From Thomasclavelia spiroformis DSM 1552 (GTDB taxonomy: Bacteria > Bacillota_I > Bacilli_A > Erysipelotrichales > Coprobacillaceae), in NCBI RefSeq assembly GCF_025149465.1, contig NZ_CP102275.1:930001-994000 (forward strand): a stretch of DNA of 64,000 bases, read 5' to 3'. The notes beneath the pieces are model-generated. The model had not been told where the DNA came from. It was given only the letters and a program-made list of their open reading frames with translations, and did no database searches. Below are positions 1-64,000 of the stretch, piece after piece. The translations under genes were made by a program, and so were the position numbers. Within the stretch, counting starts at the first letter, position 1. The number at the start of each line of letters is the position of its first letter.

Positions 1-2
1 TA

Positions 3-785
3 TTTGTTAGATTTTCACTAGCAACAGTTATTATGGTTATCATGTTTTATAAACATGTTAAAAATACAAAATTAAAAGATTTAAAAGGGGGAATAGTCAC
101 TGGAACTTGTTTGTTTCTTGCTTATTTGATTCAGACAATTGGATTAACAATGACAACCCCAGGTAAGAATGCATTTTTAACAGCTGTGTATTGTGCGATT
201 GTTCCTTTTTTGGTTTGGATCTTTTATCATAAAAGGCCGGATAATTATAATTTTATGGCAGCTTTACTTTGTATTTTTGGTGTTGGCTTGGTCTCTTTGG
301 ATGGTAATTTGTCAATGAATTTAGGAGATTTCTTAACCCTTATTGGTGGTATTTTTTATGCTTTGCATATTCTTGCAATCAAAAAATATTCACAAGAAAT
401 GCATCCAATTAAATTAACTACTTTACAATTTGCAATGACAGCAATTTTAGCTTTTTTTGGTTCATTGTTTTTTGAAGACATTAGTTTAATTAAACAGATA
501 GATAGCAGTATTATTTTACAAATCGGATATTTAGCATTTTTTGCTACTGCTGTTACTTTATTGTGTCAAAATATGGGTCAACATTTAGTTAGTGAATGTA
601 ATGCAGCTATTTTACTTAGTTTAGAATCAGTTTTTGGTGTTGTTTTTTCGGTATTATTGTATGGTGAAGTTTTAAGTTTTAAAGTAGTTACAGGATTCGT
701 TTTAATTTTTATGGCATTAATAATTTCAGAAACAAAATTATCATTTTTAAAAAGAGATGTTAAGGAAGGAGAATTGGATGTTTAA
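3..785 (+). CDS. DMT/EamA family transporter, 5' end outside the window
   Basis: An inner-membrane drug/metabolite transporter of the 10-TM EamA family. The reading frame is open from base 3, before the first internal ATG at 33, and the residues before that ATG (FVRFSLATVI) fit the usual first EamA helix pair, so the gene begins left of the window. The visible ~260 residues are almost entirely hydrophobic helices with the second EamA repeat in the C-terminal half (about residues 130-245). Its stop overlaps the start of the next gene, which suggests co-transcription. The substrate cannot be told from sequence. Confidence 0.85.
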   Translation, partial: FVRFSLATVIMVIMFYKHVKNTKLKDLKGGIVTGTCLFLAYLIQTIGLTMTTPGKNAFLTAVYCAIVPFLVWIFYHKRPDNYNFMAALLCIFGVGLVSLDGNLSMNLGDFLTLIGGIFYALHILAIKKYSQEMHPIKLTTLQFAMTAILAFFGSLFFEDISLIKQIDSSIILQIGYLAFFATAVTLLCQNMGQHLVSECNAAILLSLESVFGVVFSVLLYGEVLSFKVVTGFVLIFMALIISETKLSFLKRDVKEGELDV

Positions 786-2025
786 AAAAATTTATTGTTT
801 ATTGATTTCATTAGTATGTACTATTTCTTTAATAACACCAATTCGTGCTCTTGATAATAGTGAAGAAATTGGTTTAAGCGCTCAATATGCAGTGGCAATT
901 GATGCAAATAGTGGTCTTATTTTATATAATAAAAATATGGATGAAAGAATGTATCCTGCGAGTATGACAAAAGTTATGACTGCAATTGTGGCATTGGATA
1001 TGATTGAAAATCTAGATAAAACAACAGTTATAACACAAAATGATATTGATACAGTCTGGGAAACTGGTGCTTCTTCAGCAAATTTTGAAGTTGGTGAAAC
1101 AGTTACATATCGTGATTTACTTTTAGGAGCAATTTTACCTAGTGGTGCTGATGCAACTAGAGCTCTTGCAAATAATTTATGTGGAAGTCAAGAAGCTTTT
1201 GTAGAAAAAATGAATGAGTGTGCAAAAAAATTAAAACTTAAAGACACACATTTTGTTAATACAACAGGAATTCATGATGATAATCATTATACTACAGTAC
1301 ATGATATGGCATTGATTGTTCAATATGCTGTTGCGAATCCAACTTTTAAAGAAATATATTCAAAACGTTATGCTACCTCTTCTAATGGATTACATCAATG
1401 GGTAAATAAATCAGTATATAATGCAAAAAGAAGTAATATTAATACTGATAGTATTATCGGTTGTAAAAGTGGATATACTGATGCTGCAAAAAATTGTTTA
1501 TCTAGTTTAGATAAAGTAGGAGATAATGAAATTATTGTAGTTGTAGGTAAAGCAGTTAATAATGATGTTAAACCAAAAGCGGCTGTTCAAGATACATTAG
1601 ATATTGTAAATTATGTTAGTCAAAATTATTCAATGCAACCAATTTTGACTAAAGGTACTGAGGTTAAAAATTTAGATATTAGTGTTGCTAAAGATAATCA
1701 AAAGATATTGATTGAAAATCAAAATTATGCAATGGCTTTTTTACCTAATGGATATAATCAAGACGATTTAGAGTTTAAGTATACATTTGAAAAACTTGAA
1801 GCACCGGTAAAAAAAGGAACTAAAGTTGGGAATTTGAATGTATATTATAAAGATTATTTATTGTATCAAGAAGAGTATGTTAGTGATAAAAATATTGAAC
1901 GTGATGAAATAAAAGATATGTATAATGGAATTATTAATTTTATGTTCCCTTATGGGTTAGCAATTATTTTAGTAATTGCTTATGTTATGATTTCAAAAAT
2001 CAAAAAAAGTAAGAGGGTTATTTAG
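778..2025 (+). CDS. dacF: D-alanyl-D-alanine carboxypeptidase (DacF/PBP5-like)
   Basis: Serine-type peptidase S11 that trims the terminal D-Ala from peptidoglycan stem peptides outside the membrane. I chose ATG 778 because AAGGAAGGAG lies just upstream and residues 1-26 then form a signal peptide; an ATG at 757 precedes that site. Active-site motif SMTK is at Ser62-Lys65. The second motif reads SGA at 122-124 instead of the usual SxN, and the third reads KSG at 230-232 instead of KTG. A PBP5_C-like domain and a C-terminal membrane helix (about 390-410) with a basic tail follow. The start overlaps the transporter gene by 8 bases. A terminator follows directly. Confidence 0.9.
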   Translation: MFKKIYCLLISLVCTISLITPIRALDNSEEIGLSAQYAVAIDANSGLILYNKNMDERMYPASMTKVMTAIVALDMIENLDKTTVITQNDIDTVWETGASSANFEVGETVTYRDLLLGAILPSGADATRALANNLCGSQEAFVEKMNECAKKLKLKDTHFVNTTGIHDDNHYTTVHDMALIVQYAVANPTFKEIYSKRYATSSNGLHQWVNKSVYNAKRSNINTDSIIGCKSGYTDAAKNCLSSLDKVGDNEIIVVVGKAVNNDVKPKAAVQDTLDIVNYVSQNYSMQPILTKGTEVKNLDISVAKDNQKILIENQNYAMAFLPNGYNQDDLEFKYTFEKLEAPVKKGTKVGNLNVYYKDYLLYQEEYVSDKNIERDEIKDMYNGIINFMFPYGLAIILVIAYVMISKIKKSKRVI

Positions 2026-2052
2026 ACAATCAAAATAGTGATTGTCTTTTTT
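2025..2052 (+). terminator. Rho-independent terminator of dacF
   Basis: An 8-bp stem, GACAATCA/TGATTGTC, with a 6-base loop and then a T6 run. It overlaps the last base of the dacF stop codon and ends two bases before the 5' end of the group II intron. Confidence 0.85.
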
Positions 2053-2053
2053 A

Positions 2054-3944
2054 GTGTGCCACGCATGACATAAGACTAGGTGGTGAAAGTCCACTGTGGG
2101 GGTTTCGTACTACCAACCACTAGCCGAAGACAAGGTATCCATCGTAAGGTGTGAACGGGAGGAAGTTGGAGGCAAAGTCCTGACCCAAGGAATACGAACT
2201 ATTTTAGGCAGAAGCTTATCGGATGAGATTGCTAAACAAATCGAAGTCCAATAGTACGACGGAATAAGCAGTGTAAAGATAGTGGGTACATAGGATGAAA
2301 GTGTTATGTCTTACCGTGGGAGGTCCTAGGAACATGATGAAAATGTAATCATGGTGGAAACGTTTGTCCTAGGAAGTCAGCCGAGGTCATAGTAGTGATG
2401 ATGATAACTGTAATGGTTATCTAGCGAAGGACCGAACATAAGGAGGTGAACTGGAAATGAAAGATACTCAAGATAAAATAGGATACTGTCAACTATCATT
2501 AGGCTTACTCTATGAAGATAGTACGGAATACGACAATAGTGGAGAAGTGTATCCTACATCAAAACAAGAGATATCACATACGAAGAACACCAATAGATTT
2601 GTAGTACATGAGAAGTTACTTGAAACAATTATGGAGGATGCCAATATAGAAAAGGCAATCCAAAGGGTTATGAGTAATAAGGGAAGTGGTGGTGTAGATA
2701 AAATGCAAGTCGCAGAAGTTCGTACGCATTTCGCACAACACTGGTCTTATCTAAAGAAACTTATCATGGAGGGACATTATAGTCCACAAGCCGTTAAAAG
2801 AGTAGAAATACCAAAAGATAACGGAAAGAAAAGAGAGTTAGGAATTCCAACAGTGACGGATAGGGTCATACAACAGGCGATAGTACAGGTACTGACACCA
2901 ATATTTGAACCCCAATTCAGTGACAATAGTTATGGGTTCCGACCAAGAAGAAATGCCCATCAAGCAGTAAGAAAAGTAGTCGAATACGCCAATGAAGGAT
3001 ATCGATATACAGTAGACCTAGATTTAGAGAAGTACTTTGATACAGTCAACCATTCAAGACTTATACAGATATTGTCACAAACTATTAAAGACGGAAGAGT
3101 TATATCACTCATACATAAATATCTCAATGCAGGAGTCATAGTAAAACATAAGTTTGAAGAAACTACAAAAGGAGTACCCCAAGGTGGGCCACTCAGCCCA
3201 TTATTATCAAATATATATCTTAATGAATTTGATAAAGAAATGGAAAGAAGAGGAAATCGATTTGTAAGGTACGCAGATGACTGTGTCATACTATTCAAAA
3301 GTAAAAGAAGTGCAATGAGAGTCAAAGAAACAGTGACAAGATATTTAGAAGAGAAATTATTTGTAAAAGTGAACCAAGAGAAGACAAAGGTAGCCTATAT
3401 TACTGATATAAAATTCTTGGGCTTTGGATTTTATATAGAGAAGAGTGGTAATGTACGAATCACTGTTCACAAGAAATCTAAAGAAAAGATGAAAAAGAGA
3501 ATAAAGGAAATCACCAAAAGGAACCGACCAATATCAAGTAAGGAATTAGCTAAAGAGTTAAAAGAATACATTACAGGTTGGGTGAATTACTATAGGATAG
3601 CGAATATGAGTAAACATCTAAGGGAAATAGACTCATGGATGAGAAGAAGAATACGAATGATATATTGGAAAAGATGGAAGTTAGTAAGAACAAGGTATAG
3701 AAATTTACAAAAACTAGGTATTAATAAAAGTAAGGCATGGGAATGGGCAAACACAAGAAAAAGCTACTGGCACATCGCCAATAGCTTCATACTAAAAAGG
3801 ACACTTACAAATGAAGTATTAAAAATATACGGATTTATAAGTGCACTAGATTATTACAACTCTATAAACTTATGAAACGCCGTGTAGGGAACCCTACGCA
3901 CGGTGTTGTGAAAGGGGCGAAAGATTTTAATTCTTAGCCCCTAT
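2054..3944 (+). mobile_element. Group II intron, probably class IIC
   Basis: A self-splicing retroelement. The 5' end GTGTGCC matches the GUGYG boundary. About 400 bases of structured RNA precede the maturase gene. After it a domain V-like hairpin lies at about 3876-3907 (CGCCGTG pairing with CACGGTG, inner TAGG/CCTA). A domain VI-like stem GGGGC/GCCCC follows at about 3914-3941, then an AT 3' boundary. Insertion immediately after a Rho-independent terminator is the known target preference of class IIC introns, so the class is inferred from location. Boundaries are good to a few bases. Confidence 0.85.
2457..3875 (+). CDS. ltrA: Group II intron reverse transcriptase/maturase
   Basis: The intron-encoded protein needed for splicing and retrohoming, 472 aa. 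The RT domain covers about residues 60-330, with RVIQQAIVQVL and YGFRPRRNAH (RT2-3), the GVPQGGPLSPLLSNIYL block, and the catalytic YADD. The maturase domain X lies around 340-440, with GWVNYYR and YWHIANSFIL. There is no C-terminal HNH endonuclease, as expected for class C. Start ATG 2457 has AAGGAGGTGA 7 bases upstream. The frame is intact, so the intron may be active. Confidence 0.95.
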   Translation: MKDTQDKIGYCQLSLGLLYEDSTEYDNSGEVYPTSKQEISHTKNTNRFVVHEKLLETIMEDANIEKAIQRVMSNKGSGGVDKMQVAEVRTHFAQHWSYLKKLIMEGHYSPQAVKRVEIPKDNGKKRELGIPTVTDRVIQQAIVQVLTPIFEPQFSDNSYGFRPRRNAHQAVRKVVEYANEGYRYTVDLDLEKYFDTVNHSRLIQILSQTIKDGRVISLIHKYLNAGVIVKHKFEETTKGVPQGGPLSPLLSNIYLNEFDKEMERRGNRFVRYADDCVILFKSKRSAMRVKETVTRYLEEKLFVKVNQEKTKVAYITDIKFLGFGFYIEKSGNVRITVHKKSKEKMKKRIKEITKRNRPISSKELAKELKEYITGWVNYYRIANMSKHLREIDSWMRRRIRMIYWKRWKLVRTRYRNLQKLGINKSKAWEWANTRKSYWHIANSFILKRTLTNEVLKIYGFISALDYYNSINL

Positions 3945-4045
3945 TCAATTATCATTATTATGCTTTTTAGGTATATTTAACTATTTAATATAGGTATTTG
4001 TTATTATTTTAAATACTTGTTAAACTATAGTTAGAGGTGATGTAT

Positions 4046-4549
4046 TTGAAGAAAATGATAGGAATTTTAGTGATTTTTATAATTCTTTTAGGAACATTAT
4101 TTGTTTATTTTATGAATAATAATCAAAATGCTGTTAAAGAAAGCAAAACAAAGACGAGCGATGATAAAAATACAATAACTAATCAAACAACAAATACAAT
4201 GATAATTAAAATAATGGATAATAGTTATAGTGTTGTTTTTGAGTTAAATGATAGCGATGGAGCAAAATCTCTTTATGAACAATTACCTTTAAAAATAGAA
4301 GTAGAAGATTATAGTACTAATGAAAAGATTTTCTATCCGCCTAATGAATTAGATGTTACTAATACACCTCTAGCAAGTAATGGTGAAAATGGAGTATTAG
4401 CGTACTATGAGCCATGGGGAGATGTAGTAATGTTTTATAATAGTTTTGACTTGGCTAATGATTTATATCAATTAGGAAATGCAATTGAAGGAATAGAAAA
4501 TATTGAGAATTTGTCTGGTGAAATAACAATTGAAAAAATAGAGAATTAA
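4046..4549 (+). CDS. Membrane-anchored cyclophilin-like fold protein
   Basis: About 168 aa: one N-terminal membrane anchor (residues ~4-23), an Asn/Lys/Thr-rich linker, then a domain of ~115 residues with the YYEPWGDVVMFY block typical of bacterial cyclophilin-like (Cyclophil_like) proteins. Such domains often sit next to flavodoxin and aldo/keto reductase genes, as here. The start is uncertain: AGAGGTGA at 4033-4040 places a TTG at 4046 at good spacing, while ATG 4040 overlaps that site. The biochemical role of these proteins is not established. It probably begins the operon that runs to 7083. Confidence 0.7.
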   Translation: MKKMIGILVIFIILLGTLFVYFMNNNQNAVKESKTKTSDDKNTITNQTTNTMIIKIMDNSYSVVFELNDSDGAKSLYEQLPLKIEVEDYSTNEKIFYPPNELDVTNTPLASNGENGVLAYYEPWGDVVMFYNSFDLANDLYQLGNAIEGIENIENLSGEITIEKIEN

Positions 4550-4564
4550 TAAAGGAGAAGAAAT

Positions 4565-5440
4565 ATGATGAATGAATTTTTTGAGTTAAGTAACGGGTTA
4601 AAAATTCCTAAAGTAGGACTAGGAACATGGTTGATTGACAATGATAAAGTTGAAGAAGTAGTAGAATGTGCTTTGGAAGTGGGATATCGTCATATCGATA
4701 CAGCACAAGCTTACGGAAACGAAGAGGGAGTAGGAAAAGCAATACGTAAAAGTAATATTGCTCGTCAAGATTTATTTATTACAAGTAAAGTTGCAGCTGA
4801 GGCTAAAACATATCAAGAAGCTTATGATTCTATTAATGAAACATTAAATAAAATGGGATTAGATTATCTTGATTTAATGATTATTCATAGTCCTCAACCA
4901 TGGCAAGAATTTAGAGATGATAACAGGTATTTTAAAGAAAATAAAGAAGTATGGAAAGCATTAGAAACTGCTTATCAAGAAGGAAAAGTAAAAGCTATTG
5001 GGGTATCTAATTTCTTAAAAGATGATCTTGAAAATATTTTAAATTCTTGTCAAATAAAACCAATGGTAAATCAAATACTTACACATATCAGTAATACCAA
5101 AACAGAATTAATTAAATTTTGTAAAGAAAATGATATTTTAGTTGAAGCGTATTCTCCAATTGCTCATGGTGCGATTTTAAAAAACGAAAATATTATTGCA
5201 ATGGCTAATAAATATAATGTATCAGTAGCTAGACTATGTATTAGATATATTATTCAATTAGGTTTGGCTGCATTGCCTAAAGCATCATCAAAAGAACATC
5301 TTATTGATAATTTAAAAATTGATTTTGAAATTAGTAAAGAAGATATGGAAGCACTTAAATCAATCAAAACAATTGAAGATTATGGTCAAGATGATTTCTT
5401 TCCAGTATTTAGTGCTAAAGATCAAAAAGACAATCGCTAA
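4565..5440 (+). CDS. Aldo/keto reductase
   Basis: A cytosolic NADPH-dependent carbonyl reductase, 291 aa. The AKR catalytic tetrad is readable: Asp45 and Tyr50 (HIDTAQAYGNE), Lys75 (ITSKVA) and His108 (IIHSP). The cofactor segment LPKASS lies near residue 239. AAAGGAG precedes two consecutive ATGs (4565, 4568); either may be used. It lies 15 bases after the cyclophilin-like gene and 16 before the FMN reductase, so all are probably one transcript. The physiological substrate (2,5-diketo-gluconate-like or aldehydes) cannot be assigned. Confidence 0.9.
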   Translation: MMNEFFELSNGLKIPKVGLGTWLIDNDKVEEVVECALEVGYRHIDTAQAYGNEEGVGKAIRKSNIARQDLFITSKVAAEAKTYQEAYDSINETLNKMGLDYLDLMIIHSPQPWQEFRDDNRYFKENKEVWKALETAYQEGKVKAIGVSNFLKDDLENILNSCQIKPMVNQILTHISNTKTELIKFCKENDILVEAYSPIAHGAILKNENIIAMANKYNVSVARLCIRYIIQLGLAALPKASSKEHLIDNLKIDFEISKEDMEALKSIKTIEDYGQDDFFPVFSAKDQKDNR

Positions 5441-5456
5441 AAAGAGGTGAAGAGTA

Positions 5457-5990
5457 ATGAAAATTGTAATTTTAACTGGTAGTCCTCATAAAAATGGAAC
5501 ATCTAATACGCTAGTAGATGAATTTATTAAAGGAGCAAGTGAAAAAGGTCATTTAATTAAAAGATACGATATTGCGTTTTTAGATATTCACCCATGTATT
5601 GGGTGTGATCATTGTGGAATGAATGGAGCATGTGTTTTTAATGATGATATGATTGAAATATTAGATACTATTTTAGCTAGTGATTTAATTGTTTTTGCAA
5701 CACCGATTTATTATTTTGGTTTTTCTGCTCAAATTAAAAGTGCTATTGATAGATTTTATTCAAGAAATGGAAAAATTCAAAATAAACATTTAAAATCTAT
5801 CTTCATTGCTACAGCTTGGAATGATGATAATATAGTTATGAGTGGGATAAAAAAACATATTGATATTTTAATTGATTATTTAAATTTAGAAAATGTTGGA
5901 ATGATTCTTGCTAGTGGATATGGATATCTAGGAGCAAGTAAAGAAAAACAATATCTAGAAGCAGCTTATAATTTAGGAAAAAATATTTAA
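5457..5990 (+). CDS. NAD(P)H-dependent FMN reductase / flavodoxin-fold iron-sulfur flavoprotein-like
   Basis: 177 aa, NADPH-dependent FMN reductase family. The phosphate-binding loop GSPHKNGTSNTL is at residues 8-19. A cysteine cluster HPCIGCDHCGMNGAC follows at about 47-60, like that of iron-sulfur flavoproteins and the multimeric flavodoxin WrbA group. ATPIYYFGFSAQIKSAIDR lines the isoalloxazine site. AGAGGTGA precedes ATG 5457. In context it is a redox partner in the aldo/keto reductase operon. Whether the cysteines hold a cluster cannot be judged here. Confidence 0.87.
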   Translation: MKIVILTGSPHKNGTSNTLVDEFIKGASEKGHLIKRYDIAFLDIHPCIGCDHCGMNGACVFNDDMIEILDTILASDLIVFATPIYYFGFSAQIKSAIDRFYSRNGKIQNKHLKSIFIATAWNDDNIVMSGIKKHIDILIDYLNLENVGMILASGYGYLGASKEKQYLEAAYNLGKNI

Positions 5991-6010
5991 GATGAAAGGA
6001 TGAATGAGTT

Positions 6011-6433
6011 ATGAATGAAATAGAATTTGAAAAAGTAAACGTATTTAAAAAAGGAAATCCTAATGATGCATATGCAAAATACTTTATTGGAAATAGTTAT
6101 TTAAATCCATTAGTTGAAAGCGATAGTCCGTTATTTTTAGCAAATGTAACATTTGAACCAGGATGTCGTAATAATTGGCATATTCACCATGCAACTAGTG
6201 GTGGAGGACAAATTTTGATTTGCACTGCTGGATATGGCTGGTATCAAGAAGAAGGTAAAGAAGCTGAAAGTTTACAGCCAGGTAAAGTAATTGTAATTCC
6301 AGCTAATGTAAAACATTGGCATGGAGCAAAAAAAGATTCTTGGTTTTCACATATTTCTATTGAAGTACCTGGTGAAAATACATCAAATGAATGGTTAGAA
6401 GCAGTAGGCGACGATGTATATAATAATTTATAA
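6011..6433 (+). CDS. Cupin domain protein
   Basis: 140 aa forming a single cupin barrel. Metal-binding residues of motif 1 are seen in NNWHIHHATSGGGQILI, with a second motif PANVKHWHGAKKDSWFSHI. Proteins of this type occur in operons with aldo/keto reductases, flavodoxins and carboxymuconolactone decarboxylase-like proteins, matching the neighbours here. The catalysed reaction is unknown. It sits 20 bases after the flavoprotein gene, and its stop is 17 bases before the flavodoxin start. Confidence 0.87.
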   Translation: MNEIEFEKVNVFKKGNPNDAYAKYFIGNSYLNPLVESDSPLFLANVTFEPGCRNNWHIHHATSGGGQILICTAGYGWYQEEGKEAESLQPGKVIVIPANVKHWHGAKKDSWFSHISIEVPGENTSNEWLEAVGDDVYNNL

Positions 6434-6450
6434 GAAAAGAGGTGAAGAAA

Positions 6451-7083
6451 ATGAATAAAAAATTAATCATTTTAGTTATTGCACTTATAATCGTTGTAGT
6501 TACCGGAATATCTATTTATACATTATCAAAAGATGATGATAATACAACAACAGCTAATCAACAATCTGATAACACTTCAGTAGAAAATAATAAAAATGAT
6601 TTAGAGGCTGGTAATGTTTTAATAGTTTATTTTTCTGAAACGGGAAACACTGAGACAGTAGCTAATATCATTCATGATAATGTTGGTGGTGATATTGTAA
6701 AACTAGAGACAACTAATGCATATCCAAGTAATTACGATGAATTAGTTGATTATGCTCAGCAAGAGCAACAAGACGATGCTAGACCAGAATTAAGTACAGC
6801 AATTGAAAATATTGAACAATATGATACTATTTTCTTAGGTTATCCAAATTGGTGGGGTGATATGCCAATGGCGCTTTATACGTTTTTAGATACTTATGAT
6901 TTATCTGGAAAAACTATTGCACCATTTATTACTCACGGTGGTTCAGGACTTTCTGGAACACCTGAAAATATTCAAGAAGAAGAACCAAATGCTATAGTTA
7001 CTGAAGGGCTTGCAATTGATGGTGATGAAGCAAGTTATTCAAGTAAAGATGTAGTTGAATGGTTGAATAGCTTGGAATTTTAG
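6451..7083 (+). CDS. Membrane-anchored flavodoxin
   Basis: 210 aa: an N-terminal membrane segment (residues ~4-23), a ~30-residue polar linker, then a flavodoxin_4-type domain. The FMN-binding loop is VYFSETGNTETVA, and GYPNWWGDMPMALYTFL and FITHGGSGLSGT form the flavin pocket. The start at ATG 6451 is preferred over GTG 6442 because AAGAGGTGA directly precedes it. It is the last gene of the redox operon, before a bidirectional terminator. A surface-anchored flavodoxin implies electron transfer at the membrane, but that is inference. Confidence 0.88.
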   Translation: MNKKLIILVIALIIVVVTGISIYTLSKDDDNTTTANQQSDNTSVENNKNDLEAGNVLIVYFSETGNTETVANIIHDNVGGDIVKLETTNAYPSNYDELVDYAQQEQQDDARPELSTAIENIEQYDTIFLGYPNWWGDMPMALYTFLDTYDLSGKTIAPFITHGGSGLSGTPENIQEEEPNAIVTEGLAIDGDEASYSSKDVVEWLNSLEF

Positions 7084-7112
7084 AAGAAATAAATAATGAT
7101 CGTATTTATAAT

Positions 7113-7150
7113 AAAAAATTCACTGAGGCAAAGTATCCAGTGAATTTTTT
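7113..7150. terminator. Bidirectional Rho-independent terminator
   Basis: A perfect 13-bp inverted repeat (AAAAAATTCACTG/CAGTGAATTTTTT) with a 12-base loop lies between two convergent transcripts. The A and T tracts let it serve both the flavodoxin operon (+) and the yhgE gene (-). Confidence 0.85.
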
Positions 7151-7166
7151 ATTATTTAGTATAATT

Positions 7167-9605
7167 TTAGTCATTTACATTTTCAAATGCTTGAGGAATT
7201 AACAAAGTAGGCTTTTTTATTCGATGGTTATAAATCAATACAGTTAATAAACTACATACTACAATTATTCCTACAAATATCATAATCTCATAGTTTACAG
7301 AAACATTTGGCATGCTAAGAACTTTTCTAAATCCATTAACACTATAAGTAAATGGCATAAATGGATGAATTATTTGATAAATTGTACTTGATGTTTCTAA
7401 TGGATAGGTACCAGCAGAACCACCTAAATTAATTACCATAAAGACCAATAAGATAAATTCGCCAATTTTTCCACACACAATACTTAATAAAGTAACTAGT
7501 GCCATTAATGCCCATCCAACAATTACTGCAAAAATAAATGTCATTAATAATTGTTGAGGATTCAAATTACAGAAAAGCATTAATGATGTAATCATTAAAA
7601 TAGCTGCAATTGCTGAAACAGTAAACCAAATAGAAGCTTTTGATAACCAATATTTAAAACCACTTTCAGCTTTTTCTACATCATTGAACAAAGGATACAT
7701 TAGTGTAAATGCCATAGCTGCTACATAAAGTCCTACACTCATCATATATGGTGCCATTCCTTGACCGTTATTTTCAACAACTGAAATTTCTTGATGTGAA
7801 GTATCAACAGGACTAGCAATCATATCAAAAGTCTTTTCGTTACCATTAACCTTGCTAATTTGCTCAACACCATCTTTTAAAGAAGTACTTAAAGTATTAG
7901 TTCCGTTTTTTAACGTATCTAAACCTTCTCCTAAAGTAATAGAACCAAGAGCTAGCTGATTAGCACCGCTGCTGATTTGATTAGCACCGCTAGTTAGTTG
8001 GTTAGCTCCATTTATTAAGGATTGATTATTATTTACTAGTGTAGTTGTACCAAGAGCTAATTGATTGGTACCTTGATTTAAGGTATTAACACCATTAATT
8101 AAGGAAGGTGTTTGTAAAGCTAACTGATTAGTGCCCGCTTTTAATTCTTTTATTCCAGTATTCAGTGCAGATGAATTTTCATTTAATTTAGCTAAGCCAA
8201 GATTAAGGTTATTGGCACCATTAAAATAACTCATTAAACCTATTTTCAAACTCTTTTCTTTTGGAATAGTAACAAGCTCACCACTACTATTAGTGTATTG
8301 ACCGCTATTAATAGAGGCATCAAGCTGATTTAAATTAGATTGAATAGCTTTACTTCCAGCAAGTAAACCGGTATCATTATTTAAAGCGCTGTTCATTGTA
8401 GAAAGATTGGTATTCATTGTTTTAATTAATTCATAAGATGAAGGTAGTGCTTCTTTTATACCTAAACTAGCTAGACCTAATGCGTCAGCTTCTTCTTTTG
8501 TTAGACCTTCGGTTAATATTTTTTTAGCTAAAGCTTGATAAGTAGGATTATTGCTATTTTCAAGTTTATCAATTAATTTGGTATAGTCTGATATTGAAAT
8601 ATTAGCATTGTTTACTTGAGTAGCCATCTGTTGTAATCCATTTACAATTAGCTGATTTCCTTCTTTTAACTGAGTTGTTCCATTGGCTAATGTCTCAATG
8701 CCATGAGTTAATATTGCATTATTATTAATTAGCTGTTGACTGCCAGCATATGCTGTTGCAACACCATTTATATATTGCTCAGTACCATCTTCAAGTTTAC
8801 TAGCACCGGAATCTAATTCATTTACTCCATTTGCTAATGCAGGAGTAGAGCTGTTAAAAGCATTTACACCCTCTTTTAAGGAATAAACACCATTATTAAT
8901 AGCTAATACTCCCTGAGTATAGTCTTTAAGACCGTTAGTAAGAGTAGAGGCACCATCTTTAAAAGTAATGGAACTAGAGGCTAATAGCTGCAAGTTTTGT
9001 GAAATTGTTTTATTTCCATCAACTAATTGATTTGAACCATTATTAATTTCACTAGAACCATCAGCTGCCATAGACATTCCATTTTTAAGACTGCCAAGTT
9101 GATCAAAAATAGTTTTGGCATATGTTTTAGTTATAGTAGAAGAAACTTCAGCTTTTATTTTTGCAATTGCTGAATCATCCATTTTAGAAGCAATATAACT
9201 ACTTCCTGGATTAGTAGTATAATTTAAAATCATTTTTTGAGGATTTTCATCTAATAATGTAGTAGCATTTTTAGAAAAATCACTAGGAATAGTAACGATC
9301 ATATAATAATCACCGTTTTTTAGTCCTTTGTTAGCAATTTTTGAATTGACAAGATTGAAGTTCATCGAATCATTTTCTTTAAGACTTTTAGCCAATTCTT
9401 TACCAACATTTAAGGTTGTATCGTTATAGTTAACTTTTTTATCATTATTAACTACTGCAACAGGGATATTTTTAGTATTCCCATATGGATCCCAAATTGA
9501 CCCTAAAAATACTCCAGCATAAATACTAGGAATTACAATGATGGCTATAATTACAATTTTTAACCACCAGTTTTTAAAAAACGCAGACCACTCTTTTTTT
9601 ATCAT
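7167..9605 (-). CDS. YhgE/Pip family membrane protein
   Basis: 812 aa, related to YhgE of Bacillus and phage infection protein Pip of Lactococcus, with an ABC-2-type membrane domain. One helix (about 15-35) precedes a large extracellular region. From ~180 to 600 this region is full of short glycine-spaced repeats of LxxGxxxLxxG type (LANGTTQLKEG, LTSGANQISSGANQL), predicted to form long helical rods. About six helices follow (630-800). AGGAGAT lies 5' of the ATG. The gene is divergent from an Rrf2 regulator, with a 44-bp palindrome just upstream. These proteins are often linked to drug or stress export; the actual substrate is unknown. Confidence 0.88.
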   Translation of the reverse strand: MIKKEWSAFFKNWWLKIVIIAIIVIPSIYAGVFLGSIWDPYGNTKNIPVAVVNNDKKVNYNDTTLNVGKELAKSLKENDSMNFNLVNSKIANKGLKNGDYYMIVTIPSDFSKNATTLLDENPQKMILNYTTNPGSSYIASKMDDSAIAKIKAEVSSTITKTYAKTIFDQLGSLKNGMSMAADGSSEINNGSNQLVDGNKTISQNLQLLASSSITFKDGASTLTNGLKDYTQGVLAINNGVYSLKEGVNAFNSSTPALANGVNELDSGASKLEDGTEQYINGVATAYAGSQQLINNNAILTHGIETLANGTTQLKEGNQLIVNGLQQMATQVNNANISISDYTKLIDKLENSNNPTYQALAKKILTEGLTKEEADALGLASLGIKEALPSSYELIKTMNTNLSTMNSALNNDTGLLAGSKAIQSNLNQLDASINSGQYTNSSGELVTIPKEKSLKIGLMSYFNGANNLNLGLAKLNENSSALNTGIKELKAGTNQLALQTPSLINGVNTLNQGTNQLALGTTTLVNNNQSLINGANQLTSGANQISSGANQLALGSITLGEGLDTLKNGTNTLSTSLKDGVEQISKVNGNEKTFDMIASPVDTSHQEISVVENNGQGMAPYMMSVGLYVAAMAFTLMYPLFNDVEKAESGFKYWLSKASIWFTVSAIAAILMITSLMLFCNLNPQQLLMTFIFAVIVGWALMALVTLLSIVCGKIGEFILLVFMVINLGGSAGTYPLETSSTIYQIIHPFMPFTYSVNGFRKVLSMPNVSVNYEIMIFVGIIVVCSLLTVLIYNHRIKKPTLLIPQAFENVND

Positions 9606-9622
9606 TTTTCTATCTCCTTTTC

Positions 9623-9666
9623 ATAAATAGATATTTTATATCCATGGATAAAGAATATCTATTTAT
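9623..9666. promoter_or_regulatory. 44-bp palindromic operator candidate upstream of yhgE
   Basis: Arms ATAAATAGATATT (9623-9635) and AATATCTATTTAT (9654-9666) are exact reverse complements. They enclose the 12-bp palindrome TATCCATGGATA (9639-9650), so only the TTA/AAG steps between them are imperfect. It starts 18 bases before the yhgE start codon, on the 5' side of the ribosome site. There is no T tract, so an operator is more likely than a terminator. Confidence 0.6.
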
Positions 9667-9710
9667 AGCAATACATTCTATGCTTATCATGTTAATTTGT
9701 CAATTAATTT

Positions 9711-9739
9711 TAGATATAATTTATCATGAATTATATCTA
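9711..9739. promoter_or_regulatory. 29-bp palindrome in the yhgE/Rrf2 intergenic region
   Basis: Arms TAGATATAATT and AATTATATCTA are exact reverse complements around TATCATG, with one mismatched pair near the centre. It lies 90 bases before the Rrf2-family gene and shares the TAGATAT half-motif with the palindrome at 9623-9666. It may therefore be a second site for the same regulator. Confidence 0.5.
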
Positions 9740-9828
9740 GATATTGAATATGCTTAGTTAACAACTTATAATAAAAGTACTAAAATTTAACAAATTAAAA
9801 ATAAAATTACAACAAATAGGAGAATAAT

Positions 9829-10272
9829 ATGAAGCTAAAAAATAGTGTAGAACAAGCAATTTGTTTATTGATCATGATTGCTCATAGTGATGAAAAAACA
9901 CCTCTTAAAAGTTATAATATATCTAAAAGTCTTGGAGTATCTGATTCTTATTTAAAAAAAATAATTCGGCAGTTAGTAGTTGCTGGTTTGATTACTTCAG
10001 AAGCTGGTAAAAAAGGTGGTGTTTCTTTAAAGAAAAGTCCTGACAAGATAACTTTATTAGATATTTTTGAAGCAATTGAAGGAAAAGAGCCTTTTGCAAG
10101 AGCAACAGGATTAGTGGAGCGAGTATTTTTAAATGAATTAAAAGAAGTTAAAGAACAAAAACAGGCAATGATATTGGAAGCTTTTAATCAAGCTGAAAAA
10201 AGTTATAAAGAAAAATTAAAAAAAATCACTTTACAAATGGCTATGGTTGATCGAAATAAAAAAACTTATTAA
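9829..10272 (+). CDS. Rrf2 family transcriptional regulator
   Basis: 147 aa winged-helix regulator. The N-terminal HTH covers about residues 10-60 (SYNISKSLGVSDSYLKKII, then the wing GKKGGVSL). IFEAIEGKEPFARATG follows, and a lysine-rich helical dimerisation tail. It has no cysteines at all, so it cannot hold the Fe-S cluster of IscR/NsrR and resembles the cluster-free Rrf2 members. AATAGGAG precedes the ATG. Being divergent from yhgE with paired palindromes between them, it most likely controls yhgE and itself. Confidence 0.88.
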   Translation: MKLKNSVEQAICLLIMIAHSDEKTPLKSYNISKSLGVSDSYLKKIIRQLVVAGLITSEAGKKGGVSLKKSPDKITLLDIFEAIEGKEPFARATGLVERVFLNELKEVKEQKQAMILEAFNQAEKSYKEKLKKITLQMAMVDRNKKTY

Positions 10273-10302
10273 TTATTTTAACTATATAAGATGAATTATG
10301 AT

Positions 10303-10308
10303 ATAATA
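10303..10308 (+). promoter_or_regulatory. Candidate -10 box for the HAD/DUF523 genes
   Basis: A consensus TATAAT (in GATATAATAGGG) lies about 20 bases before the ATG at 10328, between the Rrf2 gene and the HAD gene. No convincing -35 box was found. Confidence 0.4.
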
Positions 10309-10327
10309 GGGCGTTGGGAGTGATTAG

Positions 10328-10981
10328 ATGATAAATACTGTTATATTTGATTTAGATGGAACGTTAATTAATTCGATTGAGGATTTAGGTGACACTGTAA
10401 ATCAACTATTGAAAAAAAGAGGATATCCTATCCATGATTTTAATAGTTATTATAAGTTTGTCGGTGATGGTGTTATTAAATTAATCGAACGTGCTTTACC
10501 AGAAAATTGCAATGATGATATTATGGAAATAAAGCATGAATTTGATGAAATTTATGGTAAAAATTGTCTTAATAAAACAAAAGCTTATCCAGGTATTGTG
10601 GAATTATTAGAGATATTAAAAGAACATGACTATAATTTGGCTGTAGTAACAAACAAACCCCAACAACATGCAATCAAAATTACTAAAGCTTTATTTCCTG
10701 ATACCTTTGATTACATCTTTGGAAATAGTGCTTTACATCCTAAAAAACCTGATCCATGTTTAACTAATTTAGTTATTAATTTATTTGATGTTAAGAAAAA
10801 TCAGGTAGTTTATATTGGCGATAGTGATGTTGATATCCAAACTGCTAAAAATACTAAAGTAAAATCGATTGGCGTATCTTGGGGATTTAGAGGAAAAGAA
10901 GAGTTAGTTAATAGTAATGCTGACTGTGTTGTAGATTATCCTCAAGAAATTTGGAGTAAGATCAATGATTGGAGTAAGTAG
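10328..10981 (+). CDS. HAD family hydrolase, phosphoglycolate phosphatase-like
   Basis: 217 aa haloacid dehalogenase-type phosphatase, class IA cap. Motif I is FDLDGTLINS (nucleophile Asp8, acid/base Asp10). Motif II is VVTNKP, motif III the lysine in HPKKPDP, and motif IV GDSDVDIQTAKN with the metal-binding acids. The family includes Gph and PpaX; the substrate is not certain. GGGAGTGATT precedes the ATG. The C-terminus overlaps the next gene by 17 bases, implying translational coupling. Confidence 0.88.
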   Translation: MINTVIFDLDGTLINSIEDLGDTVNQLLKKRGYPIHDFNSYYKFVGDGVIKLIERALPENCNDDIMEIKHEFDEIYGKNCLNKTKAYPGIVELLEILKEHDYNLAVVTNKPQQHAIKITKALFPDTFDYIFGNSALHPKKPDPCLTNLVINLFDVKKNQVVYIGDSDVDIQTAKNTKVKSIGVSWGFRGKEELVNSNADCVVDYPQEIWSKINDWSK

Positions 10982-11405
10982 TTGTCTAGCGGGAGTTAAA
11001 TGTACTTATCGTGGTGATGATAATTTAGTTGAATCAATTAAAGAATTAGTTGATCAAAATAAAGCCATTATGATTTGTCCAGAAGTTTTAGGTGGTTTAA
11101 CGATTCCAAGGTATCCTTGTGAAATTATTGATGGTAAGGTAATTAATAATCAAGGTGAAGATAAGACAAAAGAATATTTATTAGGGGCAAAAAGAGCTTT
11201 AAAGATTCTTTTGGATAATAATGTAAATGTTGTTTTATTGAAAAGTAAAAGTCCAAGTTGTGGTAAGGATTATGTTTATGATGGAAGTTTTAGTCATACT
11301 TTAGTTAAGGGTGATGGAATTACATGTAAGTTATTGAAAGAACATGGAATTGTTGTGTTTAATGAATTTGAAATAGAGGAGTTTTTTGAGTATATTAATG
11401 GTTGA
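10965..11405 (+). CDS. DUF523 family protein (TudS-like)
   Basis: 146 aa. The family-conserved cysteines are at SSCLAGVKCTY (residue 7 and 13 area), MICPEVLGG and SPSCGKDY. DUF523 members include the thiouracil desulfidase TudS, whose three conserved cysteines bind a catalytic [4Fe-4S] cluster. The matching cysteines suggest the same chemistry, which is inference by family. It overlaps the HAD phosphatase gene by 17 bases. Confidence 0.85.
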   Translation: MIGVSSCLAGVKCTYRGDDNLVESIKELVDQNKAIMICPEVLGGLTIPRYPCEIIDGKVINNQGEDKTKEYLLGAKRALKILLDNNVNVVLLKSKSPSCGKDYVYDGSFSHTLVKGDGITCKLLKEHGIVVFNEFEIEEFFEYING

Positions 11406-11474
11406 TAATTTGTTAATGACATTAAAAAATTATTGTGTTAGAATGTTGATAATATAAGATAAGTGAGGTAAATT

Positions 11475-12596
11475 ATGGCACATATTAAATTTAAATTTGA
11501 TACTTTAAATGCTTTTTGTAATGAAGCGTTTGAAAAATTTGGTTTTAGTAAAGAAGAAAGTAAAATTATTACAGATGTATTACTTTTATCAGATATTTAT
11601 GGAATTGAATCACATGGAATGCAAAGACTTTCAAGATATCATAAAGGAATCGAAAAAGGAATGATTAAAGTTGATGCTAAACCTGAAATTGTTTTTGAAA
11701 CACCTGTTTCTGCAGTAATCGATGGTCATGCAGGAATGGGTCAATTAATTAGTAAGTTTGCAATGGAAAAATGTATTGAAAAAGCTAAGAATGTAGGAAT
11801 GGCAATCGTAACAGTTAGAAATTCTAATCATTATGGAATTGCAGGATATTATGCAAAGATGGCTTGTGATCAAGGCTTGATTGGGATGTCATTTACTAAT
11901 TCAGAAGCAATCATGGTACCAACATTTGCTCGTAAAGCAATGCTTGGATCAAATCCAATTGCTTTAGCAATGCCTGCTAAACCATATCCATTTTTCTTTG
12001 ATGCATCAACTACAGTAGTAACAAGAGGAAAATTAGAAATGTATCGTAAAGCAGAAAAAGAATTACCTCAAGGTTGGGCTTTAGATAAAGATGGTAATCC
12101 TTCATGCGATGCTCCTGATGTTTTAGATAATATCGCAAATAAAATTAGTGGTGGAATTATGCCACTAGGTGGTTCAACAGAACAATTAGGTAGTCATAAA
12201 GGCTATGGATATGGAATGTTCTGTGAGATTTTCTGTTCAATTTTATCACAAGGTTTAACATCTAATCATACACATATTGATGGTGTAGGTGGAACTTGCC
12301 ATGGTTTTATTGCAATTGATCCAAAAATTTTTGGAAATCCTGAAGATATTGAAGCACATTTTTCAACTTTCTTACAAGAATTAAGAGATGCACCAAAAGC
12401 TAAAGGACAATCACGTATTTATACTCATGGTGAAAAGGAAATTGAAGCAGTTAAAGATCGCATGGAAAATGGAATTGATGTTGATGTTAAAACTGTTTTA
12501 GAAATGAAAGATTTATCTAATTATGTTGGTGTTGATTTTGAAAAATATTTTGGTAAGTTAGATATTGAAGATGATGGTTATAAGACTGTGTATTAA
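11475..12596 (+). CDS. Ldh2-family malate/L-lactate/ureidoglycolate dehydrogenase
   Basis: 373 aa NAD(P)-dependent 2-hydroxyacid dehydrogenase of the type-2 malate/lactate (AllD, YlbC) family. This family is unrelated in fold to classical LDH. SDIYGIESHGMQRLSRY and the RNSNHYGIAGYYA block carrying the catalytic His are intact. GSNPIALAMPA and LGSHKGYGYGMFCEI follow. Family members oxidise malate, sulfolactate or ureidoglycolate; no allantoin genes are nearby to choose between them. A small VOC gene follows 11 bases later. AAGTGAGG precedes the ATG. Confidence 0.88.
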   Translation: MAHIKFKFDTLNAFCNEAFEKFGFSKEESKIITDVLLLSDIYGIESHGMQRLSRYHKGIEKGMIKVDAKPEIVFETPVSAVIDGHAGMGQLISKFAMEKCIEKAKNVGMAIVTVRNSNHYGIAGYYAKMACDQGLIGMSFTNSEAIMVPTFARKAMLGSNPIALAMPAKPYPFFFDASTTVVTRGKLEMYRKAEKELPQGWALDKDGNPSCDAPDVLDNIANKISGGIMPLGGSTEQLGSHKGYGYGMFCEIFCSILSQGLTSNHTHIDGVGGTCHGFIAIDPKIFGNPEDIEAHFSTFLQELRDAPKAKGQSRIYTHGEKEIEAVKDRMENGIDVDVKTVLEMKDLSNYVGVDFEKYFGKLDIEDDGYKTVY

Positions 12597-12607
12597 GGAG
12601 ATTTTAT

Positions 12608-12976
12608 ATGAAATTTAAGTGTGTACATTGTAATATCAATATTACAAATATTGAAAAAAGTGTAGCGTTTTATCAAAAAGCATTAGGTTTAAAAGTTGAA
12701 AGAACTAAAGAAGCTAGTGATGGAAGTTTTGTATTAACTTATCTTGGTGATGGTATTAGTAATTTTCAAATTGAATTGACTTGGTTAAAAGATCATCCTC
12801 AACCATATGATTTAGGTGAAAATGAAAGTCATATTTGTTTTGAAGTAGATGATTATCAAAAAGCATACGAGTTACATAAGGAAATGGGATGCATTTGTTT
12901 TGAAAATAAAGAGATGGGATTGTATTTTATTAACGATCCTGATGATTATTGGATTGAAATTTTACCAAAGAGATAG
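12608..12976 (+). CDS. VOC family protein (glyoxalase I-like)
   Basis: 122 aa vicinal-oxygen-chelate protein with paired beta-alpha-beta-beta-beta modules. The likely metal ligands are His7 (CVHCNI), the Glu of FQIELT, the His of ESHICFEV and the Glu of YWIEILP, the arrangement of lactoylglutathione lyase-like enzymes. AAGGAGAT precedes the ATG. It is the last gene after the Ldh2-type dehydrogenase. A methylglyoxal-detoxifying role is plausible but unproven. Confidence 0.85.
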   Translation: MKFKCVHCNINITNIEKSVAFYQKALGLKVERTKEASDGSFVLTYLGDGISNFQIELTWLKDHPQPYDLGENESHICFEVDDYQKAYELHKEMGCICFENKEMGLYFINDPDDYWIEILPKR

Positions 12977-12981
12977 AGATG

Positions 12982-13008
12982 AAGCTGTAATTAATTACAG
13001 CTTTTTAT
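12982..13008 (+). terminator. Rho-independent terminator after the VOC gene
   Basis: A 9-bp stem AAGCTGTAA/TTACAGCTT with a TTAA loop, followed by a T run. Confidence 0.8.
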
Positions 13009-13129
13009 TGTGCTAATAATTAAGAAATGTTATTAATTATTACAAAATTGTAGATTATAAATATTTTATAAGCAAGATATTATAACATTATTTGTAAGTA
13101 GCTATGAAGAATAATAAAAAGGAGTATTA

Positions 13130-14006
13130 ATGTAAATCGAGTTTAAATCATGTGATAATAAAATAATTATTTATAGAAATATTTGAAAACCATCGAAAAG
13201 ATTATTGGAATAATTAAAATTGTTTATGGAATAACTGAACATATGGATTGTTATGAAGAACTTGCTAAATATTTTTGTAAAAAAGGATTTTTGGTATTTG
13301 GAATTAATGTAATGGATCATGAAAAATTATTATATCCAAGCAAGATAAAAGGGTATTTTGGTAATGAAGGAAGTTGGCAAAGTAAAGTTGAAAATGTATA
13401 TCAAAGTTATTTGTTGATAAAAACATTACCATATTATTTAATTGGTTTTTCTATGGAATCATTTATTGTTAGGATTTTGATGATAAAAAAGATAATGAAT
13501 TAAAAATTAATGGTTGTTTTTTATTAGAAACTGGTTATCAACTTATATTTTTATTGAAAATAATTAAAATCATAGTAAAAGTAATTGTAAAAAGTAGGTG
13601 ACCAAAATTCAAGCAAACTAATTGATTCATTAACTTTTGATAACTATAACAAAAAATTTAAACCAATTGAAACAAATATAGATTGGCTATTAAAAATAAA
13701 ATAGAGTGAGATAAATATTTAAATGATCTTGTGGTTTTAAAACATATAAGTTCAGGATTATTTAGAGAATTATTAATAGGTATGATTTTTACTAATAATA
13801 AATTATATCAGTTACATATAGATTAATCCGGTAAAAATGGTGCAGTAGGCCAATTTGGTAAAGGAATTAGTAGGGCAGCACCATTGTTAAAAAAGTGGGG
13901 TATAAATAAAGTTGAAATTAAGTTGTTTGACAATATGCATCATGATATTTTACATGAACAAAATTATTATGATGTTTATCGATTTATTGAAGGTAAGATA
14001 ATATAA
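13130..14006 (+). pseudogene. Degenerate alpha/beta hydrolase (monoglyceride lipase / S33-like)
   Basis: A clear AAGGAG site leads to ATG 13130, but the second codon is TAA. Reading on across frames gives IEFKSCDNK, YGITEHMDCYEELAKYFCKKGF, a nucleophile-elbow remnant LIGFSMES, then TFDNYNKKFKPIETN. Near the 3' end come GKNGAVGQFGKGI and DNMHHDILHEQN. Together these trace a serine aminopeptidase/lysophospholipase from start to finish. Many stops and shifts separate the pieces, and the GxSxG glycine is now Glu. The longest open piece is 13183-13503. It is not functional. Confidence 0.8.
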
Positions 14007-14045
14007 AAATTTATCATAATAATTTAAAAGATAATAAGTCATCGA

Positions 14046-14078
14046 AGAGCTAAAAAATTACATTTTAGCTCTATTTTT
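14046..14078 (+). terminator. Rho-independent terminator after the hydrolase pseudogene
   Basis: A 10-bp stem AGAGCTAAAA/TTTTAGCTCT, then ATTTTTT. The region from here to 14214 otherwise holds only the presumed promoter of the type VII genes. Confidence 0.75.
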
Positions 14079-14214
14079 TAGGACAATATGTTTAAATTTA
14101 TTAAATTTTGGACAATTTTTCTGTTTAATATTTATATTTATAACATAATCATATAAAATATATGTAAGCGATTACTTTTTATGAATTGTATTTAATAAGG
14201 GGGTGGATTAAGCA

Positions 14215-14721
14215 ATGAAAAAAACAAAATATCTTCTAATAACAACTGTTTTAATAATGTTAATTAGCGGAGTTAGTAATATAAATGCATATAATGAAAA
14301 TGCTAATGACGAAAATGATGAAAGTACTTTAGATTTAAATACGGATGGTTTAAAAAATAAAAAAGAAGACTATTCATCTTTAACAGATATTAATGGCATA
14401 AATATTTTTACAGATGAAGCTAAAAAAGCAATAGATGAAAAAAATATAAATGAAAAAGAAAAATGGGATGAAGCGAAAAATAAATTATTTACACCAAATT
14501 ATCAAACTAAAGATGATGAAAAAAATATAAATGATAATTTATTTAAAGAACCAGTAGTATTTAATAAAATATTTACAAACCAACAAACAAAAATTTCTTT
14601 TGTTTGGATTATTGTATGTTTAACAGTGGTTTTAGGAATATGTGTATTTATTTTTACAAGAAGATTTTATAAAAGAAAGGGAGAATTAGAAAATGAAGAT
14701 AATAGTTACACTTACCAATAA
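14215..14721 (+). CDS. essA: EssA-like type VII secretion protein
   Basis: 168 aa: signal peptide (residues 1-25), an acidic, Asn/Lys-rich extracellular region, and a C-terminal membrane helix (about 128-150) with a basic cytoplasmic end. EssA of Firmicute type VIIb systems has this signal/spacer/TM layout. The next two genes are recognisable EsaB and EssB, so the call rests largely on gene order. GGGGGTGG precedes the ATG. It overlaps esaB by 29 bases. No EsaA and no WXG100 substrate lie upstream. Confidence 0.7.
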   Translation: MKKTKYLLITTVLIMLISGVSNINAYNENANDENDESTLDLNTDGLKNKKEDYSSLTDINGINIFTDEAKKAIDEKNINEKEKWDEAKNKLFTPNYQTKDDEKNINDNLFKEPVVFNKIFTNQQTKISFVWIIVCLTVVLGICVFIFTRRFYKRKGELENEDNSYTYQ

Positions 14722-14935
14722 AATTCAATGTACTGATTATCAATTAAACAATGATATGATAATTAAAGATGCATTAAAAATTATTGAAGAAAATGATTCT
14801 TTTAATTTACCTGATAATCTTCAATATATTTATTCTAGTCGTAGTAAAAAGAAAGTCAGTATATATTATTCATTTAAACAAGCTAAGATTTATTCGGGAG
14901 ATATTATATTAATAGAAAGTAGAGGGGAAGAATAA
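14693..14935 (+). CDS. esaB: EsaB/YukD-like ubiquitin-fold protein
   Basis: 80 aa small cytosolic protein. Its size, its beta-grasp-like pattern and its position between essA and essB match EsaB/YukD, a regulatory subunit of type VIIb secretion. The ribosome site AAAGGGAG lies inside the end of essA. The stop is one base before essB. Confidence 0.75.
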   Translation: MKIIVTLTNKIQCTDYQLNNDMIIKDALKIIEENDSFNLPDNLQYIYSSRSKKKVSIYYSFKQAKIYSGDIILIESRGEE

Positions 14936-14936
14936 A

Positions 14937-16040
14937 ATGAGTGATAAGATTAAAAAAGATCTAAAAAAATCTAATATTAATGCTACTAGTGATTTTGATT
15001 TTTATCAAATTGAAAGAAAAAGCAAGTATCTATTGGATTGTAAAGTTAAAAGAACATTAGATGAAGTAAGTTTTGAATTTACATATCATCAAGAACAACC
15101 ATTTGAAAAAATTAGAGAATTATCAATAGTTTTTAAATATCAGGCCTTAATTAATATTCAAAATTTAATAAACGATGTTAAACGTATTAAAATATCATTG
15201 AATCCTGTCAATTTAACATACGATACAAATATGATGCCTAAAGCTATCATGAGAGATATATATAAAGATACGTCATTTAATGAAAATGATTTTATTAGTC
15301 AATATAAGGCATTGATAGGATATGTATTACAAAATAAATATTCTTTTGAGGATTATTATCAAGGTGGAAATCAATTATTAAACAAAAATAAAATTACAAC
15401 ACCGTTTTTAGAAGCAAAAACATTAAATGAATTGGTTGATATTTTAAATAAAGAATATAATAATGTACAAAATAAATTAAAAAATAATTACATTGAAGTT
15501 GATAAAAGAAAATTTAAAAGATTGAAAATCATTAATCGAGTAGGGATTGGATTACTTATTATCTCAATTTTTGTAGGTGGATATTTTGGTGGATATAGAT
15601 TATATGAAGAGACTTTATTTAATCAGGCCAATGAAGCATATATTAAACAAGATTATATTTCAGTAAGAGATATCTTAGAAAATATTGGTGTTAGTAGAAT
15701 GAATATAAATACTAAGTATATTTTAGCTTTTTCTAATGTTAAAGTTGAATCATTAACTGATGAACAAAAGAATAATATTTTATCAAGTGTTTCACTTAAT
15801 TCTGATGAAAGAATTTTAGAGTTTTGGATTTATTTAGGTAAATCAGATATGGAAGAAGCTATTGATATTGCAAAACAGCTAGGGAATGAAGAATATATCG
15901 CATATGGATATATGAAAGAAAAGGCAATTATTGAAAATGATACGTCTTTATCAGGCAGTGAAAGAGAAGAAAAACTTAAAGAAATAGAAAATAATTTAGA
16001 AGAATTAAATCTTGGAAATGAAGATTCTACTAATCAATAG
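14937..16040 (+). CDS. essB: EssB (YukC-like) type VII secretion membrane protein
   Basis: 367 aa. The cytoplasmic pseudokinase-like domain occupies about residues 1-195. It is followed by a single membrane helix (about 203-222, GVGLLIISIFVGGYFGGY after a basic stretch) and an all-helical extracytoplasmic domain ending in an acidic coiled tail. This is the standard EssB architecture; EssB bridges EssC and the rest of the type VIIb channel. The frame is complete. Confidence 0.85.
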   Translation: MSDKIKKDLKKSNINATSDFDFYQIERKSKYLLDCKVKRTLDEVSFEFTYHQEQPFEKIRELSIVFKYQALINIQNLINDVKRIKISLNPVNLTYDTNMMPKAIMRDIYKDTSFNENDFISQYKALIGYVLQNKYSFEDYYQGGNQLLNKNKITTPFLEAKTLNELVDILNKEYNNVQNKLKNNYIEVDKRKFKRLKIINRVGIGLLIISIFVGGYFGGYRLYEETLFNQANEAYIKQDYISVRDILENIGVSRMNINTKYILAFSNVKVESLTDEQKNNILSSVSLNSDERILEFWIYLGKSDMEEAIDIAKQLGNEEYIAYGYMKEKAIIENDTSLSGSEREEKLKEIENNLEELNLGNEDSTNQ

Positions 16041-16051
16041 GAGGGAATAAT

Positions 16052-16261
16052 ATGAAAAGTATTTTTATTTTTAATGATAATGAATATCATGACTATCCTC
16101 TTATTGAAAAACAAGAAATAGAGGGCATTTGTATTTTTACAAAAGGAGAAAATATTTTAACATATGCAAATGATGGAAGTGAGTTGGTTATAGAGCCACA
16201 TCAAAAATATAAAATTGATGAAAAAGAAATTATGGTTCTTAATGGAAAAACGAGAGTGTAA
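16052..16261 (+). pseudogene. essC: Truncated EssC N-terminus (FHA-like stub)
   Basis: 69 residues of beta-rich sequence start at ATG 16052 behind GGAGGGAA. The position directly after essB is where the large ATPase EssC, which begins with FHA domains, is always found. The stop codon lies within the left terminal repeat of the IS256-family element, so the reading frame was cut by that insertion. No FtsK-like ATPase domains remain on the other side. The assignment is by position and length; sequence similarity to an FHA domain is weak by eye. Confidence 0.5.
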
Positions 16262-17646
16262 ATAATTTTGTGTAAACTAATCCACCAATGGTAGAATTAA
16301 ATTAACTGCCAAAGGAGGATTTTTATTATGAGTAAAAAAGATATAGTTAAATATATAATTGATGAGTATGGTGTTACATCACCTACTGACATAACTAATG
16401 CATTAAAAGACTTATTAGGTGAAACATTACAAGATATGTTGAACTCTGAATTTGATGAATATATGGGATATGACAAGTATGATCAAAAAACAGATAAAAC
16501 TAATTATCGTAATGGAACTTACAAAAAAACAGTTAAAACATCTCAAGGGAATATGGATTTAAATATTCCAAGAGATAGAAACTCATCATTTGATTCAGTT
16601 ATTATAGAAAAACACAATCGTGATATTAGTGATATTGATAACAAAGTTATCAACTTATATGCCCGTGGTATGTCTGCAAGAGATATCAGTGATACTATTA
16701 AAGATATTTATGGTGTAGAAGTTAGTGCAGCTATGATAAGTAAAATAACAGATAAAATTATACCTAAAGCTTTAGAATGGCAAAATAGACCATTAGATAC
16801 TGTATATCCAATAGTCTTTATTGATTGTGTTCATTTTAATGTTAAAGCAGATAATATGGTTACCAAAAAAGCTGCATATGTTGTCTTAGGGGTTAATGAG
16901 AATGGATATAAGGAAATACTTGGTATTTGGATTGGCGAAAACGAAACAGCTAAATTCTGGCTATCAGTACTAACTGATTTAAAGAATAGAGGAGTTAAGG
17001 ATATATTAATTATTTGTAGTGATGGTCTTCCAGGTATTAAACAGGCAATTGAATCAGCATTCCCAAATACAGTACAACAAAGATGTATAGTTCATCTAAT
17101 TAGAAATTCATGTAAATACTTGAGTTATAAAGATAGAAAAGAATTCTGTAAAGATCTAAGAACAGTATATACAGCATCTACAGGTGATAAAGCATTAGAA
17201 GCACTAGATAAGTGTAAAGATAAATGGGGAGATAAATATCCGTATGCATTTAAGCCATGGGAAGATAATTGGAATGAAGTTTGTAATATGTTTAATTATG
17301 TTCCAGAACTAAGAAAAATCATGTACACAACGAATGCAATTGAAAGTCTGAATAGTGCATTTAGAAAGTTTACTAAAATAAGAACAGTATTCCCAACAGA
17401 TGAAAGTTTATTTAAATCTTTGTACTTAGCTCAGGATAAAATAACAAGTAAATGGAATGTCCCATATGGTAATTGGGGAGTTATATATTCTAGTCTTCAA
17501 ATCATCTTTGAAGGGAGGCTTTAACGAGAACGTTTACAATTAAATATATTATGATATGATATAAAAAAAGTAACTGTATGATTACTCAATACAGTTACCC
17601 ATCAAATTCTATCATTGGAAATAGACTTTACACAAAATAATTTACA
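16257..17646 (+). mobile_element. IS256-family insertion sequence
   Basis: About 1390 bp. The ends are a ~42-bp imperfect inverted repeat: 16257-16298 and 17605-17646 share TGTAAAT, ATTTTGTGTAAA, CCAATG and TAGAATT in register. A single full-length transposase lies inside. The bases outside the two ends (CGAGAG left, GGCTCT right) do not form the 8-9 bp direct repeat normal for the family. Adjacent deletion or rearrangement is therefore likely. Confidence 0.85.
16328..17524 (+). CDS. IS256-family (mutator-type) transposase
   Basis: 398 aa. The DDE catalytic acids are recognisable in PIVFIDCVHFNV, ICSDGLPGIKQAI and TTNAIESLNSAFRK, the last being the family signature. CIVHLIRNS follows the second Asp. 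AAAGGAGG precedes the ATG. The frame is complete, so it may still be active. Confidence 0.93.
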   Translation: MSKKDIVKYIIDEYGVTSPTDITNALKDLLGETLQDMLNSEFDEYMGYDKYDQKTDKTNYRNGTYKKTVKTSQGNMDLNIPRDRNSSFDSVIIEKHNRDISDIDNKVINLYARGMSARDISDTIKDIYGVEVSAAMISKITDKIIPKALEWQNRPLDTVYPIVFIDCVHFNVKADNMVTKKAAYVVLGVNENGYKEILGIWIGENETAKFWLSVLTDLKNRGVKDILIICSDGLPGIKQAIESAFPNTVQQRCIVHLIRNSCKYLSYKDRKEFCKDLRTVYTASTGDKALEALDKCKDKWGDKYPYAFKPWEDNWNEVCNMFNYVPELRKIMYTTNAIESLNSAFRKFTKIRTVFPTDESLFKSLYLAQDKITSKWNVPYGNWGVIYSSLQIIFEGRL

Positions 17647-17672
17647 GGCTCTTTACTTATTATAAGCAAACA

Positions 17673-17725
17673 AAAAAGGAAGTTTTAATTTATTGAATAT
17701 CAATAAAATTAATTCTTCCTTTTTA
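17673..17725. terminator. Bidirectional terminator between IS256 and the thioesterase gene
   Basis: A long hairpin with 10-bp outer arms AAAAAGGAAG/CTTCCTTTTT and an AT-rich inner stem. T tracts are available on both strands. Confidence 0.75.
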
Positions 17726-17744
17726 TATAAGAATATTAATAATT

Positions 17745-18158
17745 TTATTTAACGAACTTTTTAAATACTTGATCAAATTCAGGATAACTTTTTTTTAAGT
17801 TAATTGGTTTTCCATCTTTATTAATAAAGCAATGTTTAGATGTTCCGGTAGTACACAAAATACTATCTTGATTATATATCTCATAGCTACAAGTAAAGCG
17901 AACACTGCTGTATTTATCAAATGATACATGAATTGTTGCAATATCATCAAAATACATCATATTTAAATATTTACACTCTATTTCTAATACAGGTGAAATA
18001 ATTCCTTTTTCTTCCATTGTTTTATAAGTTAGGCCAATTTGATTCATCAAATCAATTCGTGCTTCTTCAAACCAACGTATATAATTAGAATGATGAATAA
18101 TCCCCATTTGATCAGTTTCATAATATTTTGCAATATGTTGATATGGTTTAATGTTCAT
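17745..18158 (-). CDS. Acyl-CoA thioesterase, 4HBT/YbgC family
   Basis: 137 aa hot-dog fold enzyme. KYYETDQMGIIHHSNYIRWFEEAR carries the conserved Asp (residue 16) and the Asn/Tyr positions of YbgC/FadM-type acyl-CoA thioesterases. TTTAGGAGAA precedes the start. It lies 2 bases after the metallo-hydrolase gene and so is in the same minus-strand operon. The acyl chain preference is unknown. Confidence 0.88.
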   Translation of the reverse strand: MNIKPYQHIAKYYETDQMGIIHHSNYIRWFEEARIDLMNQIGLTYKTMEEKGIISPVLEIECKYLNMMYFDDIATIHVSFDKYSSVRFTCSYEIYNQDSILCTTGTSKHCFINKDGKPINLKKSYPEFDQVFKKFVK

Positions 18159-18160
18159 AA

Positions 18161-18826
18161 CTATTCTCCTAAAATAAAAATTTCTCCCTCACTATGAATT
18201 TTAATAATATTATTATAACGACATAATGGCTCATTATCTATAGATTCAAGCATTCTTTTAGGATTATTAGTAAAATGCATTGGTAAAACATAAGTAGCTT
18301 TAATATGACTTAAAATATAATTCATTCCCCAATGCATAGAATCTTCAAGACGGGGATCTAAAGGAATCATCATTAAATCAAAGTTTAAGTCTTTAATTTT
18401 ATTAATTTCACTTTTAAAAGTATTAGCTTGATAATTATTATCACTATCTGGTTCGCCAATCCAATGCCACCAGTGTAGATCACCGGCATGATAAATACGT
18501 TTATTTTCTATTTCAATGATAAAAGCCACACCTTCATCGCTAGATAATAATGTATGAATATTTAAGTTATCAACATAATAATGTTTATTAGGTAAAACTT
18601 TAATGCCTTTATTATTTATTGCGTGATCGATAATATAGGTAATATTTGGATGATTTAAATTATATATTGTAGGATTATAATGATCATAATGACTATGTGA
18701 TACAAAAACATACAATGGTTTAGAAGGATTTAAATCAGGAATAGTTCCTTGATAATAGTCAAATAATAAAATATGATTTTTAAGTTCAACAAGAAATCCA
18801 CTGTTATATAAATACGTAACTTTCAT
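18161..18826 (-). CDS. MBL-fold metallo-hydrolase
   Basis: 221 aa. The zinc-binding motif SHSHYDHY gives His44, His46, Asp48 and His49. YHAGDLHWWHW carries the second-sphere Asp/His, and LPMHF the final histidine. This pattern fits the UlaG/YhfI-like metal-dependent hydrolases; the substrate is unknown. AAAGGAGG precedes the start. It is the first gene of a pair with the thioesterase. Confidence 0.87.
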   Translation of the reverse strand: MKVTYLYNSGFLVELKNHILLFDYYQGTIPDLNPSKPLYVFVSHSHYDHYNPTIYNLNHPNITYIIDHAINNKGIKVLPNKHYYVDNLNIHTLLSSDEGVAFIIEIENKRIYHAGDLHWWHWIGEPDSDNNYQANTFKSEINKIKDLNFDLMMIPLDPRLEDSMHWGMNYILSHIKATYVLPMHFTNNPKRMLESIDNEPLCRYNNIIKIHSEGEIFILGE

Positions 18827-18855
18827 ATGTCCTCCTTTATAAATAAAAGGGAGAA

Positions 18856-19590
18856 TTATTCTCCCTCATCATAGTTTGCTACATTATGATAGATTTGATC
18901 AACATCATCACAAGCATTTAAATTATTCATTAAACGTTCAAATAGTTCCATATCTTCACCTTCAAGTTCTACAGTATCTTGAGGTAAAGTTTGAATTTCG
19001 TCGATATCAAAATCAACATCTGATTTAATGCTTTCAATAGCTTCTTTAATCTTATAAAGATCAGTTGGTTCACCAATAATTTTAATTGAACCATCTTCCT
19101 CACTAATAATGTCACGAGCATCAATTTCAGCCATTACTAAGGCATCTAATACTGCTTCTTCATCTAATCCCTTAAAACTTACAACACTAATAACATCATA
19201 TAAATAAGAAACAGAACCTTCGTTTCCTAATTTAGCTTTAGATTTAGTAAATGCAGGACGTACTTGAGAAATCGTACGATTAATATTATCAGTTAAGCAT
19301 TTGACAATAATAGTAGCTCCACCATTAGCATATCCTTCAAATACTTTTTCTTCATAATCTTCAGTAACTCCGCTTTTTACTTTATCAATTGCTCTTTTAA
19401 TAACATCAGCAGGTACTTGTTCTTTTTTTGCTTTTTCAATTAATCTTCTTAAAGCTAAGTTTCCATCTGGTTCAGGTCCCCCAGCTTTAGCTGCTAAATA
19501 TATTTCTTTACCGTAACGAGAATATAACTTAGTTTTTTTAGCAGCTGTTTTAGCCATGGCAACTTTACGCACTTCATGTGCTCTACCCAT
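18856..19590 (-). CDS. yebC: YebC/PmpR family protein
   Basis: 244 aa; this family includes the ribosome-rescue/translation factor YebC and DNA-binding regulators. I start at 19590 (MGRAHEVRKVAMAKTAAKKT) because AGGAGGAGTT precedes that codon; an earlier in-frame ATG has no site. The conserved core GGPEPDGNLALRRLIEKAKK and FEGYANGGATIIVKCLTDN is intact. The N-terminus MGRAHEVR rather than MAGHSKW marks the YebC2-like subgroup. Confidence 0.92.
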   Translation of the reverse strand: MGRAHEVRKVAMAKTAAKKTKLYSRYGKEIYLAAKAGGPEPDGNLALRRLIEKAKKEQVPADVIKRAIDKVKSGVTEDYEEKVFEGYANGGATIIVKCLTDNINRTISQVRPAFTKSKAKLGNEGSVSYLYDVISVVSFKGLDEEAVLDALVMAEIDARDIISEEDGSIKIIGEPTDLYKIKEAIESIKSDVDFDIDEIQTLPQDTVELEGEDMELFERLMNNLNACDDVDQIYHNVANYDEGE

Positions 19591-19736
19591 AAAATAACTC
19601 CTCCTTAAAGTGATAAATTCCATTAAATTATACACTTATCATCTAATATTATCAAGTATTCATTTTATTAGTTCTTTTGTTTTGAAAGCCTATAATATTG
19701 TGCTATAATATTAGACAATATATAAGGAGATAGTCA

Positions 19737-20846
19737 ATGGAAACAACAGTAATTATAGGAGCCGGAGCTAGTGGCTTGATTTGCGGACATGAACTTGCAA
19801 AAAATCATCATAATGTAATTATTTTAGAACAATCGAATAAATCAGGTAGAAAAATATTAGCAAGTGGAAATGGACGTTGTAACCTTTCTAATACTAATTT
19901 AGATATGTATTTTTATAATACTGATGATGAAAGAATTGAAAAAATTATTCATAGTTTTGATGCTAAAGCATATTTTAATGAAATCGGTGTTTTAACAAGA
20001 CAAGTGGGAACTTTATTATATCCGCGATCTAATCAAAGTTTAACAATTAAAAATGCATTAATGAATAATTTTGATCAAGTTGCTTTAATTGAAGAATGTA
20101 AAGCATTAAAAATAATAAAAAAAGAACATGGCTATTTAGTAGATACAACGAGAGGAAAATATGAATGTGATAATGTTGTTATTGCTACTGGTTCACCTGC
20201 ATCACTATTATCTGGAGAAAATAGTTATGATTTGGTTAAGATGCTTGATTTAACAGTAACAAAGTTGTATCCTAGTTTAGTCCAATTAAAAACTAAACCA
20301 TCTTATGCAAAATTAAAAGGGGTACGAGTAAAGTGTAAAGCTAGTTTATTAGTTGATGATTGTTTAATTGAAAGCCAAGACGGTGAAGTTTTATTTAGTG
20401 ATCAAGGTTTATCAGGTATTTGTATTATGCAATTATCAAGGCTGCTTTCAAGATATGATGGTAAAAAAGAAATTAGTTTAGATTTATTACCAGAATATGA
20501 TTATAAACAAGCTGAGTTTTTATTAAATGAACGTAAGGGAAAATTTGGTAATTATTATCTAGAGGGCATGTTTAATGATAAATTAGCTAAAGTATTAGAA
20601 ACTGTAACTGATTTAAAAGATATACGTTTTAAAATTACGGGGACATTTGATTATCGTAAAGCTCAAGTAATTAGTGGTGGTGTTAGTTTAGATGAAGTTA
20701 ATGAGAATTTAGAATGTGTAAAATATCCAGGAGTTTATATTGCTGGTGAAGTGTTAGATGTAGATGGTGATTGTGGAGGCTATAATTTACATTTTGCTTT
20801 TGCTTCAGGATATCACATTGCTAAAACAATAAGTAAGGGAAGATAA
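19737..20846 (+). CDS. HI0933/YhiN-family FAD-dependent oxidoreductase
   Basis: 369 aa flavoprotein. The dinucleotide loop GAGASGLICGHELA is at the N-terminus. The family signature is SGRKILASGNGRCNLSNTN, and the C-terminal FAD segment GEVLDVDGDCGGYNLHFAFASG is intact. Relatives include BaiN, proposed in bile-acid metabolism, but most have no known substrate. AAGGAGAT precedes the ATG. It is followed one base later by a second flavoprotein. Confidence 0.88.
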   Translation: METTVIIGAGASGLICGHELAKNHHNVIILEQSNKSGRKILASGNGRCNLSNTNLDMYFYNTDDERIEKIIHSFDAKAYFNEIGVLTRQVGTLLYPRSNQSLTIKNALMNNFDQVALIEECKALKIIKKEHGYLVDTTRGKYECDNVVIATGSPASLLSGENSYDLVKMLDLTVTKLYPSLVQLKTKPSYAKLKGVRVKCKASLLVDDCLIESQDGEVLFSDQGLSGICIMQLSRLLSRYDGKKEISLDLLPEYDYKQAEFLLNERKGKFGNYYLEGMFNDKLAKVLETVTDLKDIRFKITGTFDYRKAQVISGGVSLDEVNENLECVKYPGVYIAGEVLDVDGDCGGYNLHFAFASGYHIAKTISKGR

Positions 20847-20847
20847 T

Positions 20848-22419
20848 ATGATTAGAATCAATAATGTAAAAGTTCCATTGGATATGGTGGATTATCGTCA
20901 AGTTATTTCACAACAATTAAATATTTCTAAAAATAAAATTAAGGATGTTAAATTGGTTAAACAAGCAGTTGATGCTAGAAGAAAAAATAAAATTCATTTT
21001 GTCTGTAGTTTTGATTTTAATATCGATAATGAAGAAATGATCATTAAAAGATATCCTAAATTACAATTAACTAAAGTAAAACCATATCATTATCCTGTAA
21101 TGAAAGCTAACGATGAACATATTGTAGTGGTAGGAAGTGGTCCAGCTGGTCTTTTTTGTGCTTATAATTTAGCTAGAGCTCATCAAAAAGTTACTTTGAT
21201 TGAACGCGGTAAAGAAGTTGGAAAAAGAAAAGAAGATATTAATAACTTTTTTAAAACCGGTAAATTGCTTGTAAATAGTAATGTTCAATTTGGTGAAGGT
21301 GGAGCTGGAACATTTAGTGATGGTAAATTAACTACTGGTGTTAAAGATAAAAGAAAGCAGTTTATTTTAGAAACATTTGTACAACATGGTGCTAATGAAG
21401 ATATTTTATATATGAATAAACCTCATGTCGGGACTGATTATTTAATCAATGTTGTTAAAAGTATGCGAGAAAAGATAATTGAAAATGGTGGAGAGGTATT
21501 ATTTGAAAGTCAATTAGTAGATATTGGAATTGAAAATAATCAATTAGTAAATATCAAAATAGATCAAAATGGTAAAATTAAAACAATGCATTCTGATAAA
21601 TTAGTATTAGCGATTGGTCATAGTGCTCGTGATACTTATGAGATGTTGTATCAAAGAGGATTAAAAATGGAAGCTAAACCATTTGCTGTTGGCTTAAGAA
21701 TTGAACATTTGCAATCATTTATTAATGAACAGCAATATGGAAAATATGCCAATCATCCCCGCTTAAAAGCTGCTGATTATAAATTAGCAGTTAAAAGTAG
21801 TAATGGGCGTGGAGTTTATACATTTTGTATGTGTCCTGGGGGAAGAGTTATTAATTCAAGTAGTGAATTAGGTGGCGTTGTAGTAAATGGAATGAGCAAT
21901 CAAGCTCGTGATGATATAAATGCTAATAGTGCTATTTTAGTAACAGTAGGGATTGAGGATTTTAAAGATAATCATCCTCTTTCAGGCGTTGTTTATCAAC
22001 GTGAATTAGAGCATAAAGCATTTGAATTAGGTGGGAAAAATTATTTTGTTCCTGTAATGAAAGTAGAAGAATATTTAGGAAGTGAAGTAGGTGATACAAG
22101 TGTCGAATGCAGTGTTTTACCAGGAGTAAAACATGCTAACTTAAATGAATTATTTAGTGATGAAGTTAATCAGGCTTTAAAAGAGGGTTTAATGTTGATG
22201 AATCAAAAGATTTCAGGTTTTACAAGTAATGCAATGCTTTTAGGTGTGGAGTCTCGAAGTTCATCACCAGTTAAATTTGAACGTGATGAAAATTATCAAA
22301 GCAATATTAAAGGTATTTATCCTATTGGTGAGGGAGCAGGCTATGCCGGAGGAATTATGTCAAGTGCTTTAGATGGATTAAAATGTAGTGAATTAATTTT
22401 AAAAGGGGAGAATAAGTAA
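20848..22419 (+). CDS. FAD-dependent dehydrogenase (COG2509-like)
   Basis: 523 aa. A ~90-residue N-terminal domain precedes the FAD-binding loop [18 protein letters not shown]. The [17 protein letters not shown] block, typical of this conserved but poorly characterised flavoprotein family, follows. The C-terminal [19 protein letters not shown] closes the FAD site. Gene order (HI0933-like, this, MntP) suggests one operon with overlapping ends. Confidence 0.87.
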
Positions 22420-22976
22420 TGTCGATTATTGAAATTGCTTTGATTGGTATTGCTCTTGCAATGGATGCTTTTGCGGTATCCATTTGTAAAGGGTTGGCAA
22501 TGAGTAAAATGAATTATAAAAAAACTATTATTATTGCTTTATTCTTTGGTGTTTTTCAAGCATTAATGCCACTACTTGGTTATTTTTTAGGTAATGCTTT
22601 TGCTAATTCAATTGCTGCAATTGATCATTGGATTGCTTTTATATTATTAGGATTAATTGGAATCAATATGATCAAAGAAGCACTTGATGATGAAATCGAA
22701 TGTGTTGATGATACTTTACGTATCGGTGATTTAATTATGCTGTCGATTGCAACGAGTATTGATGCTTTAGCAGTAGGAATTACTTTTGCTTTTTTTAAAG
22801 TTTCAATTTTATCAGCAATTTCAATTATTGGAATTATCACATTTATTCTTTGTGTAATTGGGGTTAAAATTGGAAATGTATTTGGAGAAAAATATAAAAG
22901 TAAAGCTGAAATTATTGGTGGTATTATTTTGATTTTGATTGGATTTAAAATCTTGATTGAACATTTGTTTTTTTAG
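22419..22976 (+). CDS. mntP: Manganese efflux pump MntP
   Basis: 185 aa with six predicted membrane helices in two homologous halves. The family acidic signatures are in [14 protein letters not shown] and [15 protein letters not shown]. The length fits the family. It starts on the stop codon of the preceding flavoprotein gene. No yybP-ykoY-like leader is apparent, as expected for an internal operon position. Confidence 0.9.
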
Positions 22977-22993
22977 AGAGGTAGTATAGGGAT

Positions 22994-24397
22994 ATGAAGG
23001 TTGAAATGTTGAAAAAAACTAAAGAGCACCATTCGATGCGTCCGACAAGACAAATTGCTCTTAGCTTTTTTATGGTTATTTTAATTGGGTCGATTTTATT
23101 AACTTTACCGATTAGTAATAATGGTGAAACTACATCATATTTAAATAATTTATTTATTGCAACATCGGCTACGTGTGTTACAGGACTTGTTCCTGTAGTA
23201 CCGGCAGAGCAGTATAATTTGTTTGGTCAATTAGTTATTATTATGCTAATTCAAATTGGGGGACTTGGTTTTTTAACTTTTTTAAATTTATTGTTAGTTA
23301 TGATAAGAAAGAAAATTTCATTGACTAATAAATTAGTTATGCAAGAAGCATTAAACCAGTCATCATTAAATGAAATTCCAAAATTTTTAAAAAATGTAAT
23401 AAAGTATACTTTTTTAGTTGAAGGGATTGGAGCAGTTTTACTTGCTTTAGTATTTATTCCTGATTATGGAGTGGTAAAGGGAATATATTTTTCAATCTTC
23501 CATTCTATTTCAGCGTTTTGTAATGCTGGTTTTGATGTAATTGGAAGTAATTCTTTAATTGGATATCAAACTAATATAATTATTAATCTGGTTATTCCTG
23601 GTTTGATTATAATGGGAGGACTTGGTTTTGTTGTTTGGTTTGATGTTGCTAAAGTGATCAAAAAGGAATTTAAGAAAACTTCTAAATTTAGTTTTAAACA
23701 TTTATTTACTAATTTTAGTTTACATACTAAAATCGTATTAATTATGACAGTAATATTATTAGCAGTGGGAATGATTATATTCTATCTATGTGAAGTAAAT
23801 AATCCTGATACAATCGCTAAATTAGGATTGTTCGATCAATTTCAAGTTTCGTTTTTTCAATCGGCAACGTTACGTACTGCTGGATTTGCTTCAGTAGATA
23901 TTGCTTCGTTGCATCCAAGTACAAAGTTTATGATGTGTATATTAATGTTTATTGGTGGTTCACCAGCGGGAACTGCTGGGGGGATCAAAACAGTCACTTT
24001 TGCTGTTAGTATTTTAATGGTTTATAATATTTATCATGGACGAAAAGAAGTAACTGCATTTTCAAGAAGAATTCCAAGGAGATTGATTATTCGTTCATTT
24101 GCGATTATTACGATGGCAATTTGTTTAGTTTTTACAGGAATGTTTATTTTAAGTATTACTGAAAATGCTTCATTTATCGATATTGCCTTTGAAGTTGTTT
24201 CAGCATTCGCAACCGTTGGATTAAGTGCTTCACTTACACCAGTACTTTCAGCAATTGGTAAAATTGTACTTATTATTTTAATGTATATTGGTAGAATTGG
24301 ACCAATTACTTTGATTATTTCTTTTGCAAGAAAATCATATATAAATGCTAGTAAAAAAGAAGTAAGATATACTGATGGTAATATTTTGCTTGAATAA
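22994..24397 (+). CDS. ktrB: Potassium uptake membrane subunit KtrB/TrkH
   Basis: 467 aa. The four P-loop filters are visible: ATCVTGLV, ISAFCNAGFDV, ATLRTAGFASV and VSAFATVGLSAS, each keeping the key glycine. Its size fits KtrB. It is followed by its NAD-binding regulator. AGAGAGGTAG lies upstream of ATG 22994. Confidence 0.93.
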   Translation: MKVEMLKKTKEHHSMRPTRQIALSFFMVILIGSILLTLPISNNGETTSYLNNLFIATSATCVTGLVPVVPAEQYNLFGQLVIIMLIQIGGLGFLTFLNLLLVMIRKKISLTNKLVMQEALNQSSLNEIPKFLKNVIKYTFLVEGIGAVLLALVFIPDYGVVKGIYFSIFHSISAFCNAGFDVIGSNSLIGYQTNIIINLVIPGLIIMGGLGFVVWFDVAKVIKKEFKKTSKFSFKHLFTNFSLHTKIVLIMTVILLAVGMIIFYLCEVNNPDTIAKLGLFDQFQVSFFQSATLRTAGFASVDIASLHPSTKFMMCILMFIGGSPAGTAGGIKTVTFAVSILMVYNIYHGRKEVTAFSRRIPRRLIIRSFAIITMAICLVFTGMFILSITENASFIDIAFEVVSAFATVGLSASLTPVLSAIGKIVLIILMYIGRIGPITLIISFARKSYINASKKEVRYTDGNILLE

Positions 24398-24445
24398 TAA
24401 AAGTGTTATAATAGAAATTATAAAGGATTATGATGGAGGATGGAT

Positions 24446-25105
24446 ATGAAAAATAAACAATATGCAGTATTAGGACTAGGAGTATTTGGTTCTACTGTAG
24501 CAACAACCTTGGCCAAATATGATTGTGAGGTAATTGCAATTGATAAAGATGAATCATGTGTTGAAAGAATTGCTGATGAAGTAACTAAAGCTATCGTTGG
24601 AGATACTACTGATATTGAGCAATTAAAAGCTTTAGGATTTGAGGATATCGATGTAGCAGTTATTGCTATTGGAACTCATTTAGAAGAAGCTGTTTTAACG
24701 ACAATGAATGTAAAAGACTTAGGAGTTCCTTGTGTTATTGCTAAAGCAAAAAATAAACAATTTTCAAAAATATTAGAAAAAGTTGGTGCTAATAGAGTAA
24801 TTAGAGCAGAAAAAGATATGGGGTATCGTGTTGCTAAATCATTACTTAGAAAAAGTATTGTTGATTTAGTTGAATTAGATGATGATTATTCTTTAGTTGA
24901 GATAAATGTTCCTAATGACTGGATAGGTAAAAGCTTAGAATATTTAAATATTCGACAAGCTTATCATATGAATGTAATAGGAGTAAAAGATAGTAATGAT
25001 CAAATGTCATTGAATGTTGGTGCTAATTACATAGTTCAAAAAGGAGATCGTTTCTTTGTTATTGGTAGAACAACAGAGTTAGAAAGATTTGATCAAAATA
25101 GTTAA
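24446..25105 (+). CDS. ktrA: Potassium uptake regulatory subunit KtrA/TrkA
   Basis: 219 aa. The RCK_N domain has the Rossmann loop GLGVFGSTVATTLA with a terminal acidic residue. RCK_C (about 135-215) is the region that binds c-di-AMP in KtrA homologues. ATG 24446 is chosen over 24440 because GGAGG ends only one base before 24440. It forms a membrane-associated ring that gates KtrB. The next gene is a c-di-AMP receptor. Confidence 0.92.
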   Translation: MKNKQYAVLGLGVFGSTVATTLAKYDCEVIAIDKDESCVERIADEVTKAIVGDTTDIEQLKALGFEDIDVAVIAIGTHLEEAVLTTMNVKDLGVPCVIAKAKNKQFSKILEKVGANRVIRAEKDMGYRVAKSLLRKSIVDLVELDDDYSLVEINVPNDWIGKSLEYLNIRQAYHMNVIGVKDSNDQMSLNVGANYIVQKGDRFFVIGRTTELERFDQNS

Positions 25106-25212
25106 TCAATGTATTAAGATTACTATTGGTTTTTTATGAAAATATTGGTATATTTGTATTATCTTTTAAAAAAAAATAGTATAATATAATTGTAAGATAC
25201 AGGGAATATAAT

Positions 25213-25233
25213 TTTAATGTTTTAAACATTAAA
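25213..25233. promoter_or_regulatory. 21-bp perfect palindrome in the darA leader
   Basis: TTTAATGTTT and AAACATTAAA flank a central T, 26 bases before the darA ATG and downstream of a TATAAT box (about 25183). It could be an operator or an RNA hairpin; there is no T tract. Confidence 0.4.
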
Positions 25234-25258
25234 TGAACCACAAAAGGAGTGTATAGTT

Positions 25259-25585
25259 ATGAAACTAATAGTTGCAATTGTAAATTCCGATGATAGTGCT
25301 TCGGTTCAAGAAGGACTTACAGAAGGAGGATATTTTGTTACAAAGTTATTTACTACTGGGGGATTTTTAAAAAAAGGAAATACAACATTTTTGATTGGAA
25401 CAAATGATGATAAAGTAGATGATTGTATTTCTGTAATTAAAGCTAAAGCTAAAAAACGAGTAGAAAAAGAACCTACGATTCCACCAACTGAAATGGGAGA
25501 GTTTTTTACTCCAATTATGGTAGATGTGCTTGTTGGAGGAGCAACAGTGTTCGTGTTAAATATTGATCAGTTTGAAAAATTCTAA
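25259..25585 (+). CDS. darA: Cyclic-di-AMP receptor DarA/PstA (PII-like)
   Basis: 108 aa. A PII-like trimer subunit with the c-di-AMP-binding segments TEGGYFVTKLFTTGGFLKKG and the B-loop/T-loop region. The C-terminus VLVGGATVFVLNIDQFEKF is typical of YaaQ/DarA. AAAGGAG precedes the ATG. Placement straight after KtrAB is notable, since c-di-AMP controls potassium uptake. The protein is a signal receptor rather than an enzyme. Confidence 0.93.
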   Translation: MKLIVAIVNSDDSASVQEGLTEGGYFVTKLFTTGGFLKKGNTTFLIGTNDDKVDDCISVIKAKAKKRVEKEPTIPPTEMGEFFTPIMVDVLVGGATVFVLNIDQFEKF

Positions 25586-25613
25586 AAAAGAAGTAGCTAA
25601 GCTACTTCTTTTA
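25586..25613 (+). terminator. Rho-independent terminator after darA
   Basis: An 11-bp stem AAGAAGTAGC/GCTACTTCTT with a tiny TA loop and a T-rich end. Confidence 0.8.
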
Positions 25614-25639
25614 TCATATAATGTCTTAAGGTGATGATA

Positions 25640-27199
25640 ATGGAGTATAGATTAATAAATAAAAATGAGATATTTAGTAATGATTTGATTGGTAAGGAAG
25701 ATATAGATAATAGTTTATTTACATATGTTTGTTGTAATGAAAATAAAATCATTGGAATTATTTGTATAAGTAATGATAACTATTTAAAAGTGTTTGTTGA
25801 AGCTGATTATCGTTGTCAAGGAATTGCTAAAAAATTAATAGAAATTGTTGATAAACTAGTAATAAATGATTTATTTGTTTTAGCTAATAGTAATACAATT
25901 GATTTTTTTAAACATTTAGGTTTTAAATTGTTAGATGATTATAAAATGATAAAAGCAAAAGTAATTAAAAAACGTTTTAATAATTATGATGAAGTTGTTG
26001 AATTTATCAACAGTCAAAAAAACCGGGTATATAGTTTAGATAATTTTAAACGTTATATGTATGATCTTGGTAATCCGCAACTAAAATTAAATTGTATTCA
26101 TATTGGGGGAACTAATGGAAAAGGCTCAACTACAAATTATATTAAAGAAGTATTAAAAGATGCTGGGTATCGTATTGCAACTTTTACTTCTCCAGCACTG
26201 TATTCTAGATTAGATATAATTAGAATTAATGATCAGTTTATTGATGAACAAACTATGGTTGATTATGCTAATTATTATGTGGATCTGTGGCTTGAATATG
26301 AGATATCAATGTTTGAAATTGAAGTATTTATTGCAATCATGTATTTTATTAATCAAAATGTCGATCTTGCAATCTTTGAAGTTGGTTTAGGGGGAACGTT
26401 AGATGCTACAAATATTATTATGCCTAAACTAGCTATAAATACAAATATTGGTTTAGATCATATTGATTATTTGGGAGATACTTATCAAAGTATTGCTTTA
26501 AATAAAGCAGGAATTGTAAAAGAAGGAATTGATTATTTAACTGGTGAAACCAAAAAAGAGTGTTTGGATGTCTTTAAAGAAGTATGTAATAAACATCATA
26601 GTAAATTATTAACTTTAAAACCAATTACTAATATTATTGATGGAAGTAATGTTCGTTATTGTTATCGAGATTTTGATATTGTTTTAAATACACCGGCTTT
26701 ATATCAAGTAAATAATAGTGCTTTAGCAATCGAGGCTTTATTGTATTTAAAAGAACATCAAATTGTAACTTTCAGTAAAAATGATTTATTAGCAGGAATA
26801 TATAATGCAACTTGGAAAGGTCGTTTTGAAACAATAAATAAAGATCCTTTAATTATAATTGATGGAGCTCATAATAAAGAAGGAATCGATGCATTTTACG
26901 AATGTGCTAAAAAATACGACAATATAAAAATAATTTTTAGTGCTCTTCGTGATAAAGATCATAAACATATGTTAGAAAAGTTATTGAAATTAACAGATGA
27001 TATAACTATTTGTGAATTTGAACATGTACGTTCTAGTGATGCTAAAACATTGGCTAATGGTTTTAATGTTAAAATTCAACCTGATTATAAAAAAGCAATT
27101 GATGATGCTTTTAATCACCAGGGAACGGTTTTTATTACAGGATCATTGTATTTTATTGCTAAAGCAAGAGCATATATTATTGAAAAAAACTCTAAATAG
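25640..27199 (+). CDS. folC: GNAT acetyltransferase-folylpolyglutamate synthase fusion
   Basis: 519 aa. Residues ~1-110 form a GNAT acetyltransferase domain (ADYRCQGIAKKLIEIV is the acetyl-CoA loop, NTIDFFKHLGFKLL the end of the fold). From ~115 on it is a normal-length Mur ligase-type FolC. This part has the P-loop HIGGTNGKGSTT, FTSPAL, FEVGLGGTLDATN, NIGLDHIDYLG and IDGAHNKEG. FolC adds glutamates to folates in the cytosol. ATG 25640 follows AAGGTGATG at normal spacing. No stop or restart signal separates the domains, and a folate-type ECF transporter gene follows. Confidence 0.88.
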   Translation: MEYRLINKNEIFSNDLIGKEDIDNSLFTYVCCNENKIIGIICISNDNYLKVFVEADYRCQGIAKKLIEIVDKLVINDLFVLANSNTIDFFKHLGFKLLDDYKMIKAKVIKKRFNNYDEVVEFINSQKNRVYSLDNFKRYMYDLGNPQLKLNCIHIGGTNGKGSTTNYIKEVLKDAGYRIATFTSPALYSRLDIIRINDQFIDEQTMVDYANYYVDLWLEYEISMFEIEVFIAIMYFINQNVDLAIFEVGLGGTLDATNIIMPKLAINTNIGLDHIDYLGDTYQSIALNKAGIVKEGIDYLTGETKKECLDVFKEVCNKHHSKLLTLKPITNIIDGSNVRYCYRDFDIVLNTPALYQVNNSALAIEALLYLKEHQIVTFSKNDLLAGIYNATWKGRFETINKDPLIIIDGAHNKEGIDAFYECAKKYDNIKIIFSALRDKDHKHMLEKLLKLTDDITICEFEHVRSSDAKTLANGFNVKIQPDYKKAIDDAFNHQGTVFITGSLYFIAKARAYIIEKNSK

Positions 27200-27248
27200 C
27201 TTGAAACCCCTTTTCATTTGTAGTATCATCTCGATTGTATACATTTGT

Positions 27249-27270
27249 ATATAATATAGAAAAAGGAGGA
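27249..27270 (+). promoter_or_regulatory. TATAAT box and displaced ribosome site before the folT-like gene
   Basis: TATAAT (27249-27254) is followed by AAAAAGGAGGA (27260-27270). This is a strong ribosome site with no start codon at normal distance. The next coding ATG is at 27381, just past an inserted sequence. Without the insert it would read GGAGGA + AATT + ATG. Confidence 0.55.
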
Positions 27271-27376
27271 GTCTACTTTTAAGTAGCAATCGCATGTACG
27301 GTCATTGATCGGAATTAACGCCTGTGGACTAGAAATGAGGATGAAGCAGGAAATGGTTGTAAATAAGTAGCAATCA
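27271..27376 (+). mobile_element. IS200/IS605-type relic (TnpB 3' end / omega-RNA-like)
   Basis: About 105 bases. One frame reads HVRSLIGINACGLEMRMKQE followed by MVVNK and a stop, closely resembling the C-terminus of IS605-type TnpB proteins (INACG...MKQE). At the 5' end CTACTTTTAAGTAG forms a hairpin. AGTCTAC (27270-27276) can also pair with GTGGACT (27324-27330). AAGTAGCAATC occurs twice, at 27281 and at 27365 near the right end. There is no target duplication, as expected for this family. It separates a ribosome site from the folT-like start codon. Confidence 0.6.
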
Positions 27377-27380
27377 AATT

Positions 27381-28175
27381 ATGATTCAAATTATTTGCGG
27401 AGTTTTATTAGTCTTAATTGGTATTTTTGTATTTTGGAAATATCCAATTAAAAGTGATACTAAATCACTTACTTTAGCTGCATTATTAGTTATTCTTGCA
27501 GTGGTTTTAAAAAGATTTTCAATTATGATACCATTATTTGGGTTTGAAAGTTTGAAAATCTCAGTAGAAGTTATTCCAATGTTATTAGCTGGGGTACTTT
27601 TAGCACCAGGTTATTGTTTTATCATTGGTTTAGCGATTGATTGGGTGGGGTTGATTATAGCACCAACTTCATTTCCATTTTTAGGATTTACTTTAAGTGC
27701 TGTATTGCAAACTTTAATACCTTCAATTATTGTAAGAAATATTAAAGATGATTATTCTAAATATTTAGAGAAAGTAATTAAAGTTGTTTTAGTGTTATTA
27801 GCTATAGGGGCATGTGTTTATGTGTTTAGCTTAGAGCAGGTTACTATATCTAAACAAGTAGTGGATATTACATTTAATATTAAAGTTTTTATTAGTGTTT
27901 TGTGTGTAATAATGGTAAGTGTTTTATTCATGGTAATGTATTATTATAAAAGGAAGTTAAATAATGATGACTATCATTTGTTTAATAAATGGCTTATTTC
28001 AGTAGTTTTAGTGGAAATGGCTGTTACTTTTTGTTTAACACCATATTGGCTACAAGTAATGTATGGAATTCCATTTACTTTATCTTTATTTATTCGAGTG
28101 ATTAAAGAATGTATTATGATACCAGTCAACATTATTTTAGGATATACAATTTTAAGAGTTATAAAACGTTTATAG
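27381..28175 (+). CDS. ECF transporter S component, folate type (FolT-like)
   Basis: 264 aa, entirely membrane helices. These include the AGVLLAPGYCFIIGLAIDWVG region and the GIPFTLSLFIRVIKECIMIPVNIIL C-terminus typical of ECF substrate-binding subunits. An N-terminal extra helix and a mid-protein helical pair make it longer than many S components. The neighbouring folC suggests folate as substrate, an inference from context. The ATG at 27381 has no ribosome site of its own within 20 bases. Confidence 0.75.
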   Translation: MIQIICGVLLVLIGIFVFWKYPIKSDTKSLTLAALLVILAVVLKRFSIMIPLFGFESLKISVEVIPMLLAGVLLAPGYCFIIGLAIDWVGLIIAPTSFPFLGFTLSAVLQTLIPSIIVRNIKDDYSKYLEKVIKVVLVLLAIGACVYVFSLEQVTISKQVVDITFNIKVFISVLCVIMVSVLFMVMYYYKRKLNNDDYHLFNKWLISVVLVEMAVTFCLTPYWLQVMYGIPFTLSLFIRVIKECIMIPVNIILGYTILRVIKRL

Positions 28176-28201
28176 TCTAGCAAATTTGCTAGACTTTTTT
28201 G
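28174..28201 (+). terminator. Rho-independent terminator after the folT-like gene
   Basis: An 11-bp perfect inverted repeat AGTCTAGCAAA/TTTGCTAGACT followed by T6. Confidence 0.88.
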
Positions 28202-28245
28202 TTTAAATTAATTAAAAATGCCTAGAATAAAGTGAGGTGAAATAT

Positions 28246-28689
28246 ATGGATGTATCAAAATATAATCAAATTGCAGAAAAATTGAAACCACAAAAACAAG
28301 TAAAAAAACATTGTATTAGTGCATTTGTGTATGGTGGCATAATTGGAATAATTGGACAGGGATTTTTAGATTTTTACATGGCTATTTTTGATATAAAAGA
28401 AAAAGAAGCAACACCAATGATGATTATTACAATTGTTTTAATTGCGGCTATTTTAACGGGACTAGGAATATATGATCGAATTGGAAAAAGAGCGGGAGCT
28501 GGAACATTTATTCCAATAACTGGTTTTTCTAATAGTATGACTTCTAGTGCATTAGAAGCCAAAAGTGAAGGTCTAGTAACTGGAATAGGAGCCAATATAT
28601 TTAAATTAGGTGGAACGGTAATTACATTTGGAATAGTTGCATCATTTGTTTTAGGAGGAATTCGTTATGTCTTCAGTTTTATCTGGTAG
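28246..28689 (+). CDS. spoVAC: Stage V sporulation protein AC
   Basis: 147 aa membrane protein of the SpoVA channel that moves dipicolinic acid into the forespore and out at germination. Four to five helices and the family motif AGAGTFIPITGFSNSMTSSALE are intact. ATG 28246 is chosen over GTG 28237 because GTGAGGTGA directly precedes it. It overlaps spoVAD by 23 bases. Transcription in the forespore is expected, but I could not pick out a convincing sigma-G promoter. Confidence 0.93.
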   Translation: MDVSKYNQIAEKLKPQKQVKKHCISAFVYGGIIGIIGQGFLDFYMAIFDIKEKEATPMMIITIVLIAAILTGLGIYDRIGKRAGAGTFIPITGFSNSMTSSALEAKSEGLVTGIGANIFKLGGTVITFGIVASFVLGGIRYVFSFIW

Positions 28690-29671
28690 CTCGATGATTT
28701 TAAATAATGTTTATATTAAATCAATTGGAACTACATGTGGCATAGATGAATTTAATGGACCGTTAGGTGATTATTTTGATCGTCATTATCCAGATTTTCA
28801 TTTTGGATATGATTCTTATGAACAAGCAGAAATTGCAATGTTACAAGATGCCATTGCAATTGCTTTAAAAAAAGTAAAATTAAAAAAAGGAGATATAGAA
28901 GTATATTTTGGTGGGGATTTAAATAATCAAGTCACTGCTAGTAATTATACAGCTAAAGATTTTTGTCGTCCTTTTATGGCAATGTATGGAGCTTGTGCAA
29001 CAATGGGATTGGTCATTAATAATGCATCAATGTTAATTGAAAACAATGCTATTAAAAATGCTAATTGTTTTGTATGTAGTCATAATGCAACAGCTGAAAG
29101 GCAATTTCGTTATCCCATTGAATATGGTGTACAACGTAAAGAAACAATGACTACAACAGCTACTGGAGCGGTCAGTGTAATTCTTGATAATATCCCAAAT
29201 AAGATTAAAGTAGAATCACTAACAATTGGTAGAGTTATTGATTTATTTCAAAGTGATCCAAATGATATGGGTAGAGCGATGGCACCAGCAGCATTTGATA
29301 CATTATGCAATCATTTAACGGATTTAAATCGACAAGGTGATTATTATGATTTAATTGTTACTGGTGATTTATCAGATTATGGAAAGAAAATCATGAAAGA
29401 ATTAATGGCGGAAAAAAAGATTAACTATAAAGAATATGATGATTGTGGAAGTCTTTTATATAGTAGTAATCAAGATGTAAATCAAGGCGGTAGTGGACCT
29501 TCTTGTAGTGCGTTAGTTACATTTGGATATTTATATCAAAAAATGTTAAAACATAAATATCGAAGAGTTTTAGTAATTACTACAGGGGCATTGTTATCAC
29601 CGGTAATGACAAATCAAAAACAAAGTATTCCATGTATAGGACATGCTTTTAGTTTGGAGGTTGTTGAATAA
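28667..29671 (+). CDS. spoVAD: Stage V sporulation protein AD
   Basis: 334 aa thiolase-like fold protein that binds dipicolinic acid in SpoVA complexes. YGACATMGL and NQGGSGPSCSA mark the family. TAGGAGGAATT lies just before the ATG, inside spoVAC. It ends on the start of spoVAE. Confidence 0.94.
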   Translation: MSSVLSGSSMILNNVYIKSIGTTCGIDEFNGPLGDYFDRHYPDFHFGYDSYEQAEIAMLQDAIAIALKKVKLKKGDIEVYFGGDLNNQVTASNYTAKDFCRPFMAMYGACATMGLVINNASMLIENNAIKNANCFVCSHNATAERQFRYPIEYGVQRKETMTTTATGAVSVILDNIPNKIKVESLTIGRVIDLFQSDPNDMGRAMAPAAFDTLCNHLTDLNRQGDYYDLIVTGDLSDYGKKIMKELMAEKKINYKEYDDCGSLLYSSNQDVNQGGSGPSCSALVTFGYLYQKMLKHKYRRVLVITTGALLSPVMTNQKQSIPCIGHAFSLEVVE

Positions 29672-30021
29672 TGAATTATTTTTTGGCGTTTATTTTTTGT
29701 GGTTTTGTTTGTTTAGTAGCTCAGTTAATTTATGAGTATACTAAATTAACACCAGGTCATATTACAAGTATGTTTGTGGTTATTGGAGCGTTTTTAGATT
29801 TATTTCATATTTATGATAAACTAGTAGAGATTTTTCATGCTGGAGCATTGCTTCCAATTACTAGTTTTGGTCATTCTTTAATGCATGGAGCATTAGCAGC
29901 AACAAAAGATTATGGCATTTTTGGACTAGCTATGGGAATTTTTGATTTAACAGCAGCTGGAATCAGTAGTGCTATTTTATTTGCATTTCTTGTTGCTGTG
30001 TTTACTAAACCAAAATCATAA
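29671..30021 (+). CDS. spoVAE: Stage V sporulation protein AE (SpoVAEb type)
   Basis: 116 aa integral membrane protein with ~3-4 helices and the GALLPITSFGHSLMHGALAA motif matching the repeat seen in SpoVAC. Its start overlaps the spoVAD stop and its stop overlaps the spoVAF start, so the three are translationally coupled. Confidence 0.92.
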   Translation: MNYFLAFIFCGFVCLVAQLIYEYTKLTPGHITSMFVVIGAFLDLFHIYDKLVEIFHAGALLPITSFGHSLMHGALAATKDYGIFGLAMGIFDLTAAGISSAILFAFLVAVFTKPKS

Positions 30022-31298
30022 TGAAAAACCCTTCATTTGATCTCAATACCCGAATACTTGATTTTGATAACGAAAAAGTAACGATTAATTATTTTTCAAG
30101 TCTTTGTTCTGGAGATATGGTGGCATATTTAGTTGAAGGAATTACTAATCATCGTGGAAAAACATTAAAAGATTGTATTAATAATGGTGATGTAAAAGAA
30201 GAACCTGATGTAAATAAAGCTCAATATGCTTTACTAACTGGTTGTGCAGTAGTAACATATCGAAATATCCAATATGTTTTAGACACAAGGTTTTATCCAA
30301 GTCGTTCAATTGAAGAACCAGAAACTGAAAAAAGTGTTAGAGGTTCTAAAGATGGTTTTAATGAATCAATTCTTACATGTGTAGGTTTAATTAGAAGAAG
30401 AATTAGAACGATTGATTTAGTTATGAATAAACAAACAATTGGAAAAAATAATCCATTAGATATTTGTATATGTTATTTAGATAATCAAGTTGATAAACAA
30501 ATATTACAACATTTATTAGATCGAATCAAAGAAATTAAAAATGAAGATCTTGTTATGTCTGATCGTGCTTTGGAAGAAATGATTTTAGATCAAGGATATA
30601 ATCCTTTTCCTTTAGTTCGTTATAGCGAAAGACCTGATGTTGTATCAACTCATATTTTACATGGACATATTGCTATTATCTGTGATACTTCTTCATCGGT
30701 ACTGATGTTACCAACAACTTTATTTGAAATTTTAGAGCATGTTGAAGAACATCGTCAAACACCGATTATTGGTACTTTTATTCGTTTAATCCGTTGTAGT
30801 TCAGTATTATTGTCGATATATTTAGTTCCAATTTGGATATTACTTACTAATAGTGGTGAACTTGATTTAGTATTTTTAGGACAAGTGTTATTAGTGGAAT
30901 TAGCGATTGAATTATTAAGAATTGCTACTATTCATACACCGACTTCATTATCTAATGCAATGGGGATGATTGCTGCAGTATTATTAGGACAATTTGCGAT
31001 TGATTTAGGTATTTTTAGTGAAGAAATTTTATTACTTTGTGCCGTGGGAGATGTTGGTGGTTTTGCAACTCCTAATTATGAGTTATCACTTACTAATAAA
31101 TATTTAAAAATTTTTATGATTATTTTTTGTGGTTTATTAAGCTGGTTAGGTTTTATTATTTTTCATATTGTGTTAATTGGTTATTTGGTGTCTTTAAAAC
31201 CGCTAGGAATGCCTTATTTATATCCTCTTTATCCTTTTGATGGAAAAGAGTTACTTAATTTTATTATTCGTAAACCTAAAAAGAAAAACGGTTCATAA
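30021..31298 (+). CDS. spoVAF: SpoVAF/GerA-type spore germination protein
   Basis: 425 aa. The N-terminal soluble domain (about 1-240) has ILTCVGLIRRRIRT and the SERPDVVSTHILHGHIAIICD block of GerA-family A subunits. About five helices follow. In spores SpoVAF acts with germinant receptors at the inner membrane. It is the last gene of the spoVAC-AD-AE-AF operon. Only a short C-terminal basic tail is present. Confidence 0.9.
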   Translation: MKNPSFDLNTRILDFDNEKVTINYFSSLCSGDMVAYLVEGITNHRGKTLKDCINNGDVKEEPDVNKAQYALLTGCAVVTYRNIQYVLDTRFYPSRSIEEPETEKSVRGSKDGFNESILTCVGLIRRRIRTIDLVMNKQTIGKNNPLDICICYLDNQVDKQILQHLLDRIKEIKNEDLVMSDRALEEMILDQGYNPFPLVRYSERPDVVSTHILHGHIAIICDTSSSVLMLPTTLFEILEHVEEHRQTPIIGTFIRLIRCSSVLLSIYLVPIWILLTNSGELDLVFLGQVLLVELAIELLRIATIHTPTSLSNAMGMIAAVLLGQFAIDLGIFSEEILLLCAVGDVGGFATPNYELSLTNKYLKIFMIIFCGLLSWLGFIIFHIVLIGYLVSLKPLGMPYLYPLYPFDGKELLNFIIRKPKKKNGS

Positions 31299-31333
31299 AA
31301 ATACTCCTTTGCTATATAAAAGGAGTATTTTAA
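31297..31333 (+). terminator. Rho-independent terminator after spoVAF
   Basis: An 11-bp stem AATACTCCTTT/AAAGGAGTATT with a 7-base loop and a short T run. Confidence 0.8.
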
Positions 31334-31406
31334 ATGATTTAAACTTTTTAATAATAAAACACAAATAAAAAGAAAAATGATCACTAAAAAAGTATAAGAT
31401 AATGAG

Positions 31407-32135
31407 GTGATCAAATTAGTTAAACGAATAGAAAAAATCTATGATTTAAAAAATGATTTCATGTTCAAACACTCTCTTGGTAATGATCAAGATTCTGATT
31501 CCTTTTATTTACTTAATCTTTATTGAAGGTATTTTAAATATCAGCTGTAAATCAATTACGATCTTAGATCCTGATCTTGCCGTTGAAAATATTGAAGATA
31601 AAAATATGCTTTTAGATATTAGAGTACAAACCAATACTGGTGATTATGTTAATATCGAAATGTTTTCTAAAAATCAGTATCAAATATATGGAGCATCATT
31701 ATTATCAGGATAGGAAAAAGAAGGAGATGATTATCAAAAAATATCAATCATGTATATTAGATAATTTTTATCGATGATATCGATAAAGCAAACCTAAAAC
31801 TATATGATTGCTATGAAAGCAGAAATGAAGAAGGAAATAAGATGGTAGAAATCATGAAAGGAAAGATAGACTGATTCAATCAGGATGAGCAGTTAAGAGA
31901 CATGGCATATAAAAGGAACTTAAATTGCTGGGCGAATGAACGAGACAAACAGGACATGTATGAAAAAGGGATAAAACAAGGAAAGTACAATTTAATTAAA
32001 CAATTATTTAATAAATATTATCCCAAAGAAGATGACAGTATTTTAGAGAATTTAAATAGTGAAAAATATGATAAGATATTTGAAATGATTTTAGATAATC
32101 GAAGTATTGAAGAAATCAAAGAATTTTTAAAATAA
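31407..32135 (+). pseudogene. Rpn/PD-(D/E)XK nuclease family transposase, decayed
   Basis: From GTG 31407 the frame reads RIEKIYDLKNDFMFKHSLGN, typical of the start of Rpn-type (PDDEXK_2) proteins, but stops at about 31527. It continues one frame over as IEGILNISCKSITILDPDLA and MLLDIRVQTNTGDYVNIEM with the catalytic D..E/Q pattern, until a TAG at about 31713. Further pieces lead to the C-terminal stretch at 31902-32135 (YEKGIKQGKYNLIKQLFNK). At least one frameshift and several stops separate the parts. The family is linked to recombination and phage defence; this copy is dead. Confidence 0.8.
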
Positions 32136-32165
32136 TGATATATTAGTTAAAATTATAGATAAAAA

Positions 32166-32200
32166 AGATAGATGATGTAGTTATAATCATTGTCTTTTTT
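32166..32200 (+). terminator. Rho-independent terminator after the Rpn pseudogene
   Basis: A stem formed by AGATAGATGAT and ATCATTGTCT with one bulge and G-U pairs, followed by T6. Confidence 0.6.
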
Positions 32201-32323
32201 AGTATATTTAGATACTAATAATGGTTTTGAGTATTTTATTTTAAATAGATAGGATATTGCTATTTAATTAGGTAATATGTATAATGTTTTAGACAAAAAT
32301 CTAAAATATGAGGTATTGGTATT

Positions 32324-33709
32324 ATGGAGATAACGTCATTTTTACATTTAGCAGTTCGATGTATTATGATTGCAAGTATTATTTTATTAATAATTGGCTG
32401 TGTTTATTTTATTTGGTATTTTATTCAAAAGAAAAGAAAAAAAGATGTTTATTTAAATAAAAAGAAATTAATTTTTTCAGCATTATTAATTGGATATATA
32501 ATTGTTGTAGTATTTGCAACTTTATTAATGGAAAGAAGAGCTTTTTTAGTTGAACCCAATTTAATACCATTTAGTTCCTATATCAGTGCTTGGAATAATT
32601 TTGGAATGTTATTATGGCGTAATATTATTTTAAATATTTGTATGTTTATTCCCTTAGGAATGATATTGCCGTTATTTCATCGTATTTTTAAGAAATGGTG
32701 TTTTACCTATTTAACCGGGTTGCTTTTAACTGTATTAATTGAAGTTTCACAATATATAAGTAAGCGTGGAATTTTTGAATTGGATGATATCATTAATAAT
32801 ACTCTAGGATGTATGATAGGTTATGGAATATGGGCATTAGGTTATTTTATTTATTGTAAATTAAAAAAATGTGATAATAAATTGTTATACACTTTATTAA
32901 AACAAATTCCGTTAGTTTTAACTATTGGTATATTTTCAACAATTTTTATTGCTTATTATCAAAAAGATTTAGGGAATATTAGACAAAGCTATTATCAAGT
33001 TAATGATATGAGCAATATTAATCTTGTCAATCAAGCTAAATTATCTTCTAAAACAACAAATAAAAACGTTTATAAAATAAAGGAATATAATAAAAAGGAA
33101 TGTTATAATCTTGCAAAACATTATTTTGATAAGATAAATCTTGAAATTGATCAAAGAAATGTCGAAGAGTATGATGAAACGATCGTTTATCATTCTAATG
33201 ATAAAAAGACTAATATTTGGATTGATTATAGTGGTGGAAGTTTTATCCTTAATAATAGTTATGATAATAATTATCAAGAAGGTTTATCTTTAAAGCAGTT
33301 AGTTAGTCTTTTAGCTAGTTATGATATTATTGTTGATAAGAAAGCTACATTTAGTGATTTGGGTAACGGACAGTATGAAATTAGATATAATGATTTAATT
33401 ATTGATGATAATTATGTTACAGGGACAATTAATTGTTTTGTTACAAAGGATTTAAAATTTAAAAGTATTGAATATAATATAAAAACATATGAGCCATATA
33501 AAAAGTATCAGTTAATTTCAACTAAAGAGGCTTATAAATATATTGAAGAAGGAAAGTTTAATAAAGATTATTTAGAAAATGTTCAAGGCGAAATTACAAT
33601 TAGATTAGTTAGATTAAATTATTTAAGAGATACAAAAGGGTTATTGCAACCTGTTTATGAATTTGTAACAAATGGTAATGGGATAATTTATGTACCAGCA
33701 ATTCATTAA
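32324..33709 (+). CDS. VanZ-family membrane protein with C-terminal extracellular domain
   Basis: 461 aa. The N-terminal ~215 residues carry the VanZ domain: NLIPFSSY, NICMFIPLGMILPLF, TGLLLTVLIEVSQYIS and LDDIINNTLGCMIGYGIW. A last helix (about 190-210) leads to a ~240-residue hydrophilic domain, likely outside the cell, rich in Asn/Tyr/Lys and not recognised. Stand-alone VanZ-like proteins are common in Firmicutes and do not by themselves imply vancomycin resistance; no vanHAX genes are here. Confidence 0.82.
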   Translation: MEITSFLHLAVRCIMIASIILLIIGCVYFIWYFIQKKRKKDVYLNKKKLIFSALLIGYIIVVVFATLLMERRAFLVEPNLIPFSSYISAWNNFGMLLWRNIILNICMFIPLGMILPLFHRIFKKWCFTYLTGLLLTVLIEVSQYISKRGIFELDDIINNTLGCMIGYGIWALGYFIYCKLKKCDNKLLYTLLKQIPLVLTIGIFSTIFIAYYQKDLGNIRQSYYQVNDMSNINLVNQAKLSSKTTNKNVYKIKEYNKKECYNLAKHYFDKINLEIDQRNVEEYDETIVYHSNDKKTNIWIDYSGGSFILNNSYDNNYQEGLSLKQLVSLLASYDIIVDKKATFSDLGNGQYEIRYNDLIIDDNYVTGTINCFVTKDLKFKSIEYNIKTYEPYKKYQLISTKEAYKYIEEGKFNKDYLENVQGEITIRLVRLNYLRDTKGLLQPVYEFVTNGNGIIYVPAIH

Positions 33710-33732
33710 TAAGTAAAAAAAGAGTTCTTCTA

Positions 33733-33767
33733 AAGCAGTAATTATTGTGTTATAATAATTACTGCTT
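33733..33767 (+). terminator. Inverted repeat / weak terminator before scpA
   Basis: A 14-bp repeat AAGCAGTAATTATT/AATAATTACTGCTT with a 7-base loop. It is followed by TAATTAAAA, not a real T tract, so termination is uncertain. Confidence 0.45.
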
Positions 33768-33790
33768 AATTAAAATAAGGAGGTTTCATC

Positions 33791-34519
33791 GTGGAATATC
33801 AAGTTGTTATTGAAGAATTTCAAGGTCCTTTGGATTTATTATTACACCTGATTAAAGAAAAAGAAATGGATTTAGAAACATTAGAATTATCAGTTATCGC
33901 AGATCAGTACCTGCAATATATTCATGCCATGGATCCATCTTTATTAGAGGTAATGTCAGAGTATTTAGTTATGGCTGCTGATTTAATAGAAATGAAAAGT
34001 AAAATGCTCATTCCAAAAGAAAAAGTAGTAATTAACGATGAGTACCAAGAAGATCCACGAGATGCTTTGATAAAAAGATTAATTGAATATAAACGTTATA
34101 AAGATGTTCTAGATGAAATTCGTGAAAAATACAAACAACGTCAAACAATGATTATTAAACCGGCTGAGTCAATGGATGAATATGTAATTGATACTAGTAC
34201 GATGATTCCTGATGATTTAGAAGTATATGATTTAATGAAAGCAATGCAAAAGATGTTTCAACGTAAAGCTTTATTAAAACCATTAGATACACATATTGCT
34301 AAGAAAGATATTTCAATTGATGAAAGAACCGAACAAATTAGAAATTTTTTTAAGACAAGAGTTAATAAACGAGTAAAGTTTGAAGAATTATTTGATCGTT
34401 ATGATCGTTTCTATTTTATTGTAACTTTTATTGCTGTATTGGTATTAGCAAAGGATAAGGAAGTAGAAATAATTCAAGATGGGTTATTTGAAGAAATATA
34501 CGTAGAGGGGAAGGTTTAA
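33791..34519 (+). CDS. scpA: Segregation and condensation protein A
   Basis: 242 aa kleisin subunit of the SMC-ScpAB condensin. The N-terminal SMC-binding motif FQGPLDLLLHLIKEKEMDL and the C-terminal winged helix (VKFEELFDRYDRFYFIVTFIAVLVLAK) are intact. The start is GTG 33791, set by AAGGAGG eight bases upstream. The stop overlaps the scpB start. Confidence 0.95.
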   Translation: MEYQVVIEEFQGPLDLLLHLIKEKEMDLETLELSVIADQYLQYIHAMDPSLLEVMSEYLVMAADLIEMKSKMLIPKEKVVINDEYQEDPRDALIKRLIEYKRYKDVLDEIREKYKQRQTMIIKPAESMDEYVIDTSTMIPDDLEVYDLMKAMQKMFQRKALLKPLDTHIAKKDISIDERTEQIRNFFKTRVNKRVKFEELFDRYDRFYFIVTFIAVLVLAKDKEVEIIQDGLFEEIYVEGKV

Positions 34520-35109
34520 TGGAAGAGACTGATTATTTAGATATTATTGAAGGAATGTTGTATCTTGTTGGTGATGATGGGGTTGATCTTAAACAAATTG
34601 CCGGTGTACTAGAAATAAGTAAAAAAGAAGCTGCTAATTTAATGAAAGAATTTGAAAATTTGTATGAACAAAGACAAATTAAAGGAATAACATTAGTTAA
34701 TTTTGGTGGTCGTTATAAATTAGCTACTAATAGTAATTATTTTTCATATTATCAAAAGATGGTTGAACAAAGTAGTGCGAGTCTTTCTAATGCTGCATTA
34801 GAAACATTAGCAATTATTGCTTATAATCAACCAATTACAAGAGTAGGAATAGAGGATATTCGTGGCGTTGGATGTGATGCAATGATTCGTAAATTAATTG
34901 CTAAGGCGTTAATTAAAGAAGTTGGACGTGAAGATAGCCCTGGAATGCCAATTTTATATGGTGTAACTGATGAATTTATGGATACTTTTGGGCTTACATC
35001 ATTAGATGAGTTACCAAATTTAGCAGATATTGTTGAAATTGATGAACAAAAAGATATTTTTGAAACAAGATATCATGAAAATATAGAGGCTGATAATGAA
35101 AGCCATTAA
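34519..35109 (+). CDS. scpB: Segregation and condensation protein B
   Basis: 196 aa with two winged-helix domains. IIEGMLYLVGDDGV begins the first, and LETLAIIAYNQPITRVGIEDIRG and GRED.PGMPILYGVT the second. It starts on the scpA stop and partners ScpA. GAGGGGAAGG precedes the ATG. Confidence 0.95.
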   Translation: MEETDYLDIIEGMLYLVGDDGVDLKQIAGVLEISKKEAANLMKEFENLYEQRQIKGITLVNFGGRYKLATNSNYFSYYQKMVEQSSASLSNAALETLAIIAYNQPITRVGIEDIRGVGCDAMIRKLIAKALIKEVGREDSPGMPILYGVTDEFMDTFGLTSLDELPNLADIVEIDEQKDIFETRYHENIEADNESH

Positions 35110-35614
35110 GCATTTTAAAACAATTACGAAACATAAGTTTTATGTAATGAAATTATGTTTTCGTTTTGGACTATATAAACAAGGATTGCTTCATGATTTA
35201 TCCAAATATACATGGAGTGAATTTGCAACTGGGGCTAAATATTATTTAGGTTATAAATCTCCTAACAGTAATGAAAGAGATACGATTGGATATAGCAGTG
35301 CTTGGTTACATCATAAGGGTAGAAATAAACATCATTGGGAATATTGGATTGATTTTACAAGTAAAGGAATCATTGCAATTGAAATGCCAATTAAATATGT
35401 AGTAGAAATGTTTTGTGATCGTGTCGCAGCGACGATGGTTTATCGTGGTGTTGATTTTGATAATCAAGCACCGCTTGATTATTATAATAAAACAAGGTTT
35501 TATTATGTTATAAATGAAAAGACTGATGCTATTTTAAAGGATATGTTAAAACATTTGGCTAATTCTTCATTAGATGAAACGATTGAATATATTAAAAAAA
35601 TTTATTTGAGTTAG
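35096..35614 (+). CDS. DUF5662 family protein
   Basis: 172 aa of unknown function. It has an HD-like cluster, LLHDLSKYTWSEF near residue 33 and WLHHKGRNKHHWEYW near residue 76, reminiscent of metal-dependent phosphohydrolases. The start overlaps the end of scpB by 14 bases and it shares that operon. Confidence 0.8.
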   Translation: MKAIKHFKTITKHKFYVMKLCFRFGLYKQGLLHDLSKYTWSEFATGAKYYLGYKSPNSNERDTIGYSSAWLHHKGRNKHHWEYWIDFTSKGIIAIEMPIKYVVEMFCDRVAATMVYRGVDFDNQAPLDYYNKTRFYYVINEKTDAILKDMLKHLANSSLDETIEYIKKIYLS

Positions 35615-35651
35615 TTTAATAATTAAATAAAAATATTTAAATAATAAAATT

Positions 35652-35698
35652 AAAACCTCTAAAAACGACCTATTTATCGGTGGTTTAGAGGTTTTCTT
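35652..35698 (+). terminator. Rho-independent terminator after the scpAB operon
   Basis: Stem AAAACCTCTAAA/TTTAGAGGTTTT with inner GACC/GGT pairing, followed by a T-rich tract. Confidence 0.8.
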
Positions 35699-35771
35699 TT
35701 ATTTGAGATTTTAAGAGATATGATAAATATTCTCATCGTTTATATAATACGCGTTAATTATTTTATTTAGA

Positions 35772-36278
35772 TTATTGTGGCATATTTTTTTGAGAGATTA
35801 ATATATTGTATATTTCATCTGCAGATTCTTGCATACCACGTGCAATCCATTCTTCGATCCATCCATAGATACCATAAGAAACAAAAGCAACCGAATATGC
35901 AGCAACATTAGGAAGTTCCTGGTCTTTTGTGATGAGTCGTTTCAATGTATCCTTAAATAGATAAAGTAATCCTTTTGTATAAAGTAATGTATAAAAATCT
36001 CGATAGGAAACGAGATGTTCGAACAATTTTTTTAATAATTTATCCATTGATAATGAATCCGTATTGGATTCTCCCCATTCTTTGATAATGAAAAATAGGT
36101 ATTGTTCTAAAATATCTTCTTTTCGTTTGTAGTTACGATAAAAGGAAACTCGACCAACTTGAGCTCTGGTTGTAATTTCTCTAATTGATATTTCATTTAA
36201 ATCCTTTTCTTTCAACAATTCTAATAAAGCCTTTGTTATTTCGCTTTTTACATATTGATTTTTTTTAAGATTATCCAC
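35772..36278 (-). CDS. TetR family transcriptional regulator
   Basis: 168 aa. The N-terminal HTH is at residues ~12-55 (ISIREITTRAQVGRVSFYRNYKRKEDILEQY). It is followed by the helical ligand domain of the TetR_C type seen in DhaS-like and SMU.134-like regulators. AAGGAGAG precedes the start. It is divergent from the small membrane protein/hydrolase operon, with an inverted repeat between them, and so is probably its repressor. Confidence 0.9.
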   Translation of the reverse strand: MDNLKKNQYVKSEITKALLELLKEKDLNEISIREITTRAQVGRVSFYRNYKRKEDILEQYLFFIIKEWGESNTDSLSMDKLLKKLFEHLVSYRDFYTLLYTKGLLYLFKDTLKRLITKDQELPNVAAYSVAFVSYGIYGWIEEWIARGMQESADEIYNILISQKNMPQ

Positions 36279-36342
36279 GATGATACACTCTCCTTTATTT
36301 TGTTACATTTTTGTCTTCCCTATTGAAAAGACCATATTCTCA

Positions 36343-36381
36343 TGATACACTTGTTTCATCTTGATGATACAAGTGTTACAT
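36343..36381. promoter_or_regulatory. Candidate TetR operator
   Basis: ACACTTGT (36347-36354) and ACAAGTGT (36369-36376) are perfect inverted arms. Each lies in a longer related copy, GATGAAACAAGTGTATCA on the minus strand and GATGATACAAGTGT on the plus strand. The pair sits in the divergent region between the TetR gene and the operon starting at 36438. Confidence 0.6.
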
Positions 36382-36437
36382 CTAAATCTTAACACAAATA
36401 AGATACTCGTCAAGAATATATTGTCGGAGGAATAAAA

Positions 36438-36572
36438 ATGGAACTTACAAAGTCTCGAATTTTAATTTTGATTGTGATTACAGTAATTGCCTTTATATTA
36501 GGAAGATTAGCGTTTCGTACATTTTTGAACATTTTACTAGGTGGAACTTTATTTGGAGGTAACTTATTTTGA
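36438..36572 (+). CDS. Small membrane protein (44 aa)
   Basis: A short gene with a strong GGAGG site seven bases before its ATG. The product MELTKSRILILIVITVIAFI... has one long hydrophobic helix and ends LLGGTLFGGNLF. Its stop overlaps the TTG start of the hydrolase gene, so the two are coupled. No homolog is recognised; the position and ribosome site argue that it is real. Confidence 0.65.
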   Translation: MELTKSRILILIVITVIAFILGRLAFRTFLNILLGGTLFGGNLF

Positions 36573-37555
36573 ATAAAACGAATAGAAAAAGAGGAAAAGT
36601 TATGTTTGTAATAATATGTGTGATTATCTTTACAATTTCATTTGGACTAGGTATCGCTTTAAAAATCGCAATAAAACAATCTTGGGCAAAGAATTATGAA
36701 GTTGAATTTACAGATGAGATAGGAATACTTTATAAAGATATATCTTATGATGAAAAAGAAGCAAATAAATTTGATATGTATTTGCCAAAAGATGGCACAA
36801 AGGATACATATAGTTTGGTTGTCTATTTACATGCAGGCGGTTTTACATCAGGCGATAAAGCAGGTGATAAAGGTGTATTGTCGTGGTTATGTTCCAAAGG
36901 CTATGTAGCAGTTGGTATTAATTACACATTATTCAACGAAAACAACCCCACTGCAAATATATATTCACAATCTGTTGAAATCAAAGAGGCTATGCCTAAA
37001 GTCATTGAAGAAGCAAAAAAATATGGTTACAATATAAATGAAATGGCAATTGCCGGTGGATCAGCTGGTCATGCCCTTGCGATGATCTATGCTTATCGTG
37101 ATGCAGATACTTCTCCTGTTCCAGTAAAACTATTATTTGGAGCAGTAGGTCCATCTAGTTTCTATGTAGAAGATTGGGATATCTATGGCTTTGATCAAGA
37201 TAACGAAGATGCAAGAAAAGGTGCTGCTGGATTATTTAGTGTCATGAGCGGACAAGAAATAACTATTGAAATGATTGAGAATGGATCTTATCTTGAAAAA
37301 TTAAAACCAATATCAGCCCTCATGTGGATTGATAAAAATACAGTACCAAGTGTTGTGGCTTATGGTAAATATGATAAAATTCAACCTTACAAGGGTTCTC
37401 AAAGATTATTAAAAGCTTATCAAGACAATCATATAGATTACCAATATTTTGAAGCAAAACATTCTGGGCATGGACTTCAAAATGACAATCAAGTATATAA
37501 AGAATATATGGAAGCAGTAGAAGAGTATTTGAATAAATATTTACCTGCAAGATAG
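36569..37555 (+). CDS. Membrane-anchored alpha/beta hydrolase (BD-FAE/esterase-like)
   Basis: 328 aa. An N-terminal membrane helix (about 12-32) anchors an extracytoplasmic hydrolase. The oxyanion motif is LHAGGF, the nucleophile elbow GGSAGH, the likely acid YGKYDKIQP and the base HSGHGL. This fits carboxylesterase/feruloyl-esterase-type folds. The start is TTG 36569 (GGAGG at 36554-36558, spacing 10); an ATG at 36602 is the alternative. It is followed 8 bases later by a second hydrolase gene. The substrate is unknown. Confidence 0.82.
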   Translation: MNKTNRKRGKVMFVIICVIIFTISFGLGIALKIAIKQSWAKNYEVEFTDEIGILYKDISYDEKEANKFDMYLPKDGTKDTYSLVVYLHAGGFTSGDKAGDKGVLSWLCSKGYVAVGINYTLFNENNPTANIYSQSVEIKEAMPKVIEEAKKYGYNINEMAIAGGSAGHALAMIYAYRDADTSPVPVKLLFGAVGPSSFYVEDWDIYGFDQDNEDARKGAAGLFSVMSGQEITIEMIENGSYLEKLKPISALMWIDKNTVPSVVAYGKYDKIQPYKGSQRLLKAYQDNHIDYQYFEAKHSGHGLQNDNQVYKEYMEAVEEYLNKYLPAR

Positions 37556-37563
37556 GACAAAAT

Positions 37564-38496
37564 ATGAAAATACTATTTGAAATCATTGGAATTATTGTAT
37601 TAATTATCATCGTATTAATAGTCTTGTTTTTGATTGGGTTAGCAATAGTGCCAACTGTTCCAAATAAATATATAAGTAAAGTTGAAACAGGAGGAATAAT
37701 AGAAGAAAAGTATTTGAAAATGGGTTCTTACGCTATAAATCATACTACATTTAAAGGTAGTGAACTGACAAAGTTGTACACCATTTATTATCCAAAAGAA
37801 TTAGAAATAAAGGATAAAGAATATCCTGTTATTTTCGTGTTAAATGGAACAGGAGTATTGCCTAAAAAGTGCAAGGCTTTATTTGAACATCTTTCTTCTT
37901 GGAAATTTATTGTAGTGGGGAATGATGATCCTAGTACAGGAAATGGAAAATCAAGTGATGAAACAATGGATTTTATCTTTTCTTTAAATGAGAGTAAAGG
38001 GAGTATATTCTATCATCAAATTGATTTAGAGAATATTGGAATTATAGGACACTCTCAAGGTGGTGCCGGAGTGTTTAGTGCTTTATCTTTTTCAAAGTAC
38101 AAAGATTATTATAAAACAGGTGTATCATTATCTCCAACACATGAAGAGGTAGCTCATGCGTTTGGATGGAATTACGATTTAAGTAAAATAAATGTTCCTA
38201 TTATTATGTTTGCAGGTACAAAAGGAGATTTTGAAACAAAATTGGTTATACCATTAGATAAAATGATTAAAATGTATGATAAAATACCATCTTCAAAAAT
38301 AATGGCAAGAAGAATAGGTGTAGAGCATGGACAAATGTTGTATTCAGTTGATGGTTATATAACTGCGTGGTTTATGTGGCAATTACAAGAGGATAAAAAA
38401 GCAAGTAATGCATTTCTTGGAGAAAAATCAGAATTTTTAAATAACAAATTATATACGGACATTAATATTAATCTAAAGATCGAAAGCAAAAAGTAG
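37564..38496 (+). CDS. Membrane-anchored alpha/beta hydrolase (chlorophyllase/dienelactone hydrolase-like)
   Basis: 310 aa. The N-terminal helix (about 7-28) is followed by a hydrolase domain with FVLNGTG near the oxyanion hole. The nucleophile is in GHSQGGAGVF, a probable acid in GTKGDFETK, and the catalytic His in VEHGQML. Its sequence differs from the preceding hydrolase, so this is not a simple duplication. It is the last gene of the TetR-controlled operon. The substrate is unknown. Confidence 0.8.
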   Translation: MKILFEIIGIIVLIIIVLIVLFLIGLAIVPTVPNKYISKVETGGIIEEKYLKMGSYAINHTTFKGSELTKLYTIYYPKELEIKDKEYPVIFVLNGTGVLPKKCKALFEHLSSWKFIVVGNDDPSTGNGKSSDETMDFIFSLNESKGSIFYHQIDLENIGIIGHSQGGAGVFSALSFSKYKDYYKTGVSLSPTHEEVAHAFGWNYDLSKINVPIIMFAGTKGDFETKLVIPLDKMIKMYDKIPSSKIMARRIGVEHGQMLYSVDGYITAWFMWQLQEDKKASNAFLGEKSEFLNNKLYTDININLKIESKK

Positions 38497-38497
38497 T

Positions 38498-38532
38498 CTC
38501 TAAATACTTTATTAATGTTTTAGAGTTTTTTT
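38498..38532 (+). terminator. Rho-independent terminator after the hydrolase operon
   Basis: Stem CTCTAAA(TAC)/(GT)TTTAGAG around an AT-rich loop, then T7. Confidence 0.75.
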
Positions 38533-39586
38533 ATAATTTGATGTAAATAAAAATTATATGATCATTTTCATCATTTGAATGATAAAATCTGCTAATATGT
38601 AGGTAATCTTATTTTGTTTAGGTATAAGTGTGAGCAAGTATTTAAGTTTGTTTGAATATTTTTTTGATTGAGAAGTTCACTAATTGTAAGAGATCTATGA
38701 TTTTTTTATGAGCGAACTCACGTGTGAATATGATTTTTTTTACGTTAACTAACGGACTATATTTTTTATTTCACTATATAATGGGCTTTAAATTGTTATA
38801 AATAATCTTTCGCTTGATTTATAGTCATATGTGGTTTCAGAAAATTTTTTAATTAGCTTTATAATTAATAATGGTAAAGTAGTAATTATTTTGACTATTT
38901 TAGTTTTTTGATAATTTCTTTCTTATTTATTGTAGCATAACTTTAATTGATGAATATGGTGTTGTTAATATAATTAAAATTATTTAAAGTAAAAGTAAAT
39001 ATCTCAACTTTATATACATCGATATAAAAGATTACTTTATCGATTGAACGAAGAAAGTGGCTAAATGAATTAAATAACATAAAAAATAATGTAAAATTTT
39101 AAATTATAGGAAATATATTTAGCAATAGTAATTGTATACATAGTAGCTATAAAATGAAATATCATCGACGGAAGCTAAATTATTTTTTAATTGATTTTTT
39201 TAAGATATACTAAATGAGCTGTTATTTTTACCATTAATATTTCACTTGATAACTGGTCACAGATATAAGCAATAACGAAATGCTAACTAAAATCATATAA
39301 GATAAATTCTTCATTATTTATATTTAATATTGCCATATCATTTTATCAAATCAAAGATAGATTGAATTCTAAAAAAATTGAAATTACTTAACTGTAACAC
39401 ATCAATTAAATTAGTTTGAATTTTATAGTAATATTGTATAGAGATTATAAATATTATTCAAAATTATCAAAGAAAATGTATTAAAAAACTTTTTGAAATA
39501 TTATTTTAAATTAAAAAGAGTCAATTTATAAGTAGATACAGCAAAATCAATTATCTAAAATTACCAGTACTATTACAAAATAAAAA
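38533..39586. other. 1.05-kb non-coding AT-rich stretch
   Basis: No open frame of useful length on either strand, no recognisable RNA gene, and stops in all frames. Scattered T tracts suggest old, fully decayed coding or mobile DNA. I could not identify the ancestor. One local feature is the short inverted GTTCACTAA...GAGCGAAC pair near 38670-38715. Confidence 0.5.
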
Positions 39587-39620
39587 GGGAGATAATCATA
39601 AAAATTATGATTTATCTCCC
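39583..39620 (-). terminator. Terminator of the hydrogenase operon (minus strand)
   Basis: GGGAGATAA and TTATCTCCC arms with an inner TCATAA/TTATGA stem. On the minus strand the hairpin is followed by TTTTTATT. It lies about 130 bases beyond the hydA stop. Confidence 0.8.
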
Positions 39621-39688
39621 TGGTAAATAAATTTAATGTTGTTCGTTTTTAATGCTATTCATAAAATCTCCAATCTTATGAGTTTTTA

Positions 39689-39748
39689 TTAACCTACTAA
39701 TAATAAAAGTGTTACTAAACAAAATAAGTATTTAATTTTACTAGCCAT
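39689..39748 (-). CDS. Possible 19-aa hydrophobic peptide after hydA
   Basis: The minus strand reads TAATG, where the hydA stop codon overlaps an ATG. This opens MASKIKYLFCLVTLLLLVG then two stop codons. The peptide has a basic start and one hydrophobic helix. The coupled start is suggestive, but there is no independent ribosome site, and chance is possible in a sequence this AT-rich. Confidence 0.25.
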   Translation of the reverse strand: MASKIKYLFCLVTLLLLVG

Positions 39749-41496
39749 TATTTAAAACGTTCTTTTTTAGTGTAATGAGTGTGTAATAAATGATGCGCTT
39801 TTTCACTATTAGGTTCACCTAAAAAATCAGCATATAATTTTTGTATTTGAGAGTTTTTGTGTGATTTACGAACTGGTAATGATAAATCTTCATCATATAA
39901 TGCTTTAGCTCTTGCTTGTTTCCAGTCAAAGCCACTATTTCTAGTTAAAGCATTAATATATGATTGTCCACCACCATTTACACAACCACCTGGACAACCC
40001 ATTATTTCAATAAAATGATATTTAGAAGTACCATTTTTAATATCATCTAATAATGGTTTAGCTAAAGTCATACTATGTGCTACAGCAACATTAACAGTTA
40101 AATCACCGATTTTAATACTTGCTTCTTTAACTCCTTCTTCACCACGAACTGCATGATAATCTAGATTTGTTAAATCTTTTTTAGTAAGAACATCGACGAC
40201 AGTTCGTAAAGCAGCTTCCATTACACCACCGCTTGCTCCAAAGATAACTCCAGCTCCAGTATATTCACCAAACATATCTTGATCAAAGTCTTCGTCTTTT
40301 AAATCTTTAAAGTTGATACCAAACATTTTAATTAATTTTCCAAGTTCTCTAGTAGTCAATACAGAATCTACATCTTTTAGACCATCAGTTAAATTTTCTT
40401 CACGCTCTTTTTCACCTTTTTTAGCGACGCAAGGCATAATTGAAACAACATAAATATCTTTTGGATCAATGTTATTTTCTTTTGCATAATATGATTTAAG
40501 CATTGCTCCTAACATCATATGTGGTGATTTACAACTTGATAAATGATCTAATAATTCTGGGTATTCATGTTCAATATAATTGACCCAACCAGGACTACAA
40601 GAAGTAATCATTGGTAAAACACCATTGTTTTGAATACGACTAATAAATTCATGACCTTCTTCCATGATTGTTAAATCAGCACCAAAGTTTGTATCATAAA
40701 CTTTATCAAAGCCCATTAATTTTAAAGCATGAACCATTTTCCCAGTTACTCTAGTTCCAATTGGCATACCAAATTCTTCACCTAAACTGGCTCTAACAGC
40801 AGGAGCAGTTTGAACGATAACGTGTTTAGTTGGATCGTTTAAAGCTGCAATAACATCATGAACTTCTTCTTTTTCATGTAAAGCTCCAACTGGACATACA
40901 TTGATGCATTGACCGCATTGCATACAGTTTACATCTGCAAAACTTTTATCATATACAGGACCAACTTTAGTTTTAAAACCACGGTTCATAAATCCTAAAA
41001 TACCTAATCCTTGATGTTTTATACAAGTTTCAACGCAACGTCCACATAATACGCATTTTGATGTATCACGGACAATTCCAGGTGAAACTTCATCAAAAGT
41101 TGGACTTGATTTTTCACCAGCAAAAGCATCTTCACGTACACCTAATTCTTGACATAATCTTTGTAATTCGCAATTTGTATTACGAATACAAGATAAACAG
41201 TCTTTAGAGTGATTTGAAACAATTAATTCAACAACTCTTCTTCTTGCATCTAGAGCACGTTGTGAGTTTGTTTTAACAACTAATCCTTCTCTTACTGGAT
41301 ATACACAGGCTGCACATAAAGTACGCGCACCTTCAATTTCTACTTGACAAACACGGCATGCGCCAGTACCTGTAACATCTTTTAAATAGCATAAAGTAGG
41401 GATATGGATGCCGTTATTTTTGGCAGCTTCTAATACAGTTTGACCCTCATAAGCCTCTACTTCACGATTATTTATTTTCATTTTTATTTTCGACAT
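39748..41496 (-). CDS. hydA: [FeFe] hydrogenase catalytic subunit HydA (bifurcating type)
   Basis: 582 aa. The N-terminal [2Fe-2S] domain (CYLKDVTGTGACRVC) is followed by the His-ligated [4Fe-4S] motif HSKDCLSCIRNTNC. Two [4Fe-4S] ferredoxin motifs follow (CVLCGRCVETC, CMQCGQCINVCP). The H-cluster domain has L1 TSCSPGW, L2 MPCVAKKGEKEREE and L3 EIMGCPGGCVNGGGQ, then the small-subunit-like tail. It makes or uses H2 in the cytosol with HydB and HydC, coupling NADH and ferredoxin. The maturases HydE/F/G are not in this window. Confidence 0.95.
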   Translation of the reverse strand: MSKIKMKINNREVEAYEGQTVLEAAKNNGIHIPTLCYLKDVTGTGACRVCQVEIEGARTLCAACVYPVREGLVVKTNSQRALDARRRVVELIVSNHSKDCLSCIRNTNCELQRLCQELGVREDAFAGEKSSPTFDEVSPGIVRDTSKCVLCGRCVETCIKHQGLGILGFMNRGFKTKVGPVYDKSFADVNCMQCGQCINVCPVGALHEKEEVHDVIAALNDPTKHVIVQTAPAVRASLGEEFGMPIGTRVTGKMVHALKLMGFDKVYDTNFGADLTIMEEGHEFISRIQNNGVLPMITSCSPGWVNYIEHEYPELLDHLSSCKSPHMMLGAMLKSYYAKENNIDPKDIYVVSIMPCVAKKGEKEREENLTDGLKDVDSVLTTRELGKLIKMFGINFKDLKDEDFDQDMFGEYTGAGVIFGASGGVMEAALRTVVDVLTKKDLTNLDYHAVRGEEGVKEASIKIGDLTVNVAVAHSMTLAKPLLDDIKNGTSKYHFIEIMGCPGGCVNGGGQSYINALTRNSGFDWKQARAKALYDEDLSLPVRKSHKNSQIQKLYADFLGEPNSEKAHHLLHTHYTKKERFK

Positions 41497-41505
41497 TCCT
41501 TACAC

Positions 41506-43305
41506 CTACTTTCTTTCAATTACATTAAAGTGACAAGCTTTAATACATTGACCACATTTAATACATTTTTCTTGATCAATAACATATGGAACTTTACCAA
41601 GTTCACCATGAATAGCCCCAACTGGACATTGTTTAGCGCAAAGACCACATTTACGACATTTTTCTTCATCAATTACATATTGTAATAATTCTTTACATAC
41701 TCCAGCAGGACATTTTTTATCAACAATATGAGCAATGTATTCATCTCTAAATTGATGAATTGTTGATAAAACAGGATTTGGTGCAGTTTGTCCAAGACCA
41801 CATAAAGCGGTATCTTGGATTGTTGAAGCTAACATCTCAAGTTCATCAAGAGTTGCCATTGTTCCTTTTCCTTCACAAATTTGTTCAAGTAATTCAAGCA
41901 TACGTTTTGTTCCTACTCGACAAGGTGTACACTTACCACATGATTCATCAACAATAAAATCCATATAAAAACGAGCAACGTCAACCATACAATTATCTTC
42001 ATCTAAAACAATCATTCCACCTGATCCCATCATTGAACCTAATTTAACTAATTCATCAAAACCAATCGGTGTATCTAATTGTTCTTCGGTTAAACATCCT
42101 CCAGATGGTCCTCCGGTTTGAACTGCTTTAAAGCGTTTATGATTAGGACAACCACCACCAATTTCATAAATTACTTCACGCAAAGTAGTTCCCATTGGTA
42201 CTTCAATAAGCCCAGTATTAACAATTTTTCCCCCTAAAGCAAATACCTTAGTACCTGGAGATGTTTCAGTTCCAATTGATCTAAACCATTTTGCACCATG
42301 TTGAATGATTTGAGCGATATTTGCATATGTTTCAACATTGTTGATAATTGTTGGTTTTCCCCAAACTCCTTTATGAGCTGGAAAAGGTGGTTTAGGATTT
42401 GGCATTCCACGTTCTCCTTCAATTGACTTAATTAATGCTGTTTCTTCTCCACAAACAAAAGCTCCAGCACCTAAACGAATTTCCAAATCAAAATCAAATC
42501 CGCTATCAAAAATATTTTTGCCTAATAATCCTAACTCACGAGCTTGTTTGATTGCTGAAGTTAAGCGTTCTACGGCAATTGGATATTCCGCACGAATATA
42601 AATATATCCATGATTAGCACCAATTGCATATCCAGCAATTGCCATTGCTTCAATAACGCTATGAGGGTTACCTTCAAGAATTGAGCGGTCCATAAAAGCT
42701 CCTGGGTCACCTTCATCAGCATTACAAATTACATATTTTTCATCACCTGGTTCATCTAAAGCAAATTGCCATTTAACTCCGGTAGGGAAACCACCACCAC
42801 CACGGCCACGAAGTCCACTTTCTTTAATTACATCAACGACTTCTTGGCTAGTCATTTCCTGCAATACTTTAGCTAAGGCAAAATAACCATCTTTACCAAT
42901 ATATTCATTAATATTTTCAGGATCAATTACCCCACAATTATGAAGAGCAATTCTTTTTTGTTTATTATAAAATTTTGTATCATTAATATCATGAATTTCA
43001 CGAGTTTCTTCATTTGATTCATTCAACATTAAACGGTGAACAGGACGTCCTTTATAGAAATGTTCCATAACAATTTCTTTTACATCTTCTACTTTAACTG
43101 ATTTATAAATAATATTATCAGGATAAATAGAAATATTTGGACCAACTCCACATAAACCTAAACACCCAGTTCTTAAAACTTCGATTTCATTTTCAAGTCC
43201 AAGTGCTTTAATCTCTTTTTCAAATTCTGTAATTAGTTCACCAGAGTTACCAATAGTACAACCTGTACCGGCACAAACTAATACTTGGGTTCTTTTTGCT
43301 GGCAT
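41506..43305 (-). CDS. hydB: NADH-binding hydrogenase subunit HydB (NuoF-like)
   Basis: 599 aa. The N-terminal thioredoxin-like [2Fe-2S] domain (CAGTGCTIGN, GCLGLCG) comes first. Then come the 51-kDa FMN/NADH domain (GRGGGGFPTGVKW, NADEGDPGAFMDR), SLBB, the ESCGKCTPCRVGT [4Fe-4S] motif, and two C-terminal ferredoxin motifs (CRKCGLCAKQCP, CIKCGQCIKACH). This is the standard bifurcating HydB layout. AGGAGGTTAT precedes the start, and hydA begins 9 bases after its stop. Confidence 0.95.
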   Translation of the reverse strand: MPAKRTQVLVCAGTGCTIGNSGELITEFEKEIKALGLENEIEVLRTGCLGLCGVGPNISIYPDNIIYKSVKVEDVKEIVMEHFYKGRPVHRLMLNESNEETREIHDINDTKFYNKQKRIALHNCGVIDPENINEYIGKDGYFALAKVLQEMTSQEVVDVIKESGLRGRGGGGFPTGVKWQFALDEPGDEKYVICNADEGDPGAFMDRSILEGNPHSVIEAMAIAGYAIGANHGYIYIRAEYPIAVERLTSAIKQARELGLLGKNIFDSGFDFDLEIRLGAGAFVCGEETALIKSIEGERGMPNPKPPFPAHKGVWGKPTIINNVETYANIAQIIQHGAKWFRSIGTETSPGTKVFALGGKIVNTGLIEVPMGTTLREVIYEIGGGCPNHKRFKAVQTGGPSGGCLTEEQLDTPIGFDELVKLGSMMGSGGMIVLDEDNCMVDVARFYMDFIVDESCGKCTPCRVGTKRMLELLEQICEGKGTMATLDELEMLASTIQDTALCGLGQTAPNPVLSTIHQFRDEYIAHIVDKKCPAGVCKELLQYVIDEEKCRKCGLCAKQCPVGAIHGELGKVPYVIDQEKCIKCGQCIKACHFNVIERK

Positions 43306-43316
43306 CTTATAACCTC

Positions 43317-43685
43317 CTATTTTTTATAATGTCCAATTGTATATTCATCGATTATTTTATCGTTTTTTAAATGTTCTTTAGCAATTTCTTTTGCTTTTTT
43401 AGCATCAACTAGAACATATGTTGTTTTATTGTCATCACGATCAAATACTTCTACAATTGGTTCAAGTGTACACATTCCAATACAGCCAGTTTGTAGTACT
43501 GTAGCCGGTAAATCATTATTAGCAACTTCTTCTACTAAAGTATTTAATACCGGTCTAGCTCCTGCGGCAATTCCACATGTTGCCATCCCTACAACAACTC
43601 GATATTTTTGTTTATCATCTGAGCGCATTGTCATATTATTTCTTGCTTTATCACGAATCTTTTTTAAATCTTCTATGGATTTCAT
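43317..43685 (-). CDS. Thioredoxin-like [2Fe-2S] ferredoxin in the hydrogenase operon
   Basis: 122 aa starting at MKSIEDLKKIRDK, with AAAGGAGGG 5' of it. The four cluster cysteines are two in GMATCGIAAGAR... and LQTGCIGMCTLEP, the NuoE-C-terminal/HydB-N-terminal type, although the first pair is reduced to one visible Cys. The start overlaps the stop of the ATPase-fold gene (ATGA). It probably shuttles electrons to or docks on HydB. Confidence 0.82.
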   Translation of the reverse strand: MKSIEDLKKIRDKARNNMTMRSDDKQKYRVVVGMATCGIAAGARPVLNTLVEEVANNDLPATVLQTGCIGMCTLEPIVEVFDRDDNKTTYVLVDAKKAKEIAKEHLKNDKIIDEYTIGHYKK

Positions 43686-44215
43686 TTGTGCAATCCCTCC
43701 TTTATATAATCTTTTAACCAAATAATTACATCTGGTAAATTTATTGGAATACCATCAAGAATTTTTTTAATTTCTTTAGTATCTAAAACAAATTCAAAAT
43801 CATCACTTGTATATTTAAATAAATAATCAATCTTATCATCGGCTTGAATTAATGTAATTATTGTATCGACAATATTCCCCATTGGTGGACAATCAATATG
43901 TCTTTTAACAAATTCACCTTCAACTTTAGTTCCAACATTTATAGTTGATTCAATTAAAAACTTTCCACCGGTAGCTTCAATATTTTCTTTAAACATCGGA
44001 ATCCCTAAACCTACTTTACGAGTAGTTCTAGTCGTATAAAACGGGTCAACAACTTTTTTGATGGTTGCTTGTTCCATCCCTTTACCATTGTCAATAATTC
44101 GAATATTAATAATATTTAAATTATTACTATCATGAATTAAGATTTTAATTAAACTAGCGTTAGCTCTAATTGAATTATAAGCTATATCAAGAATACTCAT
44201 TGCAATCTCTTGCAT
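43682..44215 (-). CDS. GHKL ATPase-fold protein in the hydrogenase operon
   Basis: 177 aa starting at MQEIAMSILDIAYNS (GGAGGAAG upstream). The histidine-kinase-type ATP fold is present: N box NSIRANAS, G1 DNGKGM, and G2 VGLGIPMFKENIEATGG. There is no phospho-acceptor histidine domain. Such ATPase-only proteins recur in clostridial hydrogenase operons; the role is presumed regulatory. It overlaps its downstream neighbour by four bases and lies one base from the PHP gene stop. Confidence 0.8.
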   Translation of the reverse strand: MQEIAMSILDIAYNSIRANASLIKILIHDSNNLNIINIRIIDNGKGMEQATIKKVVDPFYTTRTTRKVGLGIPMFKENIEATGGKFLIESTINVGTKVEGEFVKRHIDCPPMGNIVDTIITLIQADDKIDYLFKYTSDDFEFVLDTKEIKKILDGIPINLPDVIIWLKDYIKEGLHK

Positions 44216-44216
44216 T

Positions 44217-44918
44217 TTACTTCCTCCATAACTGATAAAATATATCGCAATCAATTTGATTAATCGGTTCACTAATTGACTCTAAATTATGAGCATCACT
44301 ATTAAAGAAAACATAATCATCTTTAAGATGTTTACATAATTGCTTCAATTCATTTAACTGCTTAATACTTTCAACTTCAATTCCATCATAATTCAAATCA
44401 TCAGGAATCCCGTGATACACTTCATATATTCCATATCTTTTAGCCATTACATGAGCTAAAATTACTACGCCATTAAATTCATGAACCTTTTTTACGATCT
44501 GATATACATTTAAATCCAAAGAGCTAATCAACAAATTATCTTCAATTCCAATAACTTCATCAAATTCATTATAAATATATTGATTACCATAATAATCACT
44601 TTGATTTTTAACTTTAATTAAATGCTTATCAATCCACTCTTGAATAACATTTAAATTACTACCCTTTTTAAAATAAGCTAATAAATGAATCTCCTCACTA
44701 CTTTGTAGTTCAACACCATGAACATAATCAATTTTACCTTTTAAAATATCATGTTTAATAATCTTTTCTAAATAATACTGCTGTTTTAAAGAATTATGAT
44801 CAGTAATTGCAATTAATTGTAAACCTTTAATATAAGCCATATTAAATATATTATTAATAGTCATCAAATCATCACTACAGGGCGAAAGTGCAGAATGAAT
44901 ATGCAAATCATAATACAT
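44217..44918 (-). CDS. PHP domain phosphoesterase-like protein
   Basis: 233 aa with the four PHP metal motifs: DLHIHSALSPC, AITDHNS, ILAHVMA and FNSDAH. The PHP fold supports trinuclear metal phosphoesterase activity. Its recurring place in hydrogenase operons suggests a maintenance or regulatory role, not established. Confidence 0.85.
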   Translation of the reverse strand: MYYDLHIHSALSPCSDDLMTINNIFNMAYIKGLQLIAITDHNSLKQQYYLEKIIKHDILKGKIDYVHGVELQSSEEIHLLAYFKKGSNLNVIQEWIDKHLIKVKNQSDYYGNQYIYNEFDEVIGIEDNLLISSLDLNVYQIVKKVHEFNGVVILAHVMAKRYGIYEVYHGIPDDLNYDGIEVESIKQLNELKQLCKHLKDDYVFFNSDAHNLESISEPINQIDCDIFYQLWRK

Positions 44919-44919
44919 T

Positions 44920-45246
44920 TTATAAACCTAAAGAAATTAACTCTTTTGCAAGTGCATAAGCACTTTTTTCACTTATAAATAAAGGAATATCAAGACTAGT
45001 TGCTTTATCTATTGTATCTTCATCAGGATAGCTGTTTTCAACAAAAACAATACCTACAAAATCATTTAAACTAGCTACAGCAATAACGTTAAGATGTTTT
45101 TGTACAGTCAACCATAACGAACCTTCCGTACCATTAGCCATTACGAAACTCAATAAATCCCCAATATAAACATCTTCAATAACATTTGTACATGCAACAT
45201 TATTAATTTGTTTAAGATCTAATTTCAAGATTTCACTTACTTGCAT
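44920..45246 (-). CDS. DRTGG domain protein (second copy)
   Basis: 108 aa starting at MQVSEILKL (AAGGTGAT upstream). The whole protein is one DRTGG-type domain: IGDLLSFVMANGTEGSLWLTVQKH, then ASLNDFVGIVF and KATSLDIPLFIS. These domains occur with CBS and hydrogenase regulators and may bind a small ligand. A distant paralog lies four genes upstream at 46815-47168. Confidence 0.8.
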   Translation of the reverse strand: MQVSEILKLDLKQINNVACTNVIEDVYIGDLLSFVMANGTEGSLWLTVQKHLNVIAVASLNDFVGIVFVENSYPDEDTIDKATSLDIPLFISEKSAYALAKELISLGL

Positions 45247-45250
45247 CAAA

Positions 45251-46411
45251 TCACCTTCTTTTAACTAGACATAAGGAATCATCTGCTTCACCACTGGCAA
45301 TTTTTATCGCTAAATTTCTACAATTAGCATAACCACAGCTACCACAATCAAATTGCGGTAAGGTTTCTAATATCGCATTTACTTTATTAAACCAGGCTAA
45401 GCGTTCTTTAAAGTTTTGTTCATTACTATCAATAGTATGAATTTTTTTATAGTCAAGATGATTGATATCTTCAATATTATCTTTACACTTATCCAACATG
45501 CTTTTAATATTAAAGCAGCCTTCAAATGGATTAGACCATAAATAATAGCCACCAATACATCCTTGAAAACAATTAAATAAAGCTAATAAATCGATATGTT
45601 TCAATTGATCAAATTCCACTAAATCTAAAACTTTTTTAATTTGTGATAAGCCCTCAACACTAATAATTGATAAATTATCTTTTCCATATAAATTACTAAC
45701 AATACTTTCAATTCCTAAATGATTAAACTCAATATCTTCTTGTAAATCATTTTTTAAATGATTGATTTGTGGAAATAACTTAGAAATACTAAGAGCATAA
45801 TCAATATTTGATTCTTCATTACCAAAAGGATGTTTTGCTAAAGATAATTTACCGACACATTCACATAGTGAATAAATCCCAACCTTTTTATCAGCATATT
45901 TATCTCTAAGTTTTTTAGCAGCGATTTCAACAGGATAATCATAAGGAAGTAAATGATCGATTAAAGTTGGATATTCATTTATAATCAATTTATTTATGGT
46001 TGGACAAAAAGAAGTAATCATTACTTTATTTTTTCCAATACTATCTTTTAGTGCTTGTTTATACAATGTTCCTTCAATATCACTATATTCAACTACTTCA
46101 TCAAAGCCAAATTCTTTTATTGCATGAGCAATATTTTTAATTTCATCATAATTTTTTAAATCAGATAAAATAGCGGTAGGAATCAAAGCAATATTGTAGT
46201 CATATTGATTTAAAAAATCTTTTAAATCAATATGTTTAACTTGTAATAATTTCTGGTTACATGCTTGAATACAGATATCACAATTTATACATTTATTTTC
46301 ATCGATAATTACTTGTTCATTTACAATTGAAATAGCATCCATGGGACATTCTTTAACACATTTAATGCATTTTTTACAATTACTACCTTTATAACTAACT
46401 ACTGGTTTCAT
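45251..46411 (-). CDS. HfsB-like [FeFe] hydrogenase-fold iron-sulfur protein
   Basis: 386 aa. Two N-terminal [4Fe-4S] motifs (CKKCIKCVKECP, CINCDICIQACN) precede a reduced hydrogenase large-subunit domain. The H-cluster loops are altered: TSFCPTI for L1, SLCECVGK for L2 and NCFQGCIGG for L3. Cysteines are kept, but the first L1 Cys is Phe and the glycine-rich L3 end is lost. A C-terminal four-cysteine Fe-S domain (DCGSCGYANCRNLA...C) follows. This suggests a sensory or electron-transfer role rather than H2 catalysis. It starts on the stop of the upstream gene. Confidence 0.83.
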   Translation of the reverse strand: MKPVVSYKGSNCKKCIKCVKECPMDAISIVNEQVIIDENKCINCDICIQACNQKLLQVKHIDLKDFLNQYDYNIALIPTAILSDLKNYDEIKNIAHAIKEFGFDEVVEYSDIEGTLYKQALKDSIGKNKVMITSFCPTINKLIINEYPTLIDHLLPYDYPVEIAAKKLRDKYADKKVGIYSLCECVGKLSLAKHPFGNEESNIDYALSISKLFPQINHLKNDLQEDIEFNHLGIESIVSNLYGKDNLSIISVEGLSQIKKVLDLVEFDQLKHIDLLALFNCFQGCIGGYYLWSNPFEGCFNIKSMLDKCKDNIEDINHLDYKKIHTIDSNEQNFKERLAWFNKVNAILETLPQFDCGSCGYANCRNLAIKIASGEADDSLCLVKRR

Positions 46412-46818
46412 TTAAAAGTCATTTTAATATGTGTTCCTTCTTTTGAAGAAGTTATCCTAAAAGAAGAAGCCACACTTTTCATATTGTAAAGTCCCATTCC
46501 TGCACCAAACCCTAATTCACGAGCTTTTAAAGAAGCAGTCGAATAACCTGGTGTTAAAGCTAATTCAAGATTTTCGATACCTGGACCAATATCATCAAAA
46601 GATAAATGGACAATTCCCTCATCATCAATTTCAAAAGTAACGGTTCCACCATTAGAATGGATTGCAATATTTATTTCTGCTTCATAACTAGCAATCGCTA
46701 CTGCCTTTAAAATTTTTCGATCAATTTGTAAAGCTTTTAATGTCTTTTTAATATCACTAGAAGCTTTTCCAGCATCTTGGTAATTATCTTTTTCTACTTG
46801 ATATGTTTTTTTGATCAT
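46408..46818 (-). CDS. RsbW-like GHKL ATPase-fold protein
   Basis: 136 aa, single ATP-binding fold like anti-sigma factor kinases: N box SYEAEINIAIHSNGG, G1 DDIGPGIENL, G2 GFGAGMGLYNMKS. Two such proteins exist in this operon, this one resembling serine/threonine RsbW-type kinases. It overlaps both neighbours by four bases. Its partner is not visible. Confidence 0.82.
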   Translation of the reverse strand: MIKKTYQVEKDNYQDAGKASSDIKKTLKALQIDRKILKAVAIASYEAEINIAIHSNGGTVTFEIDDEGIVHLSFDDIGPGIENLELALTPGYSTASLKARELGFGAGMGLYNMKSVASSFRITSSKEGTHIKMTFK

Positions 46819-47168
46819 CGGCGCATTCCTGCTTCATATAATTTTCCGCAAGCTTCAAACATTGTAGCATCAGTTTGGAAAAGATTAATTTCTAAATCTT
46901 TTGCCATATCTACAATTGACATATCTAAAGGTTTTCCGCGAACAAACAAGATTGTATCAATATCTAATACCTCTGCGGTACGTAGTGACTGTACATTGGC
47001 AAGACCAGTAATAAATAAAATCTCATCACTTTCATCTTTTAATAAAGCTAAAGCATCAGACATTAAATCACTAGCAAAAGCTTTATCATAATTTTTATCA
47101 TACACATCTTTGTTTGCAATATAGATTTCTCTTGCATTTAAAAGATCGATTACTTCTTTAACTAACAT
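46815..47168 (-). CDS. DRTGG domain protein (first copy)
   Basis: 117 aa starting at MLVKEVIDLLNAREIYI. That start overlaps the hydC stop; longer readings upstream are just the hydC antisense-free frame shadow. ASDLMSDALALLKDESDEILFITG and VRGKPLDMSIVDMAKDLEINLFQT define the domain. Together with the RsbW-like protein it precedes the HfsB-like gene, a recurrent order in clostridial clusters. Confidence 0.8.
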   Translation of the reverse strand: MLVKEVIDLLNAREIYIANKDVYDKNYDKAFASDLMSDALALLKDESDEILFITGLANVQSLRTAEVLDIDTILFVRGKPLDMSIVDMAKDLEINLFQTDATMFEACGKLYEAGMRR

Positions 47169-47653
47169 ACTGAATCTTCTTTCAAATAATTTAAAACTAG
47201 CATTTTTAAATCTTCTAATTGTTTTGAACATCCAAAAACAGTTCCATCTACACTTACAACTGGTGCTAAACCACATGCCCCCACACAACGAGTGGCATCG
47301 ATTGAAAATAAACCATCAGGGCTAGTAGAATTTACTTCACAGCCAGTCATTTCACAAAGTAAATCAAGAATTGTTTGAGAACCATTAACATAACAAGCAG
47401 TACCTAAACAAACTGAAATAACATGTTTACCTTTAGGTTCAGTTGTAAATTGTGAATAAAATGTTACTACCCCATACACTTTAGAGACAGGTACATTGAT
47501 TGCTTTAGAAATTTTTTCCATTGCTTCAAATGGAATATAGCCAAGACTATCTTGAATTTCATGAAGCATAAGTTTCATTGGACCTTTTTCGTCTTTGTGT
47601 TTAGCAACAATTTCATCAATTTTATCCAAATACTCTTGTTTCAATTTTTTCAT
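47162..47653 (-). CDS. hydC: Hydrogenase subunit HydC (NuoE-like)
   Basis: 163 aa, the first gene of the operon. The helical N-terminal domain is followed by a thioredoxin-like [2Fe-2S] domain with CLGTACYVNGSQ and CVGACGLAP. It carries electrons between HydB and the rest of the complex. AAAGAGGTGTAAT precedes the ATG. Confidence 0.93.
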   Translation of the reverse strand: MKKLKQEYLDKIDEIVAKHKDEKGPMKLMLHEIQDSLGYIPFEAMEKISKAINVPVSKVYGVVTFYSQFTTEPKGKHVISVCLGTACYVNGSQTILDLLCEMTGCEVNSTSPDGLFSIDATRCVGACGLAPVVSVDGTVFGCSKQLEDLKMLVLNYLKEDSVC

Positions 47654-47685
47654 TATTACACCTCTTTCTTTTATGGTTATATCTA

Positions 47686-47714
47686 ATTATAGCATGTTTT
47701 GTAACCGCTTTAAA
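47686..47714 (-). promoter_or_regulatory. Hydrogenase operon promoter with overlapping cre-like site
   Basis: On the minus strand, TTTAAA (47709-47714) and TATAAT (47686-47691) are separated by 17 bases and lie just upstream of hydC. The plus-strand sequence TTGTAACCGCTTTAAA (47699-47714) matches the CcpA cre consensus WTGNAANCGNWNNCWW at all but one fixed position and lies across the -35/spacer. Carbon-catabolite repression is therefore possible. Confidence 0.5.
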
Positions 47715-48136
47715 TAGCATCTGAAAAAGTTAGTTTTGGATAACCAAATAATATTTTATAAAAAGATAATTTTGACTGTAAATAACTGTTTTACATTAAA
47801 ATACTTATTTATAGAAAAAAGTGACTGCATATTAGTATTTTTGTAAGTAGTTAATAAAAGTTATCAAAATATAAAGTATTATATGAGCAGTCTTTTTAAT
47901 CAACTTTTTTACAAATTGGATTTTAGTTGTTTTAAGTCAATAAGAACATTTTTATGGTAAAAATAAGTGAATTTTTGACTAAGTTTTACTTAAAAAAAAT
48001 CACTGATTTTTAAGTTTTTGTTAAAATAATAAAGTGTTTGTAAACTTGATTGAATCTTCTGTTTTCCAAGGTAAAATAATTAGCGTACTAGATGTACTAC
48101 AATTTAATAGTCAAAAAAGGAAAAAGGGGTTTTAAG
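47715..48136. other. Intergenic region before the surface phosphoesterase gene
   Basis: AT-rich, no genes. It holds TGTAAA (47777-47782) and TTTACA (47790-47795) as a perfect inverted repeat with a 7-base spacer, a possible operator. Beyond that I see only T tracts and the presumed promoter of the 48137 gene. Confidence 0.4.
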
Positions 48137-50395
48137 ATGAATGGAAGAATAAAAAAACGATTAATTGTTTCTTTGGCTACGATTTCATCGATAGCTAGTC
48201 TAACTGCTGTACCTACGTCTGCTTTTGGCGAGTATGCAAGTGGTGATGGAAGTAATAAACTAAACAGTGGTATTACTAGTTCTACTGAATATCAAAATTG
48301 GTATGCTGATGAATGGGATAACAAAGAAGAAACAGATTCTGGTAAAGTTGCTTTAACACCTGGAGAAAATGAAAACGATTTAAATTTTGCTTGGTATTCT
48401 ACTGATTTTGGAACACCAAAAGTAAGAATTTCGACAAATTTTGATATGTCTGATGCATATGAAGTAGCTGGAGAAGCTACAGCTATTGAAAAAACTAATG
48501 GTTTTAATAATTATAAAGCAAGTAATAAAGTATCTGTTACTGATTATTTACAAGAAAATACTACATATTATTATCAATATACTGTTAATGATAACTGGAG
48601 TGATGTTTATACATATCAAACACACAGCTTTACTGATTTCCAAGCAGTATTAGTAGGAGATCCACAAATTGGTGCTTCAGGAAGTACTGGAGAAGGAACA
48701 GAAAATGATGAAAGTATTGCTATTAATACTTATGCATGGAATAAGACATTAACAACTGCTTTAGGTGAAAAGGGAATTGCTAAAGATGCTAGTTTTATTT
48801 TATCGGCTGGAGATCAAATTGACTATTCATCATATGGTTCAAATGGTAGTGGTGAATTAATTCGTGAACAAGAATATGCTGGTTTCTTATATCCGAAGGC
48901 TTTAAGAAGTGTGCCACTAGCAACAACTATTGGCAACCATGAATCTCAAGTAGATGATTATAGTTATCATTATAATAATCCTAATGCTAGTCAATTAGGT
49001 GCAACTGAATCTGGTGGTGATTATTATTATAGCTATGGCGATACATTATTTATTAGTTTAAATAGTAATAATCGTAATGTTGAAGAACATCGTACTTTGA
49101 TGAAAGAAGCTGTTGCAAGTCATGAAGATGCTAAATGGAAAGTGGTATTATTCCACCATGATATTTATGGTTCAGGTTCTCCACATAGTGATGTTGATGG
49201 AGCTAATTTAAGAATTTTATTTGCACCCTTGATGGATGAATTTGGTATTGATTTGTGTTTAACAGGACATGATCATTCATATGCACGTACTTATCAAATT
49301 TTAGATGGTAAAGTAATTGAAACTGATGGGGTTAATGAAAATGGAGCAAACGCTTATAATCCAGAAGGTACGTTATATATAGCTGCTGGATCAGCTTCAG
49401 GAAGTAAATTTTATACACTAAATACTACTAAACAATATTATATTGCAGAACGCTCTAATAATCCAATTCCTACTTTTTCAACAATAGATTTTAGTAGTGA
49501 TTCATTAACAATCAAAACATATGATTATAGCGGTGCAAAATATGCTTATGATGTTACATTAACTAAAGATGGTAATGTTACTTCAATTATGGAAGCTAAA
49601 GATGATGTAGCGACAATTGATACAACTAATCTTACAAGTGGTTCAAAGACAAGAATTGATGCTGCTTTAGATAATGTTAATAAAGTTTTAGATAGTCGTG
49701 ATGACAGTGAAGCAATTAATATTTTATCAAAAGCATATGATTCTTCAATTAATGGTAATAATGCCAATGATCCATTAAATTATTATGCATATGCACAAGG
49801 TGATTATGCTAATACTATTGGTGGAACTACTGCATTAAGACAAGGTTTTTCAACATTATTAGATAAAACATTATATCAAAATGATACAAATGTTGCAGTA
49901 AGTGCTGATGAGTTAAAAGCAGCTTATAATCAATTAGTATTTGCTAAAAACGAAGTGGTTACTAATGCAGAATTTGCTGCAGTTCAAGAACAATTTACTC
50001 AAGCTCAAGAAACACTTGATAAAGCAGTTATTGGAAATGATAAAGGTGAATTTAGTGAAGATGTAGTTAAGCAATATACTAATATAATTGCATCATTAAA
50101 AGAAAAACTAGATGAAGCAACAATTACTAAAACAGAATTGACTAGTTTACAAGAAGAATTAACGGCTACTGTAAATGAATTTGTTTCAAAAGCAAACCAA
50201 GATGATATTACAAATCAACCTGTAAAACCTAATCAACCAGGAAGTGATTCGTCTATTTCTACTGGTAATAAAATTAATAGTAGTGTAAAAACTGGTGATG
50301 ATTTACAAGTAGGAATTCCTCTAGTAATAGCTATTATGTCATTATTAGGAATAATAGGAGCCAAAGTTCTTAAAAGAAAAAGAATTGAAGAATAA
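48137..50395 (+). CDS. Cell-surface metallophosphoesterase (purple acid phosphatase-like)
   Basis: 752 aa secreted protein. A signal peptide (1-31) and an FN3-like purple-acid-phosphatase N-domain precede a calcineurin-like domain. Its metal motifs are VGDPQIG, AGDQIDYSS, IGNHES, LFHHDIYG and LTGHDHSYART. A C-terminal helical repeat region (about 510-690, FIVAR-like) follows. The tail SVKTGDDLQ, a hydrophobic helix and KRKR resemble a sortase-type wall anchor with VKTG in place of LPXTG. ATG 48137 is chosen over 48092 because the signal peptide and AAAAAGGGG site fit it. It likely releases phosphate outside the cell. Confidence 0.88.
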   Translation: MNGRIKKRLIVSLATISSIASLTAVPTSAFGEYASGDGSNKLNSGITSSTEYQNWYADEWDNKEETDSGKVALTPGENENDLNFAWYSTDFGTPKVRISTNFDMSDAYEVAGEATAIEKTNGFNNYKASNKVSVTDYLQENTTYYYQYTVNDNWSDVYTYQTHSFTDFQAVLVGDPQIGASGSTGEGTENDESIAINTYAWNKTLTTALGEKGIAKDASFILSAGDQIDYSSYGSNGSGELIREQEYAGFLYPKALRSVPLATTIGNHESQVDDYSYHYNNPNASQLGATESGGDYYYSYGDTLFISLNSNNRNVEEHRTLMKEAVASHEDAKWKVVLFHHDIYGSGSPHSDVDGANLRILFAPLMDEFGIDLCLTGHDHSYARTYQILDGKVIETDGVNENGANAYNPEGTLYIAAGSASGSKFYTLNTTKQYYIAERSNNPIPTFSTIDFSSDSLTIKTYDYSGAKYAYDVTLTKDGNVTSIMEAKDDVATIDTTNLTSGSKTRIDAALDNVNKVLDSRDDSEAINILSKAYDSSINGNNANDPLNYYAYAQGDYANTIGGTTALRQGFSTLLDKTLYQNDTNVAVSADELKAAYNQLVFAKNEVVTNAEFAAVQEQFTQAQETLDKAVIGNDKGEFSEDVVKQYTNIIASLKEKLDEATITKTELTSLQEELTATVNEFVSKANQDDITNQPVKPNQPGSDSSISTGNKINSSVKTGDDLQVGIPLVIAIMSLLGIIGAKVLKRKRIEE

Positions 50396-50411
50396 ATAAT
50401 GGAATTTAATT

Positions 50412-50441
50412 AACAAGGCAGCTTGTTCTGCCTTGTTTTAT
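50412..50441 (+). terminator. Rho-independent terminator after the phosphoesterase gene
   Basis: A 10-bp perfect stem AACAAGGCAG/CTGCCTTGTT with a 6-base loop, then TTTTA. Confidence 0.85.
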
Positions 50442-50459
50442 GTATTATAGGAGGCAGTG

Positions 50460-51635
50460 ATGAAAAAAATTATTCAAAGGTTTAAACAGATGAGTAAAAA
50501 AGAAAAAATAGGTCATATCTGTGTCTACGGGGCAATTGTTTTATTTTTAGTTTTCTTATATTTTTTTAATACAAGTATTAAAAAAACTCCATTATTGGAT
50601 GAAGATAGTAATGAATTTGTTCAAGCTAGAGTGGTAGAAATAGTTGAGGAAAACCGCGATAGTGAAGGGAATCAAGTGGGTACTCAGATTGTTAATGTAG
50701 AAATATTATCAGGTACTTATAAAGGTAAAATTGTTGAAACGACTAATATTGATAGTTATTTATATGGTGCTGATTGTAAAGTTGGAACAAAAGTGATTGT
50801 GCAATTAAGTGAGTACGATGGCAGTATTAGTGCGAGTGTTTATAATTATGATCGAACTAATATCTTAATCGGCATGGTTACCTTGTTTTTGTTTTTGTTG
50901 ATATTGATAGGTAAACAAAAAGGTTTAACATCGGCACTTGGATTGGTATTTACATTTATTTGCATTATTTTCTTATATATTCCTATGATGTATATAGGTT
51001 TTTCTCCTTTCTTTAGTGCTGTATTAGTAGTTATTTTAACGACGATGGTTATAATGTATTTTATTGGTGGATTTTCAATGAAAACGTTATGTTCTATTTT
51101 AGGAACTATTGTTGGGGTTGTAATTGCGGGAGTTTTTGCTAGTGTTTTTGGTGCTATGAGTAATATTAATGGATTTAATGTTGAAGATATTGAAACATTA
51201 ATTTATATTGGTCAAAATAGTAAATTGGATATTAGTGGTTTATTGTTTTCAGGAATTTTAATTGCTTCGCTTGGTGCTGTTATTGATACAGCAATGTCAA
51301 TTGCTACAACGATTGAAGAAATTAAATATCGACGTCCTGATATTTCTGCTAAGGAATTATTAAAAAGCGGAATTAAAATTGGAGGCGATATGATGGGAAC
51401 AATGTCTAATACTTTGATTTTGGCGTTTACAGGTGGTTCTTTAAGTACATTAGTTGTTTTTTATGCTTATGATATGTCATTTTTACAAATGTTTAATTCA
51501 TATAGCATTGGAATTGAAATAATTCAGGGTATTTCTGGCTCTTTAGGAGTAATTTTAACTGTTCCATTTGTTTCAATTATTTCAGCATTTTTAATGACCA
51601 GAAAGAAAATGAGTTTAAGTAATGAGTTAAAATAA
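50460..51635 (+). CDS. YibE/F family membrane protein
   Basis: 391 aa. The N-terminal helix (about 20-38) is followed by an extracytoplasmic OB-like segment (VNVEILSGTYKG... Y.YGADCKVGTKVIVQL). About seven more helices carry the DTAMSIATTIEEI and GGDMMGTMSNTLILAFTGGSL motifs of YibE/F proteins. Function unknown; usually annotated as a conserved membrane protein. AGGAGG with 5-base spacing selects ATG 50460. Confidence 0.88.
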   Translation: MKKIIQRFKQMSKKEKIGHICVYGAIVLFLVFLYFFNTSIKKTPLLDEDSNEFVQARVVEIVEENRDSEGNQVGTQIVNVEILSGTYKGKIVETTNIDSYLYGADCKVGTKVIVQLSEYDGSISASVYNYDRTNILIGMVTLFLFLLILIGKQKGLTSALGLVFTFICIIFLYIPMMYIGFSPFFSAVLVVILTTMVIMYFIGGFSMKTLCSILGTIVGVVIAGVFASVFGAMSNINGFNVEDIETLIYIGQNSKLDISGLLFSGILIASLGAVIDTAMSIATTIEEIKYRRPDISAKELLKSGIKIGGDMMGTMSNTLILAFTGGSLSTLVVFYAYDMSFLQMFNSYSIGIEIIQGISGSLGVILTVPFVSIISAFLMTRKKMSLSNELK

Positions 51636-51946
51636 AAATTATTATTATAATAAGTTACTATAATTAAATTTATAAAACATTTTTAGTAGTAGTTGTAATT
51701 AAAGTATATTCTTATTTAAAATATCATATAAAATAATTTTTAATTTATGATGGTAGTGTGTTAAATTATTGCACATTTTTAGACTATTATTTTTACTTGA
51801 TCTTTAATATTAAGTTTATGGTAAGAAACTAAAAGTATAGAAAAGATATTATGTTTAATATTATTTATTTCTTAGTAGTATCTTTTTCTTTAAAACGTAT
51901 AATAATCAATAAATATATGTTAAAATGTTTTCAAGGAGAAAAAACA
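51636..51946. other. Intergenic region before the LysR gene
   Basis: Roughly 310 AT-rich bases without genes or a clear terminator. It presumably contains the LysR promoter. The open frame that begins at 51851 is upstream read-through of the LysR frame, without a ribosome site. Confidence 0.4.
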
Positions 51947-52867
51947 ATGAATTTATTACATTTAAAATATATTGTTGAAGTAGCTAATGCTGGATCGATT
52001 AGTAAAGCTGCAAATAATTTGTTTATGAATCAGCCTCATTTAAGTAAAATAATAAAAGATATTGAAGAAAGTATGAATATTATTATTTTTGAACGAACTT
52101 CAAAGGGTGTCGTTGTAACTAAAAAAGGGGCTGAGTTTATTGAACAGGCAAAAAATATTATTGTTCAAGTAGAACAGTTAGAATCTAGATACAGTAATCA
52201 TGATGATAAGTCGATTTATTTAGATCTTTGTATTCCTAGAGGTAGCTATCTTGTTGATGTGTTTATTGATTATTTATCAAGAATTAATGTTAGAGATAAG
52301 AGTGTAAAAGTTAATTATCATGAAAGTAGTACATATGATACAGTTAAAAAAGTAGCTGAGGGTGAAGTGAATATTGGAATTATTCATTTTCTTGCAAGTG
52401 AAAAGCAATATATTAAAAATATATTGGAATCTAAGGAATTAGAGTTTGAAGAAATAATAAAGTTTGATTATCGTTTATTAATTAGTACAGATAATCCATT
52501 ATCTTATTGTGATAAAATTTGTTTAAGTGATTTAAATGATTTAATTGAAATAGTTTATGGTGATCAAGAAGCTTCATCGATACCATTAAAAATTAATAAT
52601 CATGATAAAACGATTACAATATACCAAAGAGAAATACCATATCAGTTATTAGAACGATTACCACATGCATATATGTGGAGTAGTTCTTTTATTGCTAAAT
52701 CTAATGAATTGTTTAAACAATATCATTTGGTTATAAGAAATTGTGAGGATTATAAAGTAATTGGTTATGATTATTTGATTAAAAGAAAAGGATATCGTCC
52801 TACTAAAGAGGATATGGGTTTTATTAGTGAATTGAAAAAATATGTAGATATATGTAAAAAGGAATAG
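51947..52867 (+). CDS. LysR family transcriptional regulator
   Basis: 306 aa. The N-terminal winged HTH is at residues ~1-60 (HLKYIVEVANAGSISKAANNLFMNQPHLSKIIKDIE), then a periplasmic-binding-type effector domain. ATG 51947 is set by CAAGGAGAA; the frame upstream to 51851 lacks a ribosome site. The neighbouring alcohol dehydrogenase is codirectional, not divergent, so it is not an obvious target. Confidence 0.9.
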   Translation: MNLLHLKYIVEVANAGSISKAANNLFMNQPHLSKIIKDIEESMNIIIFERTSKGVVVTKKGAEFIEQAKNIIVQVEQLESRYSNHDDKSIYLDLCIPRGSYLVDVFIDYLSRINVRDKSVKVNYHESSTYDTVKKVAEGEVNIGIIHFLASEKQYIKNILESKELEFEEIIKFDYRLLISTDNPLSYCDKICLSDLNDLIEIVYGDQEASSIPLKINNHDKTITIYQREIPYQLLERLPHAYMWSSSFIAKSNELFKQYHLVIRNCEDYKVIGYDYLIKRKGYRPTKEDMGFISELKKYVDICKKE

Positions 52868-52882
52868 GGTTATTCCTTTTTT
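52856..52882 (+). terminator. Rho-independent terminator overlapping the LysR stop codon
   Basis: Stem AAAAAGGAATA/TATTCCTTTTT with a GGGT loop and continuing T tract. It includes the last codons of the gene. Confidence 0.8.
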
Positions 52883-52936
52883 GTATCTACGAAGTAATGT
52901 TTGTGAGCGCTATAATTCTAATTGGAGGTGCTATTT

Positions 52937-54154
52937 ATGCAAAGATTTACATTACCAAGAGATTTATATCATGGAAAAGGAGCTTTAGAAGCTTTAAAAG
53001 ATTTTGAAGGAAAAAAAGCGATTGTTTGTGTCGGTGGGGGAAGTATGAAACGTAATGGTTTCTTAGACCGCACTGTTAATTATTTAAAAGAAGCAGGAAT
53101 GGAAGTAGAATTATTTGAAGGAATTGAACCTGATCCATCAGTAGAAACAGTTATGAAAGGTGCTGCTGTAATGGAAAAATTCCAACCAGATTGGATCGTT
53201 GCTATGGGTGGTGGTTCACCAATTGATGCCGCAAAAGCAATGTGGATTAAATATGAATACCCAGAAATTACATTTGAAGAAATGTGTAAAGTATTTGGAA
53301 TTCCAAAATTACGTAAAAAAGCACGTTTCTGTGCGATTCCATCTACAAGTGGAACAGCTACTGAAGTAACTGCATTTTCAATTATTACTGATTACCAAAA
53401 AGGAATTAAATATCCAATTGCAGATTTTGAAATTACTCCTGATGTTGCTATCGTTGATCCTGATTTAGCAGAAACAATGCCGGTTAAATTAGTAGCTCAT
53501 ACAGGAATGGATGCAATGACTCATGCAATTGAAGCATATGTATCAACTGCAAATTGTAACTATACAGATCCTCTTGCAATTCATGCAATTGAAATGATTC
53601 AAGCTAATTTAGTTAAATCATATAATGGTGATATGGCATGCCGTGATGATATGCATGATGCTCAATGCTTAGCAGGACAAGCATTTTCTAATGCATTACT
53701 TGGAATTGTTCATTCCATGGCTCATAAAACTGGAGCTGCCTTTGTTGATCAAGGTGGACATATTATTCATGGTGCTGCTAATGCAATGTATTTACCTAAA
53801 GTTATTGCCTTTAATGCTAAAGATGAAACTGCTAAAAAACGTTATGGTGTAATTGCTGATTATATGCATTTAGGTGGAAATAATGATGATGAAAAAGTAG
53901 AATTATTAATTGCATATTTAAGAAAAATGAATGATGATTTAAATATCCCTCATTCAATCAATCATTATGGTGCAGATGGTTTACCAGCTGAAACTGGATT
54001 TGTACCTGAAGATGTTTTCTTACAAAGAGTTGAAGAAATTGCAGCTAATGCTATCGATGATGCATGTACAGGATCAAATCCACGTATTCCTACTCAAGAA
54101 GAAATGGTTAAGTTATTAAAAGCGTGTTATTATGATAGTGAAGTAGACTTTTAA
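52937..54154 (+). CDS. Iron-containing alcohol dehydrogenase
   Basis: 405 aa group III ADH. The NAD-binding loops are GGGSMKRNG and AMGGGSPIDAAKAMW. Metal ligands are the Asp/His of GMDAMTHAIEAY, the His of HSMAHKTGAA and the His near HGAANA. It is closest by eye to the butanol/ethanol dehydrogenases and the AdhE C-terminal domain, so it likely reduces aldehydes with NAD(P)H in fermentation. ATG 52937 follows GGAGGTG; a TTG at 52922 precedes the site. Its base composition (more GC, fewer rare codons) suggests high expression. Confidence 0.92.
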   Translation: MQRFTLPRDLYHGKGALEALKDFEGKKAIVCVGGGSMKRNGFLDRTVNYLKEAGMEVELFEGIEPDPSVETVMKGAAVMEKFQPDWIVAMGGGSPIDAAKAMWIKYEYPEITFEEMCKVFGIPKLRKKARFCAIPSTSGTATEVTAFSIITDYQKGIKYPIADFEITPDVAIVDPDLAETMPVKLVAHTGMDAMTHAIEAYVSTANCNYTDPLAIHAIEMIQANLVKSYNGDMACRDDMHDAQCLAGQAFSNALLGIVHSMAHKTGAAFVDQGGHIIHGAANAMYLPKVIAFNAKDETAKKRYGVIADYMHLGGNNDDEKVELLIAYLRKMNDDLNIPHSINHYGADGLPAETGFVPEDVFLQRVEEIAANAIDDACTGSNPRIPTQEEMVKLLKACYYDSEVDF

Positions 54155-54163
54155 TTAGATATT

Positions 54164-54192
54164 AGACAAGGTTGCAAGCCTTGTCTTTTTTT
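54164..54192 (+). terminator. Rho-independent terminator after the alcohol dehydrogenase
   Basis: Stem AGACAAGG(TT)/(GC)CCTTGTCT followed by T7. Confidence 0.85.
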
Positions 54193-54229
54193 TACCTTAT
54201 GATAAAATGCTAGTAAGTGAGGTGTGATT

Positions 54230-54766
54230 ATGAGTTTATATATTACAAGACATGGTGAAACAGATTATAATATTAAAGAGCTTGTTTGTGGTATTAGTGA
54301 AGCAATGCTTAGTGATAAAGGAATTAAACAAGCTCAAAAGTTAGCTGATTTATTGAAAAACATTGATTATAAATTTTTATATGTCTCGCCATTACAAAGA
54401 GCTATTGATACAGCAAATTATGCTAATGTTCATCAAATTGAAATGATTATTGAACCACGAATTAGAGAATTTAATTTTGGAAAGTGTGAGGGAATTTATC
54501 GAAGAGATGAAAAATTTTTAGAAATTAAACATAATTTAGCTTATCGCTATCCTGGAGGAGAGTCTTTTGTGGAATTATGTAAAAGAGTATATGAATTTTT
54601 AGATGAAATTAAGCAACAAGCAATTGAAAATGATGTATTATTAGTATGTCATGGTGGTGTTTGCAGAGCAATTCATAGTTATTTTAATGATATGACAAAT
54701 GATGAAATCTTTAATTATCAAATGGATAATTGTAAGTTATTAAAATATGATTTTAAAAATGATTAA
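54230..54766 (+). CDS. Histidine phosphatase family protein
   Basis: 178 aa. Branch-1 histidine phosphatase with the catalytic TRHGETDYN at the N-terminus, SPLQRAIDTA, REFNFGKCEG and CHGGVCRA at the C-terminus. Relatives include cobalamin-pathway and phosphoglycerate-mutase-like phosphatases; the substrate cannot be assigned. ATG 54230 follows GTGAGGTG. uppP follows 39 bases later. Confidence 0.88.
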   Translation: MSLYITRHGETDYNIKELVCGISEAMLSDKGIKQAQKLADLLKNIDYKFLYVSPLQRAIDTANYANVHQIEMIIEPRIREFNFGKCEGIYRRDEKFLEIKHNLAYRYPGGESFVELCKRVYEFLDEIKQQAIENDVLLVCHGGVCRAIHSYFNDMTNDEIFNYQMDNCKLLKYDFKND

Positions 54767-54805
54767 ATTAGTGCTATAATGCATAAGTAAGATTAGGAGG
54801 TATGT

Positions 54806-55633
54806 ATGGATATAATTGAGATATTGAAAGCAATTGTTTTAGGAATTGTAGAGGGGATAACAGAATGGCTACCAATTAGTAGTACAGGACATATGATTTT
54901 AGTTGATGAGTTTATTAAACTAGATGTCAGTGCTGAGTTTTTGGAGATGTTTTTAGTTGTAATTCAATTAGGGGCTATTCTTGCAGTTGTGTTTATATAT
55001 TGGAAAAAATTATTTCCGTTTGATTATAAAAATCATTGGAAAGTAAAAAGAAATATAGTAACAATGTGGTTTAAAATACTTGTTGCTTGTATCCCAGCTG
55101 CAGTAATTGGGCTATTATTCGATGATGTTTTAAATGAGCTGTTTTATAACCCGTTAACAGTATCAATTGCATTAATTGTATTTGGAATTTTATTTATTAT
55201 TATTGAAAACTACAATAAAAACCGATCTGCAAAAATTAATTCATTAAGGGAAATAACTTATACTACAGCATTGATAATTGGAATTTTTCAATTAATTGCT
55301 GCTGTTTTTCCTGGTACTTCTCGTTCTGGAGCAACAATTGTAGGAGCGTTATTAATTGGTGTTAACAGAAGAATTGCTGCTGAGTTTACATTCTTTTTAG
55401 CTATTCCGGTAATGTTTGGAGCTAGTTTATTGAAGATTGTTAAATTTGGATTAGTTTTTAGTGCTTTTGAGTTTGTTTTATTAGTCGTAGGAATGTTAGT
55501 AGCATTTATTGTTAGTATGATTACAATTGTATTTTTAATGGATTATATTAAAAAACATGATTTTAAAGTATTTGGATGGTATCGTATTATTTTAGGTGTT
55601 ATTGTAATTGCTTATTTTATGTTTCTTAATTAA
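54806..55633 (+). CDS. uppP: Undecaprenyl-diphosphatase UppP (BacA)
   Basis: 275 aa membrane enzyme that recycles undecaprenyl pyrophosphate for cell-wall synthesis; overproduction gives bacitracin resistance. The active-site motifs [15 protein letters not shown] and [14 protein letters not shown] are intact, with about eight helices. TTAGGAGGT precedes the ATG. Confidence 0.94.
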
Positions 55634-55642
55634 AAAATAGAG

Positions 55643-55690
55643 GCGTCAATCTTAAGAAATTTAGGGGTTTCTTAAGTTTGGCGCTTTTAT
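55643..55690 (+). terminator. Rho-independent terminator after uppP
   Basis: A long hairpin with outer GCGTCAA/TTGGCGC and inner CTTAAGAAA/TTTCTTAAG stems and a T-rich end. Confidence 0.8.
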
Positions 55691-55852
55691 ATTTATTAAA
55701 TAGCTCAATTATTCTTAAGCAAATATTATTTTTATCTGAATTGATATATAAATTTTATATAGTATCGTATATGGGATTTATATTATACATTTTAGTTAAG
55801 ATAAGTTATAAATAAGCGTGTATATAAAATATACTACAAAGAAGGAATTTTT

Positions 55853-55999
55853 ATGAATGAATATAAATTATATAAAAAAATTGCTTTTTATTTTTGTTTT
55901 GCGGGAATATTGATTTATGTTTTTTTTTCATATCTTATTTATAAATCCAATTATGAAATGATATCTCAGTCTTCTACTCAAGTTTTAAATCAAACTTAA
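55853..55999 (+). CDS. Small membrane protein (48 aa)
   Basis: ATG 55853 has AAGGAA eight bases upstream. The product MNEYKLYKKIAFYFCFAGI... has one hydrophobic helix (about residues 9-30) and a polar Ser/Gln-rich tail. No homolog is recognised. It is the last host-like gene before the integrase remnants and has a hairpin terminator downstream. Confidence 0.5.
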   Translation: MNEYKLYKKIAFYFCFAGILIYVFFSYLIYKSNYEMISQSSTQVLNQT

Positions 56000-56037
56000 T
56001 ATAGATTTTTGATTATCTTTTCATATCTTCTTATATA

Positions 56038-56077
56038 TCCGCAAGTCCTTATTTTATCGGCTTTGCGGACGTTTTTG
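56038..56077 (+). terminator. Terminator-like hairpin near the element boundary
   Basis: TCCGCAAG/CTTTGCGGA arms with one bulge around an AT-rich loop, followed by CGTTTTTG. It could end the 48-aa gene. It also lies between host DNA and the integrase remnant, so the attachment site is probably within about 55.7-56.15 kb. Confidence 0.6.
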
Positions 56078-56155
56078 TTATCAAAAGACACTTGCTTATC
56101 TCTGCATTTCTTCACATATCTTCACGGTCAAACGTGGTAAATATCGTGGTACGAT

Positions 56156-56417
56156 TTAGGCTATCATGCTTCTCAATTCTGCCTTGACGCTTTCCGCTGA
56201 CGCATGGGCATACAGGTTCAGCGTGATACTGATGTTAGAGTGCCCCATGATGTATTGCAGGCTCTTAGGGTTCATGTTCCTGTTTGCCAGTCTTGTGCAG
56301 AATGTATGACGCAGAATATGCGGTGTTATCTTTGGCAGGCTGTCCTCATGGCACTTGTTATACTTCTTTGTCAAATTGGAAAAGGTCGCTGTATAGTAAG
56401 CATTTGTCATAGGATAG
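56156..56417 (-). pseudogene. int: Tyrosine integrase, C-terminal fragment (Tn916-like)
   Basis: Contains TPHILRHTFCTRLANRNMNP with the conserved His/Arg, GHSNISITLNLYAHA with the catalytic Tyr, and the end of a Tn916-type integrase. At 56415-56417 the frame is broken by the TAG target duplication of an IS3-family element. Rejoining across it gives GKGYPMTNAYYTATF, an intact integrase reading. Confidence 0.9.
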
Positions 56418-56446
56418 TGGATTGTCAACACTTTTTTGGACAATTT

Positions 56447-57241
56447 CTATGAGAACATCCTAAATTCAACTGGTGTCTTATAGCCAAGTGAACCATGTAT
56501 CCTCACATTATTATACCAGTTTACATAATCAAATAATTCTAGTTCCAGTTCTTCAAAACTTTCAAACCTTTTATTAAATGCAAACTCTGTTTTTATAATT
56601 TTATATGTTGCTTCAGCAACTGCATTATCATACGGACATCCTTTAGCACTTAATGACCTGTTTATATTAAATGCCTTTAATGCATTTTCAATATCTTCAT
56701 TTTTGAATTCATTTCCTCGATCACTGTGAAACAAATCTATTTTTCGTAAATCATATTTTATTGAATAGAGTGCTTTTTCTACTAACTTGGCATTTTTATT
56801 CTTACTGGCTGCATATCCTACAATCTCTCTGTTATATAGATCTAACATAAGACATATATAATTCCATTTTCCATCCACATTAACATACGTCAGATCACTA
56901 ACTACTACCTTCATTCTCTCTTTTTGATTAAAATTACGATTGAGTCTATTTTCTATATTATCATTATTACATGCTGCGTGATGTACTTTATACTGTTTAA
57001 CTGTATAGCTTGATACTAAGCCATTTTCCTGCATAATACGTCTAATTCTTCTTTTACTGACAATATGGCCCAGTTTAGCCAATTCTATTTTAATCTTTCT
57101 TGAACCATAGTTGTTTCGACTGTTTTTAAATATTTCTTTTACTAAAGCAGTCAGATAATGATCATTGGATTTTTTCTTATTTAATTTATTATTACGATTA
57201 TAATATAATGATGATCTAGGTATATCTAGTAATTTACACAT
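56447..57241 (-). CDS. IS3-family transposase OrfB
   Basis: 264 aa with HTH_21 at the N-terminus (RIRRIMQENGLVS) and the rve integrase core: DDE residues in VVSDLTYVNV, LFHSDRGNEF and AVAEATYKIIKTE. In nature it is made as an OrfAB fusion by -1 frameshifting; its frame is open upstream to about 57290, where it meets the end of orfA at an AAAA slip site. Confidence 0.9.
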   Translation of the reverse strand: MCKLLDIPRSSLYYNRNNKLNKKKSNDHYLTALVKEIFKNSRNNYGSRKIKIELAKLGHIVSKRRIRRIMQENGLVSSYTVKQYKVHHAACNNDNIENRLNRNFNQKERMKVVVSDLTYVNVDGKWNYICLMLDLYNREIVGYAASKNKNAKLVEKALYSIKYDLRKIDLFHSDRGNEFKNEDIENALKAFNINRSLSAKGCPYDNAVAEATYKIIKTEFAFNKRFESFEELELELFDYVNWYNNVRIHGSLGYKTPVEFRMFS

Positions 57242-57282
57242 TGCGCTGACCGGATATTTATCTGCATTGGAAATGATAACAT

Positions 57283-57564
57283 TTATTTTCGTCCCATGAT
57301 CAGCGCTGCTTGCTTTAAAATATCATTTTCCATCTTCAGTCGCTGATTTTCCTTGCGGAGTCTGATTAGTTCTTTTTCTTCATCACTGCGGTTGTCCTCG
57401 ACATGGAACGAACCAGTATTATTGTACTTTTTGATCCATGAAGATAAAGCAGATGGAGTCAGTTCATATTCACGAACCAGCTCAGCTCTTGGTTTTCCGC
57501 TGTTGTATAATTCGACCATTTTCTGTTTAAATTCATCACTGTAAGTTCTTCTTTCTCTTGCCAT
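57283..57564 (-). CDS. IS3-family transposase OrfA
   Basis: 93 aa DNA-binding subunit: HTH (FKQKMVELYNSGKPRAELVREYELTPSALSSW) followed by a leucine-zipper-like helix ending LKQAALIMGRK. The last codons CGA AAA TAA contain a slip site that puts the ribosome into the orfB frame by -1. Confidence 0.9.
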   Translation of the reverse strand: MARERRTYSDEFKQKMVELYNSGKPRAELVREYELTPSALSSWIKKYNNTGSFHVEDNRSDEEKELIRLRKENQRLKMENDILKQAALIMGRK

Positions 57565-57640
57565 TTCAGATTACCTCATTTCTTGATTTTCTATTGTAAC
57601 AGTTCTCTTAAAAACTGTCCAATTTAGTGTAACCTATCCA

Positions 57641-57981
57641 TAGCCTTTTCCATTCAGAAAGAGGAAACCGCTGTAACCGTCAATCTCTATCGGTTCGGAT
57701 TTCTTCCTTTCTGCCATGATACGCTCAAATGCCTGTTTCACTTCCTCGCTCATGGGAACATCACGCACACCACTTTTTGTCTTTGGGGTTTCTATGTAGT
57801 AGCCAGTTTCCTTGTTATTAAGTAGCTGGTGGTTCACATGGATAACTTCATTTTGAAAGTCGATGTCCTGACTTGTCAATCCGCACAGCTCCGAGATACG
57901 AAGTCCCGTCTTTAACAGTATCACGATTGCGTCATAATGCTTTTTATATACCCTGTCTTTGCGTACAAAGGACAACAGCTT
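57641..57981 (-). pseudogene. int: Tyrosine integrase, middle fragment
   Basis: Holds LLSFVRKDRVYKKHYDAIVILLKTGLRISELCGL with the first catalytic Arg, DIDFQNEVIHVNHQ and TPKTKSGVRDVPMS with the catalytic Lys region. It is bounded by IS3 element A at its 3' side (GKGY...) and by IS3 element B at its 5' side (KL|LSFV). Confidence 0.9.
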
Positions 57982-58078
57982 GATGCTAGAATAAAAACTG
58001 TACCAGTTAAATGGAAGAACTAGCTAGTATATGATACAATGTCATAAGCTTAAATCAAAAATAGAAAAGGGGTATATG

Positions 58079-58312
58079 ATGATGACTAAACCAACATTTA
58101 CAGATGAATTTAAACAGGGAGTTGTTCAATATGTTTTAGAACATCCTGATGAATCTAAAGTAGCTATAGCTAAACAGTTTGGTATTGCTGATAGCACTGT
58201 TCATAAATGGCTTAAAGATGCCAGTAGTAATGACGGCGTAATTAATTCAAGAGGAAGCGGTAATTATTCAAGTGATGAAGCTAAAGAAATTGCCAGATTA
58301 AAAAAGAACTGA
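58079..58312 (+). CDS. IS3-family transposase OrfA, apparently frameshifted
   Basis: The HTH domain starts at MMTKPTFTDEFKQGVVQYV (AAAGGGG upstream). The frame ends at 58312 just after an A6G run at 58300-58306. One frame back the protein continues ELKDTQDALEVLKKAIGILGN to a stop at about 58371, the normal OrfA ending. Either one A has been lost or the ribosome slips here. A second A6G at 58341-58347 is the usual -1 slip site into orfB. Confidence 0.8.
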   Translation: MMTKPTFTDEFKQGVVQYVLEHPDESKVAIAKQFGIADSTVHKWLKDASSNDGVINSRGSGNYSSDEAKEIARLKKN

Positions 58313-58439
58313 AAGATACACAGGATGCTTTAGAAGTCCTAAAAAAGGCTATTGGCATACTGGGCAATTAACTAAGCAGGATCTTTATAAAAGGATAAAA
58401 GAAAAATCTAAAAAAGATAAACAGACTTCAGTTACCGGT

Positions 58440-59255
58440 ATGCTAAAAAAATTACAACTGAGTAAATCAGGATATTATGAATATTTGAAAAGAAAACCAT
58501 GTAAACGAAAAATCAGAAAAGCTAGAATCACAGAAAGAATCAAGAAGATCTATAAGGATTCAAAAGAAATATATGGAGCTCCTAAAATAACTGAAATACT
58601 AAAAAAAGAGGGAGAAAAAATAAGTGAAAAATATGTAGGAAACATAATGAGGGAAAACAATATTAAAGCTCATTATATCAAACCATATACAATAACAACA
58701 AAAGACTGTGATTTTTCAAATAAACTAAAAAATATTCTAAACCGAGATTTTAATCCAAAAGCACCAAATCAGGCATGGTGTACTGATATAACATATATCT
58801 GGACAGCAGATGAAGGATTTGTATATTTAACCAGTATAATGGATCTCTATTCAAGAAAAATAATAGCATGGACATTAAGCAAAACATTAGAAGTAGATGA
58901 AGTATTAAAATGTCTGGAAACAGCTAAAAAAAGAAGAAAAAGCGCAAAACCAATAGTAATCCATGCAGATCGCGGAGTGCACTATACATCGAAGAAATAC
59001 AAAAGATTAACTAAGCAGATGAAAAGAAGCTATTCACAAAAAGGAACACCGTGGGATAATGCGTGTATAGAATCATATCATGCATTGATAAAAAGGGAAT
59101 GGCTGAACAGATTTAAGATTATAAATTATAATCATGCATATAAGCTGGTATTTGAATACATAGAAGGATTTTATAATACAATAAGAGTACATTCACATTG
59201 TGATTATAAATCACCTAATGAATATGAGCATGATTATTTAATTAGTATCAATTAA
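58440..59255 (+). CDS. IS3-family transposase OrfB
   Basis: 271 aa. HTH_21 region (KEIYGAPKITEILKKEG) and integrase core with DDE residues in WCTDITYIW, VIHADRGVHYT and ACIESYHALIKREW. The orfB frame is open upstream through the A6G at 58341, so the working enzyme is an OrfAB frameshift product. It differs from element A's transposase. Confidence 0.9.
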   Translation: MLKKLQLSKSGYYEYLKRKPCKRKIRKARITERIKKIYKDSKEIYGAPKITEILKKEGEKISEKYVGNIMRENNIKAHYIKPYTITTKDCDFSNKLKNILNRDFNPKAPNQAWCTDITYIWTADEGFVYLTSIMDLYSRKIIAWTLSKTLEVDEVLKCLETAKKRRKSAKPIVIHADRGVHYTSKKYKRLTKQMKRSYSQKGTPWDNACIESYHALIKREWLNRFKIINYNHAYKLVFEYIEGFYNTIRVHSHCDYKSPNEYEHDYLISIN

Positions 59256-59299
59256 TTAAATTTCTTACATTTATGTGGTCCGAAATCTTGACATAGTAC

Positions 59300-59896
59300 C
59301 AGCTTTTCTTCCTGTTCCTCTGTCAATGCCTGTCGTGGTTTTCTGTCGTCCTCTATGACTTCGTTCAGCTTAAAGTCAAAAGGGTTCTTTCTCACAAGGT
59401 CGTCCGCTATGGCAATGCGGAATGAAGCATTTAACGAGCGTTTATGATTGCTTATGGTCTGGTAGCCATAACCTTTCTCTTTCATGCGTAACGCCCATTC
59501 CTTAGCGTCTGAAAGGCGTATGCTGTCAATGCTCCTTGCTCCCAGTATATCTTCCTCTAATATCCTCACAAGCTGTTTTCTGCTCTGCTGTGTGCTTTTC
59601 TTCACGTTTGCCCTCTGTGCGTTCTGTTTGGCATAGAGCTGGCACAGCGTCATTTTTCCGCCTGTGGTGTCGATACCGTCCTGCAAGTCCCTTTGTATCT
59701 CCGCTTCCAGTTCCCTTAATGATTTCCCGTTCCTCTTTCCTTTGGGTACGGGGTCTGTGGGTACAAGTTTCCATGAGTACACATATCTTGTTTCTCCTTG
59801 TGCGTCCACATATTTATACAAGTATCTTCCGTCTGTTCGCTGGCTCTCTCCCGTCTTTAACAGGCGACCTTTATTGTCCCGTCTTTTTTCTGACAT
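59300..59896 (-). pseudogene. int: Tyrosine integrase, N-terminal fragment
   Basis: Begins MSEKRRDNKGRLLKTGESQR, the N-terminal arm-binding domain of Tn916-family integrases. Then come the SAM-like core-binding domain (YAKQNAQRANVKKSTQQSR) and ends ALTEEQEEKL at the IS3 element B junction. Beyond it the frame runs only into IS sequence. The DNA is clearly more GC-rich than the host genes. Confidence 0.9.
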
Positions 59897-59972
59897 TGTT
59901 ATCTGCTCCTTTCATAAGAAAGAGCCTCGATATGACTTATGATGATAATATCACATACAAGGCTCTTTTTCA

Positions 59973-60176
59973 TTAGATTGTGTCTATTTTATCCAGCATT
60001 TTTTCAAACTGCTTTTTCTTGATGAGCAGGCGGTTTCCGTTCATCATATACCAGTTGCCGAACCTGTCCTGCTGGGCAAGCTGTCTTATCTTGTTTTGAC
60101 CGACTGAAAAATACTGGGACGCTTCTTCTACTGTCATGGCGTATTTCTCCCATACTGGGACTTGAATATCGTTCAT
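59973..60176 (-). CDS. xis: Excisionase (Tn916 Xis-like)
   Basis: 67 aa with a winged-helix excisionase fold: MTVEEASQYFSVGQNKIRQLAQ and NRLLIKKKQFEKMLD. It directs excision with Int. Start ATG 60176 overlaps the stop of the MobT-like gene (ATGA). With int broken, the element cannot excise by itself. Confidence 0.9.
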   Translation of the reverse strand: MNDIQVPVWEKYAMTVEEASQYFSVGQNKIRQLAQQDRFGNWYMMNGNRLLIKKKQFEKMLDKIDTI

Positions 60177-61274
60177 CAAATGCCCCCTTTTACGTGCTTC
60201 GTATCATACTGGATATAGGGGATAAGGTCAGTACGGTCTATTCTCTGTAAGTGGGCGGTCAGCTTGCTGGAAAGGGCGGTGCTGTATCTTGCCTTATCCA
60301 GCATATTTTCTACACGTTCCAGTCCACCCAGTGCGTCATGTTCTTCCAAGAAGTAAAAGCTCTTGACCGCTGAAATCACGCCACCCTCTGTGAGCCATTG
60401 CTGTGTTTCTTCAAGGGTATTCTGCTGTTTAGGGGTGTGGAGCTTCAAGACTTCCACAGCCCCTAAAAAACGTTCCCAGAAGCGACACGTTTTCCACCTG
60501 CTCTTATTGCTTTCATTTTTATTGGGTACGACAAAGCGTAGGTTGTCTGCCAGCAGTCCGAAAGCCAGTTCTCCCAGTTCTAACGGTCTGTCCTTGAACG
60601 TCATGGCAAAGGCATGAGCTTTGTCGTCACGCAGTTGCATTTCCGTTCGTTTCCAGCTCCCGACTTCATCAAGCGTCCTGTTGTACTTTGTGCAGACTTC
60701 CTTATCCTTGTCATAAAGGCGGTAGGACAAGCCCGATTTTCCAGCACCGATATAGACTGTCTTTGCGGTGTCGAAATCATCAAACTTGCTTTCGTCAAAC
60801 TTATAACCCTCACTGTTTGAGATAAATTCCTCTTTTTCGCATTTCTTCTTTATCTGCTCTATGGTAAAGAATGGCTTTTCGTTCTTATCATCAATGGCAA
60901 CATCAAGCCTTGTGAAATGGAAATTGCCTAGTCCGTATCGTCTTTCACATCGTCCGAACATATCTCCAAAAGTCAAGCCTTTATCTTCAAGGATACGGTA
61001 AATATCATCACTGCCCCTGCCTGTCATAACGAGATAACAGCCAAGTCCCTGTGGGTTGTCCTCTGTCTTTCTTGCATCACCCGATACATAAATATCCCCA
61101 ATCTCCCAGCGTGTCTGATAGGTCTTGAATTTTACAGTAGCTGGATAGACATTGAAGATGTCCGTTGGCAAATGTAAAATGTACTTGATAACATCTTCAG
61201 CGGTTGCCGTTTCAAATACAATGCTGATGTAATCAATCTTAATGGATAAATTTTCGTGTGTTGCGATAGTGCAT
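60176..61274 (-). CDS. mobT: MobT/Rep_trans-family relaxase, N-terminus frameshifted
   Basis: A replication-initiation-factor protein like Tn916 Orf20 (MobT), which nicks oriT. The conserved text runs IDYISIVFETATAEDVIKYI (upstream), then GLGCYLVMTGRGSDD, FTRLDVAIDDKNEKPFFTIEQI and GSWKRTEMQLRDD. A strong AAAGGAGAA plus ATG lies at 61274-61272, but the conserved frame is out of phase right after that ATG. The only in-frame conventional start is TTG 61171, inside the domain. A 1-2 base indel therefore probably disables or shortens it. It lacks the Tn916 N-terminal XRE domain. Confidence 0.75.
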
Positions 61275-61361
61275 TTCTCCTTTCGTTCTTCCCGATTTTT
61301 TGCGGAGTAAAAATAGTGTTTTGTCCTTTATTTATCACAGTTTTTAGGTACTATGACATGT

Positions 61362-61500
61362 ATACGCAGGGCGGTGTTACATATACGCCCTTTACGGAAC
61401 GCCTAAAGGCGTTCCCTTTCCAAAAGGAACTGTCTGTCCGAAACACGTCTGTGGGACGTGCCCCGTCCAGCCAGTCCCTTTTGGAAACCACGGTTTTCGG
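61362..61500. other. oriT-like cluster of hairpins
   Basis: GC-rich, non-coding, upstream of the relaxase gene. It has GGAACGCC/GGCGTTCC (61396-61415, perfect 8-bp stem). A large arm CCAAAAGG/CCTTTTGG (61420-61427 and 61477-61484) encloses an AACTG/CAGT extension and the perfect hairpin CACGTC/GACGTG (61444-61460). Tn916-type oriT and single-strand origins lie in the same relative place. Confidence 0.55.
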
Positions 61501-61646
61501 TCTGATAGTCCATGTCTATTCATGCTATCAAAGCGAAAACATATCATTTATATGCTTACTCAAGCGTGTGATTGACCCTAGCGTGCTTAATCACTCTATA
61601 TGATACGATAATAACGCTATCAGAATTACTTGTCAAGAACTTTTTC

Positions 61647-61675
61647 TTGACTTTTTCTAAAATAATAAGTATGAT
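61647..61675 (+). promoter_or_regulatory. Promoter of the XRE regulator gene
   Basis: TTGACT (61647-61652), 17-base spacer, TATGAT (61670-61675), followed by GAAAGGAGAAG before ATG 61726. Confidence 0.65.
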
Positions 61676-61725
61676 AAGCTTATAAATGAACCAAAAAGTG
61701 AAGAAAGGAGAAGTTATAATAAGTT

Positions 61726-62397
61726 ATGGAACGTTATATAAAGAAAATCAGTTTCTTAGGGGAAAACATACAGACCATAAGGAAATGCAGGGGAATGAAA
61801 CAGCAGGAGCTTGCGGATAAAATCGGTATCAATATGCAGAGCCTTTCCAAGATTGAACGAGGGGTAAACTATCCCACCTTTGACACGCTGGAAAAGATAA
61901 TGGACGTGTTGGGAGTAACGCCCAATGAGTTGTTGGCGGGGGAATGGAAGTATATCGATCATACCGAGCCGTATATTATGGACGTTATCAAACGGGAACA
62001 GGACTTCAATGTTTCCCTGGACTATCTGCCCGAAAATGAATATTTTAAATCTGAGCAGGAGTGCAGGTTTTATATGGAAACCAAGCTCATGCAGTATATC
62101 AGCAATTACATTACCAATGAGGTTGTGGAGCTGGAAGAACTTATGGAAATCAAGCAGTTGATACAGCGTCAGAAGCTAGAACGTGTTATGAGGGTACATA
62201 AGGAAATGCGTGGGTTAGACCGATACCGAGAACAGCCAAAAGAGTACAAATATCATAGTCCATATGACGACAGGATATTCCGTCAACTTGCGGATATAGA
62301 CAGAAGAAACAACATTCCAAACACTTCACCCGAATTAGATTTTGATGAAATGGAATTTGAAGACTATATGAAAGACAAGTGGAACAGAGGACTGTGA
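61726..62397 (+). CDS. XRE-family regulator of the mobile element
   Basis: 223 aa. The HTH_3 domain is at residues ~10-70 (IRKCRGMKQQELADKIGINMQSLSKIERGVNYPTFDTL). The rest is a charged helical region of unknown fold. Its position, divergent from the relaxase/xis/int genes, suggests control of transfer genes. Base composition is element-like. Confidence 0.87.
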   Translation: MERYIKKISFLGENIQTIRKCRGMKQQELADKIGINMQSLSKIERGVNYPTFDTLEKIMDVLGVTPNELLAGEWKYIDHTEPYIMDVIKREQDFNVSLDYLPENEYFKSEQECRFYMETKLMQYISNYITNEVVELEELMEIKQLIQRQKLERVMRVHKEMRGLDRYREQPKEYKYHSPYDDRIFRQLADIDRRNNIPNTSPELDFDEMEFEDYMKDKWNRGL

Positions 62398-62427
62398 TTT
62401 TCCTCTTGCATGGAAGATACAGCAAAC

Positions 62428-62489
62428 AAAAAGCCCGATCAAGAGTGCAAGCACCACCTATGGTGACAATGCTCTTGACAGGGCTTTTT
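62428..62489 (+). terminator. Long terminator hairpin after the XRE gene
   Basis: A multi-part stem: outer AAAAAGCCC/GGGCTTTTT, middle CAAGAG/CTCTTG, inner CACCA/TGGTG. The A and T tracts make it potentially bidirectional. The rest of 62398-62701 holds no gene. Confidence 0.8.
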
Positions 62490-62701
62490 CTTTTCTGTTC
62501 GTGGTGGACAAGAGAAAATAAGGATATGCATGCTGAAGCTCCATAAGGATAGTAACTGAAAAATCATAAAATAATTGAAAGTGTGCATTTCTATATAGAT
62601 TTGCGTGCTTATGTAACTAAGAATAACAAAAACTGGTATGTGCAGTTGGTTGAAATCAATATTTACGGTTATATAATGGAAATAGAGGAGGAATGAAAAA
62701 T

Positions 62702-63175
62702 ATGAATAATAAGAAAATAAATCTTCATTCAAATCTTATATTTTTGCGAAAAGCAAATAATATGACATTAGAAGAAGTTGCAAATGAAATCAATGTATCA
62801 AGGCAGGCGGTTGCAAAATGGGAAAACGGAGATAGTGTTCCCGATTTAATAAACTGTGTTGCATTAGCAGATTTATATGATGTTTCCGTCGATGATTTAT
62901 TGCATTATGACGGAGAAAAAGAAGAAGCCAGTATAGCACCAAAAGGTAAGCATTTATTTGGAACAACAGTAATCGGAGAACGGGGACAAATTGTAATTCC
63001 GAAACAAGCTCGTGATTTATTAGGATTGAAAGCTGGAGATACATTAGTTGTTCTTGGAGATGAAAACCCTAGTACCAGAGGAATTGCATTATTACCGAGT
63101 GAACTTTTTATGAAAGCTACTCAAGAAGTTATGGAAGCATTTTATCCAAAAACAAACAAGGAGAATAGAAAATGA
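62702..63175 (+). CDS. XRE HTH-AbrB/SpoVT fusion regulator
   Basis: 157 aa. The N-terminal XRE HTH (about 8-62) is EVANEINVSRQAVAKWENGDSVP. A C-terminal AbrB/MazE swapped-hairpin domain follows (about 88-130: VIGERGQIVIPKQARDLLGL, AGDTLVVLGDE). ATG 62702 is preferred since GAGGAGG abuts the earlier ATG 62693. It overlaps the ABC transporter gene by four bases and probably autoregulates that operon. Confidence 0.87.
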   Translation: MNNKKINLHSNLIFLRKANNMTLEEVANEINVSRQAVAKWENGDSVPDLINCVALADLYDVSVDDLLHYDGEKEEASIAPKGKHLFGTTVIGERGQIVIPKQARDLLGLKAGDTLVVLGDENPSTRGIALLPSELFMKATQEVMEAFYPKTNKENRK

Positions 63176-64000
63176 AAAAAATATTGATAGAAACCGATAG
63201 CCTTACAAAACACTATGGTAAATTCATTGCTTTGGATAATGTATGCGTTCAACTGAAAGAGGGAGAAATATATGGACTGATTGGAAAAAATGGGGCAGGT
63301 AAAACAACACTAATGAGAACGTTAGTGGGGTTGAGTATTCCTACCGCTGGACGCATTATTTTGTTTGGTAAGGAACATGAAAAGAACATACAGATAGAAC
63401 GAAAAAATATTGGGTGCATGATTGAAAATCCCAGTATTATTCCTTATATGACAGCAAAGCAGAATTTACAATTGCATCAAACATTAAGAGGAATTAGAAA
63501 AACTGATTGCAAAGCAGAATTAGAGCTTGTTGGTTTATCCGCAGATTTAAAGAAAAAGGCAAAGGACTTTTCGTTAGGAATGAAACAAAGACTAGGTATT
63601 GCTATTGCTTTATTAGGTAATCCCCAAATACTTATTTTAGACGAGCCTATAAATGGATTAGACCCTATCGGGGTTACTGAAATAAGAAATTTAATTATAG
63701 ACCTTTGTAAAAATAAAAATATAACGATATTGATATCCAGCCATAATTTACCAGAATTGTATCAAGTTGCTACACAGTATATCTTTATTGATAGCGGAAA
63801 AATTGTTAACTCAATGAGTCTTGAAGAGCTGGAAAAAGAAAGCAATCCACATTTGTTAATTGGTTGCAAGCAACTAGAGAATCTGATAAAAGTCTTAAAA
63901 TCTATTTTGCATACAGATAATTATAAAGTAATATCTGACACCGAACTGGAATTATATGATTATTTGACAGATATAGAATATGTGTCAAGAGTTTTAAGTG
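63172..64000 (+). CDS. ABC transporter ATP-binding protein (BcrA-like), 3' end outside the window
   Basis: At least 276 residues; the frame is open to the end. Walker A GKNGAGKTT, Q-loop region, signature FSLGMKQRLG, Walker B ILILDEPINGLDP and H-loop ISSHNL are all intact. A C-terminal extension resembles the bacitracin/lantibiotic-immunity type ATPases (BcrA, NisF). AAGGAG precedes ATG 63172, which overlaps the regulator stop (ATGA). A permease gene is expected next. Confidence 0.9.
   Translation, partial: MKKILIETDSLTKHYGKFIALDNVCVQLKEGEIYGLIGKNGAGKTTLMRTLVGLSIPTAGRIILFGKEHEKNIQIERKNIGCMIENPSIIPYMTAKQNLQLHQTLRGIRKTDCKAELELVGLSADLKKKAKDFSLGMKQRLGIAIALLGNPQILILDEPINGLDPIGVTEIRNLIIDLCKNKNITILISSHNLPELYQVATQYIFIDSGKIVNSMSLEELEKESNPHLLIGCKQLENLIKVLKSILHTDNYKVISDTELELYDYLTDIEYVSRVLS

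Follow-up and report, generated by a model that had tools for sequence, protein, structure and literature searches.

In Thomasclavelia spiroformis DSM 1552 the Shine-Dalgarno (SD) sequence of folT, which encodes a folate-family ECF transporter S component, is separated from its start codon by ~105 nt of structured RNA. There is strong support, from comparison with mobile elements and relatives, for the view that this RNA descends from the guide RNA of an IS607-type transposon and has been kept by selection. Its best explanation, which we hold to be probable, is that a domesticated, protein-free guide-RNA scaffold serves as a riboswitch-like, cis-acting translational leader of folT. The scaffold would thus have been kept without its enzyme over long evolutionary time in the folT start signal of gut bacteria, where it probably controls translation. 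No report of the element was found in the literature (open-licence papers).

The window is the whole 64,000-nt stretch of DNA that was analysed, and all coordinates refer to it. SD, structured RNA and folT AUG occupy 27263-27383, and the locus is made up as follows.

25631 to 27199, + strand: folC, the upstream gene (TIGR01499, 330 bits)
27263 to 27271, + strand: SD sequence AAGGAGGAG, which holds two AGGAG motifs
27273 to 27278, + strand: CTACTT, 5' strand of helix P0, with possible partners at 27365-27370 (closed, bridging) or 27281-27286 (open)
27281 to 27291, + strand: 5' repeat copy AAGTAGCAATC, of which CAATC (27287-27291) is the 5' strand of helix P1
27295 to 27353, + strand: guide-RNA scaffold core TGTACGG..CGGAATTAACGCCTGTGGA..GATGAAGCAGGAA, scoring 86.2 bits with R1 (an RNA model made from folT copies only), matched by RAGATH-18 and showing covariation
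within the core, + strand: helices P2 (27299-27303/27307-27311) and P3 (27321-27324/27347-27350)
27355 to 27359, + strand: GGTTG (GATTG in congeners), 3' strand of P1, able to pair with either CAATC copy
27365 to 27375, + strand: 3' repeat copy AAGTAGCAATC, in which AGTAGCA corresponds to the IS607 right end and AAGTAG is the 3' strand of P0
27381 to 28175, + strand: folT, 264 aa (TIGR04518, 205.6 bits)

Read along the mRNA, SD AAGGAGGAG is followed by T-CTACTTTTAAGTAGCAATC, the core TGTACGGTCATTGATCGGAATTAACGCCTGTGGACTAGAAATGAGGATGAAGCAGGAA, ATGGTTGTAAATAAGTAGCAATCAAATT and the folT ATG at 27381; the segments of the core include GGAAUUAACG and GAYGAAG. The repeat is an exact 12-nt direct repeat, TAAGTAGCAATC, at 27280-27291 and 27364-27375, its copies 84 nt apart. 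A preliminary description of this DNA had placed an insert between the SD and the start codon of a folate-transporter gene, and the assignment to TIGR04518 bears this out. The separation is real (109 nt between the end of the SD and the ATG), and deleting the insert in silico leaves AAGGAGGAG-TCAAATT-ATG, with normal spacing, just as had been claimed. Elsewhere in the window, the N-terminus of folC carries an extra acetyltransferase-like (GNAT) region (25631-26000), two group II intron domains are matched at 2138-2432 (RF02001, 119.6 bits; RF01998, 37 bits), and short ORFs that by eye resemble a broken gene lie at 31453-32135, between a SpoVA-like cluster and a VanZ-like ORF.

RAGATH-18 is the guide RNA (reRNA) of IS607 TnpBs, whose target-adjacent motif is AGGAG (PMC11061315). 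The RAGATH-18 model (RF03064) matches the folT element at 27321-27352 with 25.8 bits (E 0.003), which is below its Rfam gathering cut-off of 44.9. (No Rfam family reaches its own gathering cut-off at the locus, so that the segment is not assigned to a known riboswitch, the outcome that the preliminary description had named as counting against its reading.) In the opposite direction R1 picks out guide RNAs that adjoin intact TnpB ORFs in Aneurinibacillus, Bacillus and a Defluviitaleaceae MAG, with E values from 2e-8 to 1.5e-10 (the TnpB-adjacent loci L121 and L089 have 1.5e-10 and 2.9e-10), and it matches the IS607 copies of the family itself at E 3e-6. True RAGATH-18 loci in two family-mates share with the folT element a 5' part, UGUAC-hairpin-GGAAUUUACG, that lies beyond the Rfam model. 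Derivation from a TnpB guide RNA, as had been suggested, is thus supported by model matches in both directions.

The flanks tell the same story. Six IS607 copies have AGGAG immediately 5' of the left end, and their right ends read AGTAGCAG (five copies) or AGTGGCAGG (the sixth). The folT element is flanked by AGGAG on the left (or GGGAG, as in most congeners) and GTAGCA on the right. Because the two share these borders, the SD of folT is the target motif of the transposon, AGGAG. The 12-nt repeat probably represents the two transposon ends, its match to the left end being the looser one. An origin from IS605, which had been proposed earlier, is rejected: the closest matches are to IS607/RAGATH-18, with a separate guide RNA and AGGAG. 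A protein-coding relic is rejected as well. The reading frame that had been taken for a TnpB-like C-terminus (GINACG...MKQE) exists, and its resemblance is accounted for, since in some IS elements (Methanosarcinales loci) this RNA and the 3' end of tnpB overlap. At folT it does not encode a protein under selection, in that the 25-aa piece has no Pfam match and its frame is not kept through the indels that distinguish copies. Two other kinds of locus came up among the guide-RNA-like matches. L159 (G065:C110:23278-23367) has a core just 5' of an HTH/XRE-type ORF and no adjacent TnpB ORF, and is possibly another orphan; L162 and L173 (G422) belong to six near-identical copies that are perhaps miniature elements, with no TnpB ORF listed at the single G422 locus that was read.

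Selection on the element is evident within the genus, where the p-distance is 0.021 (2.1%) for the core and 0.019 (1.9%) for the 5' arm, as compared with 0.41 (41%) for third and 7.7% for second codon positions of folT and 0.40 for the 120 nt upstream. Helices P2 and P3 covary. Among 39 distinct cores 99.8% of the cells are paired (in an alignment fitted to the model, which favours pairing somewhat) and both sides have changed in 6 of 11 pairs; none of 500 shuffles does as well, and controls slid along the sequence are 22-57% paired. The P0 core (CUAC/GUAG) hardly varies, and covariation of P0 rests on few lineages. The element is functional, on the evidence of selection on the core and of P2/P3 covariation. 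Non-functional transposon debris would look much like this at first sight, as a deleted IS607 that retains its ends and its guide-RNA core, but near-invariance of the core against the divergence of third codon positions, covariation, and retention in 17 genera make that reading exceedingly improbable. For the same reason the relic of the preliminary description is not a recent one: the element is found before folT in 17 genera, which belong to two families, and is under strong purifying selection.

Its distribution is as follows (the counts over relatives being inflated by phylogenetic non-independence). The element is present in 33 of 98 relatives, far beyond chance; these are 33 of the 43 family genomes, in 13 genera, and include all eight genus-mates. 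R1 also finds it in a second family, where four genera have it (G063, G068 (Dielma), G090 and G096). A GTDB-wide scan with an exact pattern names as hosts Thomasclavelia, Massilimicrobiota, Faecalibacillus, Longibaculum, Stoquefichus, Eggerthia and Beduini, and outside the family Dielma. Each copy inspected lies directly 5' of folT. An element has one or three tandem cores, Faecalibacillus-type genomes having three between a single SD and AUG. No plasmid matches the element, and no viral contig has the SD-core architecture; looser viral matches were set aside as TnpB-type guide RNAs or chance. A long-folT site with the same SD and no insertion was not found in the family. In the second family, most long folT genes without the element either have a 4-nt overlap with folC or come shortly after it, and this is likely to be the ancestral state.

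THF-I riboswitches (RF01831) occur in exactly 8 family genomes; all 8 lack the element, and the 33 that carry it have no THF-I (T. spiroformis has no match). This exclusion is compatible with both having a part in folate control, yet the type of FolT may underlie it: family genomes without the element have a shorter FolT.

It had been proposed that the segment may be an orphan guide RNA. Such an RNA would act in trans with TnpB or with a nuclease-dead TldR, the folT start being its guide or its target; that the folT start follows the right end agrees with the native-guide rule, and TldR guides provide a precedent (PMC13418256). However, the scaffold's long apical stem and most of its 3' part are missing. 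Profile and IS607 TnpB searches of the T. spiroformis genome yield neither TnpB nor dead TnpB, a TldR-type nuclease-dead homologue included, and 26 of the 43 family genomes, most of which carry the folT element, likewise lack TnpB; it is therefore not for TnpB that the RNA is retained. Nor are there further copies of the stretch, which occurs once in the genome. The checks that the preliminary description had called for (tnpB, other ~105-bp copies) thus both came back empty, which makes an active orphan guide very unlikely. Its other proposal, a new leader controlling folT translation, was right as a possibility.

Geometry argues for the translational leader. Across elements the distance from SD to AUG varies from 82 to 243 nt, the middle consisting of one to three cores, and yet the distance from the end of the SD to CUAC is held at 1-3 nt and that from GUAG to AUG is usually 9-12 nt (Beduini, Dielma and Eggerthia differ somewhat). 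P0 (CUAC/GUAG) together with P1 is able to close the whole domain, and P1 occurs as CAAUC/GAUUG, CAAAG/CUUUG, CAAUUG/CGAUUG and GCAAA/UUUGC. In Eggerthia a 9-bp stem with another sequence, UUCGAAUGU/ACAUUUGAA, closes the domain in place of both helices. (Swapping the arms of the closing helix, combined with shuffling, gives a result that is suggestive, not decisive taken alone, and weak in lineages other than Eggerthia, G022 and Dielma; the arms are AU-rich.) Bridging of SD to AUG by this closure is likely, as far as the predicted structures go.

The strands of the closing helix have alternatives. In Thomasclavelia duplication of the repeat provides the strands of P0 and of P1 alike with a second partner. 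Calculated energies for seven cases place the closed and the open fold within 0-2.3 kcal/mol of each other in six; in the remaining one the closed fold is ahead by 4. In Thomasclavelia the open fold is slightly favoured by nearest-neighbour energies, which ignore the tertiary motifs of the core. The open fold of G063 and G090 takes the SD itself into a helix (in G063 that of AAAAGGAG/CUCUUUUU) and is incompatible with P0. As modelled, these competing folds are the layout of a translational switch. Constitutive rescue, in which folding unites the separated SD and start codon in space and nothing is regulated, has some precedent in T4 genes 38 and 25 (PMC3014915), and every lineage with a closing stem can form the closed fold, which is true of no other fold. 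Its probability is small, since a simple hairpin would suffice for the purpose, leaving the invariant loops and the k-turn-like core unexplained, along with the competing open folds of two families.

One relative departs from this geometry. G096 (locus L194) has a core, no upstream SD and no closing stem, and its SD, AAAGGA, lies just 3' of the core. Because the core is kept there beside an in-line SD, its role is, by this comparison, broader than bridging. The G096 arrangement also favours a different account, according to which a small molecule or a protein binds the core as a regulatory domain, whereas initiation of folT makes no use of the SD across the core (where it stands upstream it is a leftover) and relies on coupling, on standby binding or on an SD-independent route. 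Unpaired bases of the core are conserved to the same degree as paired ones, which speaks for such a domain. On the other hand, the account does not explain why the spacing of SD to CUAC and of GUAG to AUG stays the same with anything from one to three cores in between, or why Eggerthia keeps a closing helix of new sequence. We regard it as unlikely.

The history and mechanism that go with the translational leader can be put together as follows. An IS607-type transposon would once have landed beside the AGGAG in the folT SD, as target motif and ends suggest; of its parts TnpA and TnpB would have disappeared, leaving the right end and the core of the guide-RNA scaffold, and the remnant would have become a protein-free cis-acting leader. 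In the predicted closed fold one or three cores are set apart by P0 and P1, and SD and AUG come within range (ON). In the open fold P0 strands pair locally, and the SD would lie ~100 nt off or, in two relatives, be buried (OFF). Candidates for the signal that shifts the balance are a metabolite related to folate and a protein that binds the k-turn-like core. The RAGATH-18 k-turn binds L7Ae in vitro (PMC8191799), and because the folT core retains the bases around that k-turn, a protein partner is possible by analogy. As a candidate riboswitch the element has a conserved structured leader domain with covariation. That it is a new ligand-sensing class made from a transposon scaffold, most plausibly for folate or a folate-status signal, which brings SD to AUG across one or three tandem aptamers and replaces THF-I, is a tentative proposal to which we give clearly less than an even chance.

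If the translational leader is what it seems, it is an example of a regulatory RNA arising from a selfish guide RNA. It would also mean that a gene can survive insertion at its SD when the target motif of the transposon is itself an SD, and control from SD to AUG over a large conserved domain could be put to the test here. Should folate prove to bind, it would be a third class of folate riboswitch, and one with a traceable origin.

Among known systems the nearest is the IS607 guide RNA itself, which has the same core, UGUAC-hairpin-GGAAUU(A/U)ACG-CUGUGGA...GAUGAAGCAG, the same AGGAG on the 5' side and the right end AGTAGCA. In contrast to it, the folT element has no TnpA or TnpB and is located in an mRNA between SD and AUG, its long apical stem is reduced to 2-5 bp and the ~60-nt 3' scaffold is mostly gone. 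The THF-I riboswitch is likewise a leader of folT-family genes, and it and the element divide the family's genomes without overlap; it differs in sitting 5' of a normally spaced SD, and it matches the element in neither sequence nor structure. In T4 genes 38 and 25, too, an RNA structure bridges SD to AUG, as is predicted here, but these structures are short and simple (shortening 22 to 5 nt and 27 to 11 nt; PMC3014915), whereas at folT a conserved domain of transposon origin extends over 82-243 nt. TldR RNA-guided repressors also use domesticated TnpB-family parts for control of host genes (putatively so at folT), and they retain protein and guide, in contrast to an RNA scaffold acting alone and in cis. 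To our knowledge, domesticated TnpB-family systems keep the protein; at folT only the RNA scaffold survives, now part of the host mRNA.
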